A stretch of DNA of 64,000 nt, from contig NZ_MWLM01000062.1 in the NCBI RefSeq assembly GCF_002198665.1, positions 1 to 64,000 on the forward strand. The letters run 5' to 3'. Of the stretch, positions 1 through 64,000 are shown one piece after another (the stretch's first letter is position 1; every line of letters begins with the position of its first letter). A program made the position numbers and the translations under genes. A model generated the notes under the pieces. It was not told the DNA's origin. It did not search any database and saw only the letters and a program-made list of their open reading frames with translations. The DNA is from Novosphingobium sp. B 225 (lineage in GTDB: Bacteria; Pseudomonadota; Alphaproteobacteria; Sphingomonadales; Sphingomonadaceae).

Positions 1-136
1 CCCGGCGTAGCCGGGTCGGAGGGGGAGCGCCGCGCGCCGCAAGCCCCCTCCGCCTCGCCCCGCTCGGCACCTCCCCCAGAGGGAGAGGATTTCTGGGCTA
101 TTTACACCCGCCCTCCACCCTGCCTATCAAGTTGCG
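1..136. other. intergenic, GC-rich, hairpin-prone
   Basis: No gene is seen before the ATG at 137. The stretch is rich in CCTCC/GGAGG blocks, for example CACCTCCCCCAGAGGGAGAG near 68-87, which can fold into short hairpins. It may be the 3-prime untranslated region or terminator of a gene outside the window, or a short intergenic repeat. Confidence 0.4.
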
Positions 137-583
137 ATGAGCAACGAGATGATCTGGTGGGGCGGCGAGCTGCCCGAGCTTGAACTGCTGACCCGGCTGG
201 GCACCAAAGCCCTGCCCGAACGCCTTGGCATCGAATTCGTTGATTGCGGGCCGAACTGGATCAAGGCGCGAATGCCGGTGGATGAACGCACGCACCAACC
301 GTTCGGACGGCTGCACGGCGGAGCCTCGGTCGCGCTGGCGGAAACGATCGGGTCGATGGCGGCGAGCTGGTGCATCGACCGGGACAAGCACGTTGCCGTC
401 GGCATGGAAATCAACGCCAACCACATCCGCCCGGCCTATTCCGGCTGGGTCTATGCCACGGCCCGGCCCGAAGCGCTGGGCCGCACTACCCACGTCTGGT
501 CGATCCGGATCGAGGACGAGGCGGGCAAGCTGGTGTGCATTTCGCGCTTCACCGTGGCGGTGATCGCGCAGGACCGCAAGTGA
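137..583 (+). CDS. hotdog-fold acyl-CoA thioesterase (PaaI/YdiI-like)
   Basis: This 148-residue protein has the length of the PaaI/YdiI/EntH hotdog thioesterases, which hydrolyse aryl- or acyl-CoA thioesters. The diagnostic stretch is LHGGASVALAETIGS, with His60 and Glu69 spaced as the catalytic pair of E. coli YdiI. A conserved core (VGMEINANHIRPA) follows near residues 94-106, as in the family. It is the first gene of a tight plus-strand block: the next SDR starts with a GTG overlapping its stop codon. The neighbours (SDRs, crotonase-fold enzymes) suggest release of CoA from a catabolic intermediate; the actual substrate cannot be read from sequence. Confidence 0.88.
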   Translation: MSNEMIWWGGELPELELLTRLGTKALPERLGIEFVDCGPNWIKARMPVDERTHQPFGRLHGGASVALAETIGSMAASWCIDRDKHVAVGMEINANHIRPAYSGWVYATARPEALGRTTHVWSIRIEDEAGKLVCISRFTVAVIAQDRK

Positions 584-1296
584 GCACGGTGCGCGGTTCG
601 GTCGCCGTGATTGGCGCGGGTGACTATATCGGTGCGGCGATTGTGCGCCGGTTTGCGGCAGAAGGCTTCGCGGTCCACGCCGGCCGCCGCAACGGCGAAA
701 AGCTGGCCCCTTTGCTGGGCGGCCATGTTACCGGACGCTCGCTCGACGCGCGCGAGCCGGAAGATGTTGCGGCATTTCTGGCCGAGGCTGAGGGAATCGC
801 TCCGCTGGCGCTGGTGGTGTTCAACGTCGGCGCGAACGTGCAGTTCCCCTTGCGCGAAACCACTGACCGGGTGTTCCGCAAGGTCTGGGAAATGGCCTGT
901 TTCGCCGGGTTCGTGACTGTGCGCGAGGCGGCGCGGATCATGGGCGCGCGGGGCGAAGGCAAGATCTTTGTGACCGGAGCCACGGCGGGCCTGCGCGGCA
1001 ATCCTGGCTATGCCGCCTTTGCCGCAGCCAAGGCAGGGCTGCGCGCCGTGGCGCAAAGCGCTGCGCGGGAACTATGGCCACAGGGGCTGCATGTTGCCCA
1101 TCTGGTGATCGATGCGGGGGTCGATACTGCCTGGGTGCGCGAACGGATTGCCGAGCGCAGCGGCGGGGCAGAGATCCCGGACGACCTGCTGATGCCGCCC
1201 GAGGCAGTGGCCGATGCCTACCTCGCGCTTTACAACCAGCCAAAGGCCGCCTGGACGTTCGAGCAGGAAATCCGGCCGTACGGGGAGAAATGGTAA
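580..1296 (+). CDS. SDR-family protein with altered active site
   Basis: This 238-residue Rossmann protein starts at a GTG overlapping the preceding stop; the open frame extends further upstream but would then run through the thioesterase gene. The dinucleotide-binding glycines are in GAGDYIG (12-18), and the NNAG motif is degenerate (NVGAN, 82-86). At the catalytic site the usual YxxxK reads F147-AAA-K151, so the general-acid Tyr is replaced by Phe. The Ser position lies in TGATAG without a Ser. It may use another Tyr (Tyr144) or have non-standard or lost oxidoreductase activity. It lies between the thioesterase and an isomerase-like protein in one overlapping operon. Confidence 0.82.
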   Translation: MSTVRGSVAVIGAGDYIGAAIVRRFAAEGFAVHAGRRNGEKLAPLLGGHVTGRSLDAREPEDVAAFLAEAEGIAPLALVVFNVGANVQFPLRETTDRVFRKVWEMACFAGFVTVREAARIMGARGEGKIFVTGATAGLRGNPGYAAFAAAKAGLRAVAQSAARELWPQGLHVAHLVIDAGVDTAWVRERIAERSGGAEIPDDLLMPPEAVADAYLALYNQPKAAWTFEQEIRPYGEKW

Positions 1297-1909
1297 TGCC
1301 GCGCGAGATTGCCTTCCTGTTCGATTTCGGCAGCCCCAACGCCTATTTCGTCCACCGCGCCCTGCCCGCAATTGCAGCGAAGGGCACGGTCAGCTTCCGC
1401 TATCAGCCGGTGCTGCTGGGCGGGGTGTTCAAGGCGATCGGCAACCAGAGCCCGATGCAAAGCTATGGCCATATCGGCGCGAAAGTGGCCTATGACCGGC
1501 TGGAAATGCAGCGCTTCATGGCTGCACATGGCATCGACAAATTCGTGATGAACCCGCATTTTCCGGTCAACACCCTGCTGATGATGCGCGGCGCGGTGGC
1601 TGCCGAAACGCTGGGCTGCGCGCGGGCCTATAACGAGGCGATGTTTGCGGGCATGTGGGAGCAGGGGCTCAAGCTTGACCTGCCCGACGTGTGGGAACGG
1701 GTGCTGACTGGCGCCGGACTGCCCGCCGGGCAATTGGGCGAACTGGCCGCTGATCCGGAAATCAAGGGCAAGCTGGTGGCCAATACCGAAGCCGCCGTGG
1801 CCAGAGGCGTGTTTGGCATTCCCACTTTCTTCCTGGGTGAAGACATGTGGTTCGGTAAAGACCGTCTGCGCGACGTGGTCGAGGCGGCGGAGCAAATGGA
1901 GACACCAGC

Positions 1910-1913
<4 letters not shown>
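1296..1913 (+). CDS. DsbA-family 2-hydroxychromene-2-carboxylate isomerase-like protein
   Basis: This 205-residue thioredoxin-fold protein resembles the kappa-class GST/HCCA isomerase family, whose best-known member catalyses a glutathione-dependent step of naphthalene catabolism. The N-terminal motif DFGSPNAYF carries the family active-site Ser13. GIPTFFLGEDMWFGKDRL near the C-terminus is the cis-Pro substrate-binding stretch. I chose the ATG at 1296 because GGGGAG at 1282-1287 is well spaced for it and it overlaps the previous stop (TAATG); the ATG at 1290 is too close. The family is also common in fatty-acid-type operons, so aromatic breakdown is not proven. Confidence 0.85.
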
Positions 1914-2700
<787 letters not shown>

Positions 2701-2704
<4 letters not shown>

Positions 2705-3015
2705 GCTATCTCGCCCTGCTGCTGGCGGGGATGCTGCTGTGCAACGGCATTCCGCATGTGGTTGCAGGCCTGCTGGGCCAGCGGTTCTTCACGCCCTGGA
2801 CCCCGCCGGGCGGAACAAAGCTGGCCTCGCCGGTGCAGAACTTTCTGTGGGGCGCGGGCAATCTGCTGGCGGGGCTGTGGATCGTACGGCACTTTGACAG
2901 CCAGAATGTGCCGCACGGGGCGATGGCGGCCGGGCTGGGCTTTCTGGCGGCGGGCACGTTCCTGTCCGGCCACTTCGCCAAAGGGCTGGAAGTGCTGCGC
3001 AAGGGCGGGAAATGA
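2701..3015 (+). CDS. small membrane protein of unknown function
   Basis: This 104-residue protein has about three hydrophobic helices: one at the N-terminus (MSYLALLLAGMLL), one around residues 50-62, and one around 75-90. The second half of the chain ends in basic residues (LEVLRKGGK). I do not recognise a named family. It overlaps the SDR stop (ATGA) and the start of the next hydrolase, so it is co-transcribed with the catabolic genes. It could help import a substrate or be a DoxX-like or DUF-type inner-membrane protein; neither can be shown here. Confidence 0.7.
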
Positions 3016-3767
3016 CCGAGGGGGTCACGCTCTATGCTTTCAACTGCGGGTGGTTCCAGTGCCGCCCGGGCTATTTCGTTGAAGGGGATGAAGGCGATTA
3101 CCTGCGCGGGCCGGTGCCCAGTTATCTGATCCAGCACCCCAAAGGCCGCGTGCTGTTCGATACCGGCATGGGTCTGCGCTATCGCCGCGAACTGGCCGAT
3201 GCCCTGCCCGCCAACAAGTTCGGGCTGCAATGGTTCGAAGGGATGGACATTGCCACCCGGCTGAAAGCAATCGAAGTCGATCCCGCCAGCATCGACTGGA
3301 TCGTCAATTCGCACCTCCACATCGATCATTGCGGCGGCAACGCCTTGCTCCCCAATGCCCGCGTGATCCTGCAGCGCCGCGAATGGGAAACCGCGCAGGC
3401 GACGCAGGAGCCAGGGCTGTACGAGGCGCAGGACTATGACACTGGCCAGCCGATCAAGCTGATCGATGGCGAGCATGACCTGTTCGGCGATGGAGCCGTG
3501 CGGATCGTCCCGACCTGGGGCCACACCCACGGCCACCAGAGCGTGATCGTCAAGCTGGCCAAAGGCGATGTGCTGCTGGCAGGCGACTGCTGCTATACCG
3601 AGCGCAACCTTGATGTGATGGTCCTGCCCCGCGCCACGGCCGACATCGAACAGGGCATGCTGACGTTCGAACGCCTGGCCAAAGCGCGGGCGGGTGGCAC
3701 GCGGATCTTGTTTGGCCATGATGGCCGACAGTGGGCCACCATTACCGAGAACATTCCTTTCGAATGA
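3012..3767 (+). CDS. metallo-beta-lactamase-fold hydrolase, AHL-lactonase-like
   Basis: This 251-residue protein resembles the N-acyl-homoserine-lactonase branch (AttM/AiiA-type) of the metallo-beta-lactamase superfamily. The two-metal site is visible: HLHIDH (101-106), His171 in TWGHTHGH, Asp192 in LAGDCC and His236 in LFGHD. The N-terminal region (LYAFNCGW, then PVPSYLIQHPKGRVLFDTG) is typical of this subgroup. Lying inside an acyl-CoA operon, it may open a lactone ring produced during catabolism rather than quench signals. No luxI or luxR gene is seen in the window. Confidence 0.85.
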   Translation: MTEGVTLYAFNCGWFQCRPGYFVEGDEGDYLRGPVPSYLIQHPKGRVLFDTGMGLRYRRELADALPANKFGLQWFEGMDIATRLKAIEVDPASIDWIVNSHLHIDHCGGNALLPNARVILQRREWETAQATQEPGLYEAQDYDTGQPIKLIDGEHDLFGDGAVRIVPTWGHTHGHQSVIVKLAKGDVLLAGDCCYTERNLDVMVLPRATADIEQGMLTFERLAKARAGGTRILFGHDGRQWATITENIPFE

Positions 3768-3777
3768 GGACAAGACA

Positions 3778-4551
3778 ATGCTCGTAACGATCGAACGCGA
3801 CGGTCCGGTTGCCGTGGTCACCATGAACCGGCCCGAGGCGATGAACGCCCTGTCACGCGGCCTGCGGGCCGAACTGGCGGCGGCGATGGAGCAGGTGAAT
3901 GCCGATCCGGACGTGCGCGCCGTGGTGCTGACCGGGGCGGGAACGCGGGCCTTTACCGCCGGGCTCGACCTTAAGGAACTGGGCGCCGAAGGGCTGGGCG
4001 CGGCCAATGCCGAGGATGCGCTGGCCAATCCGGTCAAGGCGATCGAGCTGTGCCAGAAGCCGGTGATCGGGGCGATCAACGGGGTGGCGATCACCGGCGG
4101 GTTCGAAGTGGCGCTGGCTTGTGACGTGCTGATCGGGTCAGACAATGCGCGATTTGCCGATACCCACGCCCGCGTCGGGATCATGCCGGGCTGGGGGCTG
4201 TCGCAAAAGCTGTCGCGCCTGATCGGGATCAGCCGCGCCAAGGAACTGTCACTCTCGGGCAATTTCCTTGATGCCCAGACCGCTTGCGCCTGGGGCCTGC
4301 TCAACCGCGTGGTACCGGCCGACCAGTTGCTGCCCACCTGCAAACAGCTCGCCCAGGACATGGCCAGCGCCGATCCGCGGATGGTCCAGGCCTACAAGGC
4401 GCTGATCGACGAAGGCTTTGCGCTGCCGTTCGGCGAAGGCATGGCCCGCGAACACGCTCACAGCTCGGCCGCCAATGCCCAGGTCGACAAGGGCGAAGTC
4501 GAGGCGCGGCGGCTGGCGGTAATGGAACGCGGACGCACCCAAAACGGCTAG
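3778..4551 (+). CDS. enoyl-CoA hydratase/isomerase family protein
   Basis: This 257-residue crotonase-fold protein starts at the ATG at 3778, preceded by GAGGA. The oxyanion-hole strand is FTAGLDL (59-65). Glu110 in GGFE matches catalytic Glu144 of rat enoyl-CoA hydratase. The second catalytic Glu (Glu164 in rat) is replaced by His130 in ADTHARVG, so simple syn-hydration is uncertain. It is the last gene of the 137-4551 operon; a spacer of about 195 bases follows. Confidence 0.9.
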   Translation: MLVTIERDGPVAVVTMNRPEAMNALSRGLRAELAAAMEQVNADPDVRAVVLTGAGTRAFTAGLDLKELGAEGLGAANAEDALANPVKAIELCQKPVIGAINGVAITGGFEVALACDVLIGSDNARFADTHARVGIMPGWGLSQKLSRLIGISRAKELSLSGNFLDAQTACAWGLLNRVVPADQLLPTCKQLAQDMASADPRMVQAYKALIDEGFALPFGEGMAREHAHSSAANAQVDKGEVEARRLAVMERGRTQNG

Positions 4552-4746
4552 CGCGGCGCGCGGACGATTTGAACTCCAACTTCAAAAAACCGCTCATGCT
4601 GAGCTTGTCTGATACGGATCTTGCGCGAGCCGCAGCGATTCGATTTGTCAGTATCACTTACCAATTGACCGCAAGCCCCACATGCGACAATTCCTGCCTG
4701 CGAGCTGCCGCATCACCGGCGGCACACACAGGCAGGACCATAGCGC

Positions 4747-6087
4747 ATGACCGATACCCCCAACGCCGCCCCCGCTGAACTGGCCCGCGTATTCGCGCTG
4801 CAACAGGCCCACCAGTGGGAAGTCAAGGCGAGCAGCGCGGCCGAGCGCAAGGCCAAGCTCGCCCGGCTCAAGGCGGCGGTGGAAAGCCACACGGATGCAA
4901 TCATCGCCGCCGTGCTGGAAGATACCCGCAAGCCCGAAGGCGAAATCCGGGTGACCGAAGTGCTCAACGTCACCGGCAACATCCAGCGCAATATCGACAA
5001 TCTCGATGCCTGGATGACCCCGACCGAGGTTACTCCCTCGCTCAACCCTGCTGACCGCGCAGAGATCCGGTACGAAGCGCGCGGCGTGTGCCTGATCCTG
5101 GGACCGTGGAACTTTCCGCTCGGCCTTACGCTTGGCCCAGTCGCCGCGGCGGTGGCGGCGGGCAATTGCTGCATGGTCAAGCTGACCGACCTGTGCCCCG
5201 CCACCGCCCGCGTCGCCGCCAGCATCATCCGCGAGGCGTTTGACGAAAGCGAGGTCGCGCTGTTCGAAGGCGATGTCAGCGTCGCCACTGCGCTGCTCGA
5301 CCTGCCGTTCCACCACATCTTCTTCACCGGCAGCACCCGGGTGGGCAAGATCGTGATGGCGGCGGCGGCCAGGCATCTCGCCAGTGTCACATTGGAGCTG
5401 GGCGGCAAAAGCCCGGTGATCATCGACCACGGCGCGGATATCGACAAGATCGCCGCCGATCTGGCGAATGCCAAACAGTTCAACGGCGGCCAGGCCTGCA
5501 TCTGCCCCGATTACGTGTTCGTGCCGCCGGCCGATCAGGACCGGCTGGTGGCCGGCTTCAAGGCCAATGTCGCCAAGAACCTCTATGGCGAGCAGGGCGC
5601 GATCAACAAGGCGGCCATCGCCCAGATCGTCAACCGTCCCAACTTTGACCGGGTCAAAGGCCTGTTCGACGATGCCGTAGCCCAGGGCGCGAGTGTGGCG
5701 GCGGGCGGCGTGCTCGAAGCAGATGACCTGACCGTCCATCCCACCATGCTGACCAATGTCACCCCGCAGATGAAAATCCTGCAGGAAGAGATCTTTGCCC
5801 CGGTGCTGCCGGTGATGACCTATGACAGCCTCGAACAGGTGATCGGCTACATCGCAGCGCGCGACAAGCCGCTGGCGCTGTACATCTACAGCGACAACGA
5901 AGACACCGTCGAACGCGTGCTGCAACGCACTTCATCGGGCGGGGTCACAGTCAACGGCGTATTCTCGCACTACCTTGAAAACCAGCTGCCGTTCGGCGGG
6001 GTCAACCACAGCGGCACCGGCAGCTATCACGGCTATTTCGGGTTCAAGGCGTTCAGCCACGAACGCGCGGTTTACCGGCACGGGTAG
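4747..6087 (+). CDS. aldehyde dehydrogenase, class 3/coniferyl-aldehyde type
   Basis: This 446-residue NAD(P)-dependent aldehyde dehydrogenase belongs to the shorter class-3 branch, which includes bacterial coniferyl aldehyde dehydrogenases and fatty aldehyde dehydrogenases. It has GPWNFP (119-124) in the cofactor/substrate channel, Glu217 in LELGGKSP and the catalytic Cys251 in NGGQACIC. The C-terminal PFGGVNHSGTGSYHG is the usual class-3 signature. It probably oxidises an aldehyde to an acid. A weak AGGA lies upstream of the start, and the 195-base spacer before it may hold its own promoter. It runs convergent with the HxlR regulator. Confidence 0.92.
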   Translation: MTDTPNAAPAELARVFALQQAHQWEVKASSAAERKAKLARLKAAVESHTDAIIAAVLEDTRKPEGEIRVTEVLNVTGNIQRNIDNLDAWMTPTEVTPSLNPADRAEIRYEARGVCLILGPWNFPLGLTLGPVAAAVAAGNCCMVKLTDLCPATARVAASIIREAFDESEVALFEGDVSVATALLDLPFHHIFFTGSTRVGKIVMAAAARHLASVTLELGGKSPVIIDHGADIDKIAADLANAKQFNGGQACICPDYVFVPPADQDRLVAGFKANVAKNLYGEQGAINKAAIAQIVNRPNFDRVKGLFDDAVAQGASVAAGGVLEADDLTVHPTMLTNVTPQMKILQEEIFAPVLPVMTYDSLEQVIGYIAARDKPLALYIYSDNEDTVERVLQRTSSGGVTVNGVFSHYLENQLPFGGVNHSGTGSYHGYFGFKAFSHERAVYRHG

Positions 6088-6095
6088 AGCACAAA

Positions 6096-6437
6096 TCAGT
6101 CCGCGCCGGGCAAGGCGTGGTCGCTGCCCCATTGCATCAGCGCCTGCAGCACCGGCGCCAGCGTGACCCCGCGCGGCGTCAGGCTGTATTCCACGCGCGG
6201 CGGCACTTCGGCATAGACGCGGCGCGCCACCAGTCCGTCTGCCTCCAGCTCGCGCAGTTGCTGGGTCAACGACCGCTGGGTGATCTTGCACAGCAAGCGG
6301 CGCAGTTCGCCAAAGCGCTTGGTTCCTTCAAGCAGGCGGAACAGAATCACGCCTTTCCACTTGCCGCCAATCAGATCCAGCGTCGCTTCCATCGGACATT
6401 CGATCACACGATCGGCGGCGTGACGCTGTTTTCGCAT
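6096..6437 (-). CDS. HxlR-family transcriptional regulator
   Basis: This 113-residue winged-helix protein has the HxlR/YodB signature. CPMEATLDLIGGKWKG lies near the N-terminus with Cys15 just before the helix, and the motif region KRFGELRRLL-KITQRSLTQQ follows. C-terminal residues RVEYSLTPRG match the wing. HxlR proteins often sense aldehydes, quinones or thiol stress through the N-terminal Cys. The gene is divergent from the MAPEG-GST pair, and the spacer carries a TAGTA-TACTA inverted repeat, so control of those detoxification genes and itself is likely. Confidence 0.92.
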   Translation of the reverse strand: MRKQRHAADRVIECPMEATLDLIGGKWKGVILFRLLEGTKRFGELRRLLCKITQRSLTQQLRELEADGLVARRVYAEVPPRVEYSLTPRGVTLAPVLQALMQWGSDHALPGAD

Positions 6438-6450
6438 CGGTTTTCTCCAT

Positions 6451-6470
6451 TAGTATCAAATCAGGTACTA
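6451..6470. promoter_or_regulatory. candidate HxlR operator
   Basis: TAGTATCAAATCAGGTACTA is an inverted repeat with 7-base arms, one mismatch and a 6-base spacer. It lies 13 bases upstream of the HxlR start codon and about 70 bases upstream of the MAPEG start. HxlR/YodB-type operators are known to carry TACTA-like half-sites. The site is seen; its function is inferred. Confidence 0.55.
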
Positions 6471-6539
6471 TATGCGATATTTCTGCGTACTTTCGCAATT
6501 TAACCCGAAAACCTATGAACCAGGCAAAGGAGATTATCC

Positions 6540-6950
6540 ATGCTGTTTCAACAATCGCCTATGCTGTTCTGGTTGGCCCTGACAATCGCCTTTACCGGCG
6601 TACTGTGGGTGCCCTACATCGCTGAACTGCTGCTGCACCATGGCCCGATCCAGGCGCTGCGTGATCCGGACGGGGTGATCGCCCATGGTTCCGCCTGGGC
6701 CCAGCGGGCCAAGCGCGCGCATTACAATGCCATCGAGAATCTGGCCTTGTTCGCGCCGCTGGCGATCCTGATCCACCTGCTCGGGCTGGAAACGCCGCTG
6801 ACCGGCACCATGGCAATGGCCTATTTCGGTTTCAGGGTCGGGCACTATGCGGTTTACACGGCGGGGGTGCCATTCGTGCGGACCGGCTTGTTCCTGGGCG
6901 GCTTTGCCTGCCTGACCGTGCTGGCGCTGCAACTGTTCGGCCAGCTGTGA
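6540..6950 (+). CDS. MAPEG-family membrane protein
   Basis: This 136-residue integral membrane protein has the MAPEG architecture, with four hydrophobic segments. The motif RAKRAHYNAIENLALFAPLA lies in the middle, and the later FRVGHYAVYTAGVPFVRT matches the family. MAPEG proteins include microsomal glutathione transferases and related eicosanoid enzymes, though bacterial members are largely uncharacterised. It starts at 6540 after AAGGAG and precedes a soluble GST gene by only a few bases. Together with the divergent HxlR regulator it suggests a glutathione-linked response to electrophiles. Confidence 0.88.
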   Translation: MLFQQSPMLFWLALTIAFTGVLWVPYIAELLLHHGPIQALRDPDGVIAHGSAWAQRAKRAHYNAIENLALFAPLAILIHLLGLETPLTGTMAMAYFGFRVGHYAVYTAGVPFVRTGLFLGGFACLTVLALQLFGQL

Positions 6951-6961
6951 AAGGTGTCGCG

Positions 6962-7564
6962 ATGAAGCTGTTCTATTCCCCGACATCCCCGTTTGCACGC
7001 AAGGTGCGAGTGGTCATGGCCGAGCGGCAGCTGGGCGGGATCGAACTGGTTACGGTCAGTCCGTTCGATCTGCCGCCGCAACTGCTAGCCGCCAATCCGC
7101 TGAGCAAGGTTCCGGCCTTGCTGCTGTCCGATGGCAGCGTGCTCTATGACAGTCCGGTGATCTGCGAATATCTGGACGGACTGGGCCTTGCCCCGGCGCT
7201 GATCCCGCCAGCTGGCCCCGCCCGCTGGACCGTGCAGCGCCGCCATGCGCTGGCCGACGGGCTGATGGACACCACGCTCAGCCTTGCGATCGAGGAAAAC
7301 CGGCGGCCGGAAAATGAACGCTCGCCGCAATGGATCAACCGCTGGGGCGCGACAATCCGGCGCACGGTGGATGCGCTGGAACAGGAATGCGACTGGTCGG
7401 GCGATCCGGTCGATATGGGCCAGATCGCCATCGCTTGCGCACTTGCCTATCTGGACCTGCGCGCCGCCGCGCATGTCACTTGGCGAGCGGGTGCGCCACA
7501 ACTCTCCGAATGGTTCGCGGCCTTTGCCCGGCGTCCCTCGATGCAGACAACCATTCCGGCGTGA
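6962..7564 (+). CDS. glutathione S-transferase
   Basis: This 200-residue GST has an N-terminal thioredoxin-like domain (KLFYSPTSPFARKVRVV) and the cis-Pro and gamma-glutamyl-binding loop (SKVPALLL then LYDSPVICEYL). An all-alpha C-terminal domain carries the conserved Asp late in the chain (PVDMGQIAIACALAYLDLR). The ATG at 6962 fits an AAGGTG at 6950-6955; the in-frame GTG at 6947 overlaps the MAPEG stop and is less likely. It is co-transcribed with the MAPEG gene and probably conjugates glutathione to electrophiles. Confidence 0.9.
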   Translation: MKLFYSPTSPFARKVRVVMAERQLGGIELVTVSPFDLPPQLLAANPLSKVPALLLSDGSVLYDSPVICEYLDGLGLAPALIPPAGPARWTVQRRHALADGLMDTTLSLAIEENRRPENERSPQWINRWGATIRRTVDALEQECDWSGDPVDMGQIAIACALAYLDLRAAAHVTWRAGAPQLSEWFAAFARRPSMQTTIPA

Positions 7565-7597
7565 ACCGCGCCGGGATGGGCAAGGCTCCCGCTCCCG

Positions 7598-7677
7598 AAA
7601 AACCATTTTCCTACATCGCCGCACTTTGTCACACTGCACGCCGGGCTTTCCAGCGGGGGACCCTGCGCTCTTTGACA
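7598..7677 (+). repeat. conserved intergenic element, copy 1
   Basis: This segment starts with AAAACCATTTTCCTACA and ends with GCTCTTTGACA. Both words recur in the same order and strand at 31527-31582. The spacing between them differs (68 bases here, 45 there), so this is not a simple duplication. It lies in the convergent gap between the GST and a crotonase gene. Its nature (RNA, promoter or repeat) is unknown. Confidence 0.45.
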
Positions 7678-7780
7678 GTCTGAATCCCCCCTTCCCGCGG
7701 CCTGTTGAAACAAAGCCGCTGAAAAGTGCAAATCTGTCACCCTTTTCGGCGTAACATCCTGTCAGATAGCGATAAATCAG

Positions 7781-7807
7781 GGTGACACAGTTTCCCGATC
7801 TGTCACC
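7781..7807. terminator. candidate bidirectional hairpin
   Basis: GGTGACA at 7781-7787 pairs perfectly with TGTCACC at 7801-7807 around a 13-base loop, and TTTG follows on the plus strand. It sits between convergent genes (GST ending at 7564 and crotonase ending at 7823), as a two-way terminator would. The T-run is short. A further TGTCACC occurs at 7735 and another at 7821, so a protein-binding array is an alternative. Confidence 0.35.
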
Positions 7808-7822
7808 TTTGTCCGGCCCGTG

Positions 7823-8554
7823 TCACCCGAACTGCCCCGCCACCCGCGCGGCGAAATCTGGCCCCACCCCGGCGCTGTTGGCGATCTCCCAGGCGAGGCC
7901 AGCTTCCAGCGGCAGGTCGGCCTGCGCGCGGTACAGCGCCTTGTAGGCCAGCACCGAATGGCGGCTCTGCCCGGCGATCGCCTCGGCCATGGCCGTGGTC
8001 CGCTCCGCCAGTTCGGCATCGAGCACGCACACATTGGCCAGCCCGATCCGTGCGGCTTCCGCGCCGCTCACCGGCAGGCCGGTAAAGCTCATTTCGCGCG
8101 CCTTCCATTGGCCAACCCGGCGCGGCAGGCGCTGGCTCATCCCCCAGATCGGGACCAGCGCGAATTTGCCGTGGGTATCGGCGAAGGCGGCGCTTTCCCC
8201 GGCCAGGATAATGTCCCCCGCCAGCGCGAGTTCCAGCCCGCCGGTAAAGCACCCGCCCTGCACTGCAACGATCACTGGCTGCGGCAGGTCCGCCAGCCGC
8301 TTGACGATCGATGACTGGTAATGCGCGCGCGGTGCCGCAAGTCCGCGCTCCTTCAGGTCATTGCCCGCGCAGAACACCGGGCCATTGGCGCGCAGCACGA
8401 CCACGCCAATCGCCTCACCCAGGGCCTCGATCGCCGCCAGATGCGCTTCCAGTTCGCCCCACAGCGCCAGATTGAGCGCATTGCGTTTGTCCGGCCGGTT
8501 GAGCGTCAGCGTGGCTATGCCGCCCTGCCGTTCGAATTGCACCAGTTCCGGCAT
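7823..8554 (-). CDS. enoyl-CoA hydratase/isomerase family protein
   Basis: This 243-residue crotonase-fold protein starts at the ATG at 8554, which overlaps the end of the upstream crotonase gene. The oxyanion motif is FCAGNDL, and Glu108 in GGLE matches Glu144 of rat hydratase. As in the protein encoded at 3778-4551, the second catalytic Glu is replaced by His (His128 in ADTHGKF). The two proteins may form a subgroup with a shared chemistry. The adjacent crotonase suggests a two-step acyl-CoA conversion. Confidence 0.88.
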   Translation of the reverse strand: MPELVQFERQGGIATLTLNRPDKRNALNLALWGELEAHLAAIEALGEAIGVVVLRANGPVFCAGNDLKERGLAAPRAHYQSSIVKRLADLPQPVIVAVQGGCFTGGLELALAGDIILAGESAAFADTHGKFALVPIWGMSQRLPRRVGQWKAREMSFTGLPVSGAEAARIGLANVCVLDAELAERTTAMAEAIAGQSRHSVLAYKALYRAQADLPLEAGLAWEIANSAGVGPDFAARVAGQFG

Positions 8555-8555
8555 C

Positions 8556-9353
8556 TCAGCGATTCTCCCAGTTGGGGGGGCGCTTTTCGAAGAAGGCGCG
8601 GCGCGCCTCGGCCGAATCCGCCGTCTGGCCAAGCATGATCTGCTGGCGGTCCTCCAGTCCAAAGGCGTGCTCCATCGAAGCCGCATCAATGTTGAGATTG
8701 AGCGCGTCCTTGGTCAGCCGCAGGCCCATAGGCGAAGTCAGCAGCATTTCGTCCGCCAAGGCCAGCGCTTTGCCCAGCAGATCCTCATGCGGCACCACTT
8801 CGCTGATCAGCCCGCAAGCCAGCGCCTTGTCCGCAGTCATGAACTTGCCGGTCAGCAAGTATTCGCTGGCCACGGAAGAGCCCACCAGCCGTGGCAGGAA
8901 ATAGCTCGCCCCCATGTCGCAGCCGCCCAGGCCGATCTTGATATAGGCCGCGTTCATCCGCAGGTCCGGCGCGCCATAGCGCACGTCGCTGGCCAGCAGC
9001 AGCGAGAAGCCGCCGCCGCAGGCCGGGCCCTGGGCGCAGGCGATCACCGGCTGCGGGCAGCGCCGCATCGCCTGCATCACCGCCGCGATCATCCGCTGGG
9101 TCCGCCACGACTGGTGGATCATCCCGCCGTCCGGATCATAGTTCCAGCCCGCCAGATCGAGCCCGGCGCAAAACGCCCGCCCCTCGGCCCGCAGCACCAC
9201 CACGCGCACATCGTGCCGGGCTTGCAGGCCAGTGAAATAGTCGAGCAAGGCCTGGATCAGCGGCTCATTCATCGCATTGAGCCGGTCCCCCCGGTTCAGG
9301 CTGACCACCTCTACCGCGCCCCGGCTTTCCACCGTGATCACCTGCTCGCCCAT
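8556..9353 (-). CDS. crotonase-fold protein, possible dienoyl-CoA-isomerase-like
   Basis: This 265-residue crotonase-superfamily member starts at 9353, seven bases after an AGGAG; 9356 is a possible alternative. FCAGLDL marks the oxyanion hole. Both hydratase Glu positions are changed: Ser117 in GGGFS and Tyr137. An Asp in GGCDMGASYFLPRLVG aligns with the catalytic Asp of dienoyl-CoA isomerases (pattern ADVGxLQRLPxxxG). Isomerase or related chemistry is therefore more likely than hydration. It is translated just ahead of another crotonase gene. Confidence 0.85.
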   Translation of the reverse strand: MGEQVITVESRGAVEVVSLNRGDRLNAMNEPLIQALLDYFTGLQARHDVRVVVLRAEGRAFCAGLDLAGWNYDPDGGMIHQSWRTQRMIAAVMQAMRRCPQPVIACAQGPACGGGFSLLLASDVRYGAPDLRMNAAYIKIGLGGCDMGASYFLPRLVGSSVASEYLLTGKFMTADKALACGLISEVVPHEDLLGKALALADEMLLTSPMGLRLTKDALNLNIDAASMEHAFGLEDRQQIMLGQTADSAEARRAFFEKRPPNWENR

Positions 9354-9469
9354 CATCCACTCCTCTGGCCCGATCCACCCAATTGGCCGCCCCACCCCCA
9401 GCAAGGCAAGCCCCTTCGCGCCCGGATGGAGCGAATTTCAGGTTCTGGCGGGAGCTGGCGGGAAAGTGG

Positions 9470-9545
9470 TGGTGCCGCTTACAGGATTCGAACCTGTGAC
9501 CCCATCATTACGAATGATGTGCTCTACCGACTGAGCTAAAGCGGC
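9470..9545 (-). tRNA. tRNA-Thr (CGT)
   Basis: Read on the minus strand, this 76-base gene folds as a cloverleaf. Acceptor arms are GCCGCTT and AAGCGGC, the D-arm has AGCTCAGTCGGTAGAGC, and the anticodon loop TTCGTAA has anticodon CGT. The T-arm is GGTTCGAATCC and the CCA end is encoded. The rest of the gap from 9354 to 9678 shows no other feature. Confidence 0.97.
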
Positions 9546-9678
9546 ATGCCGTTGGCGTGGTAGCGGGCGGTCGCCTAGCTTGCGGGGGGCGGGCAGTCAA
9601 TCTTTGATCGTTGGGAGTGATCCTTTCGCGGCGGGCGGCAGGCTGGTATGCCGGGCGGGGCAGAGGGACGAACGAGGG

Positions 9679-11355
9679 ATGAAAGTGCGGCGCGGGCAGA
9701 GCAATGCGGGGCGGGGCAGCAGCCTGGCCGGGGGGCTGGCCTGCGCAGCGCTGACGCTGGGCGGGCTCGCCGTGGTGGCAATGGCGCCGGGGCAAGGCGC
9801 GGGCCGCTGGGCCGGGGTGGCCATGCTGGCGCTGGCTGTGCCCGGCTGGGCGCGGCTGATCTGGCAGGGGCTGATAGCGGCGCCGCTGCACGCACTGGAG
9901 CAGGCGCTGGAACGGCTGGCGCGCGATGAGCTGGACCAGCCCTGCGCGCCGCTGCCGGGGCGGCGCTTTGCCCCGATGGGTCTGGCGCTTGAGCGGGTCC
10001 GCGCACGGCTGGCCGAACGCCGCACCTTGCTGGCTGAGAACCGCTACAATGCCTATCTGGCCCAGCACGACGGACTGACCGGGCTGCCCAACCGGTTGCA
10101 ATTCGCGGTCCAGATCGATGCCGAGATCGCCGCAGCGCAGGCCCGGGGCGGGCGAGTGGCGGCGGTGATGATCGACATTGACCGGTTCAAACATATCAAT
10201 GACCGGTTCGGGCACGAAGCCGGTGATGCCGTGCTGCGCGGCGCGGCCAGCAGCGTTCAGGCAGTGCTGCGCAGCGGCGAGGGGCTGGCACGGTTCGGCG
10301 GGGACGAATTCGCCGCATTCAAGCGGCTGGACGGCGGCGCAGACGAGCTTGAAGCATTCCTGAGCCGGATCGAGGCCGCGCTGTGTGCGCCGATCGACAG
10401 CCACGGCGCAACGATCCGCCCGCAAGTCAGCATCGGCTATTCGCTCTGGCCCGAAGACACCACCCGGCGCGAGCAGCTGATCAACAATGCCGACCTGGCA
10501 ATGTACCGCGCCAAGGCCGGGCGGGCGCGCAAGCGGCTGCGCTATGATCCCGAAATGGACGAGCGCGCGCGGCGGCGCGGGGCATTGGTCGATGAACTGG
10601 CCGGCGCGGGCACCCGCGGCGAGCTTAGCGTGTTCTATCAGCCGCAGCACCATGTTGATGGGACGCTGCTGGGCTATGAAGCGCTGCTGCGCTGGACCCA
10701 CCCGCAGCTGGGCGCGATTGGCCCAGCCGAATTCGTGCCGCTGGCCGAGGAAACCGGATTGATCCACGACCTGGGCAACTGGGTGCTGAACGAGGCGTGT
10801 CACGCCGCGATGCAGCTGCCGCCGCTGCTGTCGATGGCGGTCAACGTATCGGCCGTGCAACTGGCCGATCCTGCGCTGCCGCGGCGCGTGCGCGCAGCAC
10901 TGGCCACCAGCGGACTGGCCCCGGCGCGGCTGGAGCTGGAGATTACCGAAACCGCGCTCGCCGCCAACCGTGACCGCGCGCTGGCGGTGCTGGCCCAGCT
11001 GCGCGCACTGGGGGTGCGAATCGCGATCGACGATTTCGGGGTCGGCTATAGCTCGCTCGATACGGTCAGCGTCTATCCGGTCGACAAGATCAAGATCGAC
11101 CGCTGCTTCATCCATGATTTCGTCACCCACCGCGCCTCGCGCTCGCTGGTCGCGGCGATCATTTCGATCGGGCAATCGCTGGGCGTGCCGGTGCTGGCCG
11201 AGGGGGTGGAAAGCGAAAGCCAGTTGGCGCTGGCGCGCGAGCTGGGTTGCAACGCGGTGCAGGGCTTTCTGTTCGGCCAGCCGCAGCCGCTGGCGCTGAT
11301 CCTGGCGCTGGGGCAGGCCGGGGCGCTTGGGGCGCGGCGGCGGTGGACGGGTTAG
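9679..11355 (+). CDS. membrane-associated GGDEF-EAL cyclic-di-GMP protein
   Basis: This roughly 558-residue protein has two hydrophobic N-terminal segments (about 17-37 and 45-66), then GGDEF and EAL domains. The cyclase motif GGDEF (207-211) is intact. The phosphodiesterase residues are also intact: EAL at 334-336, Asn389, Glu421/Glu424, DDFG (451-454) and Lys470. It could therefore make or break cyclic di-GMP, and sequence alone does not decide. The inhibitory I-site has RSGE rather than RxxD. I chose the ATG at 9679 because the hydrophobic start follows directly; a longer in-frame start at 9580 lacks a clear ribosome site. It overlaps convergent queG by four bases. Confidence 0.9.
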
Positions 11356-12422
11356 GAACTTAGCCGCATTTCCGCCCACTTCGCGGCATCGGCCACAGCC
11401 TCGTCCGGATCGCCGAGCAGCGCGCGGACCGGCGCGAGCAGTGCAGCGTCCCCGCTGTTGCCCGCCGCGTAGAGGCAATTGCGCACGAACCGGCCGCGGC
11501 CCACCCGCTTGATCGGACTGCCCGAGAACAGCGCGCGAAAGCCGGTGTCATCCAGCGTCAGCAATTCGGCCAGGCGTGGCGCGGTCAGTTCGGCGCGGGG
11601 GAGCAGGGCTTGCTGGGTCTGCGCAGCCTGGGCGAACTTGTTCCACGGGCAAACTGCCAGACAATCATCGCAGCCATAGATCCGGTTACCCAGCGCGGCG
11701 CGGAATTCGAGCGGCACCGGACCTTTGTGCTCGATCGTCAGGTAGGAAATGCAGCGCCGCGCATCGAGCTGGTAGGGCGCGGGGAAGGCAGCGGTCGGGC
11801 AGGTGCGCTGGCACGCATCGCACGAACCGCAGCGGTCCCGCCCCGGCGGATCGGGTGCGAAAGCCAGCGTGGTATAGATCGCCCCGAGGAACAGCCATGA
11901 GCCGTGATCCTGGCTGACAAGATTGGTGTGCTTGCCCTGCCAGCCCAGCCCGGCGGCCTGCCCCAGCGGCTTTTCCATCACCGGAGCGGTATCGACGAAC
12001 ACCTTGACCCCGATCTCGCCCAGCCCGCGCCGCGCGGCCTCTGCCACCAGCCAGCGGGCCAGCGCTTTCAGGGCTTTCTTGACCACATCGTGATAGTCGC
12101 GGCCCTGGGCATAGACCGAGATCCGGGCGCGGTCGGGATGGCCTTCCAGCGCGAGCGGATCGGCGGCGGGGGCATAGGACATGCCCAGTGCGATCACGCT
12201 CTGCGCTTCGGGCCAAAGCCCCTGCGGGCTGCGGCGGTGGTGCAGCCGGTCTGCCATCCACTGCATCTGCCCGTGCCTGTCTGCATCGAGCCACTGTTCC
12301 AGCCGCACGGCGCGCGCCGGGTCTTCCCTCGCCCCCGCAATCCCGCACGCGGCAAAGCCCAGCCGCGCCGCTTCCACCGCAAGATCCTGCCGCAGCGTTG
12401 CAATTTCGCCCGCGTTAACCAA
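11352..12422 (-). CDS. queG: epoxyqueuosine reductase QueG
   Basis: This 356-residue protein has the QueG arrangement of a cobalamin-binding reductase domain followed by a ferredoxin domain with two [4Fe-4S] clusters. The cluster cysteines lie in [16 protein letters not shown] and [11 protein letters not shown]; the conserved [12 protein letters not shown] falls between them, and a HEAT-like tail follows. It performs the last step of queuosine synthesis in tRNA anticodons. The predicted start is a TTG at 12422, shortly after AGGAAG, which is somewhat uncertain. It is divergent from the ABC transporter genes and convergent with the GGDEF-EAL gene. Confidence 0.95.
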
Positions 12423-12490
12423 ACTTCCTGTTGCCCTTCTTCATCGCTGGCCCATTATCGCGCCGGTCCATGAAACCAAGGGAATGGCAG

Positions 12491-13486
12491 ATGGGGAGCA
12501 GCGCGGCAACGTCGGTGCAGGATGGGCCGGTGCAGGGATCGGCGGAGCGTCCGCTGGCGATCGAGGCGCGCGGGCTGATCAAGCGGTTCGATGGCTTCAC
12601 GGCCGTGGACGGCGTGGACCTGTCTGTCCCCGAAGGTTCGATCTATGGCATTCTTGGCCCCAACGGCGCGGGCAAGACCACCACGCTGCGGATGCTGCTG
12701 GGGATCATCGACCCGGATTCGGGCCTGCGCCGCATTCTGGGGCATGACCGCCCGCACGAAGTGGCCCACACCATCGGCTATCTGCCCGAGGAACGCGGGC
12801 TCTATCCCTCGATGAAAGCCTATGAGGCGATTGCCTTCATGGGCGCGCTGCGCGGGCTGCCGCTGAATGAAGGGCGCCGCAAGGGCAAGGAACTGCTGGA
12901 AGCGCATGGCCTGGGCTATGCGATTGACCGGCAGATCCGGCAATTGTCCAAAGGCATGGCGCAGCAAGTGCAATTGCTGGGCACCTTGGTCCACGATCCC
13001 CGGCTGGTGGTGTTTGACGAGCCGTTTTCCGGCCTCGACGCGCTTAATCAGGGCAAGCTGGAAAAGATGATCCGGGGACTAGCGGAAAAGGGCACCACGG
13101 TGATCTTTTCGACCCACGTGATCGCCCATGCCGAACGGCTGTGCGACGAAGTGGCGATCATCGCCGGAGGCAAAGTGCCCTTCGCCGGGCCGGTTGACGT
13201 GGCGCGCGACCGGATTCGCCCGCAAGTGCGGCTGGAAACCCGCGCGCAGGACGGGGCCTGGCGCGCTGCCCTGCCACAGGACGCGCGGCACGAGGGCAGC
13301 TTCTGGTATTTCTCGCTGCCCGAAACCGGGATCGAACCCTTGCTGCGTGCCCTGATCGAGGGCGAGGCGGGGATCCTTTCGCTGTCGATCGAACGCGCCG
13401 GGCTGCACGATGCCTTTGTCGCGATCGCTGGTGAAGCCGCAGCGCGTGCGCTGGAACTTGGCGGCGAAGAGGAGCGCAGCCAATGA
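12491..13486 (+). CDS. ABC transporter ATP-binding protein (NatA-like)
   Basis: This 331-residue ATPase has Walker A GPNGAGKT, the Q-loop region, signature LSKGMAQQ (in place of LSGGQ), Walker B RLVVFDEPFSGLD and the H-loop FSTH. The C-terminal region of about 90 residues is the DUF4162-type extension found in NatA-like exporters. The ATG at 12491 follows AAGGGA by seven bases and is preferred to 12470 or 12431. It overlaps the permease gene by four bases. Together they form an ABC-2-type exporter; sodium, drugs or lipids are possible substrates. Confidence 0.9.
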   Translation: MGSSAATSVQDGPVQGSAERPLAIEARGLIKRFDGFTAVDGVDLSVPEGSIYGILGPNGAGKTTTLRMLLGIIDPDSGLRRILGHDRPHEVAHTIGYLPEERGLYPSMKAYEAIAFMGALRGLPLNEGRRKGKELLEAHGLGYAIDRQIRQLSKGMAQQVQLLGTLVHDPRLVVFDEPFSGLDALNQGKLEKMIRGLAEKGTTVIFSTHVIAHAERLCDEVAIIAGGKVPFAGPVDVARDRIRPQVRLETRAQDGAWRAALPQDARHEGSFWYFSLPETGIEPLLRALIEGEAGILSLSIERAGLHDAFVAIAGEAAARALELGGEEERSQ

Positions 13487-14706
13487 CCGGACGCCTTTCC
13501 ACCTTGCAGGCCGCGATGGTGATCGCGCGGCGCGATTTCACCGCGATCCTGTTTTCGCGCAGTTTCTTCTTCTTCCTGCTGGGGCCGCTGTTCCCCTTGC
13601 TGGTCGGCGGGCTGGCCGGCGGGATCGGGCAACGTGTGCAGGATCACGCCGGACGGCCCGAACTGGGCGTGGCGATGTCAGCCAAAGATGTGGCCGCGAT
13701 GACCGCCGCCTATCAGCGGCTGGCACCGCAGCTGAGCAACCTGCCGACACTGGTCAGCCTGGGCAATGGGCGCGAAAGTGAGGCCTTTGATGCCCGCGCC
13801 GCGCTGTCGGACAAGCGGCTCAACCTGGCCGCCGTGGTCACCGGCACGCCTGCGGCCCCGATACTGACCGGCCCGCAAGAGCAGATCGCGCGCTGGCAGG
13901 GCCCGGTCGGACTGATCGCGGCCGAGGCCATCGCGGAAAAGCCAAGCCGCTTTCCGGATGTGGCGCTGAGCCCGATCACCACCAAGACCACGGCCGATGA
14001 AACCCGCAGTCGGCTGGTCACCGCGCAGCTTGGCCAGACCGTGCTGTTCCTGCTGACCATGCTGCTGGCGGGGATGGTGCTGTCCAACCTGGTCGAGGAA
14101 AAGGGCAACAAGATCATCGAAATTCTGGCCGCCGCGATCCCGATGGACGCGGTATTCCTGGGCAAATTGTTCGCGATGCTGGCGGTCAGCTGGGTCGGGA
14201 TCACTGTCTGGGGGCTGGCCGGGGGTGCGGTGTGGCTGTCATCGGGACACTCGCTGGCAGACTATCCGGCCCCGGCGGTCGGCTGGCCGGCGTTCCTGGG
14301 GCTGGGGGTGCTGTATTTCTCGATGGGCTATCTGCTGCTGGGATCGCTGTTCCTGGCGATCGGGGCCATGGCCAGCACCGTGCGTGAAGTGCAGACCCTG
14401 TCGATGCCAGTGACCATGCTGCAGCTGCTGAACTTCTTCTTTGCCAGCTTTGCCATGGCCCAGCCGGGCAGTGCGATCGAGCTGGCGGCGGCGATTGTGC
14501 CGTTCAGCTCACCCTTCACCATGCTGGCCCGCGCGGCGCAGCAGCCGGAATTGTGGACCCACGGTCTGGCGCTGGGCTGGCAGGCGCTGTGCGTTGCACT
14601 GTTCGTACGCGCCGGGGCCACGCTGTTCCGCCGCCGCGTGATGAAGAGTGGCCCGGCGCAGGGCGGGTCCAAAGGCGGCTTGCTGAAGCGCGCGTTTGCG
14701 CGGTAA
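13483..14706 (+). CDS. ABC-2 type transporter permease (NatB-like)
   Basis: This 407-residue membrane protein has one N-terminal helix (about residues 20-45), a periplasmic domain of about 150 residues, and then five to six helices from about residue 180 on. The motif NLVEEKGNKIIEILAAAIP is typical of the ABC-2 membrane family that includes NatB. It is coupled to the ATPase gene by an ATGA overlap, which assigns the two to one exporter. The substrate cannot be told from sequence. Confidence 0.88.
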   Translation: MTGRLSTLQAAMVIARRDFTAILFSRSFFFFLLGPLFPLLVGGLAGGIGQRVQDHAGRPELGVAMSAKDVAAMTAAYQRLAPQLSNLPTLVSLGNGRESEAFDARAALSDKRLNLAAVVTGTPAAPILTGPQEQIARWQGPVGLIAAEAIAEKPSRFPDVALSPITTKTTADETRSRLVTAQLGQTVLFLLTMLLAGMVLSNLVEEKGNKIIEILAAAIPMDAVFLGKLFAMLAVSWVGITVWGLAGGAVWLSSGHSLADYPAPAVGWPAFLGLGVLYFSMGYLLLGSLFLAIGAMASTVREVQTLSMPVTMLQLLNFFFASFAMAQPGSAIELAAAIVPFSSPFTMLARAAQQPELWTHGLALGWQALCVALFVRAGATLFRRRVMKSGPAQGGSKGGLLKRAFAR

Positions 14707-14734
14707 ACCGAGCGGATCTGCCGACCAACCACTA

Positions 14735-14763
14735 TTGACAATTGAGTAAGTTAGAGCAGATAA
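14735..14763 (+). promoter_or_regulatory. candidate sigma70-type promoter for the P450 gene
   Basis: TTGACA (14735-14740) is followed after 17 bases by AGATAA (14758-14763). This lies 45 bases ahead of the P450 start, in the gap after the ABC permease. The -35 box is perfect and the -10 box is moderate. Confidence 0.45.
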
Positions 14764-14808
14764 GTTCGCAAAGGCAACGCATCCCGCCCGGATGTGTCAG
14801 AGAGGATT

Positions 14809-16152
14809 ATGCCCATGGCCACCCAGCCGGTTTCCACCGATGCGCCCTTCACCTATCGCCGTTCGCCATCGGCTGAGGAAGCTTTTGCCGGGTGGATGAA
14901 GGAGCACGGCCACGAACTGCCGGTGCACAACCAGCGCTGGGACGTGTCCAATCCGCTGATCTACCGCGAAGACACCTGGGGCCCGATATTTGCCGAAATG
15001 CGCGCCAAGGCCCCGGTCCACCGGGCCGAGGGAACGCCCTATGGCGCGATGTGGAACGTGATCAACGTCGAGGCGATCCAGCATGTCGAATCGCTGCCCG
15101 AGATCTATTCCAGTTCGTGGGAACGCGGCGGGATCACGATTGGCGATCCGCCCAAGGACATCACGCCTGAACAGCTGGCCGAACGCCGCCTGCCGATGTT
15201 CATCGCGATGGACCGGCCCGAACACACCGGCCAGCGCCGCACCGTATCCGAAGGCTTCACCCCCAGCGAAGTCGCCAAGATGGAAGCGGAAATCCGCATG
15301 CGCACCGCAAGCGTGCTGGATAGCCTGCCGTGGGACGAACAATTTGACTGGGTGGACAAGGTTTCGATCGAGCTGACTACCGGCATGCTCGCGATCCTGT
15401 TCGGCTTTCCGTGGGAAGATCGCCGTCTGCTGACCTATTGGTCGGACTGGGCCGGGCACACCGAACTGGCCTTTGCCCGCGAACTGCACGATCTGCGCTG
15501 GTCGGTGTTTGGTGAAATGGCGCAGTATTTCAAGACGATCTGGATGGAACGGATGGGCCAGGCCCCGGGTCGTGACCTGATCTCGATGATGATCCATTCG
15601 GACGCGATGAACCACATGAGCCCGCAGGAATTCATGGGCAACCTGATCCTGCTGATCGTGGGCGGGAATGACACCACCCGCAACACCATGTCGGGCATCG
15701 TCCACGCGCTGCACAGCTTCCCCGACCAGCGCGCGCTGTTTGAAAGCGATCCTTCGGTGATCACCAACGGCGTGCAGGAATGCATCCGCTATGTCACCCC
15801 GCTGGCCCATATGCGCCGCACAGCGACGCAGGATACCGACCTGTTTGGCCATGCAGTCAAGGCCGGAGACAAAGTGGCGCTGTGGTACATTTCGGGCAAC
15901 CGCGATGAAGCCGTGTTCGCCAATGCCGACAAGCTTGACCTGACCCGCGAGAACGCGCGGCGGCATGTCGCTTTCGGCTATGGCATCCACCGCTGCGTTG
16001 GCGCGCGGCTGGCCGAACTGCAGCTGCGGGTCCTGATGGAAGAGCTTCACGCGCGGCGGATGCGGGTCAATGTGACCGGCCGGGTCGAACGCACCCGCAA
16101 CAATTTCGTCCACGGGCACACCCTGATGGAAGTGACCCTCTCGAAGTTTTGA
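14809..16152 (+). CDS. cytochrome P450, CYP153-like alkane/terminal hydroxylase
   Basis: This roughly 447-residue soluble P450 has the heme-binding loop FGYGIHRCVGARLAE with Cys396. The I-helix is GGNDTTRN (285-292) and ExxR appears as ECIR. CYP153 enzymes hydroxylate the terminal carbon of alkanes and related compounds using a ferredoxin and ferredoxin reductase. The long N-terminus and the ISGNRDEAVF and FVHG segments match that family. Neither redox partner is encoded next to it. The start at 14809 follows AGAGAGG closely; 14815 is an alternative. A role in hydrocarbon or terpenoid growth fits the nearby acyl-CoA genes. Confidence 0.88.
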   Translation: MPMATQPVSTDAPFTYRRSPSAEEAFAGWMKEHGHELPVHNQRWDVSNPLIYREDTWGPIFAEMRAKAPVHRAEGTPYGAMWNVINVEAIQHVESLPEIYSSSWERGGITIGDPPKDITPEQLAERRLPMFIAMDRPEHTGQRRTVSEGFTPSEVAKMEAEIRMRTASVLDSLPWDEQFDWVDKVSIELTTGMLAILFGFPWEDRRLLTYWSDWAGHTELAFARELHDLRWSVFGEMAQYFKTIWMERMGQAPGRDLISMMIHSDAMNHMSPQEFMGNLILLIVGGNDTTRNTMSGIVHALHSFPDQRALFESDPSVITNGVQECIRYVTPLAHMRRTATQDTDLFGHAVKAGDKVALWYISGNRDEAVFANADKLDLTRENARRHVAFGYGIHRCVGARLAELQLRVLMEELHARRMRVNVTGRVERTRNNFVHGHTLMEVTLSKF

Positions 16153-16216
16153 CGCGGCCGGTGTAACTTCTGCCCGGTAGCAAGCGAATGCGCGATGGAT
16201 GACCGGGAGAACCAGC

Positions 16217-16708
16217 ATGGACCAATCCGCTAACCTGCCGCGCCGGGCACTGCTGCGCTGGCTGGCCGCTTCGGCGGCGCTGCCCGCCATTTCCGCCTGC
16301 ACCCCGGCCGAGGCCAGGGCCTGGCCGGTGCAGTTCAGCGATGCCGAATGGAAACAGCGGCTGACGCGCGAACAGTATTACATCCTGCGGCGAAAGGGCA
16401 CCGAAGTGCCCGGCACATCCCCCTTGCTCAAGGAACACCGCAAGGGGGTGTTCGTCTGCGCCGCCGATGGCCAGCCGCTGTACAGTTCCGCCACCAAATA
16501 TGACAGCGGCACCGGCTGGCCCAGTTTCTGGGCGCCGCTGCCCGGCGCGATTGCCACCTCGACCGATTACGAAGTGGGCTATCCCCGCACCGAAGTGCAC
16601 TGCACCCGCTGCGGCGGGCACCTCGGCCACGTGTTCAGCGACGGGCCCAGGCCGACCGGGAAACGGTACTGCATGAACGGCGATGCACTGTTGTTCAGGG
16701 CCGGGTGA
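16217..16708 (+). CDS. msrB: exported methionine-R-sulfoxide reductase (MsrB)
   Basis: This 163-residue MsrB carries an export signal: twin arginine RRALLRWL at 9-16 and a possible lipobox ISAC ending at Cys28. It probably works in the periplasm, reducing methionine-R-sulfoxide in proteins. The catalytic Cys152 is in RYCMN. GWPSF and the second metal-type pair CTRC (129-132) are present. The first pair is incomplete, with Cys81 but Asp84 where a second Cys is expected, so the structural zinc is probably absent. It starts after GGGAG. An MsrA with its own lipobox is encoded at 34.2 kb. Confidence 0.92.
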   Translation: MDQSANLPRRALLRWLAASAALPAISACTPAEARAWPVQFSDAEWKQRLTREQYYILRRKGTEVPGTSPLLKEHRKGVFVCAADGQPLYSSATKYDSGTGWPSFWAPLPGAIATSTDYEVGYPRTEVHCTRCGGHLGHVFSDGPRPTGKRYCMNGDALLFRAG

Positions 16709-18470
16709 CTTCCCACAGCATGAGTCCGCTTTCCTTGGGCAAGGGTAGCGGCTTCAGCCACACCGGGGCTTTTCCTTCCGCCAGTTGCGGCACGAAACCT
16801 TGCGGAGCGTTGCGGCGATAATTGCCCACTTCGATCAGCCCCGGACAGACCAGTACATAGCGCGCGTCATACCGGGCCAGCAGCGGGCGCGCCTGATCGG
16901 CGCTCTGAATCGAGGCGGCGATCAGATCGTGCATCGCGGCGGGCGCGCGGTGGTGTGCGGTGGCGACCACGCGGTGCGCGGTAAAGGCCAGCAGCTGCGG
17001 GCCGAGATCGATCTGGGTAAAGACCGTGCCTGCGGGCAGACGGGCGAGCGCCGGGGCGGCGGCGGGCAGATCGCAGATCTGCTGCGCGCCCAGATCGACC
17101 AGCGGCGCGGGCTTGGGCGCGGTCAGCTTGTTCAGGGCCAGCAAGGGCACCCCCGGCATGACCAGCATGGCCAGCCCCAGCACACCGCCGATCCGGCCCA
17201 GCGGGCTTTTGAAGCGATGCACCCGGCGATGCCATTCGCGCACCTGCCAGGCCAGCGGAACCACGCCGACCGCGCCCGCAAAAGCGGCGGAGCGGGCCAC
17301 CATGACCGACAGCACGATCAGCCCGGCCAGGATCAGGGCATATTCACCCCAGAAGCGCCGCATCCACCCCGCGCTCTGCCCGCGCAGCCGCAGCGCGGCC
17401 CACAGGCCCAGCAGCGGCGGGAACAGCATCTGCACCATCGAATGGCTTTTCTGATACCAGATCGGCATGCCTTCAAAGACATTGCTGTACCAAAAGGTCC
17501 GGACCAGCGGATCGAGCGCGGCGAAGGGTCCGCGCGCACATTCGGGAGCCAGCGCCAGCAACATGGCAAGGCTGAGCGCTCCGACCCCGCCATAGGCCAG
17601 CAGCAGTCCGAAGCGCGGCACGCGCGGCAGCGCGGCAATCGCGGACGTGCCCATGGCCGCAACCACCAGCGCGCCCAGCCAGCCGGGCGAGACGGCATCG
17701 CAGTGCTGGGCCAGATCGGTCAGCCCATGAGTCAGCAAGAACGCGCCAAGCCCGGCCAGGGCGAGCGCCTGCAAGAACGCGGCCGGGGCCATGCGCTCAG
17801 CCGGATCATAGAGCGCGCGCAGCACCAGCACGGCGGCGAACAGCGCGGCGATCGGCAGCAGTTCAAGGCTGATGGTCAGCCCCAGCGCGAGCGCGAGGCC
17901 TGCAAGCCAGCCGGCCTTGCGGCTGGTCCGCGCGGTCAGGGCGTTCATCGCGGCCAGCACGGCGACGATCTGCCAGCCGTGATGGTCAATCCTGAGCGGC
18001 TGGACCTGCGCCGTGACCGGCGAGGACAGCGCGAGCAGCACCGCAGTGTAATAGATCAGCTGCATATCGGCCACGCGCCAGGCCAGCCGGGCCGCCAGCA
18101 GCATGGCCGCGCCCAGCGTGAGCAAGGGCACCACGACCATCGCAGTCTGTTCGGCCAGGGCCGGTCCCAAGAGCGGACGCAAGGCCAGTTGCAGCGCCCA
18201 GAGCGGGGCATCGACCAGCCGCGACCAGTGCATCAGCATGCCCTGCGGCGGAGCGACCCGGTATTGGTGAAGATCCCACCAGCCCTGCCCGGCAATCAGA
18301 TCGCGGACCTGGACCATGCGCAGCGTATCGTCCGGATCGGGCAGCACCATACCCCGGATCGCCGCCCATTTGGTCGCCACGAAAATCGCGCAAATGATCA
18401 GCCAGACCAGAGCGACGCGCAGCATCAGGTCTGCGGTAAAGCCGGGCCTGCGGCGTTCGATAAAGCTCAC
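16695..18470 (-). CDS. polytopic membrane protein, probable GT-C-type glycosyltransferase
   Basis: This 591-residue protein has about ten or more transmembrane segments and a C-terminal soluble part. After the first helix it carries PDPDDTLRMVQVRDL, an acidic loop placed like the catalytic Asp loop of GT-C enzymes, which use polyprenyl-linked sugars. I do not recognise a closer family. It is coupled to a GtrA-family gene and close to a UGM-like flavoprotein gene, a grouping seen in surface-glycan modification. Its 3-prime end overlaps msrB by 14 bases on the other strand. Confidence 0.75.
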   Translation of the reverse strand: MSFIERRRPGFTADLMLRVALVWLIICAIFVATKWAAIRGMVLPDPDDTLRMVQVRDLIAGQGWWDLHQYRVAPPQGMLMHWSRLVDAPLWALQLALRPLLGPALAEQTAMVVVPLLTLGAAMLLAARLAWRVADMQLIYYTAVLLALSSPVTAQVQPLRIDHHGWQIVAVLAAMNALTARTSRKAGWLAGLALALGLTISLELLPIAALFAAVLVLRALYDPAERMAPAAFLQALALAGLGAFLLTHGLTDLAQHCDAVSPGWLGALVVAAMGTSAIAALPRVPRFGLLLAYGGVGALSLAMLLALAPECARGPFAALDPLVRTFWYSNVFEGMPIWYQKSHSMVQMLFPPLLGLWAALRLRGQSAGWMRRFWGEYALILAGLIVLSVMVARSAAFAGAVGVVPLAWQVREWHRRVHRFKSPLGRIGGVLGLAMLVMPGVPLLALNKLTAPKPAPLVDLGAQQICDLPAAAPALARLPAGTVFTQIDLGPQLLAFTAHRVVATAHHRAPAAMHDLIAASIQSADQARPLLARYDARYVLVCPGLIEVGNYRRNAPQGFVPQLAEGKAPVWLKPLPLPKESGLMLWEVTRP

Positions 18471-18877
18471 GCCGCCGGGTCCGGGGCGCGGAAGATCAGC
18501 TTTTCGCGCAGCAACCAGGTGGCGGTGAACGACACCGCGATCGCGGCCAGCTTGGCCAGGCGCGGATCGATGCCAAGCGACGTGCCCGTGCCGACGATCC
18601 CGGTGGTCAGCGCCAGTCCGAACAGTGCGGACATCACGAACAGTGCCTTTTGCCGGGTCCGTTCGGGCCCGCGGTCAGCGACCCCCTGGGTAAATACGGC
18701 GCGGCTGGAGAGCAGCCAGTGCGCGACGATCCCCAGCGAATAACCAGCCGCCGCCGCAGGGGCGGGTGGCACCTCAAGCTGCAGCAGCAGCAGGAACGAG
18801 CCCAGATCCACCCCCAGCGCCACCCCGCTGGCAGCCAGATAGCGCAGCAGCACGATTTCGGTGAGACGGCGCAGCAT
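18467..18877 (-). CDS. GtrA-family membrane protein
   Basis: This 136-residue protein has four predicted helices in the GtrA pattern, starting with LLRYLAASGVALGVDL. GtrA proteins are thought to move polyprenyl-linked sugars across the inner membrane. The gene overlaps the GT-C-like gene by four bases, so the two are likely partners: one flips the carrier and the other transfers the sugar. It follows the flavoprotein gene with almost no gap. Confidence 0.88.
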   Translation of the reverse strand: MLRRLTEIVLLRYLAASGVALGVDLGSFLLLLQLEVPPAPAAAAGYSLGIVAHWLLSSRAVFTQGVADRGPERTRQKALFVMSALFGLALTTGIVGTGTSLGIDPRLAKLAAIAVSFTATWLLREKLIFRAPDPAA

Positions 18878-18881
18878 GGCG

Positions 18882-20489
18882 TCAGGCCGCGTCGCGCTTG
18901 TCCGCCGCGATCCGTTCGGGCACTTCGCGCAGCGATGCCAGCGCCGCGGCCTGATCCTCGCTCACTTCGCGCCGCGCGGTGGGCAGCGCGGCTTCGGCGC
19001 CTTCATCCCCCGCTTCGTGGTATTCGGCGTCTTCGTTGACGCACCACACGTCATAGACACGGGCTTCGGCGAGGATATTTTCCGCCGTCAGCATCGCGGT
19101 CATCATCGCGTGGTCCTGATTGTTGTAGCGGTGCATCCCGTTGCGCCCGACCATGTGCAGTGTCGGATGGGCCGCTTCCAGTTCGTGGCGCATCGCCGCG
19201 ACGTGGCGGGCATAGTCCTCGTCATAGACCGGATAGGCCTTTTCCTGCCGGACCACGACGCCGCCGATCACCTGTTCGGCCGAAACCAGCCCCAGGATCG
19301 CGAGTTCGCGGGTGGCCAGTTCGACCAGTTCGGCATCGGGCATCGACCACAGGCCGTCACCTTCGAAGCAGAAGTATTCGAGGCCAACGCAGGCCACGCT
19401 TTCATCGGGCACCATTTCGGGCGACCACGACCGGAAGTTCTGGATCCGCCCGACCTGGACTTTCGAATCGTGGATGTAGATCCAGTTGTCCGGGAAGAGA
19501 TCATCACTGCGGATCTTGAGCGCGACAGTCAGGAAATCGCGGTAGCGCAATTGCTTGGCCTGCAGGCTGGTATCGGGCAGCGGGTGCAGCCGGGCGGCGA
19601 GTTCGCGCATCGGTGCCGAGCTGATCGCATGGCGCGCGCGCACCACCGTATCGCCGGAATCGTGGCTGGCAGTCATGCGCCAGCCGCCATTGCCATCGCT
19701 GGCCAGCTGCTTGAGCGCATGGCCCATCAGCACTTCGCCCTTGCCGGTGGCCAGGATCTTGTCACGCGCGGCATCCCACATCATGCCCGGCCCCAGCCGC
19801 GGATAGCGGAAGGTTTCGAGCAGGGTCTTGGTCTGCATCCCGTCATTGGGGGCCTTGTTCAGCCCCAGGCTGCGCTTCAGCCCATCGATCACCGCGCCCC
19901 ACAGCGACAGCCCCTTGATCCGCTGCGCGGCCCAATCGGCGCTCATTTCATCACAGGGCATGCCCCAGACCTTTTCGGTGTAGGTCTTGAAGAAGATCGA
20001 ATAGAGCTTTTGCCCGAACTGGTTGACGGTCCAGTCCTCAAAGCTTTTCACCCGCTTGTTCGGGAACGCCTTGGCCTTGGCAAAGCTGACCATGCACAGC
20101 GTAGAGCGCACGATCCCCAGGTTCCACAGCGCTTCGAACGCGCGCAGCGGGTAGGAATAGAATTTGCCCTCGTAATAGATCCGGCTCATCCGCGGGCGGC
20201 TGATGAAATCGTCGGGCAGGATCTCGTTCCACAGATCGACCACCTGCTTGCTCTTGGAAAAGAAGCGGTGCCCGCCGATGTCGAAGCGATAGCCTTCGTG
20301 TTCAACCGTGCGGCTGATCCCGCCGACATAGGTCTTGTCCTGTTCGATGATCGCCACGGAAAGCCCGGCCTTGGTCAGCAGGTAACCGGCGGTCAGCCCG
20401 GCAGGCCCCGCCCCGATAATCGCGACATCGACCTGGCGTTCACGCTGCGGCGCGGAATTCAGCGCCCCCGGATAAGCTGAAACGGACAT
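18882..20489 (-). CDS. FAD-dependent oxidoreductase, UDP-galactopyranose-mutase-like
   Basis: This 535-residue flavoprotein opens with an ADP-binding fold ([13 protein letters not shown]), followed by [20 protein letters not shown]. That motif is shared by UDP-galactopyranose mutase and protoporphyrinogen-oxidase-like proteins. The middle [20 protein letters not shown] also fits this group. The acidic C-terminal extension (about 40 residues) is unusual. Being upstream of GtrA and a GT-C-like gene suggests a role in nucleotide-sugar or polyprenyl-sugar chemistry. True mutase activity is not established. Confidence 0.85.
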
Positions 20490-20537
20490 CTTGCCCCCAT
20501 TGGATTGACCAGGGCAGAAGTGAAGGAAAATGCCTAA

Positions 20538-21212
20538 TCACTGGTTAACGCGCACCGCCTTTTGCGCAGGCGGGGGGGCATGGCTGCGGGTCTGGAGCTG
20601 GTGGACGATCAGCGCCAGCTCATCCATCCGGAAGGCTTCCTGAAACACCAGCCCATGCGCCGCGCCGCGCCGCCAGCGCACCCGCGCGTGGCGCTGGGGC
20701 AGGCCGGGGGCCTCCAGCCGGACCTGCTGGCCCAGCGCGAACCCGGGTTCGGCCTCAACCAGCGCGCCTTGCTGCGACAGGTCGCACAGCTGCCCAAGGC
20801 GGCTTGCCCCGCCATCGGCGGTTACCAGCACCGGCAGTTCCAGCCTGAGCCGGATCGAGCGTTTGGGGAACGGGGAGCTTTCGTCCATAAGCGCATGGAC
20901 ATCGATCGGCCCTTCGGCAAACCGGAAACCGGCATGGCCTTCGCGCTGCCACACGGGTTCCACCGCATAGCGATCGCCATTGCCCAGTTCGAGTTCGAAT
21001 TGCGATGCTTCGGGTAGTTCGTGGAACAGCTTGGCCTTGATCCCGCTGGCCGAGGCATCGCGCAGGATACACAGGTATTCGCCCGCAGCCGACACCAGCT
21101 TGCCCGCGCGCAACAGCAGGGTAAAGCGCTGGGCGGCGCGCAGATCGGCAGCGGCCTGCGCAGCGGCATCGCCGTCCGCCTTCGCCTCCGCCTGCTTGCC
21201 CTTGCGCGCCAT
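20538..21212 (-). CDS. PilZ-domain-like protein
   Basis: This 224-residue soluble protein starts with a charged, Ala-rich segment (MARKGKQAEAKAD). The C-terminal half looks like a PilZ domain: RSIRLRLELPVLV, then LCDLSQQGALVEAE in place of the usual DxSxxG, then VRWRRGAAHGLVF. The RxxxR motif is approximate, so cyclic-di-GMP binding is plausible but unproven. The first half (AAQRFTLLLRAGKLVSAAGEYLCILRDAS) looks like a second, degenerate copy of the fold. The ATG at 21212 follows GGAG. Confidence 0.7.
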   Translation of the reverse strand: MARKGKQAEAKADGDAAAQAAADLRAAQRFTLLLRAGKLVSAAGEYLCILRDASASGIKAKLFHELPEASQFELELGNGDRYAVEPVWQREGHAGFRFAEGPIDVHALMDESSPFPKRSIRLRLELPVLVTADGGASRLGQLCDLSQQGALVEAEPGFALGQQVRLEAPGLPQRHARVRWRRGAAHGLVFQEAFRMDELALIVHQLQTRSHAPPPAQKAVRVNQ

Positions 21213-21410
21213 GCCAGTCTCCAGACCGAACCATGCGGGTCCGGCATGCAAGCTGGCTAAACGTTCGTGGCTAAATGCGGGATAAGCGGCGGTTAGGGGG
21301 AATTGCGCAGTCATGCCAACCTGCGGCCTCGCCCCGGTGGGGACGGCTGGGGCAAACGGTTGGGGAATGTGCCCGCCCGGCCACGGGAGCGGGCGGCCTG
21401 CGCGGTCGGA

Positions 21411-21586
21411 ATGGTTCACGCAGAGGCGCAGAGGAAGAAAGGGAGGCGCAGAGGGAGTTTGCCGAGCCGTAGGCTCTTCCAATCATTTCGGTGCGGTTGG
21501 GGCCACCATTGGAGAGATGGGCGGCTGCGCCGCAAGCTCCACCTCTCTGCGCCTCTCTTCTGCCTCTGCGCCTCTGCGTGATCCAT
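21411..21586. repeat. palindromic intergenic repeat, copy A
   Basis: The element opens with ATGGTTCACGCAGAGGCGCA and closes with the inverse, CTCTGCGCCTCTGCGTGATCCAT. Its inside has GCCGAGCCGTAGGCTCT and GGCGGCTGCGCCGC, which form smaller hairpins. It shares ends and plan with copies B, C and D. It lies between the PilZ-like gene and tRNA-Leu, with no open frame of its own. Confidence 0.85.
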
Positions 21587-21630
21587 TCAGGTCCATCATG
21601 CGCCTGAACGGCCATGAGGCGGAAAGAACC

Positions 21631-21715
21631 TGGTGCGGGCGGCGGGACTCGAACCCGCACGAGCAAGGCTCAGGGGATTTTAAGTCCCCGGCGTCTACCA
21701 TTCCGCCACGCCCGC
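21631..21715 (-). tRNA. tRNA-Leu (TAA)
   Basis: Minus strand, 85 bases with an encoded CCA end. Acceptor arms GCGGGCG and CGCCCGC close the cloverleaf. The anticodon loop CTTAAAA contains TAA. A long variable arm (TGAGCCTTGCTCG region) and T-arm GGTTCGAGTCC confirm a class-II leucine tRNA. Confidence 0.96.
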
Positions 21716-21836
21716 ACTGGCAAGCGTCATAGAATGCTTGCGGGCAGCGTCAAATAGTCAGGTCGACATCGGACGTATCCCCCTCCCGCAAGCGGAAGGG
21801 GGGAAACAGGGGATCGGCCCGCAGCCCTTTCCCGAA

Positions 21837-22118
21837 TCAATCCGTATTGAGCTTGGCGCGCATTTCCTTGCCGGGCTTGAAATAGGGCACAGCCTTGCCG
21901 GGCACCGAAACGCTTTCGCCGGTGCGCGGATTGCGGCCGGTGCGGGCATCGCGGCTGCGGGTGCTGAACGCACCAAAGCCGCGCAGTTCAACCCGGCCGC
22001 CCTTGGCCAGCCGCGCCGCGATCTCATCAAAGAAGACCGCCACTACTTTTTCGATTTCATCGGCCTTCATGCCGGGATTGTCCCGTGCAAGCGCCTGAAG
22101 CAATTCGGATCGTATCAT
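21837..22118 (-). CDS. ihfB: integration host factor subunit beta
   Basis: This 93-residue DNA-bending protein of the HU/IHF family starts with MIRSELLQALARDNPGM. The DNA-intercalating arm carries RNPRTGESVSVPGKAVPYFK, with the Pro-containing RNP motif. GRVELRGFGAFS is the conserved core. The match is closest to IHF-beta; it pairs with IHF-alpha encoded elsewhere. The start at 22118 follows GGAAAGG. A hairpin-like palindrome at 21779-21802 downstream may end its transcript. Confidence 0.93.
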   Translation of the reverse strand: MIRSELLQALARDNPGMKADEIEKVVAVFFDEIAARLAKGGRVELRGFGAFSTRSRDARTGRNPRTGESVSVPGKAVPYFKPGKEMRAKLNTD

Positions 22119-22285
22119 ATCACACGCCTTTCCGCGGAGCCGCGCGATTACGACTCCGAACCCCCGTTCTGGAAATGAGCGCGGTACGGCTTCCGACCCG
22201 GTACAAGCTGCACTGCTCAAGCCCGGGTTGTGGCAAATCTTGCGCCGCTGCGCAACGCAAGAATGTTATGTTAGATAAGCCTGTA

Positions 22286-22627
22286 TTAACCTTGCGCCAG
22301 CAGATCGGCCGGAGCCAGCCCGAGGCGTTCGATCCGGCGGCGGATCTGCGGCCATTCGCTGGCCAGAAATGCTTCGCGTTCGCTGCGCCGCAGCCGGTCC
22401 GCCGCACCGCGCGCCACGAACATGCCCACGCCGCGCTGAACCTCTACCAGTCCGTCCAGCTGAAACTGCTGATAGGCTTTGGCCACGGTCAGCGGATTGG
22501 CGCCCTGTTCCGCCGCAAAGGCGCGGACCGAAGGAAGCATCGCCCCTTCGCCATAAGTGCCATCGATGATCGCCGCCGCGATCAGATCGCGCAGTTTGAG
22601 ATAGACCGGTTTGCTGGAATTTGACAT
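22286..22627 (-). CDS. GntR-family regulator (YtrA-like)
   Basis: This 113-residue regulator has the GntR winged-helix: PVYLKLRDLIAAAIIDGTY, LPSVRAFAAEQGANPLTVAKAYQQ and LDGLVEVQRGVGMFV. Only a short helical tail follows, as in the YtrA subfamily, which usually controls a neighbouring transporter. Here the divergent neighbour is a peptide transporter gene with two amidohydrolase genes. No clear operator was identified in the gap between them. Confidence 0.9.
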   Translation of the reverse strand: MSNSSKPVYLKLRDLIAAAIIDGTYGEGAMLPSVRAFAAEQGANPLTVAKAYQQFQLDGLVEVQRGVGMFVARGAADRLRRSEREAFLASEWPQIRRRIERLGLAPADLLAQG

Positions 22628-22844
22628 GGTGCATCACTGCCATAATACAGCGCGGCACGCAAGCAAAAATGAGGCCCAGCTTAAGTAAGCGCGCCGCCCG
22701 GCCCGGCCCGCGTTCTGGTATTTCACGGGCGCGCAACATTCTGCTTCCATGGCGCGCAAACCCCGCTAATCTTGCCTCATTCCATCGCGCCAGCCGGGCG
22801 GCCGGCGCCGAGTGCCAAGAGACTAACGGGGAGCCAAAGGCACC

Positions 22845-24683
22845 ATGACCAATCCGATTGACGACGCGGCGGCAGAGCCGGGCGCGGCCGTGGCAGACGC
22901 CAGCAAGATCAACCTCAATGCGCCAAGCGGCCAAGGCGAATGGTTCGGCCATCCGCGCCAGCTGGCCCGGCTGTTCACCACCGAAGCGATGGAACGCTTT
23001 GGTTATTACGGCATGCGCGCACTGCTGACGCTGTATCTGGCGCAGCATTTCCTGTTTTCGGACACCACCACCGCCGGGCTGTATGGCGGGTTCACCGCGC
23101 TGGTGTACCTGACCCCGCTGATCGGCGGGCTGCTCGCCGACCGCTATCTGGGGTCCAAGCGGTCGGTCAAGTTCGGCGCGATCATGATGAGCCTGGGCTA
23201 TACCGTGCTGTGCCTGTCGAGCGTTGGTGGCATGGCCAAACCCTATGCCACGATCGAAGGCCAGCGTTACGAAGTGAGCATCGTCGGCAGCGGCGAAGGC
23301 AAGCAGCAATTCGTGACCGACCAGGGCCAGCAATTGCTGATCAAGGGCAACGAGGACAAGACCGTCTCGCTGCTCGCCAAGGATGGCAGCGAAGTACGCA
23401 AGGTGCCCGCGGGCGAGTTCAAGCCCGATGGCGAACGTTCGGTGCTGTACACGTTCTTCCTGCTGTGCGGCCTCGCGATGGTCACGGTCGGCAACGGGTT
23501 CTTCAAGCCCAATATCTCGACCATTGTCGGGTCGCTCTATGCCGATGGTGATCGCCGCCGCGATGCCGGTTTCACGATCTTCTATATGGGGATCAATCTG
23601 GGTTCGCTGTTTTCGCAGATTCTCTGCCCGCTGCTGGCGGTGGGCATGGGCAGCTGGGGCGGGCTGGGCTGGTGGGCCGGTTTCGCGCTGGCGGCGGCAG
23701 GCATGGGGGTTTCCTGGCTGCTGTTCCAGTTCGATGGCGGCAAGCTGGACGGTTATGGCGATCGCCCGGCCGATGCCCCGGCAGACAAGGACTGGTGGAT
23801 CTACATCGCTTCGGTGCTGGCGATCCCGGTGGTCTACCTGCTGTTCGCGAACCTGATGAATTACGTAAAGCCCGAGGCTGGCAGCGGCTTCATCGGCTAT
23901 ATCTCCACCCTGCCGATCATGGGCAAGATCATGTTCGGAACCTTCCTGGTGGCCGTGCCCGCGATCCTGTTCTGGGCGTGGAAGAACGGCAGCACCCAGG
24001 AATTCCAGATGATGCTGGCAGCAATGGTGCTGATCGTGTTCAACACCGTGTTCTGGACCCTGTTTGAACAGGCCGGTTCTTCGCTGACGCTGTTTGCAGA
24101 CCGCAATACCGACATGAGCGTGTTCGGCCTGTTTTCGATCACTGCCGGGCAGACCCAGTTCTTCAACGCCTTCTTCATCGTCGCACTGGCGCCGCTGTTC
24201 TCGATGATGTGGAATGGCCTTGCCAAGCGCGGGATGGAGCCGGGGATCCCGGTGAAATTCGGTGTCGCGCTGATGGGCGTGGGGCTGGGCTTCCTGTTCC
24301 TGGTCTGGGGCTCGCAATTTGCGGGTGATGATTTCAAGGTCGGGCTGTGGTGGCTGGCCGGGCTTTACCTGATCCATTCGATTGCCGAACTGTGCATTTC
24401 GCCGGTCGGCCTGTCGATGATCACCAAGCTGTCGATTGCACGGATCGTTGGGCTGATGATGGGGGTGTGGTTCCTGTCGATCTCGGTCGCGCAATATGTC
24501 GCGGGCGTGGTCGCGCAGTTCGCCAGTGTTGAAACGGTCGGCGGCGAAGTGACCAACCTCAAGGTCAGCCTCGATACCTATGTCGGGGTGTTCCAGACGA
24601 TCGGGCTGATCTCGGTCGCGATCGGGGTGGTGTTGCTGCTCTTGTCCTGGCCGCTCAAGAAACTGATGCACGGGGTGAAGTAA
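22845..24683 (+). CDS. proton-dependent oligopeptide transporter (POT/PTR2 family)
   Basis: This 612-residue permease has the POT signature E47AMER51FGYYG at 47-56, which couples protons to di- and tripeptide uptake. FFKPNIST is the second PTR2 motif. It is longer than typical bacterial POTs (about 500) because of an insert of about 75 soluble residues after GYTVLCLSSVGG, around 130-200, that probably forms an external domain. Two secreted amidohydrolase-like proteins are encoded directly downstream, so peptide or amide scavenging is the likely common task. The GntR gene diverges from it. Confidence 0.92.
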   Translation: MTNPIDDAAAEPGAAVADASKINLNAPSGQGEWFGHPRQLARLFTTEAMERFGYYGMRALLTLYLAQHFLFSDTTTAGLYGGFTALVYLTPLIGGLLADRYLGSKRSVKFGAIMMSLGYTVLCLSSVGGMAKPYATIEGQRYEVSIVGSGEGKQQFVTDQGQQLLIKGNEDKTVSLLAKDGSEVRKVPAGEFKPDGERSVLYTFFLLCGLAMVTVGNGFFKPNISTIVGSLYADGDRRRDAGFTIFYMGINLGSLFSQILCPLLAVGMGSWGGLGWWAGFALAAAGMGVSWLLFQFDGGKLDGYGDRPADAPADKDWWIYIASVLAIPVVYLLFANLMNYVKPEAGSGFIGYISTLPIMGKIMFGTFLVAVPAILFWAWKNGSTQEFQMMLAAMVLIVFNTVFWTLFEQAGSSLTLFADRNTDMSVFGLFSITAGQTQFFNAFFIVALAPLFSMMWNGLAKRGMEPGIPVKFGVALMGVGLGFLFLVWGSQFAGDDFKVGLWWLAGLYLIHSIAELCISPVGLSMITKLSIARIVGLMMGVWFLSISVAQYVAGVVAQFASVETVGGEVTNLKVSLDTYVGVFQTIGLISVAIGVVLLLLSWPLKKLMHGVK

Positions 24684-24686
24684 GCC

Positions 24687-26090
24687 ATGCGCGCGTCACG
24701 CCTGCTCGCCGCCGCCGCTGCCCTCTCGCTGGTGCTGGGGGGCACCGGGGCGGGGCAGGCGAAGGACAAGGACAAGAAGGCCGACAATCCGGCGGTCTCG
24801 TTCAACAAGAACCCCTATCCTTCGACCTACAAGCCCTATCCCGGTCAGCCCGTGCTGATCACCGGGGCGACGGTTTACGATGGCAAGGGCGGGCAGATTG
24901 AGCGTGGGCAAGTCTTGCTGAAGGACGGCAAAGTCGCCGCTGTCGCCGGGGCCATGGCCGATATGGCCGTGCCCGCCAATGCGCTGCGGATCGACGGGAC
25001 CGGCAAATACGTCACCCCCGGGATCATCGATGTTCATTCGCATCTGGGGGTCTATCCCAGCCCCGGGGTGCAGGCCCATTCGGACGGCAACGAATCGACC
25101 GATCCGACCACGCCCGAGGTTTGGGCCGAACATTCGGTCTGGCCGCATGACCCCGGCTTCAGCCGCGCGCTGGCCAATGGCGGGGTGACCAGCCTGCAAG
25201 TCCTGCCCGGCAGCGCCAATCTGATCGGCGGGCGATCAGCCGTGCTCAAGAACGTCTATGCCCGCACCGTGCAGGGCATGAAATTCCCCGGCGCGCCCTA
25301 TGGCCTGAAAATGGCCTGCGGGGAAAATCCCAAGCGGGTCTATGGCGGCAAGGGCCGGATGCCCAGCACCCGCATGGGCAATTTCGCGGTCAACCGCATG
25401 ACCTGGATCAAAGCGCAGGAATACCGCCGCAAGCGCGATGCCGGCAAGCTGGAAAGCCGCGACCTCGCCATGGAAACGCTGGCGGGCGTGCTTGATGGCG
25501 AAATCAAGATCCAGAACCACTGCTACCGCGCCGATGAAATGGCGCTGGTGCTCGATATGGCGCGGGAATTTGGCTACAAGGTTTCGGCGTTCCATCACGC
25601 AGTCGAAGCCTACAAGATCGGCGATCTGCTGAAAGCGGGTGACGTGTGCAGCGCCGTCTGGGCGGACTGGTGGGGGTTCAAGATGGAATCGCTCGATGCG
25701 ATCCCTGAGAACGCCGGAATTCTCTATAAGGCCGGGGCCTGCGTGGTGATCCATTCGGACGATGCCAACGGGATCCAGCGGCTCAATCAGGAAGCGGCCA
25801 AGGCGCAGGGCGATGCCCGCCGCGCCGGGATCGTCATTTCCGACGGTGAAGTGATCCGCTGGCTGACGCTCAACGCCGCCAAGGCGATCGGGGTCGATCA
25901 GCAGACCGGCAGTCTGGACGCAGGCAAGATGGGCGACGTCGTGCTGTGGAACGCCAACCCGCTCTCCACTTATGCCCGCCCCGAAAAGGTCTGGATCGAC
26001 GGCGCGCTGCTTTACGATGCGCAGAACCCCAAATTGCGCCCGGTCAGCGATTTCGAGCTGGGCCAGAGCGGCGAAGGAGACGTGAAATGA
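24687..26090 (+). CDS. secreted amidohydrolase
   Basis: This 467-residue protein has a cleavable signal peptide (MRASRLLAAAAALSLVLGG...GQAKD) and an amidohydrolase TIM barrel. Metal ligands are visible: HSHLG near residue 113, NHCYRAD (His), FHHAVEAYK (His) and HSDDAN (Asp). It resembles imidazolonepropionase-like dipeptidases of this superfamily. It starts four bases after the POT gene and overlaps the next gene by ATGA. It probably hydrolyses an amide or a dipeptide in the periplasm ahead of uptake. Confidence 0.88.
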   Translation: MRASRLLAAAAALSLVLGGTGAGQAKDKDKKADNPAVSFNKNPYPSTYKPYPGQPVLITGATVYDGKGGQIERGQVLLKDGKVAAVAGAMADMAVPANALRIDGTGKYVTPGIIDVHSHLGVYPSPGVQAHSDGNESTDPTTPEVWAEHSVWPHDPGFSRALANGGVTSLQVLPGSANLIGGRSAVLKNVYARTVQGMKFPGAPYGLKMACGENPKRVYGGKGRMPSTRMGNFAVNRMTWIKAQEYRRKRDAGKLESRDLAMETLAGVLDGEIKIQNHCYRADEMALVLDMAREFGYKVSAFHHAVEAYKIGDLLKAGDVCSAVWADWWGFKMESLDAIPENAGILYKAGACVVIHSDDANGIQRLNQEAAKAQGDARRAGIVISDGEVIRWLTLNAAKAIGVDQQTGSLDAGKMGDVVLWNANPLSTYARPEKVWIDGALLYDAQNPKLRPVSDFELGQSGEGDVK

Positions 26091-27412
26091 GCGCGCTCCG
26101 TCTGACCCTTGCCGCCCTGCTCGCCAGCGCGGCCGCGCCTGCCTTCGCCGATGATTTCGCCGTGACCAATGCCACTCTGGCAATCGGCGATGGCTCCGCG
26201 CCAATCCAGAACGGCACCGTGGTGGTCCGCGCGGGCAAAGTTGTCGCCGCCGGGGCCGGGGTGGCAGTGCCAGCCGGAGTGCGGGTGATCGACGCGCAGG
26301 GCCAGTGGGTCACCCCGGGCCTGGTCGTCGCCGTGACCGATCTTGGCCTGCGCGATGTCGAAGCGGTCGATGACAGCAACGATACCGAAGCGGACAAGAG
26401 CCCGTTCAGCGCCGCGCTGGACATTGCCGCCGCGATCAATCCCGATGATCTGCCGATCCAGGTCGCCCGCGCCGGGGGCGTCACCCGCTCGGCCGTGGCG
26501 CCGCTGGACACCAGCGGCATTTTTGCCGGACAAGGCGCGGTAATCGATCTGGGCACCGATCCCGATGCCGTCACTGCGGCGCGCGCGTTCCAATATGTCG
26601 AACTGGGCGAAACAGGCGCGCAAAAGGCCGGCGGCGGCCGCGTGGCGGTGCAGGCGGCGCTGCGCAATGCCTTTGCCGAAGCGCGCGAACTGGCGCGGCG
26701 CGGCGGCGGACAAGGCGCCGATCCGCGCGTGCAGGACGCTGCGCCCGAACGCCCCGGTGATGCCCTGCTCAACCGTTTCGATGCCGCCGCGCTGGTGCCG
26801 GTGGTGACCGGCAAGCAGCCGCTCTACGCCCATGTCGAACGCGCGGCGGATATCCGCATGGCACTGGGCCTCAAACGCGAATTCCCCGCGCTGAAACTGG
26901 TGCTGGTCGGCGCAACCGAAGGCTGGATGGCGGCAAAGGAACTTGCCGCAGCGGGCGTGCCGGTACTGGCAACGCCGCTCAACGATCTGCCTGACCGGTT
27001 CGAACAGATCGGCGCGACCCAAAGCAATGTCGGGCGCATGGCAGCGGCAGGGGTCAAGGTCTCGCTTGGCGCGTTTTTCGATCAGCCGCGCTATGCCCCG
27101 CAATATGCCGGGAACCTGGTGGCCCTGGCGAAACTGCCGGGCGCAAGCGGACTGACCTGGGGTCAGGCATTGGCATCGATCACCTCCGGCCCGGCCGAAG
27201 CGCTGGGCATGGGCGACAAATTCGGCAGCCTGAAAGCAGGCCGCGCGGGCGACGTGGTGATCTGGGACGGCGACCCGCTCGAGGCAAGCTCGGGCGTGGT
27301 GCGGGTGTTCATCGACGGGGTCGAACAGTCCTTGTCGAACCACCAGACGCGGCTGCGGGATCGGTACAAGGTGCCGGTTGAGGGGGCGCTGCCCAAGGCA
27401 TACGAGTGGTGA
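26087..27412 (+). CDS. secreted amidohydrolase-like protein, metal site lost
   Basis: This 441-residue protein has a signal peptide (MSALRLTLAALLASAAAPAFA) and the N- and C-terminal amidohydrolase parts (INDAQG-like WVTPGL and LKAGRAGDVVIWDGDPLE). The metal-binding HxH after TPGL is missing, replaced by VVAVTDLG. The other barrel ligands are also not evident. It may be an inactive partner that forms a heteromer with the protein encoded directly upstream. The start overlaps that gene and the pair is co-translated. Confidence 0.82.
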   Translation: MSALRLTLAALLASAAAPAFADDFAVTNATLAIGDGSAPIQNGTVVVRAGKVVAAGAGVAVPAGVRVIDAQGQWVTPGLVVAVTDLGLRDVEAVDDSNDTEADKSPFSAALDIAAAINPDDLPIQVARAGGVTRSAVAPLDTSGIFAGQGAVIDLGTDPDAVTAARAFQYVELGETGAQKAGGGRVAVQAALRNAFAEARELARRGGGQGADPRVQDAAPERPGDALLNRFDAAALVPVVTGKQPLYAHVERAADIRMALGLKREFPALKLVLVGATEGWMAAKELAAAGVPVLATPLNDLPDRFEQIGATQSNVGRMAAAGVKVSLGAFFDQPRYAPQYAGNLVALAKLPGASGLTWGQALASITSGPAEALGMGDKFGSLKAGRAGDVVIWDGDPLEASSGVVRVFIDGVEQSLSNHQTRLRDRYKVPVEGALPKAYEW

Positions 27413-27449
27413 GTGGTCGCGGTCCTTTGCTTTAGGACGGCAGGTTTGA

Positions 27450-27628
27450 ATGGTTCGCGCAGAGACGCAGAGAAGAAAACAGAGACGCAGAGAGGGTGCG
27501 CCGAGCCGCAGGCTCTGAAACGATCCCTTTGCCGCGTTTGCCGCAACGGAGCATGGGATAGCGGCTTCGCCGCAGATGCCACTCCTCTGCGTCTCCCTTT
27601 TCTTCTCTGCGCCTCTGCGTGAACCATT
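27450..27628. repeat. palindromic intergenic repeat, copy B
   Basis: The ends are AATGGTTCGCGCAGAGACGC and the inverse CTCTGCGCCTCTGCGTGAACCATT. The inside has GCCGAGCCGCAGGCTCT, nearly the same as in copy A. It fills most of the 331-base gap between the amidohydrolase and NnrU genes; the remainder shows only pyrimidine-rich sequence and no gene. Confidence 0.85.
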
Positions 27629-27743
27629 CCATTCTCCCCGCCAGCACCCAAGGCTGCAGGCTTGTCACTCCCCCTCCCCCTCCACCTCTCCCTCTTGCCA
27701 AGCCCGCACAACCTGATACCATGTTGACGTCGTAAACATAGGA

Positions 27744-28439
27744 ATGCCCGCCATGGACCCTGCGCTCGCCCCGCTGATCGCTGCTGCGGTCTCATTTGTC
27801 GGCACCCATTTCGCCCTGTCGCACCCGTTGCGCGCGGCGGTGACCAATCTGGTCGGGCCAGGGGGCTTCATGGCGATCTATTCGCTGGTCGCACTGGCCA
27901 GTTTTGGCTGGATGATCGCTGCGTTCACCGGCGCACCCGCCGGTCCGGCGTTGTGGCAAGGCAGCGGTGTCGGACTGTGGGCGCTGGCCAGCGTGCTGAC
28001 CCTGATCGCCGCAGTGCTGCTGGTCGGTTCGTTTCAGGGCAACCCCGCCCTGCCCGATCCGCGCGCGCGGGCCTTGCTGGCGCAGGGGCCGCACGGTGTG
28101 TTCCACATGACCCGCCACCCGATGATGTGGTCCTTTGCGCTGTGGGCCGTGGCTCACGCCCTGATCGCCCCCACTCCGCGCGTGCTGGTGCTGAGCGGTA
28201 CCCTCGCGTTCCTCGCGCTGGTCGGATCGCATCTGCAGGACCGCAAGAAGGCAGCGCAAATGGGCCCGGCCTGGGCCCGGTGGGAAGCCACCACCAGCTT
28301 CTGGCCCCGGCTTGACCGGCTGTATCAGGCCGGAGCGATGCCGCTGTCCGTGGGCCTCGCAACCTGGCTCGCCGCCACCTGGGCGCATATCCCGGCGATC
28401 TATGTGCCTGCCGGGGTGTGGCGCTGGCTGGTGGGATAG
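27744..28439 (+). CDS. NnrU-family membrane protein
   Basis: This 231-residue integral membrane protein matches the NnrU family by FVGTHFALSHPLR near the N-terminus and HGVFHMTRHPMMWSFALWAVAH in the middle. It has about six helices. NnrU proteins are linked to nitrite/nitric-oxide metabolism in some bacteria and resemble isoprenylcysteine methyltransferase folds. No nitrogen-oxide gene is nearby, so the local role is unclear. It is flanked on both sides by palindromic repeats. Confidence 0.88.
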   Translation: MPAMDPALAPLIAAAVSFVGTHFALSHPLRAAVTNLVGPGGFMAIYSLVALASFGWMIAAFTGAPAGPALWQGSGVGLWALASVLTLIAAVLLVGSFQGNPALPDPRARALLAQGPHGVFHMTRHPMMWSFALWAVAHALIAPTPRVLVLSGTLAFLALVGSHLQDRKKAAQMGPAWARWEATTSFWPRLDRLYQAGAMPLSVGLATWLAATWAHIPAIYVPAGVWRWLVG

Positions 28440-28452
28440 GGCTCAGCTCGCC

Positions 28453-28477
28453 CTTCGCGCCTTTGCGTGAACCATTC
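28453..28477. repeat. solo right end of the palindromic repeat
   Basis: CTTCGCGCCTTTGCGTGAACCATTC matches the right end of the repeat family but has no left end before it. The sequence after it (CCGTGGCCGGGCGGGCAC, 28499-28516) also flanks copy A in inverse orientation, so the element has a longer outer module. Confidence 0.7.
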
Positions 28478-28530
28478 AAACCGTGCGGTCTGCTCGCTCC
28501 CGTGGCCGGGCGGGCACACGATGGAACGGA

Positions 28531-28706
28531 ATGGTTCACGCAGAGGCGCAGAGGAAGAAAAAAGGCGCAGAGAGGTAGCGCTCGCGGCGCAGCCGCCCTT
28601 CTCCCCAACGGTTACCCCAACCGCACCGAAATGATTAAGAGAGCCTCCGGCTCGCCACTACCCCTCCGCGCCTCCCTTTCTTCCTTCGCGCCTCTGCGTG
28701 AACCAT
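28531..28706. repeat. palindromic intergenic repeat, copy C
   Basis: It starts ATGGTTCACGCAGAGGCGCA and ends GCGCCTCTGCGTGAACCAT. The middle differs from copies A and B, with CTCGCGGCGCAGCCGCCC and GAGAGCCTCCGGCTC hairpins. GCCGGGCAGGCA follows as an outer module. With the solo end it fills the gap between NnrU and the MarR-GNAT gene. Confidence 0.85.
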
Positions 28707-28777
28707 TCCAGCCGCGCAGTCCGCCCACCCCCGTCGCCGGGCAGGCATGAAGCACGAACAGAAGCTATGAACGCTGA

Positions 28778-29731
28778 CTATCGCAGGTTGGTATAGCGCA
28801 TCGCCACGTCGCAGCGGTCATAGCGCGCGCCATAGCGGTCCATGATCCCGGCATCGTGGGCGAAACCCAGCTTTTCGTACAGGTGGATCGCCGCCGCGCA
28901 TTTGCGGTTGGTCAGCAGGTACAGGTCCTGCGCCCCCAGCGCACCTGCGCGGGCTACCGCCGCGTGCAACAGGAATTCCCCGGCCTTCAATCCGCGCGCC
29001 GCTTCGCGTACGCCCATCTTGGTCAGTTCGAAGGCGGCGGGCCCGGTTTTTTGCAGCGCGCAAGTGCCAACCACGCCAAGGCCCGGGGCTTCGACAAACA
29101 GGATCGTCCCGCCGGGATCGACAATCCGCGCGCGCGGGTGTTCCAGCACGTCGCGGTCGGTCTGTTCCAGCGCGAACATGGCGGTGATCCATTCGGCGTT
29201 GATATCGTGAAAGTGCTGCGCCAGCCCGTCATCGAATTCGCGCAAGCGCAGTCCGCCGGGCTGGGCGCGCGCTGCGCGCTCTGCAATCGAAGCCGTATCG
29301 AGCGCGCGTTCGAGCGCGGCCAGCTGATCCATGAACGATCCGCTCAGCCCCGCCAGCAATTCTTCCGCCGCCATGCCGATCCGCGGCCACAGCTGGGTTG
29401 CGGCCAGTTCCGCCGCAGCGCGGCCAGCCTCGGTCAGTTCGACCAGACGGCTGCGCTGGTCTGCGGCGGGGCGATCGGCGACAATCCCCAGCCGGGCCAT
29501 CTGGCCGACACTGCGGGTCACCCCCGGCTGGCTGATCCCGATTGCGGCGGCGAGCTGTCCGACAGTCAAAGGGCCGCTGCGCAAGGCGGCCAGCACCGCC
29601 ATCTGCCCCGGCTGCAGCGGCAAGCCCGCATCGGCAATCGCAGTGACCGCCCCGGCCTGCATCCGTTCGGCCAGCCGCTTGAGCCGGCTGCCCAGAAAAG
29701 CCGGGCCCATATCCGCTATGACATCGCGCAT
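28778..29731 (-). CDS. MarR-GNAT fusion protein (regulator plus acetyltransferase)
   Basis: This 317-residue protein joins a MarR winged-helix domain (about 1-140: GQLAAAIGISQPGVTRSVGQM with wing PAADQRSRLVELTEAG) to a GNAT acetyltransferase domain (about 160-317: FVEAPGLGVVGTCALQK and LTNRKCAAAIHLYEKLGF). Such fusions are known; the acetyltransferase part may sense or modify a small molecule that controls DNA binding. The ATG at 29731 follows GGAG, which favours it over 29743. A near-perfect 26-base palindrome overlaps its leader, pointing to autoregulation. Confidence 0.88.
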   Translation of the reverse strand: MRDVIADMGPAFLGSRLKRLAERMQAGAVTAIADAGLPLQPGQMAVLAALRSGPLTVGQLAAAIGISQPGVTRSVGQMARLGIVADRPAADQRSRLVELTEAGRAAAELAATQLWPRIGMAAEELLAGLSGSFMDQLAALERALDTASIAERAARAQPGGLRLREFDDGLAQHFHDINAEWITAMFALEQTDRDVLEHPRARIVDPGGTILFVEAPGLGVVGTCALQKTGPAAFELTKMGVREAARGLKAGEFLLHAAVARAGALGAQDLYLLTNRKCAAAIHLYEKLGFAHDAGIMDRYGARYDRCDVAMRYTNLR

Positions 29732-29740
29732 CGGAAACTC

Positions 29741-29766
29741 CATACCTTGTTATATAACATGGTATG
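29741..29766. promoter_or_regulatory. candidate MarR operator
   Basis: A 26-base palindrome with 12 of 13 matches per arm, made of outer CATACC/GGTATG and a TTATATAA centre. It begins 10 bases upstream of the MarR-GNAT start and covers where its -10 box should be. MarR dimers bind such sites. Confidence 0.65.
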
Positions 29767-29810
29767 GATATGCGAACGCATGTCAAGGGGGGGCCAGGCG
29801 GCGGTGCCCG

Positions 29811-31262
29811 TTACATTACCCGCACGTAAACCCGGGTCGTGCGCTGTTCGTCATTCGATGCCTTGGCCACATACTCGAAATAGCTGGCCCCCTTGAACCC
29901 GCCCAGCGCCGAAACAGTGTAGGTGCCGGACGCGTTCTGGACCAGCGACAGTTCCCCGGCCCGGGCAGCCGGAACGCCGATTGACAGCACCGAACCGCCC
30001 GCTGGATCAAATCCGCGCGTGGCCGCCCTTTGGTTCGAGAGGACGAAGTCATTGCCAGTCAGATCACCCGCGCTGAAAGTAAGCGAACTGGTTCCCGCAA
30101 GGACCAGGAAATCGGGCGCGGGCATGTACAGGCCGGTGTCATTATACCGCAGGTAATCGGCATACCGCGCCGTTTCGGTGATGATCGTCGGGGTAATCGC
30201 GGTCAGCGCCAGCACGGCCTGAGCCGTAGTATCGGTGCTGTCGGTGGCAACCCGCCCGACCATGGGGCGCAGATAACCATTGATCCCCAGCAGCCACCGG
30301 GCCTTTTCGGCAGAGGTTTCCAGCCGCACCGGCATGGCCGCCGCATAGCCATTGATCAGATGGGCAATGGCCTGAACCTTGGCCGTGCTGAGCTGCAAAG
30401 AGGGAAGCGGGCTGGGCTGGGTAATCCCGACATCCTTAAGATAGCACTGGATGAACGGCGTCATCCGGTCATTCTGGAAAATGAACAGGCTGGGTGCGGC
30501 AGCAAGGCAGCGGGTTGCAACGCCTTCGGTGGGCGTGATGCCGGGGCGCACGTCCCCATAGCTCATATCGATCCCCGGCGTGGTGTAACCTGTGCTGTTG
30601 GTGAGGGCCCCCATCGCGCCCATGATCGCCAGAACGCGCAGGTTGGCGGCATGCATCCGCGCGGCATCGGCGGCGCGGGCGGAATCGCCCGAAGCGGCCT
30701 CGGCAATCGCATCATAGGTGGCCAGATCGGGATCCGCCGTCAGGCCGAACAGGCTGCCGGTTATGCCAAGCTGGGTCTTGAGCCTGGCGGCGGTGCTGCC
30801 CGGTGCAACCAGCATGGCGGTTACCGGGGTAACCATCCGGACATTGGCCGGGGCGTTCATATAGATTTGCGCCCCGGTTTCATGATCAATCACGCGGGTC
30901 CGCTTGAATGTCAGCGCGTAATCGCCCGATGGATCGGCCCCAGGGGCGGATCCCAGCCCGGTATAGGTGGCGATCGCATTGGCATGGCCGGGATAATACC
31001 GGCCATCGCGGGCCGTAAAGCCCAGAGTCCAATAAAGACCGAAAGTGTCAATATCGCCGCTGGTAAATTCGATCAGCCCGGTCGCCAGCGAAGTGGCATA
31101 GACCCGCGCGGTGGCAGTGGGAGCCGGCGGCGGCGTGAATGTGGGTGTGGGCGTAGGCGTCGGCCCCGGCGCAACCGGACTGCTGCCACCCCCGCTTCCT
31201 CCGCCACAGGCTGCCAGCACAAGTGTGCAGGCCCCAGCCAAGGCCCTGATCGAACGCCGCAT
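29811..31262 (-). CDS. lipoprotein of unknown function
   Basis: This 483-residue protein starts at the ATG at 31262, preceded by GGAGG. It has a lipoprotein signal (LVLAAC) followed by a Gly/Ser/Pro/Thr-rich linker (PTPTPTPTFTPP). The remaining roughly 420 residues have no family I recognise. They contain a beta-rich C-terminus (VYVRVM end) with a GSVLSIGVPAARAGELSLVQ stretch and a few Cys. It is likely an outer-membrane-anchored surface protein. No co-transcribed partner is evident. Confidence 0.72.
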   Translation of the reverse strand: MRRSIRALAGACTLVLAACGGGSGGGSSPVAPGPTPTPTPTFTPPPAPTATARVYATSLATGLIEFTSGDIDTFGLYWTLGFTARDGRYYPGHANAIATYTGLGSAPGADPSGDYALTFKRTRVIDHETGAQIYMNAPANVRMVTPVTAMLVAPGSTAARLKTQLGITGSLFGLTADPDLATYDAIAEAASGDSARAADAARMHAANLRVLAIMGAMGALTNSTGYTTPGIDMSYGDVRPGITPTEGVATRCLAAAPSLFIFQNDRMTPFIQCYLKDVGITQPSPLPSLQLSTAKVQAIAHLINGYAAAMPVRLETSAEKARWLLGINGYLRPMVGRVATDSTDTTAQAVLALTAITPTIITETARYADYLRYNDTGLYMPAPDFLVLAGTSSLTFSAGDLTGNDFVLSNQRAATRGFDPAGGSVLSIGVPAARAGELSLVQNASGTYTVSALGGFKGASYFEYVAKASNDEQRTTRVYVRVM

Positions 31263-31727
31263 CCGCCCCTCCTGCATGGCCGGTATGCCCGGCATCATCC
31301 CGATCACCATGCTGGCATGGCCAGCGGACCTTGGCAACCGTGCAAAGCGTTAGAATCGCATCGTTAGTTTGGCGGGGTTGGGGTGGGCAGATGGCTTGGC
31401 AGCGGCGCGTCAACAGGCAGATCGGCACGGCCATCCGGCCAGCCTGCTTCCTTCCTGTCGGGGCGGCGACGACCCGTGATGCGGCAGTGCTGGATGCGCA
31501 GCGCCAGAACGCGCAGGCTGGCCGACAAAACCATTTTCCTACACGCGGCCAAGCTGTCAGAATCCTCACCGGCTCTTTGACATTGTTGGATTCGCTTGGT
31601 GCCCCGGCGCGGGCACGGCAAAACATTTCGCGCGGGCAAACTGTGCCCTGCGGATGTGTTTTATCAACTAACTCTGGAAATATCGTTTGGTTTCAATCCG
31701 GGCAGCGTAACGCTGGGGGCGCAAAAA
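31263..31727. other. 465-base intergenic region
   Basis: This gap between the lipoprotein start and the 3-prime end of dxs shows no credible gene. A short frame on the plus strand (31383-31580) ends in KTIFLHAAKLS, which lies inside the conserved element at 31527-31582. A pyrimidine-rich stretch and a TTTGACA box are the only other visible signals. Confidence 0.6.
31527..31582 (+). repeat. conserved intergenic element, copy 2
   Basis: AAAACCATTTTCCTACA (31527-31543) and GCTCTTTGACA (31572-31582) repeat the words found at 7598-7677 in the same order. The spacing is 45 instead of 68 bases, so the conserved parts look like functional words. A read-through in one frame would be KTIFLH-KLS-PAL in both places. 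Confidence 0.45.
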
Positions 31728-33650
31728 TCAGGCCCGGGCCTCTTCAACGCCCGCTGAATTGTGGCGCAGGGCCTTCAATACGCTGTCGACGATCCCGGCG
31801 GCGTTGAGACCGGCGGCGTCGTATTGCTTGTCCGGGCTGTCGTGGTCCTGGAACACGTCTGGCAGGCGCAGGGTGCGGATTTTGAGGCCGGCATCGGTCA
31901 GCCCTTCGTCGCTGGCCATGGTCAGGACATGGGCGCCGAGGCCGCCGATGGAGCCTTCCTCCACGGTGACCACCACTTCGTGGGTGGCCATCAGGTGGCG
32001 GATCAGGTCGGTGTCGAGCGGCTTGGCAAAGCGCAGGTCGGCCACGGTGGTCGAAAGGCCCTTGGCCTCAAGCTGGTCGGCGGCTTTCAGCGCTTCGGCG
32101 AGGCGGGTGCCGAGCGACAGGATCGCGACTTTGGTGCCGTGGCGCACCACGCGGCCCTTGCCGATCTCCAGCTGTTGCGGGACCTCGGGCAGCGGCACGC
32201 CGGTGCCATTGCCGCGCGGATAGCGGAAGGCGATCGGGCCGCTATCGTGGAGCGCGGCAGTATAGGTCATGTGGACCAGCTCGGCCTCGTCCGCGGCGGC
32301 CATGACCACCATGTTGGGCAGGCTGGCGAGGTAGGTCACGTCGAACGATCCGGCGTGGGTCGCCCCATCCGCCCCGACCAGCCCGGCGCGGTCAATCGCA
32401 AAGCGGACCGGGAGGTTCTGGATCGCGACGTCGTGGACCACCTGGTCATAGGCGCGCTGGAGGAAAGTGGAGTAGATTGCGCAGAACGGCCGCATTCCTT
32501 CGGCGGCAAGGCCCGCAGCGAAGGTGACGGCGTGCTGTTCGGCAATGCCCACGTCGAAACTGCGATCGGGGTGCGCTGTGGCAAATTTGTCGACCCCGGT
32601 CCCGCTCGGCATCGCGGCGGTGATCGCGCAGATCCGGGGATCGTCGTTGGCGAGCCAGGCCAGGGTTTCGCCGAAGACGTTCTGATAGGCCGGCGCGGTG
32701 GCCACTGGCTTGACCTGCTGGCCGGTGATCACGTCGAACTTCTGGACCCCGTGGTACTTGTCCGCCGCCGCCTCGGCCGGGGCATAGCCTTTGCCCTTTT
32801 GCGTGACGACATGGATCAGGCACGGACCTTCCGCCGCATCGCGGACGTTTTCCAGGATCGGGACCAGCTGGTCGATGTTGTGCCCGTCGATCGGGCCGAC
32901 GTAGTAGAAGCCCAGTTCCTCAAACAGGGTCCCGCCCATCGCCATGCCGCGGGCGAACTCGTCGGTCTTCTTGGCAGCGCGGTGGAGCGGTTCGGGGAGC
33001 CTCCGCGACAGCCGGCGGGCAATGTCGCGCAGGCCCAAAAAGGGCCGCGAGGAGACGAGGCGCGCGAGATAGGCCGATAGCCCGCCCACCGGCGGCGCGA
33101 TCGACATGTCGTTATCGTTGAGGATCACCACCAGCCGGTTTCCGGCCGGTTTGGCGTTGTTCATCGCCTCATAGGCCATCCCCGCGCTCATCGCGCCGTC
33201 GCCGATCACGGCGATGCCCTTGCCCGGCAGCCCGCGCATCTGGTTGGCGAGGGCAAAGCCCAGCGCGGCGGAAATCGAGGTAGAGCTGTGCGCCGTGCCG
33301 AACGCGTCGTAATCGCTCTCGCTGCGCTTGGTGAAGCCCGACAGGCCACCGCCCTGGCGCAAGGTGCGGATGCGATCCCGACGCCCGGTCAGGATCTTGT
33401 GCGGATAGGCCTGGTGGCCCACGTCCCACACCAGCCGGTCCTGCGGGGTGTTGAAGACATAGTGGATCGCGACGGTCAGTTCGACCACGCCGAGCCCGGA
33501 GCCAAGGTGCCCGCCGGTGGTGCCAACGGCGCTGATCATCTCGGCCCGCAGCTCATCCGCCAGCGCGCGCAACTGGCCCGGCGCAAGTTTGCGCAGGTCC
33601 TCGGGGGTATCGACCGTGTCGAGCAGCGGAGTTGCCGGAGTGGCAGTCAT
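31728..33650 (-). CDS. dxs: 1-deoxy-D-xylulose-5-phosphate synthase
   Basis: This 640-residue TPP enzyme condenses pyruvate and glyceraldehyde 3-phosphate in the MEP isoprenoid pathway. The TPP motif [15 protein letters not shown] is near residue 150. The transketolase-type pyrimidine domain follows ([18 protein letters not shown]), and the C-terminal domain has the [12 protein letters not shown] segment. Length and order match the family. It is likely the last gene of a minus-strand run and lies 36 bases after the Zur-like gene. Confidence 0.97.
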
Positions 33651-33686
33651 CTGGGGGGCCTTACACCCTTGAAATCGCGCTGTCGA

Positions 33687-34160
33687 TCAGCTGTCGGAAC
33701 AGCTGGCGCACTGGCCGCGCAGTTCCACGACCGGGCGGATATCGGCAAAGCCCGCGCCGTGCGCGGCATCGACCAATGCGCCGGTCAGCCGGTCATCGTC
33801 GATATGGGTGGCTTGCCCGCACGAATCGCAGATCAGGAAAATGCAGTCGTGGCGGCAGCCCGGGTGCGGATTGACCACATAGGCATTGGCGCTTTCGACC
33901 CGGCGCGCAAGGTTGCTGGCCACGAACAGGTCAAGAATACGGTAGACCGAATTGGCCGCAACCCGCTTGCCGCGCGCTTTCGAGACATGTTCGGCAATGT
34001 CATAGGCTGAGGCCGGGCGCGGCTGTACGGCCAGCGCGTCATAAACCTCGCCGCGCATTTCGGTCCACTGCTCGCCTGCCTCGATCAGCGCGTCGCGCGC
34101 GGCATCGACCAGGCTGGTGCCCGAAGGTTCGTGGTGATGGTGGTGTGCGTGGCTGCCCAT
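33687..34160 (-). CDS. Fur-family regulator (Zur-like)
   Basis: This 157-residue Fur-family repressor has a winged helix (ARDALIEAGEQWTEMRGEVYDAL; SVYRILDLFVASNLA) and two structural CxxC pairs, CDSCGQ and CASC at the end. Its N-terminus is His-rich: MGSHAHHHHH. This may add a metal-binding tail. The pattern of Cys pairs fits Zur more than Fur, so zinc homeostasis is the best guess. It is spaced 36 bases from dxs and 36 from msrA. Confidence 0.88.
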   Translation of the reverse strand: MGSHAHHHHHEPSGTSLVDAARDALIEAGEQWTEMRGEVYDALAVQPRPASAYDIAEHVSKARGKRVAANSVYRILDLFVASNLARRVESANAYVVNPHPGCRHDCIFLICDSCGQATHIDDDRLTGALVDAAHGAGFADIRPVVELRGQCASCSDS

Positions 34161-34195
34161 ATGCGCGATATAGGACGGCCCCGCGCATTCGGCAA

Positions 34196-34876
34196 TCAGC
34201 CGCGCGTGAAAGTGGCCTTCCAGAACCCCGGAAAGCGCCGCTTGAGCGCCGCGACCTTGGCCACATCCCAGGCCAGAATGTAGGGATGGGACGGATTTTT
34301 GGCCATGAAGTCCTGATGATAGTCCGGGCCGGGATAGAACCCTTTGTAGGGTTCTATCCGCGTCACGATCGGCGCTTTCCAGATCCCTGAGGCCTTCAGC
34401 TGCGCCAGATAGGCCGCCGCGACTTGCTGTTGCTCAGCCCCCAGCGGAACCAAGGCCGAACGGTACTGGGTGCCCGTATCCGGACCCTGACGGTTGAGCG
34501 TAGTCGGATCGGCAACCACCGAGAAGAAGATCCGCACCAGCTGGTCATAGCGCACCACTTTGGGATCGTAAGTGACGCGCACCACTTCCGCATGACCAGT
34601 ATCGCCCCCGGAAACCCGGTCATAATCAGCCGTTCTTGCTGCGCCTCCATGGAAGCCGGGCACCACACTGGTCACCCCCAGCACGTGGCTGAACACCCCT
34701 TCGACGCCCCAATAGCAGCCGCCCGCGAAGATCGCCTGCCTGAGCCCCCGGGCTTCATCCGACTGGCGCGCGGCGGCGGGTGCAAGCACGCTGGCTTCCC
34801 CGGCGTGGGCCGGTGCCTGACAGGCGGAGAGCGCCAAGGCGCCCGTTAGCAGGAGAACTGAGAAGCCGCGCTTCAA
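34196..34876 (-). CDS. msrA: exported methionine-S-sulfoxide reductase (MsrA)
   Basis: This 226-residue MsrA has a lipoprotein signal (LSAC with Cys19) and then the catalytic motif AGGCYWGVEGVF with Cys54; GCFWG is the more common form. The body has GHAEVVRVTYDP and YKGFYPGPDYHQDF as in the family. It acts on methionine-S-sulfoxide, likely outside the cytoplasm. The start is a TTG overlapping the stop of a 53-residue upstream gene (TTGA), which decides between otherwise weak starts. The window also has a secreted MsrB. Confidence 0.9.
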   Translation of the reverse strand: MKRGFSVLLLTGALALSACQAPAHAGEASVLAPAAARQSDEARGLRQAIFAGGCYWGVEGVFSHVLGVTSVVPGFHGGAARTADYDRVSGGDTGHAEVVRVTYDPKVVRYDQLVRIFFSVVADPTTLNRQGPDTGTQYRSALVPLGAEQQQVAAAYLAQLKASGIWKAPIVTRIEPYKGFYPGPDYHQDFMAKNPSHPYILAWDVAKVAALKRRFPGFWKATFTRG

Positions 34877-35034
34877 CGCGTCTGGTCGGGCAGCGCCGGA
34901 GCGGCCTGCGCGGCGGGAATCGGACCAGAGATCTGAGCCCGGCCCTGTGCCACCATCGCCCCGGTCAGCGCCAGCGCGCCCAGCACAAAGCCAATGCCAA
35001 AGGAACGATAGAGGTCGGGTTTGAACAGGCCCAT
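34873..35034 (-). CDS. small single-helix membrane protein upstream of msrA
   Basis: This 53-residue protein is short and easily missed. It starts MGLFKPDLYRSFGIGF, has one hydrophobic helix (about 12-29) and ends in an Ala/Pro-rich tail. Its stop overlaps the TTG of msrA by TTGA, a typical coupling. It could anchor or chaperone the exported reductase. I do not recognise a family. The reading frame is continuous and the overlap is strong support. Confidence 0.68.
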   Translation of the reverse strand: MGLFKPDLYRSFGIGFVLGALALTGAMVAQGRAQISGPIPAAQAAPALPDQTR

Positions 35035-35200
35035 GGATCTTCACTTGCATAACGGTCGATTCGGTTGAGGGTCTCCTGCCGAAATTCGTCTTACCGTCGA
35101 GTGAACGTTACAGCGCTACCCATGGCTTCGCGACGAAGCGAAGCAGGCCTGCGGTGAGTTGCGGAACACAGGCTTAATCGGGCGGCGCGATGCCCGGCGA

Positions 35201-36790
35201 TCAGTGTCGGAAGTGCCGCATACCCGTGAACACCATTGCCAGACCAGCCTCATCCGCCGCCTTGATCACATCGTCGTCGCGGATCGAGCCGCCGGGCTGG
35301 ATTACGGCGGTGGCTCCGGCCTCGGCTGCGGCGAGCAGACCATCAGCGAAAGGAAAGAAGGCGTCGCTGGCGACAGCCGATCCGACCGTGCGGCTTTGCA
35401 CCCAACCGAACTTGTCGGCCGCTTCGGCGGCCTTCAGCGCGGCGATCCGGCTTGAATCGCGGCGGTTCATCTGGCCCGCGCCGATCCCGGCGGTGATCCC
35501 GTCCCTGGCATAGACAATCGCGTTCGATTTGACGTGGCGTGCCACGGTCCAGGCAAACAGGCAGTCCTTCAGCTCTTGCTCGCTCGGCTGGCGGCGGGTG
35601 ACGACCTTGAGGTCATCCAGTGTGATCGCGCCGTTATCGCGACTTTGCACCAACAGCCCGCCGGTGATCGGCTTGATGTTCAGCCCGCCCCGGCGCGGAT
35701 CGGGCAGATCGCCGGTCAGCAGCAGCCGCAGGTTCTTCTTGCGGCCGAACGCGGCAATCGCGGCTTCATCGGCCGCGGGGGCCACCACCACTTCGGTGAA
35801 GATTTCGCAGATCGCCTCGGCCGTAGGACCATCGAGCGGAACATTGACCGCAACGATCCCGCCAAAGGCCGAAACATCATCACATTGCAGCGCTCCGGAC
35901 CAAGCCTCAAGCAAGGTTGAGCTTTGTGCCACACCGCACGGATTCGCGTGCTTCACGATCACCACGGCCGGATCCTGACCGCGGAATTCCGCCACCAGTT
36001 CAAAGGCCGCGTCGGCATCGGCATAATTGTTGTACGACAATTCCTTGCCCTGCAACTGCCGTGCCTGGGCGATGCCCGATCCGTGCGGCCCCTTGGGAAT
36101 GTAGAGCGCGGCGCGCTGGTGCGGATTTTCGCCGTAACGCAGCTCTTCCTTGCGCGTGGCGGTGACGGCCAGCATTTCAGGGAACAGTTGCTGCTGATCG
36201 GCAAAGGCGAACCACTGGCTGATCATCGCGTCATAGGCGGCGGTCGCGGCATAGGCGCGTCCGGCCATCAGGCGGCGGAAATCGTAACCGGTTGCCCCGT
36301 CCTTCGCCTCAAGTTCGGCGAGCAGCCCGGCATAGTCGGCCGGATCGGTGACAATCGTGACGTAGAGATGGTTCTTCGCCGCCGAGCGCACCATGCTGGG
36401 GCCGCCGATGTCGATATTCTCGATCACCTCGTCGCGGGCCGCGCCCTTGGCCACGGTCGCTTCGAAGGGATAGAGGTTGACCACCACCAGATCGATCGCG
36501 CCAATTGCGTGTTCGGCCATGGCTGCAGCATGTTCGGGATTGTCGCGCACGGCCAGCAGCCCGCCGTGGACCTTGGGATGCAGGGTCTTGACCCGGCCGT
36601 CCATCATTTCGGGGAAGCCGGTCAGTTCGGAAATGTCCTTCACCGTCAGGCCCGCATCGCGCAACGCCTTGGCCGTGCCGCCAGTGGAGACCAGTTCCAC
36701 TCCGCGCGCGCTGAGCGCCTGACCCAGTTCGGTCAGCCCGGTCTTGTCGGACACTGACAACAGTGCCCGCTGGATCTTCACGTCAGTCAC
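35201..36790 (-). CDS. purH: bifunctional AICAR formyltransferase/IMP cyclohydrolase
   Basis: This 529-residue enzyme performs the last two steps of de novo IMP synthesis. The N-terminal IMP cyclohydrolase domain ([11 protein letters not shown], then [13 protein letters not shown] and [13 protein letters not shown]) precedes the formyltransferase domain ([16 protein letters not shown] and [10 protein letters not shown] with the catalytic His). The C-terminal DAFFPFADG and QPGGSIRDD complete it. It is spaced six bases from the heparinase-like gene and is the third gene of rpe-heparinase-purH. Confidence 0.97.
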
Positions 36791-36796
36791 TTGAAT

Positions 36797-38698
36797 CTAC
36801 CCCATTTTCTTCAGGAGCCAGGCAAAGTTGCCGCCCCCGCGCGAGACCAGCCCCTGGAGCACCAGTTGCTGGACCGGCTGCGGGCGGCCTTGCCCATCGG
36901 CCCAGATGCTTTCTTCCAGAACGATCTGCCCGCCGCCCGAACGGAATTGCCACAGGCTGCCATCAGGCAGTGCCAGGCCCGCGCCTTGCCCGTCTTCGGA
37001 CAGGCGGACATCGATCCCCGCGCCCAGATGGAACCGGATCGCAAAGCCGACTTTGCCGTTCTTGGCCTTGCGCCCGCCCGGCACCAGCAGATCCTCACCG
37101 CGCAGTTCGGTGCCATCATCGCGCAGGATCAGGATCCGGCGGTGAGTCAGGCCATAGCGCGCCTCATAGCCGTTATGGCTAGCTTCAAGCCGGGTTGCCC
37201 CGGTGCCCTTGTCGCTGGTCAGGGTGCGGCGATCGATCTCCACTTCGGATACGCCGGTGCCGATTGCGCCGTTGATCAGCACGGCGGTGGAATTGGCATC
37301 ATCCAGCACCAGCGTGGAATGCGCCGCCGTGGCGCGCAAGCCTTGTTCAAGCCGCACCGGCATCAGCCCGCCAGCACAGCCCGAACCCCCGCAGTTAACT
37401 ACCAGACGGTGGCCGCCATGGCTGAATTCAAACGCAAGCGTAGAGGCGCAGCCGGTTCGCGCATGCTTGGCCAGCGGCGGCGGAGCGGCATCGAACTGCA
37501 GGATCGACTGCTTGGCCACTACGCGCTGATAGCCCCATTGGCGGACATCGCGGAGCGGGCGGGTGCGCACGCCGCTCGCCTCGATCAGCGCGGCAAGCTC
37601 GTCCCCGTCGATCGCCCAGGCTCCTTGCCAGCTGCCCAGCGAGCCATCGCCGTGCGTCAGTGCCAGCAGTGGCGGGACCAGCATGGTAAGGATTGCATCG
37701 AGCGCTTCGGGAGGATCGAGCCGCAGGGCGTGATAGCAGGCGCGCAGCTTGATGATCAGGCCGATCACTTCGATCTGGCCGAGCGGGCTGCGTGACAGCA
37801 CGCCGCCATCATCGCCCACCAGTTCACCCAGGGCCTTGATCAGCCCGGCTTCGCCAAACAGGCGGCGCGCCTTGCCATCGGGCAGCAACAGGCCTGCCGC
37901 GACAATTCCGCACCAACCCGCAACTTGCGCCAGCAGGTCTTCGGCGCGGGACACATTCTTGTCGAGCCAGCGCGCGGTTTCCTCCAGCGCGCCCAGCACC
38001 CGGGCGCGGTGGGCCTTGTCCGGCCCGGACAGGATCAGCGGGGCATGGACCAGCCAGTTGAGTTCGCGCGCACCGGCATTGGCCAGTGACCAGGCCGGGC
38101 CCTTGCCAGGTTTGCCGGGAACCTTGGGATTGGCGGCCAGCCAGGCCCCCAGCACCCGTTCCGCCACCGGGACGGCCTGTTCGCGCGCGGCGCAGGCTTC
38201 CAGATCGGCAAGCCAGGCGAACGAATGAACCGCGCGCTCCAGCGGCGGTGCCATCCGTGCCACGCCGCCGAAATCGATCTGGGCGATCGGAGCCTTGACC
38301 CCGTGAACCAGGAAATGTCCGGCACGCAGCGCTGTTCCGGCGACGCGCGATCCGGGCAAGGGGTTCTGCACCGTGGCCAGCAGGCGCGGCTTGCCGGGCT
38401 TGCGGAACGGGCTCGACAGGGTGGAGCCGGGGATCCCCAGCCGATAGGCAAAGCGCAGCAGGCGCTCACCCGCGCCAAGGCTGGGCGGGGCAAAGTCAGC
38501 CAGGGCCAGCGCGCGGCCCGGTTCAACCAGTTCGCCGGTTGGCGGCGGCGCGCCGCCCTCACCCGCAACTGCGGCGCCATTGCTCACCAGCAGCTCCTCA
38601 TTGCCTGCACCCAAAGGTACCGCCATGTCCGCCCCGGCGCCAGTTGGCACCGTATCCGCCGACGCATCGCCGCGCGCGGAGATGAGCGCATCGGCCAT
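36797..38698 (-). CDS. heparinase II/III-family protein
   Basis: This 633-residue protein has an N-terminal alpha/alpha-toroid (about 80-330) and a C-terminal beta-domain with the heparinase II/III motif EASHNGYEARYGLTHRR followed by GEDLL. Members cleave uronate-containing polysaccharides, but the sphingomonad proteins in this rpe-purH setting are uncharacterised. No signal peptide is visible, so cytoplasmic or inner-membrane action on an intermediate is possible. The N-terminal 75 residues look low-complexity. It is closely spaced with both neighbours. Confidence 0.85.
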   Translation of the reverse strand: MADALISARGDASADTVPTGAGADMAVPLGAGNEELLVSNGAAVAGEGGAPPPTGELVEPGRALALADFAPPSLGAGERLLRFAYRLGIPGSTLSSPFRKPGKPRLLATVQNPLPGSRVAGTALRAGHFLVHGVKAPIAQIDFGGVARMAPPLERAVHSFAWLADLEACAAREQAVPVAERVLGAWLAANPKVPGKPGKGPAWSLANAGARELNWLVHAPLILSGPDKAHRARVLGALEETARWLDKNVSRAEDLLAQVAGWCGIVAAGLLLPDGKARRLFGEAGLIKALGELVGDDGGVLSRSPLGQIEVIGLIIKLRACYHALRLDPPEALDAILTMLVPPLLALTHGDGSLGSWQGAWAIDGDELAALIEASGVRTRPLRDVRQWGYQRVVAKQSILQFDAAPPPLAKHARTGCASTLAFEFSHGGHRLVVNCGGSGCAGGLMPVRLEQGLRATAAHSTLVLDDANSTAVLINGAIGTGVSEVEIDRRTLTSDKGTGATRLEASHNGYEARYGLTHRRILILRDDGTELRGEDLLVPGGRKAKNGKVGFAIRFHLGAGIDVRLSEDGQGAGLALPDGSLWQFRSGGGQIVLEESIWADGQGRPQPVQQLVLQGLVSRGGGNFAWLLKKMG

Positions 38699-38701
38699 GG
38701 C

Positions 38702-39364
38702 TCACCCCACCCCCTTGAGCGCGGCGATATTGGCGGCGTAACAATCCGGCCCGCCGCGGAAGGCAGCCGTCCCGGCCACCAGCACATCGGCCCCGGCATC
38801 AACGCATTGCCGCGCGATAACGGCATCGACCCCGCCGTCCACTTCAAGCCGCACGTCCCGCCCGGTCTTGTCGATCGACTTGCGGATCGCCTCGATCTTG
38901 CGCAGCTGGCTGGAAATGAAGCTTTGCCCGCCAAACCCGGGATTGACGCTCATCACCAGCACCAGATCCACTTCCTCATAAAGGTAATCGAGCATCTTGG
39001 CGGGCGTGCCGGGGTTGAGCGAAACCCCGGCCTGCTTGCCCAGCGCCTTGATCGCCTGAACCGTGCGGTGCGCGTGCGGCCCGGCTTCGGGGTGGAAGGT
39101 GATGATATCCGCCCCGGCATCGGCGAAAGCCTGCAGATAGGGATCGACCGGGCTGATCATCAGGTGGACGTCAAACGGCTTGGTCGTGTGGGGGCGCAGC
39201 GCCTTTACCACCATCGGTCCGATCGTGAGGTTGGGAACGAAGTGCCCGTCCATCACATCAACATGGATCCAGTCCGCTCCGGCTGCGTCGATCGCGCGCA
39301 CTTCCTCGCCCAGCCGGGCAAAATCGGCGGAGAGGATCGAGGGCGAGATCAGCGGTGCAGCCAT
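38702..39364 (-). CDS. rpe: ribulose-phosphate 3-epimerase
   Basis: This 220-residue TIM barrel interconverts ribulose 5-phosphate and xylulose 5-phosphate. [14 protein letters not shown] at the start, [37 protein letters not shown] and VDGGV are all family motifs with the metal-binding His and Asp residues. It is the first gene of rpe-heparinase-purH and divergent from the RiPP operon. Confidence 0.97.
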
Positions 39365-39526
39365 GGCGCGAAAATATGCTCCCTTGATCGGCGCTTACCT
39401 ACCGTATCTGGGGGCAACAAGGCGCAGAGCGGCGGTTTTCCACACTGCATCTCGTTCAGGGCAAACACTTGGCCGCGCCAGCGATTCATCCTGCCGCGCG
39501 ATTGACCTTGGCGCCGCTTGGCGGCA

Positions 39527-40429
39527 ATGCCGCTGGCCATGGCCAATCCTGCCCCGCCCCACCCTGCGCTGGCCCTGCTGAAGCGCGAAACCCGCCTGTG
39601 CGAAGGGGCGGTTCCGCTGGGGCTGGACGGCGGGGAAATCAGGCCGGACAGCTGGCAGCTGGATGGCGAGCGCTTCCTGTTCCGGTCGGCCACGGGGCTG
39701 GGTTATCTCTATGTCCGGGGCGAGGGTATCATCGCACAGCGCCCGCCGGGCTGGGATCCGGACGAGGACAGCCTGATCCGCAATGGCAGTGTCTATGCGG
39801 CAGTCGCCTGCATCAACGGGCTCTATCCGATCCACGCATCGGCCGTGGCCTGGCAGGGCCGGGTCCATGCCTTCACCGGACCGTCAGGCGCGGGCAAGTC
39901 CACGCTGACGGCAGAGCTGACCCGGCGCGGTCTGCCGCTGTTCTGCGATGACACGCTGCTGCTCGACCTGACCCGGCCCGAAGCGCCACTCTGCCTGCCG
40001 GGGCACAAGCGGCTCAAGCTGTGGCCCGATGCCCTTGCGCTGACCGGTGCCAGCCCCACCGGCAAAATCGCGCAGCGGTTTGACAAATTCTATGCTGAGC
40101 CCGCCGGAGGCAGCATCAAGGACGTGCTGCCACTGGCCAGCCTGACTTTCCTTGAGGAAGGTGAGCACGCCCGGATCGAGCCGCTGCACGGTGCGGAAAA
40201 GCTGCTGCGGCTGCAGGACGATCACTATACCACGGACCTGTTCCTGGCCGCTTCGCAGCCCGACCGGGCCGGACGTTTCGCCCAATTGGCCGCGCTGGCC
40301 CGCGGCCTCTCCCTGTCACGCTTCATCCGCCCGCGCGATACTGCGCGCTTTGCAGTGGACGCCGGGGTGGCGGAACGGCATGTGAAGCAGCACCCAACCG
40401 TCCAGCCAGACAGCGAGCCAGGCCCATGA
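39527..40429 (+). CDS. HPr-kinase-like RiPP tailoring kinase
   Basis: This roughly 300-residue protein resembles HPr kinase/phosphorylase homologues found in lasso-peptide operons. Counted from a possible TTG start at 39518 it has IHASAV near 105-110, Walker A GPSGAGKST (121-129) and FCDDTLLL (143-150). In the paeninodin system such a kinase phosphorylates the C-terminal Ser of the precursor. Here the precursor also ends in Ser, so the same role is the best inference. The start is uncertain: ATG 39527 and ATG 39539 lack a strong ribosome site. It opens the operon and overlaps the PqqD gene. Confidence 0.85.
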   Translation: MPLAMANPAPPHPALALLKRETRLCEGAVPLGLDGGEIRPDSWQLDGERFLFRSATGLGYLYVRGEGIIAQRPPGWDPDEDSLIRNGSVYAAVACINGLYPIHASAVAWQGRVHAFTGPSGAGKSTLTAELTRRGLPLFCDDTLLLDLTRPEAPLCLPGHKRLKLWPDALALTGASPTGKIAQRFDKFYAEPAGGSIKDVLPLASLTFLEEGEHARIEPLHGAEKLLRLQDDHYTTDLFLAASQPDRAGRFAQLAALARGLSLSRFIRPRDTARFAVDAGVAERHVKQHPTVQPDSEPGP

Positions 40430-40695
40430 CCCAGACTCTGCGCAAATGCCCCGATGCCTTTGCAGAAACCGAAATCGACGACGAAGTAGTACTGATGGAC
40501 CTGTCCAGCGGCGATTTCTTCTCGATCAAGGACAGCGGGCTGGAAATCTGGAACCTGCTGGATCAGGGGCTGGACCGGGCCAGCCTGCTGGCGCAGCTGG
40601 AACAGGCTTATGGCGTCCCCCGGGCTGAGCTTGCAGGCGATGTCGATGCCTTCCTTGATCAGGTCATGGCTGCCGGGTTTGTCACGGCTGGCTGA
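40426..40695 (+). CDS. PqqD-like RiPP recognition element (lasso B1)
   Basis: This 89-residue PqqD-family protein binds RiPP leader peptides. VVLMDLSSGDFFSIKDSGLEIWNLLD is the typical winged-helix core, and the C-terminal DVDAFLDQVMAAGFV fits. In lasso systems this B1 protein presents the leader to the B2 peptidase. It overlaps the kinase gene by ATGA, and its end overlaps the start region of the peptidase gene, so all are co-translated. Confidence 0.9.
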   Translation: MTQTLRKCPDAFAETEIDDEVVLMDLSSGDFFSIKDSGLEIWNLLDQGLDRASLLAQLEQAYGVPRAELAGDVDAFLDQVMAAGFVTAG

Positions 40696-41107
40696 AACCT
40701 GGCGGGCGCGGCTACGCACAGCAGAGGCCATGGCCGAACTGCTGCGGGCCCGCCGCCTGGTGCTGCGCATTCCGTTCGGCACCTGGCGTGACCGGCTGGG
40801 CCTGTCCGCCAATGCGCCGGCCCGTGACGCTACCGACCCCCAAGTCGCGGCCGCCTGGGCGCTGGCGCGGCACATCGACCGGGCAGCATGGCGCATGGGC
40901 GGTGAATGGCTGTGTCTGCCCCGCGCAGTAGCCTTGATCGCCATGCTGCGGCGGCGCGAAATTCCCTATGCCTTGCACATCGCCGCCCGCCCCGAAACCC
41001 AGCGCACCGGAACGGACGATCTCCACGCCTGGGTCGATGTCGGTCCGGTGCGGGTAATCGGCGACTTGCCCGGTGAATGGGCCGTGATTTTCCGGGCACA
41101 GGGTTGA
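40640..41107 (+). CDS. transglutaminase-like leader peptidase (lasso B2)
   Basis: This roughly 155-residue protein has the lasso B2 fold: a catalytic Cys92 in WLCLPRAVAL and His129 in DLHAWVDVG, as in the Cys-His-Asp leader peptidases. It cuts the leader from the precursor with help from the PqqD-like protein. The start is unclear; ATG 40640 overlaps the PqqD gene by 56 bases and 40610 or 40646 are alternatives. The first about 30 residues vary in the family and give no help. The precursor gene follows 136 bases later. Confidence 0.87.
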   Translation: MSMPSLIRSWLPGLSRLAETWRARLRTAEAMAELLRARRLVLRIPFGTWRDRLGLSANAPARDATDPQVAAAWALARHIDRAAWRMGGEWLCLPRAVALIAMLRRREIPYALHIAARPETQRTGTDDLHAWVDVGPVRVIGDLPGEWAVIFRAQG

Positions 41108-41149
41108 ACCCTGAATCGCGGTTTCTCGCGTTCAAGGCGCGCTTCGCAG

Positions 41150-41177
41150 TTGCAAAATAATTTCGAATCTGTAAAAC
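41150..41177 (+). promoter_or_regulatory. candidate promoter for the RiPP precursor gene
   Basis: TTGCAA (41150-41155), 16 bases and TAAAAC (41172-41177) form a moderate sigma70-type promoter. It lies 66 bases upstream of the precursor start, in the AT-richest part of this gap. An internal promoter would raise the precursor above its enzymes. Confidence 0.45.
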
Positions 41178-41243
41178 TACGGTCAAGAACGCTTAGCAAG
41201 GTGAGGTCGCGGCACCTTTCGGCAGAACTTTAGGAGTTTCGTT

Positions 41244-41387
41244 GTGACCAAGCAGACCAAGACCTGGACCAAGCCCGCCCTTACCCGCCTGGGCCAGATT
41301 GCCAATGTCGCAGGGACGCAGACCGGCACCTGCCAGGGCACCAATGGTGGCGGCAACTGCCCTGGTCCGGACGTCGGGTTCTCCTGA
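41244..41387 (+). CDS. lasso-type RiPP precursor peptide
   Basis: This 47-residue peptide starts at a GTG seven bases after AGGAG. Its leader has the lasso-type pattern W8xxP11xL13xxxG17, with Trp in place of the usual Tyr. The remainder is rich in Gly, Thr and Asn, has Cys30 and Cys39, and ends in Asp43-Val-Gly-Phe-Ser47. A plausible core begins near Gly24 or Thr27. In either case positions 7-9 of the core lack Asp or Glu; Gln31 would be position 8 from Gly24. Asp43 is the only acidic residue of the whole peptide. The product is thus not a canonical lasso. The C-terminal Ser suits the kinase. Confidence 0.85.
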   Translation: MTKQTKTWTKPALTRLGQIANVAGTQTGTCQGTNGGGNCPGPDVGFS

Positions 41388-41418
41388 TTATTGCGCGTCG
41401 GGGTTAGCGCTCCGGTAG

Positions 41419-41444
41419 CCCGGCCGGGCGATTTCCCGGTCGGG
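41419..41444 (+). terminator. hairpin between precursor and cyclase genes
   Basis: CCCGGCCGGG (41419-41428) pairs with CCCGGTCGGG (41435-41444): ten pairs including one G-U, with a six-base loop CGATTT, followed by ATTTAA. It may end part of the transcription after the precursor or protect the 3-prime end of its RNA, giving more precursor than enzyme. The next gene starts 14 bases later. Confidence 0.55.
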
Positions 41445-41457
41445 ATTTAAGGCCATC

Positions 41458-43359
41458 ATGTTCTTTTTTGCGCGCAGAGCGGGCAGCGATTGTGAATTCG
41501 CGCCCGAACGGGCGGCGCAATCACTCGGCCTGTTTGCAGGGCACGCAGCCGATTCCTGCCGGATCGGGCAGGACTACTTCGCAGAACTCCCCTCACCGCG
41601 CGCATCGGCGCGAAAGGGCTGGCGGGTTGCCCGCACACCGGCAGGAACCGCAGTGTTGCTGGCCGGCATTATCGACAATCTGACCGAACTGGCCGCGGAA
41701 CTTGGCTGCGAACGCACAGCTGAGGCGGTGTTCGGTGCTGCGGTTGAACGCTGGGGCGACAATGCCGACCGCCGGATCGTGGGCGAATATTCCGCGCTGG
41801 CAGTCTTGCCCGATGGCCGGGTGCGGATGTCACGCAGTCCCTGGTCCGGATTGCCGCTGTTTTTCCACTACAGCCCCGGCGGGATACTGGCCTGCCCGAT
41901 CCCGCGTCCGTTGTTCGCGGCCGGACTGCCCAAGCGGCTCAGACCCGGCCTGATCGAGGACATGCTGGCTTTCGAGCGGGTTGACGATGCCCGGTCCCGG
42001 TTTGAAGGAATCGAACAGGTGCGCGGCGGCACCGTCGTGACCTTTGCCGGGGAACAACGCTCTACCTTCCAGTTCTATGACGCCGCCGCGATCAGCCCGG
42101 TCCGGTTTCGCCGCGACGCAGATTATGTCGAGGCTGCGACGGCAATGCTGGGCGAAGCGGTGGGCAAATGCCTCGCGCTGGCCACCAAACCTGCCGTAAC
42201 GCTGTCTGGCGGGCTCGATTCCTCCCTGGTCTGCGACGAAATGCTGCGCCAGATGCCCGCAGGGAAACGGCTGACCAGCATTACATTCGTTCCGCACCAG
42301 GAATGGGGCGGCGAAGTGATGCCCCATCTGTTCGGGGACGATGGCCCCTATGTCCGGCGTTTCGCCGAAAGGCGGGAAGGGCTCGACCCGATCTTCGTCG
42401 ACAATGCCGATCTGGGGCCCGATAGCTTCGCGGCGGAACGCATGCTGGCGTCCGATAGCGAGGTTATCAACCTGGGCATCAGCTTCGTCCATTTCGGCCT
42501 GAACCAGGCCGCCCGCGATGCCGGGTGCGATTGGCTGTTCTGGGGCAATTTGGGCAATCAGACGATCAGCGGCGAAGCCCCCTGGGCCCCGGCAACCCTG
42601 TTCAGGCAGCTGCAGTGGGGCGAAGTCTGGCGGCTGGCTCGCACCCGGCTGGATGACACCCGGCCGATGTGGCGGCGCTTCATCGCCACCGGGCTGATGC
42701 CCAACCTGCCGGCAGCCTGGCGCGAGAGAATCCGCGACCTGACCCCGGGAACCGCGCGGCCGCAGATCTTTGCCAACCCCTACCTCAAGCCCGGCAGCGC
42801 GATTGGCGAAAAGCTGGCGGAGCGCCATCTGGCCCGCAGCGCCTTCAGCATCGATTTCCTCCATTCGCGCGAACGGTTTGCCGAAACCCTGTTCGATTCG
42901 ATGGCGATCGGCGGCGAAACGGCCCTGGGCATGCAGCAGGTATTCGGCCTGCGCGGCCGTGATGTGCTGGCCTATCGTCCGCTGATCGAACTGTGTCTGG
43001 GCATGCCCGACAACCAGTTCGTGCGGGGCGGAGAACGGCGCCTGCTGGCCCGCCGCATGGCGGTGGGCAGACTGCCAGAAGCGCAACGCACCGAACGGCG
43101 GCACGGCGATCATGTGCCCGATTGGCATGTCCGGATGACCCGCCAGTTGCCCCAGCTGCGCCGCGAGATCGAGCGGGTGGCCGATCACCCCGAACTGGGG
43201 GCGCTGGTCGATACCGACAGCATGCTGCGCGATCTTGATAACTGGCCCGACACGTCGCCGGCCGACCTTGCCACGATCACCCGGCTGCGATTCGCCATTC
43301 CGGCGGTTTTCGCGGTGCGGCGCTATGCCGACTACATTTCCGGGCGAAATGCCGCATGA
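41458..43359 (+). CDS. asparagine-synthetase-like cyclase (lasso C)
   Basis: This 633-residue protein has an N-terminal glutaminase-like domain and a C-terminal ATP-pyrophosphatase domain with SGGLDSS at 250-256. The N-terminus (MFFFARRAG) lacks the catalytic Cys2 of true asparagine synthetases, as in lasso cyclases, which adenylate a side-chain carboxylate and let the N-terminus attack it. In this operon it should macrocyclise or otherwise activate the precursor. Since the precursor has no Asp or Glu at 7-9, the activated residue is unclear. It overlaps the exporter gene. Confidence 0.9.
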   Translation: MFFFARRAGSDCEFAPERAAQSLGLFAGHAADSCRIGQDYFAELPSPRASARKGWRVARTPAGTAVLLAGIIDNLTELAAELGCERTAEAVFGAAVERWGDNADRRIVGEYSALAVLPDGRVRMSRSPWSGLPLFFHYSPGGILACPIPRPLFAAGLPKRLRPGLIEDMLAFERVDDARSRFEGIEQVRGGTVVTFAGEQRSTFQFYDAAAISPVRFRRDADYVEAATAMLGEAVGKCLALATKPAVTLSGGLDSSLVCDEMLRQMPAGKRLTSITFVPHQEWGGEVMPHLFGDDGPYVRRFAERREGLDPIFVDNADLGPDSFAAERMLASDSEVINLGISFVHFGLNQAARDAGCDWLFWGNLGNQTISGEAPWAPATLFRQLQWGEVWRLARTRLDDTRPMWRRFIATGLMPNLPAAWRERIRDLTPGTARPQIFANPYLKPGSAIGEKLAERHLARSAFSIDFLHSRERFAETLFDSMAIGGETALGMQQVFGLRGRDVLAYRPLIELCLGMPDNQFVRGGERRLLARRMAVGRLPEAQRTERRHGDHVPDWHVRMTRQLPQLRREIERVADHPELGALVDTDSMLRDLDNWPDTSPADLATITRLRFAIPAVFAVRRYADYISGRNAA

Positions 43360-45032
43360 GCAACCGGGTGCGCCTGTTCGAACCTGCCCTGCATGGTTGG
43401 AAGGCCGCGCGGGTCGCCGCACTGATGGTGCTGGGCGCCGTGACCGAGGGCCTGGGCCTGGTCCTGCTGGTGCCCTTGCTGGCGATCCTGGGGCCGGGGC
43501 CCGCGGGGGGGCTGGCCCAATGGCTGGGAACGATCGGCATTCCGCTGACGCTGGGGCCGGTGCTGGGCCTGTTCCTTGCGCTGATCCTGCTGCGGGTGCT
43601 GATCAATCATGCCCGGCAGATGGCCGCGATGCAGCTGGAACTGGCGCTGGTCGGCCGCTTGCGATCAAGGGCCTGGCAGGCGTTGCTGCTGTGTGACTGG
43701 CGCGTTGCGATGGGGTTGAGCCGGGGCAGGGCAACCAACATTCTGGCGGGTCAGGTCAATCAGGCCGGATACATCGTCAATCAGGCCCTGACCGCGCTGG
43801 CAACCTTCATGACCCTGCTGGGGGTTGGTCTGGCGGCGCTGGCGATTTCATGGCGGCTGGCCCTGGCCGGCCTGATCGGGGGGGCGCTGGTGCTGCTCGC
43901 CTACCGCGGCTTGCGCCGTCGCGCCGCACGGCTGGGTGAGAGCATGAGCCAGACCTATGGCCGGGTCCTCACCCGGCTGGACGAAGGGCTGCAATCCCTG
44001 CGCGTGATCAAGAGCCTGGGGAGCGAGGCCCGCGCCATCGCTGAGCTGAACGCTGACTTCGCCGGGCTGGAAGCCGGGCAGATCGAGTTTCAGCGCGGGC
44101 TGAGCACCAGCCGGGCGATCTTGCAGCTGGGCGGAGCCATGACACTGGCCGCGCTGGTCTGGGTCGCGGTGGAACGCTGGCACATGGCGATGTCCGCCCT
44201 GCTGCCGATGATCGCCCTGTTCGCGCGGAGCCTGCCACTGCTGGAAGCCTTGCAGCAATCGCTGCTGGTCTGGGCCAATGGCCGCCCGGCGATCAACCAG
44301 GCGCTTGACCTGATTGGGCAGGCAGAGGCGGCGCGGGAACCCGATGCGGATCATGTTGCCCCGCCGCAACTGCGATCGGCGATCAGTCTGGATGGCGTCG
44401 GCCTGCATTTCACCGGGCAGAACGAGGCCGCACTGACCGGGATCAACCTGAGCCTGCCGGCGGGCAGCATGACCGCGCTGATCGGCCCGTCGGGCGCAGG
44501 CAAGAGCACTCTGGCAGATCTGCTTGGCGGGCTGCTTTCACCCGATACGGGCACGATCGCGGTTGACGGTCAGGACCTGGATCCGGTGCTGCGCCGCGCC
44601 TGGCGCAGCCGGGTCGCTTATGTTCAGCAAGACCCGGTGCTGCTGACCGCGACGGTGCGCGACAACCTGCTCTGGGCCGCGCCCACAGCGGACAATGCCC
44701 GGCTGGAGGCCGCGCTGCGCGATGCGGCGGCCGACTTTGTCCTGGCGCTGCCACAGGGCCTCGACACCATGCTGGGCGATGGCGGGCGGCGGCTGTCGGG
44801 CGGAGAGCGCCAGCGCCTGATGCTGGCCCGCGCGCTGCTGCGCGATCCGGCCCTGCTGATTCTGGACGAAGCCACCAGCGCGCTTGATGCGGCGAACGAA
44901 GCGCTGATCGCGCAGGCCATCGCGCGGCTGAAGGGGCGCCTGACGATCCTCATCATCGGCCATCATGGCGCGCTGGCCGCGCTGGCTGACCGGCAGGTGT
45001 GCCTTGATGCGGGGCGAATTTCGGGTAGCTGA
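43356..45032 (+). CDS. ABC exporter for the RiPP product (lasso D)
   Basis: This 558-residue half transporter has about six helices (about 15-290) and then an ATPase domain. Walker A GPSGAGKST, signature LSGGERQR, Walker B LLILDEATSALD and the switch HH are present. No C39 peptidase domain is seen, as expected since the B2 protein cuts the leader. It probably secretes the mature peptide and confers immunity. It overlaps the cyclase gene by ATGA and closes the operon. Confidence 0.92.
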   Translation: MSNRVRLFEPALHGWKAARVAALMVLGAVTEGLGLVLLVPLLAILGPGPAGGLAQWLGTIGIPLTLGPVLGLFLALILLRVLINHARQMAAMQLELALVGRLRSRAWQALLLCDWRVAMGLSRGRATNILAGQVNQAGYIVNQALTALATFMTLLGVGLAALAISWRLALAGLIGGALVLLAYRGLRRRAARLGESMSQTYGRVLTRLDEGLQSLRVIKSLGSEARAIAELNADFAGLEAGQIEFQRGLSTSRAILQLGGAMTLAALVWVAVERWHMAMSALLPMIALFARSLPLLEALQQSLLVWANGRPAINQALDLIGQAEAAREPDADHVAPPQLRSAISLDGVGLHFTGQNEAALTGINLSLPAGSMTALIGPSGAGKSTLADLLGGLLSPDTGTIAVDGQDLDPVLRRAWRSRVAYVQQDPVLLTATVRDNLLWAAPTADNARLEAALRDAAADFVLALPQGLDTMLGDGGRRLSGGERQRLMLARALLRDPALLILDEATSALDAANEALIAQAIARLKGRLTILIIGHHGALAALADRQVCLDAGRISGS

Positions 45033-45198
45033 ACGCCGCAACTTGCGAGCGATCCCATTTCCGCCCAATTCAGACCATATTAAGCGCGCGAATCGCATTG
45101 AGGGGGCAAGAGGGCCGCAAGGCCGTGGGTGTTGGAGCCAGCAAGGGGGAGCGTCCCCGCAAGGTTTTGAGCCGTTTTCCAGACAGGATTGAGTGACG

Positions 45199-45717
45199 AT
45201 GATGAAGCTGAAATCCGCGCGCGCGCTGGTCGCGCTGACCGTCTCATTGGTGCTGGGCACCGCCGCGATTGGCACTGCTGCAGTCCATGCGGCCCCGCCC
45301 GCACTCGCCGCCGCGCCGCCGGCCGGCTGCACCGGGCCGGCCAGTCAGACCTGGCTCAACGTAGTGGTAGACGGCGTGCGCAGCGGCAATGGCCTGGTTG
45401 CCGTGACACTGTATGCCGATAATTCCAGCAAATTCCTGGTCCGCCATGGCTCGCTCTACGTCGGCCGGGTCGATGCCCAGTCCGGAACCACGCGGGCCTG
45501 CATCTTTGTGCCCAAACCGGGGGTCTATGCCCTGGCGCTGTACCATGACGAGAACGCCAACAAGGGCTTTGATCGCACCAGTCTGGGCCTGCCAGCCGAA
45601 GGCTTCGGTTTTTCGAACAACCCGGCGACACTGGCCGGGCTGCCGACCTTCAGTTCGGTGCGATTGAACGTGCCCAAGACCGGGCTGACCGCCCGGGTGC
45701 ACATGAAATATCCGTAA
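45199..45717 (+). CDS. secreted DUF2141-family protein
   Basis: This roughly 172-residue protein has a signal peptide (LVALTVSLVLGTAAIGTAAVHA) and a DUF2141 domain. WLNVVVDGVRSGNGLVAVTLYAD and YALALYHDENANKGFDRTSLGLPAEGFGFSN are the typical core. The family is periplasmic or surface-located and its function is unknown. It lies 166 bases after the RiPP exporter, so a link to that operon is possible but not proven. ATG 45199, ATG 45202 and GTG 45193 are possible starts. Confidence 0.88.
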   Translation: MMKLKSARALVALTVSLVLGTAAIGTAAVHAAPPALAAAPPAGCTGPASQTWLNVVVDGVRSGNGLVAVTLYADNSSKFLVRHGSLYVGRVDAQSGTTRACIFVPKPGVYALALYHDENANKGFDRTSLGLPAEGFGFSNNPATLAGLPTFSSVRLNVPKTGLTARVHMKYP

Positions 45718-45726
45718 GAGCCAGGC

Positions 45727-46473
45727 TCAGCCTCTGACTTCCCCATAAATTTCCGCCAGCTGGGCCGGGGCCTGTTCCTCGGCGAGCTGGTGGAAGCGGG
45801 GTTCGTCGACGTCGAGCCACCAGGCTCCGCCGATTTCCCAGGTAGCGGCGCGGCCTGCGTCGGCCAGGCGCTGCATGCCTTCCGACAGGCTGCCCGCATG
45901 CCCGGCAGCGATCGCGGCCTCGATTGCCCGCGCCAGTTCGGGCGTGGCAAGGAAGGCTCCGCAATCAACTGCATCATATTCCGGGATGGTCTTGCCGATC
46001 GCGCGGATGAATTGCCGCTCATCGCGCAGCACCCAGGTCGCATCGTCGGGATCGACCAGCGGGTTGTCGCAGCGCGTGTCGACCGCCAAAGTCACCCCGC
46101 GATCCGCGCCGCCCTGCTGTGCCAGCCCTTGCAGGATCGGGGCCGAAAAGATGTGGTCCGACATCATCAGCAGATAGTTGCCCGCGATTACGCTGGCCCC
46201 GGCCATCACTGACCAGCCGTTGGGTTTGGTCCAGTCTTCAACACGCTGCGCGACCACGGGAATGCCGATCCGGTCGGCAAGACCGGGCAGGAAAGCCTCG
46301 ATCCGTTCCGCCTCATGCCCGGTGACGACCACCACCCGCTCCACCCCCGCCGCGCGGGCCTGGCGTGCGCCCAGTTCGAGCAAGGGAATCCCGGCGATCG
46401 GGGTCAGCGGTTTGGAATCCGACAGATCGCGCAAACGGCTGCCGAACCCGGCGGCGATGATCAGGGCGTCCAT
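45727..46473 (-). CDS. sugar/inositol-phosphate nucleotidyltransferase
   Basis: This 248-residue protein belongs to the NTP-transferase family. AAGFGSRLRDLSDSKPLTPI is the nucleotide-binding start with a conserved Lys, and LLMMSDHIF and NPLVDPDDATWVL resemble inositol-1-phosphate cytidylyltransferases. Upstream on the same strand is an inositol-phosphate synthase gene and beyond it a CDP-alcohol phosphotransferase gene. The likely product is CDP-inositol. Activity on phosphocholine or another sugar phosphate remains possible. Confidence 0.85.
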   Translation of the reverse strand: MDALIIAAGFGSRLRDLSDSKPLTPIAGIPLLELGARQARAAGVERVVVVTGHEAERIEAFLPGLADRIGIPVVAQRVEDWTKPNGWSVMAGASVIAGNYLLMMSDHIFSAPILQGLAQQGGADRGVTLAVDTRCDNPLVDPDDATWVLRDERQFIRAIGKTIPEYDAVDCGAFLATPELARAIEAAIAAGHAGSLSEGMQRLADAGRAATWEIGGAWWLDVDEPRFHQLAEEQAPAQLAEIYGEVRG

Positions 46474-46500
46474 GGGGAAAAGGCTCCGTAAAAACGCGAA

Positions 46501-46532
46501 CGGCGCCGGTCAGGGTGAACCGACCGGCGCCG
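46501..46532 (-). terminator. strong hairpin between inositol-phosphate synthase and nucleotidyltransferase genes
   Basis: An 11-base perfect stem (CGGCGCCGGTC with GACCGGCGCCG, 46501-46511 and 46522-46532) around a 10-base loop. Read on the minus strand it is followed by GTTCGCGTTTTTACG, with a T-run seven bases after the stem. It may be a partial terminator that lowers transcription into the nucleotidyltransferase gene. Confidence 0.6.
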
Positions 46533-46554
46533 TCACGGCGAAGCAATGCGGGGC

Positions 46555-47655
46555 TTATTCAGCCGCCAGCGGCGCTTCGGTGATGTATTCATCGACCATC
46601 TGGGCGGCCAGATCGTCGTTGAACTGCTGCGGCGGATGCTTGCAGAAGTAGGCCGAGGGGCCGATCAGCGCCCCGCCTTCGCCGCGTTCCAGCGCAACCT
46701 TGGCGCAGCGGATCGCATCCATGACGCAAGCCGCCGAGTTCGGGCTGTCTTCGACCGACAGGCGCAGTTCCAGTTCCATCGGGACATTGCCCCACTGCAG
46801 CCCTTCAAGGCGCAGGAAGCACAGCTTGTTGTCCTTCTGCCAGGGAACATAGTCCGACGGGCCGACGTGGATGTTTTCATCCTCAAGCCGTTGGGCCAGC
46901 ATGGCCTGCACCGCTTCGGTCTTCGATTCCTTCTTGCTGCCCAGCCGCTGACGATCGAGCATGTTCATGAAATCGGTGTTGCCGCCGGTGTTGAGCTGAT
47001 AGGTCCGCTCAACCGTTACGCCGCGGGCGGCGAACAGGCTGGACAGGACGCGGTGGACGATGGTTGCACCGACCTGCGCCTTGATATCGTCACCCACGAT
47101 CGGGATATTCTTGTCGCGGAAGCGCTTTTCCCATTCGGGACGGCTGGCGATGAACACCGGCATGCAGTTGACCACGGCAACGCCGGCTTCCAGCGCGCAT
47201 TCCATGTAGAATTCGGTGGCTTCCTGCGACCCGACAGGGAGGAAGTTGACCAGCACGTCAGCCTGCGAATCCTTGATCGCGGCAACGATGCGGGCCTTGT
47301 CAGCCTCAGGCTCGTCAGAAACGATGAAGCCCTTTTCACCGACCGTGGTCATGTGTGCGGCAACACCGTCTGACACCTTGCCCATGATCACCTTGGCGCC
47401 GGTGGCCGGCACGTCCTGCTGGAACACCTTGGTGTTGTTGGGCGAGGCGAAAATGGCTTCGGCAATATCCTTGCCAACCTTGCGTGCATCGACGTCAACG
47501 CCAAGCACGAAATCGACATCACCCGCGCCGTATCCACCGATCTTGTCGTGGATCAGGCCCTGCGAGCTGTTGTTCTGGCGATAATAGGCGACGCCCTGCA
47601 CCAGCGAGCTGGCGCAGTTGCCCACGCCAATCATGGCGACCTTGATAGGCTTCAT
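46555..47655 (-). CDS. inositol-3-phosphate synthase
   Basis: This 366-residue protein converts glucose 6-phosphate to inositol 3-phosphate. The NAD motif GVGNCASSLVQG is at 10-21. LVNFLPVGSQEATEFYME and the long YQLNTGGNTDFMNM stretch are the actinobacterial-type synthase motifs with the catalytic Lys and Asp region. The start at 47655 follows AAGGGA nine bases earlier. It feeds a probable CDP-inositol or phosphatidylinositol pathway with its neighbours. Confidence 0.95.
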   Translation of the reverse strand: MKPIKVAMIGVGNCASSLVQGVAYYRQNNSSQGLIHDKIGGYGAGDVDFVLGVDVDARKVGKDIAEAIFASPNNTKVFQQDVPATGAKVIMGKVSDGVAAHMTTVGEKGFIVSDEPEADKARIVAAIKDSQADVLVNFLPVGSQEATEFYMECALEAGVAVVNCMPVFIASRPEWEKRFRDKNIPIVGDDIKAQVGATIVHRVLSSLFAARGVTVERTYQLNTGGNTDFMNMLDRQRLGSKKESKTEAVQAMLAQRLEDENIHVGPSDYVPWQKDNKLCFLRLEGLQWGNVPMELELRLSVEDSPNSAACVMDAIRCAKVALERGEGGALIGPSAYFCKHPPQQFNDDLAAQMVDEYITEAPLAAE

Positions 47656-47749
47656 TATGGTTCGATCCCTTCCGAACGAAACAGCGCGGTTCCGGTGAAA
47701 CACGCCTCATTGTGAAATCGCGCGCCAAAAGCAAGTGTTTTAGCGCAGG

Positions 47750-48817
47750 TCAAGCGGGTTCTCGCATCAATACGGTCAGTACGACGACTAACCAGCACGC
47801 TGCGACAACCGCAAATGCATAAAGTGCAAAGGCAGCAAAGCCCGTTGCAATCAGCACGGCACCGGCCAGGGCATAAAAATCCCGCATGGTCAGCCAGGTC
47901 AGCCATTGCTTGATCCTGGATGGACGCTGGCTGAACCGATCCTTGATTGCGTTGAAAGTCATGCCTTCGGCGTTGTTGCGGCTGCGGCGGCCCAGCACCC
48001 ACAGCCCCAGCCCCATCGCCGCAAGCCCGCTCGTACCCGCAAGGGCTGCTGTGGTCTGTCCCTGGCAATAGAGATTCCAGGCAACGCCAGCCACACAGGC
48101 CAGATTGGTCAGCGCGTCGATCAGCGAATCGATCGCCGCGCCGCGCGGTGAGGATCGAAAGGTTGCCCGGGCAATTTCGCCGTCGACCCCGTCAAAGATC
48201 GAAGCCGCCTGGAACAGCAGTGCCCCGGCCACCAGCCCCTGCGCGGTTCCGGTCAGCAAGGCGGCAGTCATCACCAAGGCGATCAGCGCCGTTCCGCAAG
48301 TGGTGTGCAGCGGTGCAATCCCGGGAAACAGGCGCAGCAGCAAGCGCGTGCAGGCCTGGGAAACCGGCCGATTGACATAACGGGAAACGATCCCGTCACC
48401 CGGCTTGGCCGTGGCACGCACGATCCTTTTCTCCGCTGCGTCGAGCGCATGACACGATAGCGCCTCGGGCATGGGTTCAAGCGCCCCGGCACCACTGCCG
48501 AGCCGGGGCATTACCGCAAGTTCGGGCACGGAGCCTTCCACCAGCAGCTCTCCCGCGATCACGGGCGTATCGGGGTCCAGCCTGCCGGGCAGCGCAGCGA
48601 TGTCACCAAAGCCGACGGCCATGCCCTGACACAGCCGTGCCACTTCACGCTGCAGCACCGCATCCACTGCCAGCAAACCGGGTGCGGCCAGCTCGGCCCG
48701 GTCATGCCCCGCCTGAGCCAGCGCCCGCAGCGCACGCGCGCCAGCAGGCAGGCCCGCCACCATGCGGTGGGCCGCCGCCACGCTGGAAAACAACACCACT
48801 ACTGCACGAGCCGAGAT
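47750..48817 (-). CDS. CDP-alcohol phosphotransferase with N-terminal extension
   Basis: This roughly 355-residue protein ends in a CDP-alcohol phosphotransferase domain: DGVDGEIARATFRSSP, then GAAIDSLID, giving the DxxDG-AR-G-D-D signature. It is preceded by VSRYVNRPVS, which is typical of the archaeal/thermophile di-inositol-phosphate synthase branch. The first about 130 residues look like a degenerate nucleotidyltransferase. The most probable start is unusual: ATC at 48817, five bases from AGGAGG. A GTG at 48799 is the nearest ordinary choice but lies far from that site. It probably transfers inositol phosphate or a related head group. Confidence 0.82.
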   Translation of the reverse strand: MSARAVVVLFSSVAAAHRMVAGLPAGARALRALAQAGHDRAELAAPGLLAVDAVLQREVARLCQGMAVGFGDIAALPGRLDPDTPVIAGELLVEGSVPELAVMPRLGSGAGALEPMPEALSCHALDAAEKRIVRATAKPGDGIVSRYVNRPVSQACTRLLLRLFPGIAPLHTTCGTALIALVMTAALLTGTAQGLVAGALLFQAASIFDGVDGEIARATFRSSPRGAAIDSLIDALTNLACVAGVAWNLYCQGQTTAALAGTSGLAAMGLGLWVLGRRSRNNAEGMTFNAIKDRFSQRPSRIKQWLTWLTMRDFYALAGAVLIATGFAAFALYAFAVVAACWLVVVLTVLMREPA

Positions 48818-48927
48818 CGTGCCCTCCTGCCCTGTCCAACCATTTTTGCGCCGCCTTGATACAACGCGCGCTTTTGCGAACCCGATTAATGGCTATAAGG
48901 CGCGGCGGGGAAAGCGCCAAGCGGCGC

Positions 48928-49881
48928 ATGGCGGAGTGTTACAAATTGGCCGGGGACGCAGCAGTACTGGACGGATCGGGTGGCACCCCCGGCAATGGCG
49001 CGCCTGCGCCCAAACGGCCATTGCGCCCGCGCGAACTGCAGGACCCGCTCAACTGGTACCTCTACCATCCGCTGGCCTGGCAGCTGGCGCGCCGCCTGGC
49101 GTCGACCCCGGTTACGCCCAACATGGTATCGGTTTTAGGCGCGGCCATGGTGATTGCGGCGGCGGCGGCCTATGCCGGGCTGTCCTATCCGGTATCGGCG
49201 GCGCTGGGGCTGCTGCTGCACATGGGCTGGCACGTGGTCGACGGCGCGGATGGCGATCTGGCCCGGCTGACGGGCCGGTCCAGCCCGATCGGCGAAATGG
49301 TTGACGGGCTGTGCGACTATCTTAGCCACGTGGTGCTCTATCTGGTGATGGGCTGGGTGCTGACCCGGATCGGCGGCTGGTTCGGCGGGTGGCATGCCTG
49401 GGCATTGGTGGTGTTCGCCGGGATCAGCCATGCGGTGCAGGCCAACCATGTCGAAGTGCAGCGGCGGCAGTACCAGTACTGGGTCTATGGCACGCCGTGG
49501 ATCCGCAATTCACACGAAGGCCAGGAATCAGCCACCGGCAAAAGCGTGTTCGCCAGTCTGGTTTCCGCCTATCTCGGCGTGGCCACGGGGATGACCCCCT
49601 ATGCCTTGCGGGTCGATGCAGCCGTCGCCTCTGCCCAGGGAGATCCTGTCGCACTGGACCGGATCGCCCGGATCGCGCGCGAAGAGACCCAGCCGCTGTT
49701 GCTGCTGTGCAAGATCCTGGGCCCCAACCCGCGCGCGCTGGTGCTGGGCCTGTCGATGTTCGCGGGAAGCCCGGCTTATTATATGATCTATCAGAGCGTG
49801 GTGCTGAACCTGCTGCTGGTCTGGTCGGTCATGCGCCACAACACGGCCGCCAAACGCATCGCGGCGCGGATTGCGGGATAG
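48928..49881 (+). CDS. CDP-alcohol phosphotransferase, second copy
   Basis: This roughly 317-residue membrane enzyme has the signature DGADGDLARLTGRSSP, then GEMVDGLCDYL, all key Asp residues included. It has about six helices. It diverges from the other CDP-alcohol phosphotransferase gene and so may be controlled with it. It could make phosphatidylinositol phosphate or a related phospholipid. The ATG at 48928 is preferred but an ATG at 48889 is possible; neither has a strong ribosome site. Confidence 0.85.
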   Translation: MAECYKLAGDAAVLDGSGGTPGNGAPAPKRPLRPRELQDPLNWYLYHPLAWQLARRLASTPVTPNMVSVLGAAMVIAAAAAYAGLSYPVSAALGLLLHMGWHVVDGADGDLARLTGRSSPIGEMVDGLCDYLSHVVLYLVMGWVLTRIGGWFGGWHAWALVVFAGISHAVQANHVEVQRRQYQYWVYGTPWIRNSHEGQESATGKSVFASLVSAYLGVATGMTPYALRVDAAVASAQGDPVALDRIARIAREETQPLLLLCKILGPNPRALVLGLSMFAGSPAYYMIYQSVVLNLLLVWSVMRHNTAAKRIAARIAG

Positions 49882-50001
49882 GCGGCGGGGGCGGTTTGTA
49901 AGCTGTCCTCGAATGGCGGCATTTGGAAGCTTATGATCGGACGCTGCCTGTCCGGACGCGACGACATTGCGGACGTTGGTGGGTTGGCTACAAGGTAAGC
50001 T

Positions 50002-50331
50002 ATGCTTTGGTGGGATTGGACCGCACGCCAGCGATTGGCGCTTCTGGCCGCGATACTGATCCTCGCGGCGATACCCTGGCTATTGCTTGGTTGGCTACCC
50101 TATAACTTGTACAATCTCGGGGTACTCGCGGGCGGCACCGCGTTCTTGGCTGTCCATTTGATCATCGCTTGGATTCTGCTAGTTGGCCTCCGAACAGGCC
50201 GGATTCCTATGAGTAGCGGGAGCGAGGATCGAACCAAGTCGCCGACATGGTTCTGGTTTTTTGTCGCAACGCATTCAGCCCTTTTAATACTCTTTCTCTC
50301 GTTTGTTTTAGCGATGGTTCTCGACCTTTAG
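50002..50331 (+). CDS. small membrane protein of unknown function
   Basis: This 109-residue protein has three hydrophobic helices (about 10-31, 38-64, 82-105). Its base composition is less GC-rich than that of its neighbours, with many TTG and TTT codons, which may mean recent arrival or a rapidly evolving gene. I do not recognise a family. It lies alone between the CDP-alcohol phosphotransferase gene and repeat D. Confidence 0.55.
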   Translation: MLWWDWTARQRLALLAAILILAAIPWLLLGWLPYNLYNLGVLAGGTAFLAVHLIIAWILLVGLRTGRIPMSSGSEDRTKSPTWFWFFVATHSALLILFLSFVLAMVLDL

Positions 50332-50434
50332 ATGCCTCTTGGCTAACGTTCGCCACCCCGACCATTCCGGTCTTGCTGCGCGGCCCTGCCTCCACTGAAA
50401 GCAGACACCTTTGCCGAAGCCCCGAACCCTGACA

Positions 50435-50612
50435 GGGTCACGCAGAGGCCGCAGAGGAAAAGGAGAGGCGCAGAGGTGGTGCATTGCGCCGCAGGCTCCT
50501 GCAGCTCCGCGGCGGTGCGGCCTGCCGAAGCCTGGGCACAGGGGTGCGGCTTCGCCGCCAGCGCAACACCTCTGCGCCTCCCTTTTCTTCTCTGCGGCCT
50601 CAGCGTGAACCC
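50435..50612. repeat. palindromic intergenic repeat, copy D
   Basis: GGGTCACGCAGAGGCCGCAG and the inverse CTCTGCGGCCTCAGCGTGAACCC end this copy; both arms carry the same change (GGCC for GGC), so the arms have changed together. Inside are GCGCCGCAGGCTCC and GCGGCTTCGCCGC. It fills most of the 400-base gap before the amidohydrolase gene; nothing else is visible there. Confidence 0.83.
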
Positions 50613-50731
50613 AATGACGCGCCGCTTGCCCCTGACCCGCACGAAGCCGGAGAGACAGAACACCCCGAACATTGCTGGACGCCGAAAGCCAGCGCGCTAT
50701 TCTGATCGGCAAGCCAGACCGGGAGACTACC

Positions 50732-51946
50732 ATGCTGCACGAATCGCTGCTGGATGACGCACGCGCCATTGCGGGGGACATTACCGCGCTGCGCAGGGCA
50801 ATCCATGCCGAGCCGGAACTGGGTCTGCATACCCCGCTGACCCGCGACAAAGTGCGGGCCGCGCTGACAGGACTGCCGCTGGAATGGGCGGAAGGGCCTT
50901 CGACCACCGGACTGGTCGCCACGCTGAAGGGCGGTGCGGGGCCGGGGCGGACAGTGTTGCTGCGCGGCGATATGGACGCCCTGCCGATGCCCGAGGAAAC
51001 CGGGCTGCCCTATGCCTCCACCATCAGCGGCTGCATGCATAGCTGTGGGCACGATGCCCACACGGCAATGCTGGCCGGCGCGGTGCGGCTGCTTTGCGCG
51101 CGGGCTGATCGGCTGCAAGGCGAAGTGCGTTTCATGTTCCAGCCCGGCGAAGAAGGGCACCACGGCGCGCGGCACATGCTGCAGGACGGCCTGCTGGGTG
51201 GGCGCGATGGCAAGTCCCTGCCCGACGCGGCCTTTGCGCTGCATGTCATGCCCAATGCCCCGCACGGGCTGGTGGCGGGCCGCGCCGGGCCGCTGATGGC
51301 GGCGGCCGATCAGTTCGACATCGTGGTGCGCGGCGCGGGCGGCCATGCGTCAATGCCGCATCAGGGCCTCGACCCCATGCCGGTCGCCTGTGAAATCGTG
51401 CTGGCAATCCAGACCATGGTAACCCGCCAGTTCGATGCCCACGATCCGGTGGTGGTCACCGTCGCGCGGATCGAGGGCGGGACGGCCCAAAATGTGATCG
51501 CCGATTTCGCCAGCCTGAAAGGCACCTTACGCACGCTTTCTCCGCGCCACCGGATCAAGCTGCATGAAAGCCTGGAGCAGCTGGCCATGGGGATCGCTGC
51601 GGCCCACGGGCTAAGCGCCGAAGTTACCATCACCGAGGGTTTTCCCGTCACCATCTGCGATGCCCGCGCGGTCGAACTGGCGGCGACCACCACGCGCGAA
51701 CTGTTTGGCGAACCGGCCTGGCGCTTGCTGGATCGCCCAATCATGGGGGCAGAGGATTTTTCTTACGTGCTGGAACAGGTCCCCGGCGCGATGCTGTTCC
51801 TGGGCGTGGCCCACGATGGCGCGGACTGGAGCAAATGCCACTCGATCCATTCCCCGCGCATGGTGGTGGACGAAACGGCAATGCCGCGTGGCGCGGCCCT
51901 GCTGGCGGGCATGGCCGAACGGTTCCTGGCGCAAGGCTGGGGCTGA
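50732..51946 (+). CDS. M20-family amidohydrolase
   Basis: This roughly 404-residue metallopeptidase resembles hippurate hydrolase and N-acyl-amino-acid amidohydrolases. The metal motifs are RGDMDALPM, HSCGHDAHTAM, GEEGHHG and the C-terminal HSIHSPRMVVDETAMPRGA. The dimerisation lid domain lies between. ATG 50732 follows GGGAGA and gives the usual N-terminus; the ATG at 50672 adds 20 residues of repeat-derived sequence. A C-terminal fragment of a second copy lies at 58.6 kb. Confidence 0.92.
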   Translation: MLHESLLDDARAIAGDITALRRAIHAEPELGLHTPLTRDKVRAALTGLPLEWAEGPSTTGLVATLKGGAGPGRTVLLRGDMDALPMPEETGLPYASTISGCMHSCGHDAHTAMLAGAVRLLCARADRLQGEVRFMFQPGEEGHHGARHMLQDGLLGGRDGKSLPDAAFALHVMPNAPHGLVAGRAGPLMAAADQFDIVVRGAGGHASMPHQGLDPMPVACEIVLAIQTMVTRQFDAHDPVVVTVARIEGGTAQNVIADFASLKGTLRTLSPRHRIKLHESLEQLAMGIAAAHGLSAEVTITEGFPVTICDARAVELAATTTRELFGEPAWRLLDRPIMGAEDFSYVLEQVPGAMLFLGVAHDGADWSKCHSIHSPRMVVDETAMPRGAALLAGMAERFLAQGWG

Positions 51947-51950
51947 TCCC

Positions 51951-52250
51951 CTATTCGCACAGATCGCACAAGGCGTGGATGATCCCGCTGACGATCGGAT
52001 CACGCAAGCTGTAAAGCCGGGTCTGCGCCGCCGCCCGGCAATGCACCGCGCCTTCTTCGCGCAGCAAGGCCAGATGCTGCGAGACCGAGCTTTGCGACAG
52101 GCCGGTCAGGCCAACCAGTTCGTTCACCGATGCCTCGCCTTCGTCCAGACGGCACAGCATCAGCAAGCGTTCGGGATGGCTCATCACCTTGAGCCGGGCC
52201 GCCATCTGGGCCGAATTGGCCTTGAGCTGTGCCTTGTCCGCCGACTTCAC
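51951..52250 (-). CDS. ArsR-family repressor (SqrR/BigR-like)
   Basis: This 99-residue winged helix (SVNELVGLTGLSQSSVSQHLALLREEGAV) has Cys33 in LMLCRL and Cys95/Cys98 in the C-terminal HALCDLCE. This pairing, one Cys after helix alpha2 and one in the last helix, matches the persulfide-sensing SqrR/BigR group. Cys71 is extra. It is the last gene of the operon rhodanese-adaptor-RND-ArsR, which faces an SQR-like gene, so response to reactive sulfur is the best inference. Confidence 0.9.
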   Translation of the reverse strand: MKSADKAQLKANSAQMAARLKVMSHPERLLMLCRLDEGEASVNELVGLTGLSQSSVSQHLALLREEGAVHCRAAAQTRLYSLRDPIVSGIIHALCDLCE

Positions 52251-55200
52251 GCCGCATCCCCCGCCAGCAGCCGGCCATCATCGCGCAGCAGCACATAGAT
52301 TGCCGGGATCACCAGCACGGTCAGCAGAGTTGACGATGCCAGGCCGAACAGCAGGGAAATCGCCAGTCCCTGAAAGATCGGGTCGGTCAGGATCACCGCC
52401 GCGCCGATCATCGCCGCTGCAGCGGTCAGGACGATCGGCTTGAAGCGGATCATCCCGGCTTCCAGCAAGGTTTCGCGCAGGCTTTTGCCGGGGCTGGCGC
52501 TGTGCTGAATAAAATCGACCAGCAGAATCGAATTGCGCACGATGATCCCGGCCAGAGCGATGAAGCCGATCATGCTGGTGGCCGTGAACGGGGCCATGAA
52601 CAGCATGTGGCCCAGCACGATCCCCACCAGGGTCAGCGGGATCGGCGTGAGGATCACCAGTGGCAGTTTGAAACTGCGGAATTGCCCAACCACCAGCACA
52701 TAGATCGCCAGCAGGGCCACCATGAAAGCCGCGCCCATATCGCGGAACGTAACCCAGGTGATTTCCCATTCGCCGTCCCACAGCAGCGCGGGCCTGCTTT
52801 CATCGACCGGCTGGCCGTTCAGCAACACGTCCGGTTTGACCAGACCGGCCTTGGCCCAATCGAACTGATCGATCGCCTCATCCACCGCCAGCATGCCATA
52901 GATCGGCGCTTCATAGCGCCCGGCAAGGTCCGCCAGCACCATGGTCGCGCCGCGCCCGTCGCGCCGGAACATCGCCTGCCCGCCGGGGACAAGCTCTGCC
53001 TTGACCAGTTCACCCAGCTGGATCAGCTGCCCGCCGGGCATGGCCGCCACCGGGGTTGCGGCCAGGCTGGCCGACCAGGCGCGCTGCGACTGATCGAGCC
53101 CCAATTCGATCGGCAGCGGATCGCGATCAGCGCCGCGCGGCGCATAGCCCAAGGTCTGGCTGCCCAGCAGTGCCCCGATCGAATCGAACAGCTGGCGTTC
53201 GGACAGGCCATACTGGTCCAGCTTGGCGCGGTCCGGCACCAATCGCAGCGTTGGCCGCGGAACGCCGAATGAATTGTCGGTATCGACGACGAACGGCACC
53301 GATTTGAAAATCTGTTCCACCGCCTGGGCCGTCTTGACCCGGCTGGCTTCGTCCGGACCATAGATTTCTGCCAGCAGGGTGGCGAGTACCGGCGGCCCCG
53401 GCGGCGTTTCCACCACCTTGAGCGAGCCGCCCGGCGGCAAAGGCACGGCCTTTTGCAATTGCTCGCGCAAGGCAACCGCGATTTCGTGGCTTGACCGGCT
53501 GCGATCACCCTTGGGCAGCAGCGTGACCATTACGTCACCCTGTTCCGGTTGCGCTCGCAGGAAATAGTGCCGCACCAGGCCGTTGAAATTGAAGGGTGCG
53601 CTGGTCCCGGCATAGGCTTCCATTGCCACCACTTCAGGGACCTGACGGGTCACAGCAGCGGCCTGTTCCAGCACTCGGCCAGTCATTTCCAGGCTGGTCC
53701 CTTCGGGCAGATCAAGCACCAGCTGGACTTCGCTCTTGTTGTCAAACGGCAGCAATTTGACCGTCACAGCCTTGAAATAGAACATCGAGCAGGCCACCAG
53801 CGTGGCCACCCCAACCGCGATCAGGAACCGTTTCGCGCTTTCGCGGGTGGCGATCACCTTGCTGGCATAGCGGCGGTAGAGCGTCCCCAGCTTGCCGCCA
53901 TGAGCATCGTGGCCACCCTGATCCAGCGCCTCCCGGGCGAACCGGATCATCAGCCAGGGGGCGATGATCACCGCAACGAAAAAGCTGAACACCATCGCCG
54001 CGCTGGCGTTGATCGGGATCGGCGCCATGTAAGGCCCCATCAGTCCCGAAACGAACAGCATCGGCAGCAGCGCCGCAACCACAGTGAGCGTGGCGACGAT
54101 GGTGGGATTGCCTACTTCGGCAACAGCTTCAACCGCGGCGTCGATCCGACTGCGTCCATCCGCCATGCCCCAGTGCCGCGCGATATTCTCGATCATCACG
54201 ATGGCATCGTCGACCAGAATGCCGATCGAAAAGATCAGTGCGAACAGGCTGACGCGATTGATGGTAAAGCCCATGATCTTGCTGGCAAACATGGTCAGCA
54301 TGATCGTGGTCGGGATGACAATCGCGGTCACGGCAGCCTCGCGCCAGCCGATTGCAAAGCCGATCAGCACCACGATCGTCACCGTGGCCAGCGCCAGATG
54401 CAGGATCAGCTCATTGGCTTTTTCGTTCGCCGTTTCGCCATAGTTGCGGGTGATTGAAACGGTGACACTATCGGGAACCAGCTGGCCTTGCAGTGTTTCC
54501 AGCCGTTCAACCACTGCTTCTGAAACGGTGACGGCATTGGCGCCGGCCCGCTTGGCCACGGCCAGACTTACCGCAGGCGTCATGACCCAGCCCGCCGCGC
54601 CATCGCGCGCCCAGCGCCAGGCGCGTGCCTGATCCTGGGTCGGTGCCTGTTCGACCGTGGCGACATCTTTGACCAAAACTGCCGCGCCACCGACCGCGCG
54701 GACAGTCAACTGACCAAGCTCTTCCGCGCTCTTCAGCGTCTGGCCAGCGGTTACCGCGACAGCCTGGCCGCTTTCGCGCACGGTGCCTGCGGGGAAAGCG
54801 CGGTTGGCCTGGCTGACTGCCTCGATCAGATTGCCAAGCGGCACCCGATGCGCCGCCAGCCGCGCCGGATCGGGTACCACACGCAGCGCCATGCGCTGCC
54901 CGCCGGTGATGAAAGTCAGCCCGACATCGTCAACCTTGGCCAGTTCGGTCCGCAGCTTGCCGGCCAGTTCGGACAGGGCCTGATCGTTCCACTGGCCGGG
55001 CGCGCCGGGCTTTGGGGTCAGGGTCAGGACCACGATCGGCACATCGCTGATCCCGCGCACTGTCACTTGCGGCGACGGGATCCCGACCGGGATCCGATCG
55101 ATATTGGCACCGATCTTTTCATTGATCCGGGTCGCGGCATCTTCCGGGTTGGACCCGACCAGGAACCGTGCCGTCACCAGTACGCCGTTGTCCTGCGCCT

Positions 55201-55462
55201 GGGTGTAAACGTGCTCGACCCCTTCGGCGCTGCGCACAATGGTTTCAAGCGGTTTGGCCACCAGTTCGATCGCTTCGGGCGCGGAGAGGCCCGGAGCCAT
55301 GACCCGGATGTCAACCATCGGCACGGAAATCTGCGGCTCTTCCTCACGCGGGATAGTGATCGTCGCGATCAGGCCAACCACGATTGCGGCAAGCAGCATC
55401 AAGGGGGTGAGCGGCGAGAGGATCGTCGCGCGGGTAAGCCGCCCGGAGATGCCCAGGTTCAT
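52247..55462 (-). CDS. RND-family efflux pump inner-membrane subunit
   Basis: This 1071-residue pump has the HAE1-type plan: one helix, a large periplasmic domain (about 30-330), six helices, a second periplasmic domain and six helices. The proton-relay residues are visible as GILVDDAIVMIENIARH in helix 4. It couples to the adaptor gene (ATGA overlap) and to an ArsR gene (overlap at 52247-52250). Its place in a sulfur-linked operon suggests export of a thiol or sulfur compound rather than a classic drug, though this is not proven. No outer-membrane channel is encoded next to it. Confidence 0.93.
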   Translation of the reverse strand: MNLGISGRLTRATILSPLTPLMLLAAIVVGLIATITIPREEEPQISVPMVDIRVMAPGLSAPEAIELVAKPLETIVRSAEGVEHVYTQAQDNGVLVTARFLVGSNPEDAATRINEKIGANIDRIPVGIPSPQVTVRGISDVPIVVLTLTPKPGAPGQWNDQALSELAGKLRTELAKVDDVGLTFITGGQRMALRVVPDPARLAAHRVPLGNLIEAVSQANRAFPAGTVRESGQAVAVTAGQTLKSAEELGQLTVRAVGGAAVLVKDVATVEQAPTQDQARAWRWARDGAAGWVMTPAVSLAVAKRAGANAVTVSEAVVERLETLQGQLVPDSVTVSITRNYGETANEKANELILHLALATVTIVVLIGFAIGWREAAVTAIVIPTTIMLTMFASKIMGFTINRVSLFALIFSIGILVDDAIVMIENIARHWGMADGRSRIDAAVEAVAEVGNPTIVATLTVVAALLPMLFVSGLMGPYMAPIPINASAAMVFSFFVAVIIAPWLMIRFAREALDQGGHDAHGGKLGTLYRRYASKVIATRESAKRFLIAVGVATLVACSMFYFKAVTVKLLPFDNKSEVQLVLDLPEGTSLEMTGRVLEQAAAVTRQVPEVVAMEAYAGTSAPFNFNGLVRHYFLRAQPEQGDVMVTLLPKGDRSRSSHEIAVALREQLQKAVPLPPGGSLKVVETPPGPPVLATLLAEIYGPDEASRVKTAQAVEQIFKSVPFVVDTDNSFGVPRPTLRLVPDRAKLDQYGLSERQLFDSIGALLGSQTLGYAPRGADRDPLPIELGLDQSQRAWSASLAATPVAAMPGGQLIQLGELVKAELVPGGQAMFRRDGRGATMVLADLAGRYEAPIYGMLAVDEAIDQFDWAKAGLVKPDVLLNGQPVDESRPALLWDGEWEITWVTFRDMGAAFMVALLAIYVLVVGQFRSFKLPLVILTPIPLTLVGIVLGHMLFMAPFTATSMIGFIALAGIIVRNSILLVDFIQHSASPGKSLRETLLEAGMIRFKPIVLTAAAAMIGAAVILTDPIFQGLAISLLFGLASSTLLTVLVIPAIYVLLRDDGRLLAGDAA

Positions 55463-56490
55463 GGGCCGGTCCGCCCGATCAGGGTATCGCCCGCAGCCAC
55501 ACCCGAAAGCAGCTCGACCATGCCGGGAGCGGCACTGGGGGCAAGTTGCACGGGCACTTGCGCAGCGCTGCCGTCCTTGGCGAGCAATGTGACATAGTCG
55601 ATCCCGAAGCGGCTGATGACATAGCTGCCCGGCACCAGCATGGCCTTGCGTGAACCGGTTTCGATCCGTGCCGCCACGCGCCGTCCGATCAGCCGGTTGT
55701 CGAGCCCGGGCAGTGCGACATCGGCGGCCAGCTGCCCTGCGGTAACCGCCGGATAGACCTTGATCACGCGCCCGGTGCTGGTTCCGGCCAGCGCGCTGGC
55801 CACAACCTGCGATCCGGGATGAACCTTGTCAGCCAGCGATTCGGGCAATTGCAGGCGCAGCACCGTGGGGCCCGAAGTGATCGCCGCGATTACCGTGCCG
55901 GGGGCAACCGGGGCCCCGGCCGGAACGTCGGCGCGCAGCACTCGCCCGCTGGCGGGCGCGACCACCGCGCCCTGCCCGGCCACTGCACCAACCGCAGCCT
56001 GTTGAGCCTGCGCCGCACGGATCTGGGCCCGCGCGGCATCGGCGGAGGCCTGGGCCTGATCGAGCCGGGCCTTGGCATAGACCCCCTTCTGATAGAGGTA
56101 TTTGATCCGTGCCAGCTCGGCCTCGGCCTGGGCGGCCTGGGCCTGGGCGGCAGCGGCCTGGGCGCCATAGGCTCCGGCCTGATAGCCAAGCTGGCTGTCA
56201 ACGATCCGGCCGATCACTTGCCCTTTGGCAACCATATCGCCTTCACGCACCGACAGCGTGGTCAGGATCCCGGGAATGCGAGCCAGGACCTGGGCCTGAT
56301 CAACCGTGGTGACCTCTGCACTGACATCCTGCCAGGCACCGGCATCGGCGGGAGCCAGCACCAGCCGCGGGCCGGCCGGAGCCATGGCCGGGGCGGGGGC
56401 CTGTTCCGAACTGCCGCAAGCCGCCAGCGCGAGCGCCAGAGCCGCGCTCAATGCACCCTGTTTGAGCATGTGCTTGCCTTTCCGTGCCAT
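55459..56490 (-). CDS. RND periplasmic adaptor lipoprotein (HlyD/MFP family)
   Basis: This 343-residue adaptor has a lipoprotein signal (ALALALAACG). A lipoyl half-motif, a coiled-coil hairpin rich in Ala and Gln (about 120-170: AAAQAQAAQAEAELARIK) and beta-barrel repeats (RVLRADVPAGAPVAPGTVIA) follow. The ATG at 56490 comes six bases after GGAG and starts at the rhodanese stop. It links the pump to an outer-membrane channel. Confidence 0.92.
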   Translation of the reverse strand: MARKGKHMLKQGALSAALALALAACGSSEQAPAPAMAPAGPRLVLAPADAGAWQDVSAEVTTVDQAQVLARIPGILTTLSVREGDMVAKGQVIGRIVDSQLGYQAGAYGAQAAAAQAQAAQAEAELARIKYLYQKGVYAKARLDQAQASADAARAQIRAAQAQQAAVGAVAGQGAVVAPASGRVLRADVPAGAPVAPGTVIAAITSGPTVLRLQLPESLADKVHPGSQVVASALAGTSTGRVIKVYPAVTAGQLAADVALPGLDNRLIGRRVAARIETGSRKAMLVPGSYVISRFGIDYVTLLAKDGSAAQVPVQLAPSAAPGMVELLSGVAAGDTLIGRTGP

Positions 56491-56826
56491 TCAACGCTCC
56501 ACCGGCATCCCGGCCGCTTGCCAGGCCCCGAAACCGCCACCAAGGTGCGTATCGACCTCTGCCCGCGCCGTGGCACAGCGTTCCAGCGCCATGGCCGACC
56601 GGCGGCCCGCCGCACAGTTCAGCACCAGCTTGCGTGCGCCCGGATCGGGCAGCTGACTGACCCGAAAGGTGGAGAGCGGCAGGTTGAGCGCGCCGGGGAT
56701 ATGCCCGGCGGCAAATTCATCCACTTCGCGCACGTCCACCACCACGGCGCGATCATCGCGCAACATCTGGGCGAGCTGCGCCGGGGTAAGTTCAAGGTGG
56801 CGGGGTTTGCCAAATCCGAATGCCAT
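56491..56826 (-). CDS. rhodanese-domain protein
   Basis: This roughly 111-residue single rhodanese domain has VVVDVREVDEFAAGHIPGALNLP and the active Cys71 in LNCAAGRRSA. It transfers sulfane sulfur, for instance from persulfides. ATG 56826 follows AAGGA by eight bases; ATG 56865 would place the start next to the palindrome and lacks a ribosome site. It is the first gene of the RND operon. Confidence 0.87.
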   Translation of the reverse strand: MAFGFGKPRHLELTPAQLAQMLRDDRAVVVDVREVDEFAAGHIPGALNLPLSTFRVSQLPDPGARKLVLNCAAGRRSAMALERCATARAEVDTHLGGGFGAWQAAGMPVER

Positions 56827-56879
56827 GACTGCGTCCTTGCCGGAGAGCGAATCCTGATCGCTCATATTTATGCTTGCTC

Positions 56880-56899
56880 ATATACGTTATAACTTATAT
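56880..56899. promoter_or_regulatory. candidate ArsR/SqrR-type operator
   Basis: ATATACGTTATAACTTATAT is a 20-base palindrome with 9 of 10 matches per arm. It is AT-rich in a GC-rich genome and lies between the rhodanese operon and the divergent flavoprotein gene. BigR-type repressors use AT-rich inverted repeats. Confidence 0.65.
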
Positions 56900-56972
56900 T
56901 AGTCAACCAAGATAGATGACGAGTCGAACCACGCCCTGGGGTCATCCAGGGCCAGCAAGTGGAGCAAGAGAC

Positions 56973-58253
56973 ATGGTTCTGCCGGTAATCATGGTGCTGG
57001 GCGCAGGCCTGGGCGGAACGATCGCGGCCTATGAGATTCGCGATGCGGTCAAAGGCAAGGCCGATGTCATGGTGGTCAACGAGGGCGAGGATTTCTGGTT
57101 CGTGCCCAGCAATCCCTGGGTCGCGGTGCGCTGGCGCGAACCCGACGCGATCAAGGTTCACCTGCCGCCGGTCATAGCCAAAAAGGGCATCGGCTTTACT
57201 GCGGTTGGCGCCAGACGCGTCCATCCGGCCGAGAACCGGGTCGAGCTAAACGACGGCACTTCGCTCAGTTATGACTATCTGGTGATCGCCACCGGGCCGG
57301 ACCTTGCCTTTGATGAGGTCGAGGGGCTGGGCCCGCAGGGCTTTACCCAATCGGTCTGCAAGACCGATCATGCCGCCCACGCCGCCGACATGTTCGAACA
57401 GCTTGCCGCCAATCCCGCGCCGGTGGTGATCGGCGCGGCTCAGGGGGCTTCGTGCTATGGCCCGGCCTATGAATTCGCGATGATCGTCGATACCGAACTG
57501 CGCCGCCGCAAAGTGCGCGACCGGGTGCCGATGACCTTTGTCACCGCCGAACCCTATGTCGGGCACCTCGGTCTTGACGGGGTGGGCGATACCAAAAGCC
57601 TGCTCGAAAGCGAAATGCGGGGCCGCCATATCAAGTGGATCACCAATGCGCGGATCGCCAAGGTCGAGCAGGGCCTGATGCACGTCGAAGAAGTGAACGA
57701 GGACGGATCGGTCAGGCAACAGCACGATCTGCCGTTCGGCTTTTCGATGATCCTGCCCGCGTTTCGCGGGGTTCCGGCAGTGTTCGGGATAGAAGGACTG
57801 ACCAACCCGCGCGGCTTCATCCTGGCCGACAAGCATCAGCGTAACCCAGCCTTCCCCAACATCTTCTCGCTGGGGGTCTGCGTGGCGATCCCGCCGGTGG
57901 GCAAGACCCCGGTGCCAGTCGGCGTGCCCAAGACCGGGTTCATGATCGAAAGCATGGTCACCGCGATCGCTGCCAACCTCAAGCTGATCCTGGCCGGACA
58001 GGAACCCACCGAAGAGGCGACCTGGAACGCAGTCTGTCTGGCCGATTTCGGCGATGGCGGGGTGGCCTTCGTCGCCCAGCCGCAGATCCCGCCGCGCAAC
58101 CTTAACTGGTCCAGCGAGGGCAAATGGGTCCACCTCGCCAAGATCGGATTCGAGAAATACTTCCTCCACAAAATCCGTCGCGGAACCAGCGAGCCGTTCT
58201 ACGAAAAACTCGCGCTCCACGCGCTCGGCATCCGCAAGCTGCGGTTCAAGTAA
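56973..58253 (+). CDS. sulfide:quinone-oxidoreductase-like flavoprotein
   Basis: This 426-residue flavoprotein begins with a FAD fold (VMVLGAGLGGTIAAYEI). Cys129 (QSVCKTD), Cys161 (GASCYGP) and Cys303 (LGVCVAI) occupy places like the three redox cysteines of sulfide:quinone oxidoreductases, although the third is closer to the others than in the best-known enzymes. The start follows GGAG by eight bases. It probably oxidises sulfide to a persulfide that the rhodanese can take up. It diverges from the rhodanese-RND-ArsR operon. Confidence 0.87.
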   Translation: MVLPVIMVLGAGLGGTIAAYEIRDAVKGKADVMVVNEGEDFWFVPSNPWVAVRWREPDAIKVHLPPVIAKKGIGFTAVGARRVHPAENRVELNDGTSLSYDYLVIATGPDLAFDEVEGLGPQGFTQSVCKTDHAAHAADMFEQLAANPAPVVIGAAQGASCYGPAYEFAMIVDTELRRRKVRDRVPMTFVTAEPYVGHLGLDGVGDTKSLLESEMRGRHIKWITNARIAKVEQGLMHVEEVNEDGSVRQQHDLPFGFSMILPAFRGVPAVFGIEGLTNPRGFILADKHQRNPAFPNIFSLGVCVAIPPVGKTPVPVGVPKTGFMIESMVTAIAANLKLILAGQEPTEEATWNAVCLADFGDGGVAFVAQPQIPPRNLNWSSEGKWVHLAKIGFEKYFLHKIRRGTSEPFYEKLALHALGIRKLRFK

Positions 58254-58265
58254 GGAGCCCTCGCG

Positions 58266-58469
58266 ATGACGCTCGATTCCGCCGTTTTCCGCTTCGCCGG
58301 TCTGGTCGTGCTGGCCAGTCTGGCTCTGGCCCACTGGATCCATCCGGCCTGGCTGTACCTGACCGCTTTTGCCGGGCTCAACATGCTGCAGGCCAGCTTT
58401 ACCGGCTGGTGCCCGGCGGCAAGCCTGTTCAGGAAACTGGGAGTGCGCCCCGGCGCGAGCTTTGATTGA
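58266..58469 (+). CDS. DUF2892-family inner-membrane protein
   Basis: This 67-residue protein has two helices and the DUF2892 motif GLNMLQASFTGWCP with a Cys. The family forms the membrane part of YgaP-type rhodaneses. It is 12 bases after the flavoprotein gene. Together with the separate rhodanese it may form a split YgaP system. Confidence 0.85.
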   Translation: MTLDSAVFRFAGLVVLASLALAHWIHPAWLYLTAFAGLNMLQASFTGWCPAASLFRKLGVRPGASFD

Positions 58470-58559
58470 GCACCCGGCGATACGGCGCACTTGAACCGGC
58501 CTGAATTTGCTTTCCTGCGTCATGGCTGCCCCCACGGCCATGGCGCAGGATCCCCCGGC

Positions 58560-58716
58560 GGCAATCACGGACGCGCTGGCCCATGAAAGCGCGGACTGGG
58601 GGAAAAGCCATTCGGTCCATTCGCCGCGCATGGTCATGGATGAATCCGGCATGCCGCGCGGGGCGGCACTGCTTGCCGGGATGGCAGAGCGGTTTCTGGC
58701 GACCGGGCGAGACTGA
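58560..58716 (+). pseudogene. C-terminal remnant of an M20 amidohydrolase
   Basis: The end of this open frame repeats the last about 45 residues of the M20 protein encoded at 50732-51946: HSVHSPRMVMDESGMPRGAA against HSIHSPRMVVDETAMPRGAA, then LLAGMAERFL in both. The first part of the frame is unrelated and lacks all other metal motifs. It is best seen as the tail of a deleted second copy. Its own start and expression are not supported. Confidence 0.8.
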
Positions 58717-58732
58717 CCAGAGCCTTTCAGGC

Positions 58733-60166
58733 CTAGATGCGCCGGATCACCAGATTGCGGATCTCGGTCATGTCTTCCATCGCAAAGCGCACGCCTTCGC
58801 GGCCAAGGCCCGAATCCTTGACCCCGCCATAAGGCATGTTGTCGACCCGGTAGGACGAGACGTCGTTGATGACGATCCCGCCCACTTCCATCCGGTCCCA
58901 GGCGTCGAGCACTTGGTGCAGGTCGCGGGTAAAGACTCCGGCTTGCAGTCCGAACTTGCTGTCGTTGACTTCCTCTACCGCCTCGTCCCAGCTGGCGAAC
59001 CGCGAGAGGATCACGACCGGGCCAAAGGCTTCCTCGCGGTAGACCGCGCTGTCGCGAGCGACATCTTCCAGCAGCGTTGCCTGAAGCATCGCACCGTCGC
59101 ACTCGCCCCCGGCAAGCAGCCGGGCGCCGCCGGCCACGGCTTGATCGATCCAGCCCTTCAGCCGCTGGGCCTCTTTGGCGGAAATCATCGGGCCGATGAA
59201 GGTTTCACGATCCTTTGGATCGCCCCACTTCAGCGCCTTGACCCGTTCTGCCAGTCGATCGCGGAACGTATCGTACAGGCTGTCATGCACGATCACCCGC
59301 TGGACGTGGATGCAGCTTTGCCCGGACTGGTAATAGCCACCGAACACGATCCGTTCGATCGCGTGATCGAGATCGGCATCCGCGTCGACCACCACGGCGG
59401 CATTGCCGCCAAGTTCCAGCACCACCTTCTTCTTGCCGGCTCGCGCCTTCAGATCCCAGCCGACGCCGGGCGAGCCAGTGAAGGACAAGAGCTTGAGCCG
59501 TTCGTCGGTGGTGAACAGATCCGCCCCGTCGCGGCTGGCGGGCAGGATCGAGAACGCCCCTTCGGGCAGCACATCGCATTCCGCCAGCACTTCACCCATG
59601 ATCAGCGCGCCCAGCGGGGTCAGGCTGGCCGGTTTCATCACAAACGGGCAGCCAACCGCGATTGCCGGAGCGATCTTGTGCGCGGCGAGGTTGAGCGGGA
59701 AGTTGAACGGCGAAATGAAACTGCACGGCCCGATCGGAACCCGCCGCCACATCCCCATGTACCCGCGCGCCCGTTCCGAAATGTCGAGCGGCTGAACCTC
59801 GCCATAGTTACGCGTCGCTTCTTCGGCGGCGATCCGGAAGGTGTCGATCAGGCGGGTAACCTCGCCCTCGGCATCCTTGATCGGTTTGCCCGCCTCGACG
59901 CAGAGCGCATAGGCCAGCTCGTCGAACCGCTCGCGAAACCGGCGGACGCAGTGATCGAGTACGCCTTGCCGTTCGAAACTGGCCAGTTGCGCCATCGGTT
60001 CGGCCGCGCGCACCGCCCCGGCAATTGCCGCGTCGATCACATCGGGCGTGGCCAGCGCGGTGCGAAACGCGATCTCGCCAGTGTACTTGTCGGTCACCGC
60101 CAGATCGGCGTTGGGCTGGACCGCCCGGTTGTTGAGGTAGAGCGGATAGACCTCTTGCAGCTTCAT
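58733..60166 (-). CDS. aldehyde dehydrogenase (NAD(P)+), glyceraldehyde/lactaldehyde-type
   Basis: This 477-residue aldehyde dehydrogenase has ISPFNFPLNLAAHKIAPA, Glu in VLELGGNAA and the catalytic Cys in YYQSGQSCIHVQR. The C-terminal MPYGGVKDSGLGREG is a typical ending. It starts inside the stop of the TPP-enzyme gene (TGATG), so the two are coupled. A keto acid decarboxylated by that enzyme could supply its aldehyde. The M20 remnant lies just beyond its 3-prime end. Confidence 0.92.
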   Translation of the reverse strand: MKLQEVYPLYLNNRAVQPNADLAVTDKYTGEIAFRTALATPDVIDAAIAGAVRAAEPMAQLASFERQGVLDHCVRRFRERFDELAYALCVEAGKPIKDAEGEVTRLIDTFRIAAEEATRNYGEVQPLDISERARGYMGMWRRVPIGPCSFISPFNFPLNLAAHKIAPAIAVGCPFVMKPASLTPLGALIMGEVLAECDVLPEGAFSILPASRDGADLFTTDERLKLLSFTGSPGVGWDLKARAGKKKVVLELGGNAAVVVDADADLDHAIERIVFGGYYQSGQSCIHVQRVIVHDSLYDTFRDRLAERVKALKWGDPKDRETFIGPMISAKEAQRLKGWIDQAVAGGARLLAGGECDGAMLQATLLEDVARDSAVYREEAFGPVVILSRFASWDEAVEEVNDSKFGLQAGVFTRDLHQVLDAWDRMEVGGIVINDVSSYRVDNMPYGGVKDSGLGREGVRFAMEDMTEIRNLVIRRI

Positions 60167-61833
60167 CACAGCGCCTTTGACAGCGCCTTGAGATCCTTGT
60201 TCAGGATCTGGTCGTTTTCGGAATAGTCGACCGGACAATCGATCAGATGCACTCCCGGCGTGTCGCGGCAATGGGCCAGCAGATCGCGCAGGTTTGCGCT
60301 GGAGGTAACCCGGTGGCCGTGCGCGCCATAGCTTTCGGCATATTTGACGAAGTCCGGGTTGCCATATTCGAGCCCCCAGTCCTTGAAGCCCATGTTGGCC
60401 TGCTTCCAGCGGATCATGCCATAGGAACTGTCGTTGAGGATCAGCACCGTCAGATTGAGCCCCAGTCGGACGGCGGTTTCCATTTCCTGGCTGTTCATCA
60501 TGAACCCGCCATCGCCGCAAATCGCCATGACCTTGCGGTCCGGATAGAGCATCGCGCTCATCATCGCGCTGGGCAAGCCGGCGCCCATCGTCGCCAGTGC
60601 ATTGTCGAGCAGCACGGTATTGGGCAGGTAAGCGCTGTATCCGCGTGCGAACCAGATCTTGTAGACCCCGTTATCAAGGCAGATCACCCCGTCTTCAGGC
60701 ATGCAATCGCGTACTTGCTGGACCAGATGGGGCGGAAAGATCGGGAAGCGGGCATCGGCGGCGAGCGGGGCGGTATGTTCCAGCTCGGCGCGGCGATAGG
60801 CCAGCATGTGGTCGAAATCCCAGCTGGGCGAAGGCGTGATCGCCTCCTTCATCTGCCACACCGCATTCGCAATATCACCGATCACTTCGATGTGCGGGAA
60901 ATAGACCGGATCGACTTCGGCGGTCTTGGTCGAAACGTGGATCACTTTGGGCCCGTCGCTCTCACGCATGAAGAACGGCGGCTTTTCGATCACATCATGG
61001 CCCAGGTTGATGATGCAGTCGCTGTCCTCGATCGCGCGGTGGACGAAATCGCCCGCTGAGAGCGCCGCGCAGCCCAGAAAGCGAGGATGGCGCTCGTCGA
61101 TCACCCCTTTGCCGAGCTGGGTGGTGAGGAAGGGGATGCCGGTCGTCTCGACGAATTCGAGCAGCATCTTGCCGGTCATCTTGCGGTTCGCCCCGGCCCC
61201 GATCACCAGCACCGGCGCACGCGCATTTTCCATCGCGTGGACCGCCTGGTGGATCGATTTGGCATCGGCGGTGGGACGGCGCACCAGGCTGCGTTGCAGC
61301 GGCCGGCTGTCGGTATGTTCGTCGGCAATGTCCTCGGGCAGCTCAATATGGGTTGCGCCGGGCTTTTCTTCCTCGGCCAGCCGGAAAGCTTCGCGCACCC
61401 GGCTCGGGATATTGTCGGACGAGGCCATCTGGTGGGTGTACTTGGTGATCGGCCCCATCATCGCGCAGACATCCAGGATCTGGAACCGGCCCTGTTTGCT
61501 CTTCTTGATCGGCTTCTGCCCGGTAATCATCAGCATCGGCATCCCGCCCAGCTGAGCATAGGCCGCCGCTGTGACGAAGTTGGTTGCCCCCGGGCCCAGC
61601 GTGGCAAGACACACCCCGGTCTTGCCAGTGTGCCGCCCATAGGTTGCCGCCATGAACCCCGCGCCCTGTTCGTGCCGGGTCAGGACCAGCCGGATCTTGC
61701 TTGAGCGCGAAAGCGAATCGAGAAAATCAAGGTTCTCTTCTCCCGGCACCCCAAAAATGTACTCACAGCCCTCGGCTTCGAGACATTCGATGAACAGATC
61801 GGAAGCTTTTTGTTGCACGCCACGTTCGGCCAT
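60166..61833 (-). CDS. acetolactate-synthase-like TPP enzyme
   Basis: This roughly 555-residue protein has the three-domain plan of TPP-dependent acetolactate synthase-like enzymes: Glu in RHEQGAGFMAATYGR, a central FAD/ADP-type domain and GDGGFMMNSQEMETAVR in the TPP domain. No regulatory small subunit is encoded next to it. It may be a catabolic decarboxylase rather than a branched-chain biosynthesis enzyme. ATG 61833 is preferred; ATG 61842 lies too close to GGGAGA. Confidence 0.88.
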   Translation of the reverse strand: MAERGVQQKASDLFIECLEAEGCEYIFGVPGEENLDFLDSLSRSSKIRLVLTRHEQGAGFMAATYGRHTGKTGVCLATLGPGATNFVTAAAYAQLGGMPMLMITGQKPIKKSKQGRFQILDVCAMMGPITKYTHQMASSDNIPSRVREAFRLAEEEKPGATHIELPEDIADEHTDSRPLQRSLVRRPTADAKSIHQAVHAMENARAPVLVIGAGANRKMTGKMLLEFVETTGIPFLTTQLGKGVIDERHPRFLGCAALSAGDFVHRAIEDSDCIINLGHDVIEKPPFFMRESDGPKVIHVSTKTAEVDPVYFPHIEVIGDIANAVWQMKEAITPSPSWDFDHMLAYRRAELEHTAPLAADARFPIFPPHLVQQVRDCMPEDGVICLDNGVYKIWFARGYSAYLPNTVLLDNALATMGAGLPSAMMSAMLYPDRKVMAICGDGGFMMNSQEMETAVRLGLNLTVLILNDSSYGMIRWKQANMGFKDWGLEYGNPDFVKYAESYGAHGHRVTSSANLRDLLAHCRDTPGVHLIDCPVDYSENDQILNKDLKALSKAL

Positions 61834-61868
61834 TGGTCGCATCTCCCCGGATTGCGCGCCCTTTTCTT

Positions 61869-61904
61869 TTTGAGACTATCAAACCCGTCGAGTGGAGTCT
61901 CGAA
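61869..61904. promoter_or_regulatory. candidate operator, divergent TPP-enzyme/gmd gap
   Basis: TTTGAGACT (61869-61877) and AGTCTCGAA (61896-61904) form an inverted repeat with 8 of 9 matches and an 18-base spacer. It starts 36 bases upstream of the TPP-enzyme start. No regulator is encoded nearby. Confidence 0.35.
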
Positions 61905-61969
61905 GCAAATGCAGCCCGCGCGGCCCCGCGCAATTCAAGGTTGCCAAGGACAGCCCTTTGAGCAAGTGA

Positions 61970-63087
<1,118 letters not shown>

Positions 63088-63088
<1 letters not shown>

Positions 63089-64000
63089 TGGCGGGGCAAT
63101 TCGACCTTGCGGGCAAGCGGGTCTGGGTGGCCGGCCACCGGGGCATGGTGGGCGGCGCGATTGTGCGGCGGCTGGCGGGCGAGAACTGCGAAGTCCTGAC
63201 CGCAGGCCGCGAAGAGCTTGACCTGACCGACCAGCGCGCCGTGCTGGACTGGATGCGCCAGACCCGCCCGCAAGCGGTATTCCTGGCCGCCGCCAGAGTC
63301 GGCGGGATCATGGCCAATGCCAGCTTTCCGGTCGATTTCCTGCGTGACAACCTGCTGATCGAAACCGCGATCTTCACCGGCGCGCAGGATGTCGGCGTGG
63401 AAAAGCTGCTGTTCCTGGGCTCGTCCTGCATCTACCCCAAATTTTCCGACCAGCCGATCCGCGAGGAAGCCCTGCTGACCGGCGAACTGGAACCCACCAA
63501 TCAGTGGTACGCCATTGCCAAGATCGCCGGGATCAAGCTGGCCCAGGCCTATCGCCAGCAATATGGCTGCGACTATATCAGCGCCATGCCGACCAACCTG
63601 TATGGTCCGGGCGACAACTTTGACCTCAATGCCAGCCACGTCCTGCCCGCGCTGATCCGCAAGGTCCATTTGGCCAAGCAGACCGGCGGCGCGGTCGAAG
63701 TCTGGGGCACCGGCACGCCGCGCCGCGAATTCCTTTATGTCGATGATTGCGCGGATGCCTGCGTTCATCTGATGCAGGGCTATTCCGGCGACAGCCACAT
63801 CAATGTCGGTTCGGGCGAGGATATCTCGATCCTCGATCTGACCCGATTGGTGATGGACGTGCTGGACTATGCCGGCGGCGAAGTGGTGACCGATCCGACC
63901 AAGCCCGATGGCACCCCGCGCAAGCTGATGGACAACCGCCGGCTGCGAGACCTGGGCTGGTCACCCAAGGTTGACCTGCGCGAAGGCGTGGCGCGCAGTT
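63088..64000 (+). CDS. fcl: GDP-L-fucose synthase, 3-prime end outside window
   Basis: Starting at ATG 63088, about 304 codons are in view and no stop is reached. VWVAGHRGMVGGAIVRRL binds NADP(H); LGSSCIYP has the catalytic Ser and Cys; YAIAKIAG has Tyr and Lys. PTNLYGPGDNFD and FLYVDDCADA follow. It epimerises and reduces the product of gmd to GDP-L-fucose. Most of the family is about 310-320 residues, so only the last few residues should be missing. Confidence 0.94.

Follow-up and report, generated by a model that had tools for sequence, protein, structure and literature searches.

The window, a stretch of 64,000 nucleotides from Novosphingobium sp. B 225, carries between positions 39518 and 45032 six genes on the + strand, overlapping or adjacent and arranged in the order K-B1-B2-A-C-D. 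A sequence-only reading of this region had described a lasso-type operon with kinase, B1, B2, precursor, cyclase and exporter, and this description was borne out by Pfam and NCBIfam matches together with sequence motifs. The genes and features considered here are as follows:

39518 to 40429, + strand: K, HprK-like peptide kinase (TTG start in the open reading frame list; an ATG at 39527 is possible too)
40426 to 40695, + strand: B1, PqqD-like leader-binding protein (PF05402, 6.5e-17, Pfam)
40610 to 41107, + strand: B2, transglutaminase-like Cys protease, leader peptidase (PF13471; NF033537)
41244 to 41387, + strand: A, precursor of 47 aa (GTG start, AGGAG upstream), with leader VTKQTKTWTKPALTRLGQIANVA and core GTQTGTCQGTNGGGNCPGPDVGFS
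41313 to 41384, + strand: predicted core peptide of 24 residues after Val(-2)-Ala(-1), from the register of 77 aligned precursors
41334 to 41336, + strand: codon CAG of Gln31, core Gln8, the proposed ring-closing residue
41370 to 41372, + strand: codon of Asp43, core Asp20, the sole acidic residue, not conserved
41382 to 41384, + strand: C-terminal Ser47, predicted kinase target (Ser/Thr end in precursors; paeninodin-type precedent described in PMC9266682)
41458 to 43359, + strand: C, asparagine-synthetase/beta-lactam-synthetase-like cyclase (PF00733; fold; SGGLDS ATP loop at residues 250-255)
43356 to 45032, + strand: D, ABC exporter (permease-ATPase; Pfam and NCBIfam scans)

The kinase K matched the HprK_rel_A/B families weakly, its TIGR04352 score in the NCBIfam scan (30.8 bits, cut-off 200) and its TIGR04355 score both lying below the cut-off; its sequence contains the P-loop SGAGKST and a DD motif, and homologues occupy the same place in related operons. 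Both lasso-specific NCBIfam models matched B1, NF033536 at 5.1e-10 and TIGR04353 at 35.8 bits (cut-off 35), each recorded as under its cut-off. B2, whose real start probably lies inside the open reading frame, was matched by PF13471 (Transglut_core3) and, at 52.6 bits, by the lasso_biosyn_B2 model NF033537 (cut-off 33), and it has both the Cys and the His found in 100% and 98%, respectively, of 57 aligned B2 rows. The cyclase reached 59.5 bits with NF033535, the model for lasso cyclases, whose cut-off is 525. No ATP-grasp family, which would mark a graspetide operon, was listed for the seven proteins scanned with Pfam and NCBIfam (for the exporter, among the best 25 of 195 NCBIfam families). 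A plasmid origin of the locus was considered and dropped, as a 401-base query spanning the precursor region found no match in PLSDB.

No Pfam or NCBIfam model matched precursor A. Its leader carries the motif WTKPAL and fits the lasso type, as the sequence-only reading had held, and the gene is no chance reading frame, because scores of related operons have, at the corresponding place, a homologous precursor with the same leader. The core begins with GTQTGTC followed by Gln8 and includes two cysteines, Cys7 in the putative ring and Cys16 in the tail, which may form a disulfide in this member. It was likewise confirmed that Asp43 is the only acidic residue and that core positions 7-9 lack Asp and Glu, so that something else must close the ring. 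A search of the same genome with precursor A, which a quite different precursor would escape, found no second copy like it; two other matches, with E-values of 0.13 and 0.28, belong to longer frames (188 and 532 aa).

Among the features by which lasso peptide clusters are recognised, the locus has B1, B2 and an AsnB-like cyclase with its ATP loop, and the [Y/W]xxPxL leader with Thr, Ile or Val at -2 is represented by WTKPAL and, in the register used, Val(-2). An HprK-like kinase gene (with its below-cut-off scores) and a C-terminal Ser47 are also present, as in the paeninodin type. Core positions 7-9 are Cys7-Gln8-Gly9, and the locus is not filed as a canonical lasso peptide because the defining Asp or Glu is missing there.

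Glutamine at core position 8 and its relatives

At E up to 1e-30, a sample of 298 genomes of the family contained 49 with a cyclase match. With a 14-row cyclase profile (E up to 1e-40), 70 of 396 genomes sampled from the order matched, every listed match belonging to the same family, and at 1e-60 matches occurred in 13 of 385 sampled from the class, the window genome included. A scan of named genomes with a 7-row cyclase alignment left 79 loci, the closest being in Novosphingobium, Croceicoccus, Parapontixanthobacter and their kin, with many Qipengyuania lower down. Precursors were searched in 166 loci with a profile made from the first finds, and 77 distinct precursors near cyclase homologues were retained, the window's included. 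Before the count, 7 of the initial 84 rows were left out: L117 and L076 (Asp8), L120/L161 (Gln8), three weak matches that belong to other clusters (L176, L190 and L177), and a second precursor-like frame in L123 with neither Gln nor Glu at position 8. L144, which has no Trp in its leader frame, was restored manually. The later finds L101 (read by eye as Gln8, with a shortened leader), L105 (Gln8) and the remaining Asp8 rows lie outside the 77.

These precursors align gap-free as W..P.L...G (L144 without Trp), mostly followed by D-V/I-A and the core, position -2 being Val in 53 and Ile in 24. Gln8 was found in 59, Glu8 in 6, Gln9 in 6, Asp9 in 3, Asn9 in 2 and Asn8 in 1, the latter within a run from Asn6 to Asn8. 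When residues were shuffled within each core 2000 times, Gln8 occurred in a mean of 5.6 and a maximum of 14 precursors. The adjacent position 7 varied widely, with 14 Thr, 11 Asp, 10 Asn, 9 each of Gly and Ala, and further residues. Neither Asp nor Glu occurred at core positions 7-9 in 54 of the 77, the window's included, and 49 had no acidic residue anywhere in the core. Gln8 was encoded by CAG in 47 and by CAA in 12, Glu being one base away from either codon, and the six Glu8 precursors form two groups nested inside the Gln8 clade. Cysteine made up 0.6% of the residues of the other cores. Seventy-five of the precursors end in Ser and two in Thr, and the terminal Ser persisted also where an upstream kinase gene was lacking.

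More distant cyclases adjoin precursors in which, read by eye and counted from Val/Ile(-2), Asp occupies position 8 (L068, L071, L073, L076, L077, L080, L088, L111, L113, L115 and L117, eleven in total); L112 has Asp9 in the same by-eye register, and all of these rows but L073 were included in a comparison at a fixed offset. The spacing from Trp to the core is one residue longer in the Asp8 sisters than in the Gln8 clade, for which reason the register is set by Val/Ile(-2) and not by Trp; counted from Trp as in the sisters, the Gln would fall at position 7. The three Asp9 precursors L067, L069 and L072 adjoin second cyclases in three genomes that also have a Gln8 cluster. Precursors from the class outside this family, for example GGGSQVTE and SGTGSHTD, were read with the core start set by eye, and the outgroups L212, L213 and L219 show Glu or Asp at position 8 only with such a by-eye start, a fixed offset giving no acid there. 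Aligned in the Val/Ile(-2) register, with the core start itself a prediction, Gln8 thus takes the position of the ring-closing acid of the sisters, and the relatives favour one option of the sequence-only reading, that the cyclase uses another residue.

Outside L105 and L120, 73 loci have a precursor of the Gln, Glu or Asn type. K, B1 and B2 lie upstream, as in the window, at 31 of these, and B1 alone at 33; upstream positions were used because the kinase profile, whose counts were discarded, matches ABC ATPases too. A PF13471 (B2) gene was present in all 20 genomes searched, 15 of them with compact operons of this B1-only kind, and a K homologue in all 19 searched, including the same 15, at 27-35% identity in the compact ones. 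Where the operon is compact, B2 and K may thus be supplied in trans, and the K homologues there could be a general HprK-type kinase. Two neighbours of the window operon, presumably rpe and a heparinase-like gene, were each matched at 67 of the 73 loci and at none of 15 Asp-type loci, so that the locus looks old and vertically inherited.

Cyclase phylogeny and residue 552

In a tree of 109 cyclases, 73 rows formed one clade (SH-aLRT 99), comprising Gln8 58, Glu8 6, Gln9 5, Asn9 2, Asn8 1 and one row lacking a precursor on a cut contig. The neighbouring clade consisted of Asp8 and Asp9 rows, among which L105 and L120 were nested; in their core sequences, GTSGFNSQ and GTSGMNSQ, position 8 is Gln and positions 7-9 are free of acids. 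The precursor was unassigned for 20 of the 109 cyclases, one of which, L066, was later read by eye as Asp8 and used in the change count and the column comparison. Four changes between acid and amide are needed on this tree, its starred branches forcing four, and we interpret them as amide having arisen twice and Glu having been regained twice. A single clade of all amide-type rows with their Glu8 kin was rejected (p-AU 0.0067) on a subset of 43 hand-picked rows under a simpler model, where long branches may pull on the result.

About 50 columns separate the main clade from the Asp-type cyclases, column 552 (window numbering) among them. The 16 Asp-type cyclases share 24 invariant columns, and 552 is the only one of them that is replaced in both Gln lineages. 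All 16 Asp-type rows and 17 of the 18 unassigned ones have Gln there, L105 and L120 both have Asp, and the 66 main-clade amide rows have His in 58, Trp in 4, Thr in 2, Pro in 1 and Gln in 1; the window cyclase has His552 where the Asp-type enzymes have Gln. It is not a clean switch, since all five readable Glu8 rows retain His552 and L035 (Gln9) retains Gln552, and any contact of this residue with the substrate would be putative. Trp344 was lost in the main clade and is present in L105 and L120.

The AlphaFold2 model of the cyclase (mean pLDDT 88.8) matched best the folds of beta-lactam synthetase (1jgt/1mbz) and the hydroxyamidotransferase TsnB9 (7ylz), which share 15-17% identity with it and are not peptide cyclases; asparagine synthetase was also matched. 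S250 and G252-S255 of the ATP loop were each kept in more than 93% of the 109 cyclases. In the glutaminase-like N-terminal domain, no Cys stands at the expected nucleophile strand, SLGLF being aligned by eye with CGI, and lasso cyclases in general are not known to have a Cys at that strand. The profile comparison with AsnB aligned window residues 64-278, a span outside which 552 lies. A weak, ungapped by-eye reading from a shared LP motif places 552 four residues past Lys449 of E. coli AsnB, in RQKEQF, a number obtained by counting and a residue that we take to be catalytic.

Proposed ring closure and comparison with known systems

Taken together, these observations describe a branch allied to the lasso peptides that is real, conserved and non-canonical and that most likely works like a lasso peptide, threading being putative. 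On the sequence evidence, the family probably closes its ring at the conserved Gln in place of Asp or Glu, by chemistry new to lasso peptides, and an eight-residue N-terminal ring closed on the Gln8 side chain is considered a rather probable structure for the window product. In the proposed pathway, B1 would bind the WxxPxL leader, K would phosphorylate the C-terminal Ser, and B2 would cut after Val(-2)-Ala(-1) to release Gly1; the ATP-dependent cyclase would then activate the Gln8 carboxamide and join it to Gly1, and D would export the product.

A carboxamide is not closable by simple carboxylate adenylation, which leaves three routes: an amidine, transamidation, and deamidation followed by the usual reaction. 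The favoured chemistry is O-adenylation of the Gln8 amide by the AsnB-like cyclase followed by attack of the Gly1 amine, which would give an amidine with the nitrogen kept and water lost; otherwise, a lactam would form with loss of ammonia. For the window core the calculated MH+ is 2211.9030 as a linear peptide, 2193.8924 as the amidine and 2194.8764 as the lactam, values that a disulfide would lower by 2.0157 and each phosphate would raise by 79.966. Such an amidine ring, reached by two separate switches from acid to Gln8, is proposed tentatively, as a possible outcome. The kept ATP loop argues for an ATP-dependent step, and the route has a chemical precedent in the nitrile synthetase PesC (PMC13060819, preprint), described as an AsnB-like RiPP enzyme that activates a peptide amide with ATP, with an AMP-imidate proposed; PesC acts at the C-terminus and yields a nitrile and no ring, whereas the window cyclase is proposed to be ring-forming.

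A prior deamidation of Gln8, whether by the cyclase, B2 or an enzyme of the host, seems unlikely; the Glu so formed would then be closed as an ordinary isopeptide lactam, with a net loss of 17.03 Da. Deamidation before closure would give an identical sequence pattern, and the nested Glu8 groups indicate that close relatives accept a carboxylate; however, Gln persists in 59 of the 77 precursors though one base from Glu, and the operon proteins gave no deamidase-like match in Pfam or NCBIfam, both of which argue against prior deamidation. Furthermore, 33 of the 73 related loci have neither K nor B2 upstream, and the glutaminase-like domain, in the by-eye alignment, lacks its nucleophile Cys. Rather unlikely, too, is a Gln8 kept for recognition or stability, with a product that is linear or closed elsewhere, for instance through the two Cys of the window core, which could cross-link alone. 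Cys is rare in the other cores, however, and Gln8 occupies the Asp8 position of the sister clusters and, the Asp9 rows apart, the 77 rows show no change there other than a Glu or Asn in its place or a shift of one position.

Direct transamidation, in which the Gly1 amine would attack the Gln8 carboxamide under B2 or C and ammonia would leave, giving a lactam without ATP, is favoured by the transglutaminase fold of B2, a Transglut_core3 protein, and by Gln side chains being the natural transglutaminase donor. We regard it as improbable, as the NF033537 score marks B2 as an ordinary leader peptidase of the lasso type, the cyclase keeps its ATP loop, and its otherwise invariant residue 552 changed at both switches to Gln. 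A large ring closed on Asp43, the precursor's sole acidic residue, which the sequence-only reading had expected a conserved Asp43 beside a variable stretch to support, is very improbable and was rejected, since the nearest relatives L087, L034, L123 and L035 have acid-free cores, as do 49 of the 77; the operon and the missing Asp/Glu stood from that reading, its option of another ring residue found support among the relatives, and the large ring failed.

If the ring is an amidine, both the macrocycle linkage, among lasso cyclases, and the reaction, among enzymes of this family, would be new; a lactam would show a carboxamide serving as acyl donor. Two separate switches to Gln8 with one co-changing cyclase residue make the specificity question directly testable, and precursors lacking Asp or Glu at positions 7-9 will probably escape notice or be misread.

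Lasso peptides are described as closing on Asp or Glu at positions 7-9 (e.g., PMC10368454). A Gln acceptor was described in none of the open-access titles and abstract openings listed, nor in the passages listed from a 2026 review of interlocked peptides (PMC13352647). Metanodin (PMC12670498) begins with the unusual residue Asn1 but has an Asp acceptor. Paeninodin-type systems, in the parts of PMC9266682 and PMC5067487 that treat them, share with the window the gene set A, B1, B2, C, K and D and a conserved C-terminal Ser adjoining a kinase gene; their known rings use Asp or Glu, whereas the window family has Gln8, and the order K-B1-B2-A-C-D differs from C-A-K-B1-B2-D of firmicutes and A-B1-B2-C-K-D of a proteobacterial cluster. 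The main text of PMC10368454 reports precursors with Ile/Val(-2) also in Sphingomonadales and contains neither "glutamine" nor "Gln", and its supplementary alignments may hold members of the Gln8 clade. BsfA of Bradymonas, described in that work, has a YxxPxL leader, Ile/Val at -2, a kinase, B1 and B2, as the window does, and is phosphorylated on Ser3 with Gly1 closing, as that paper deduces, on Asp8, the position at which the window family has Gln8.

Chromosomal setting of the operon

The operon of the window is flanked by genes whose homologues were sought in the 73 related loci, i.e., those with Gln-, Glu-, or Asn-type precursors, excluding L105 and L120:

36797-39364, minus strand, genes that we take to be rpe and a heparinase-like gene
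45193-45717, DUF2141 gene

The putative rpe and the heparinase-like gene were each matched in 67/73 loci, and the DUF2141 gene in 50/73, so that the operon seems to occupy a single fixed chromosomal site across these loci.

Compact loci and dispersed B2 genes

The leader-binding protein gene B1 was present, with the kinase (K) and leader peptidase (B2) genes missing upstream, in 33 of the 73 loci (e.g., L055, L096, and L060). In genomes with such compact loci, B2 genes placed away from the operon were solitary at L200, L202, L203, and L206, where no match to K, B1, the cyclase (C), or the exporter (D) was found within the 6.2-6.5 kb fetched. Another RiPP-type cluster was observed in the own genome of the window (L207, contig C17), comprising a kinase, B2, B1, and an AsnB-like protein, as well as an ORF that is presumably sulfotransferase-like.

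Additional precursors and cysteine pairs

Locus L065 harbored a precursor pair in tandem, both with Gln8, the proposed ring residue, and L123 presented an additional precursor-like ORF (2146-2460) located 3′ of the cyclase, whose core position 8 is neither Gln nor Glu.

The precursor alignment revealed two Cys in each of four Novosphingobium-type cores (window, L034, L035, and L087). Considering the proposed closure at Gln8, Cys7 would lie in the ring in both the window and L087 cores, and the second Cys in the tail (Cys16 and Cys15, respectively), an arrangement that suggests a ring-tail disulfide in these two predicted products.
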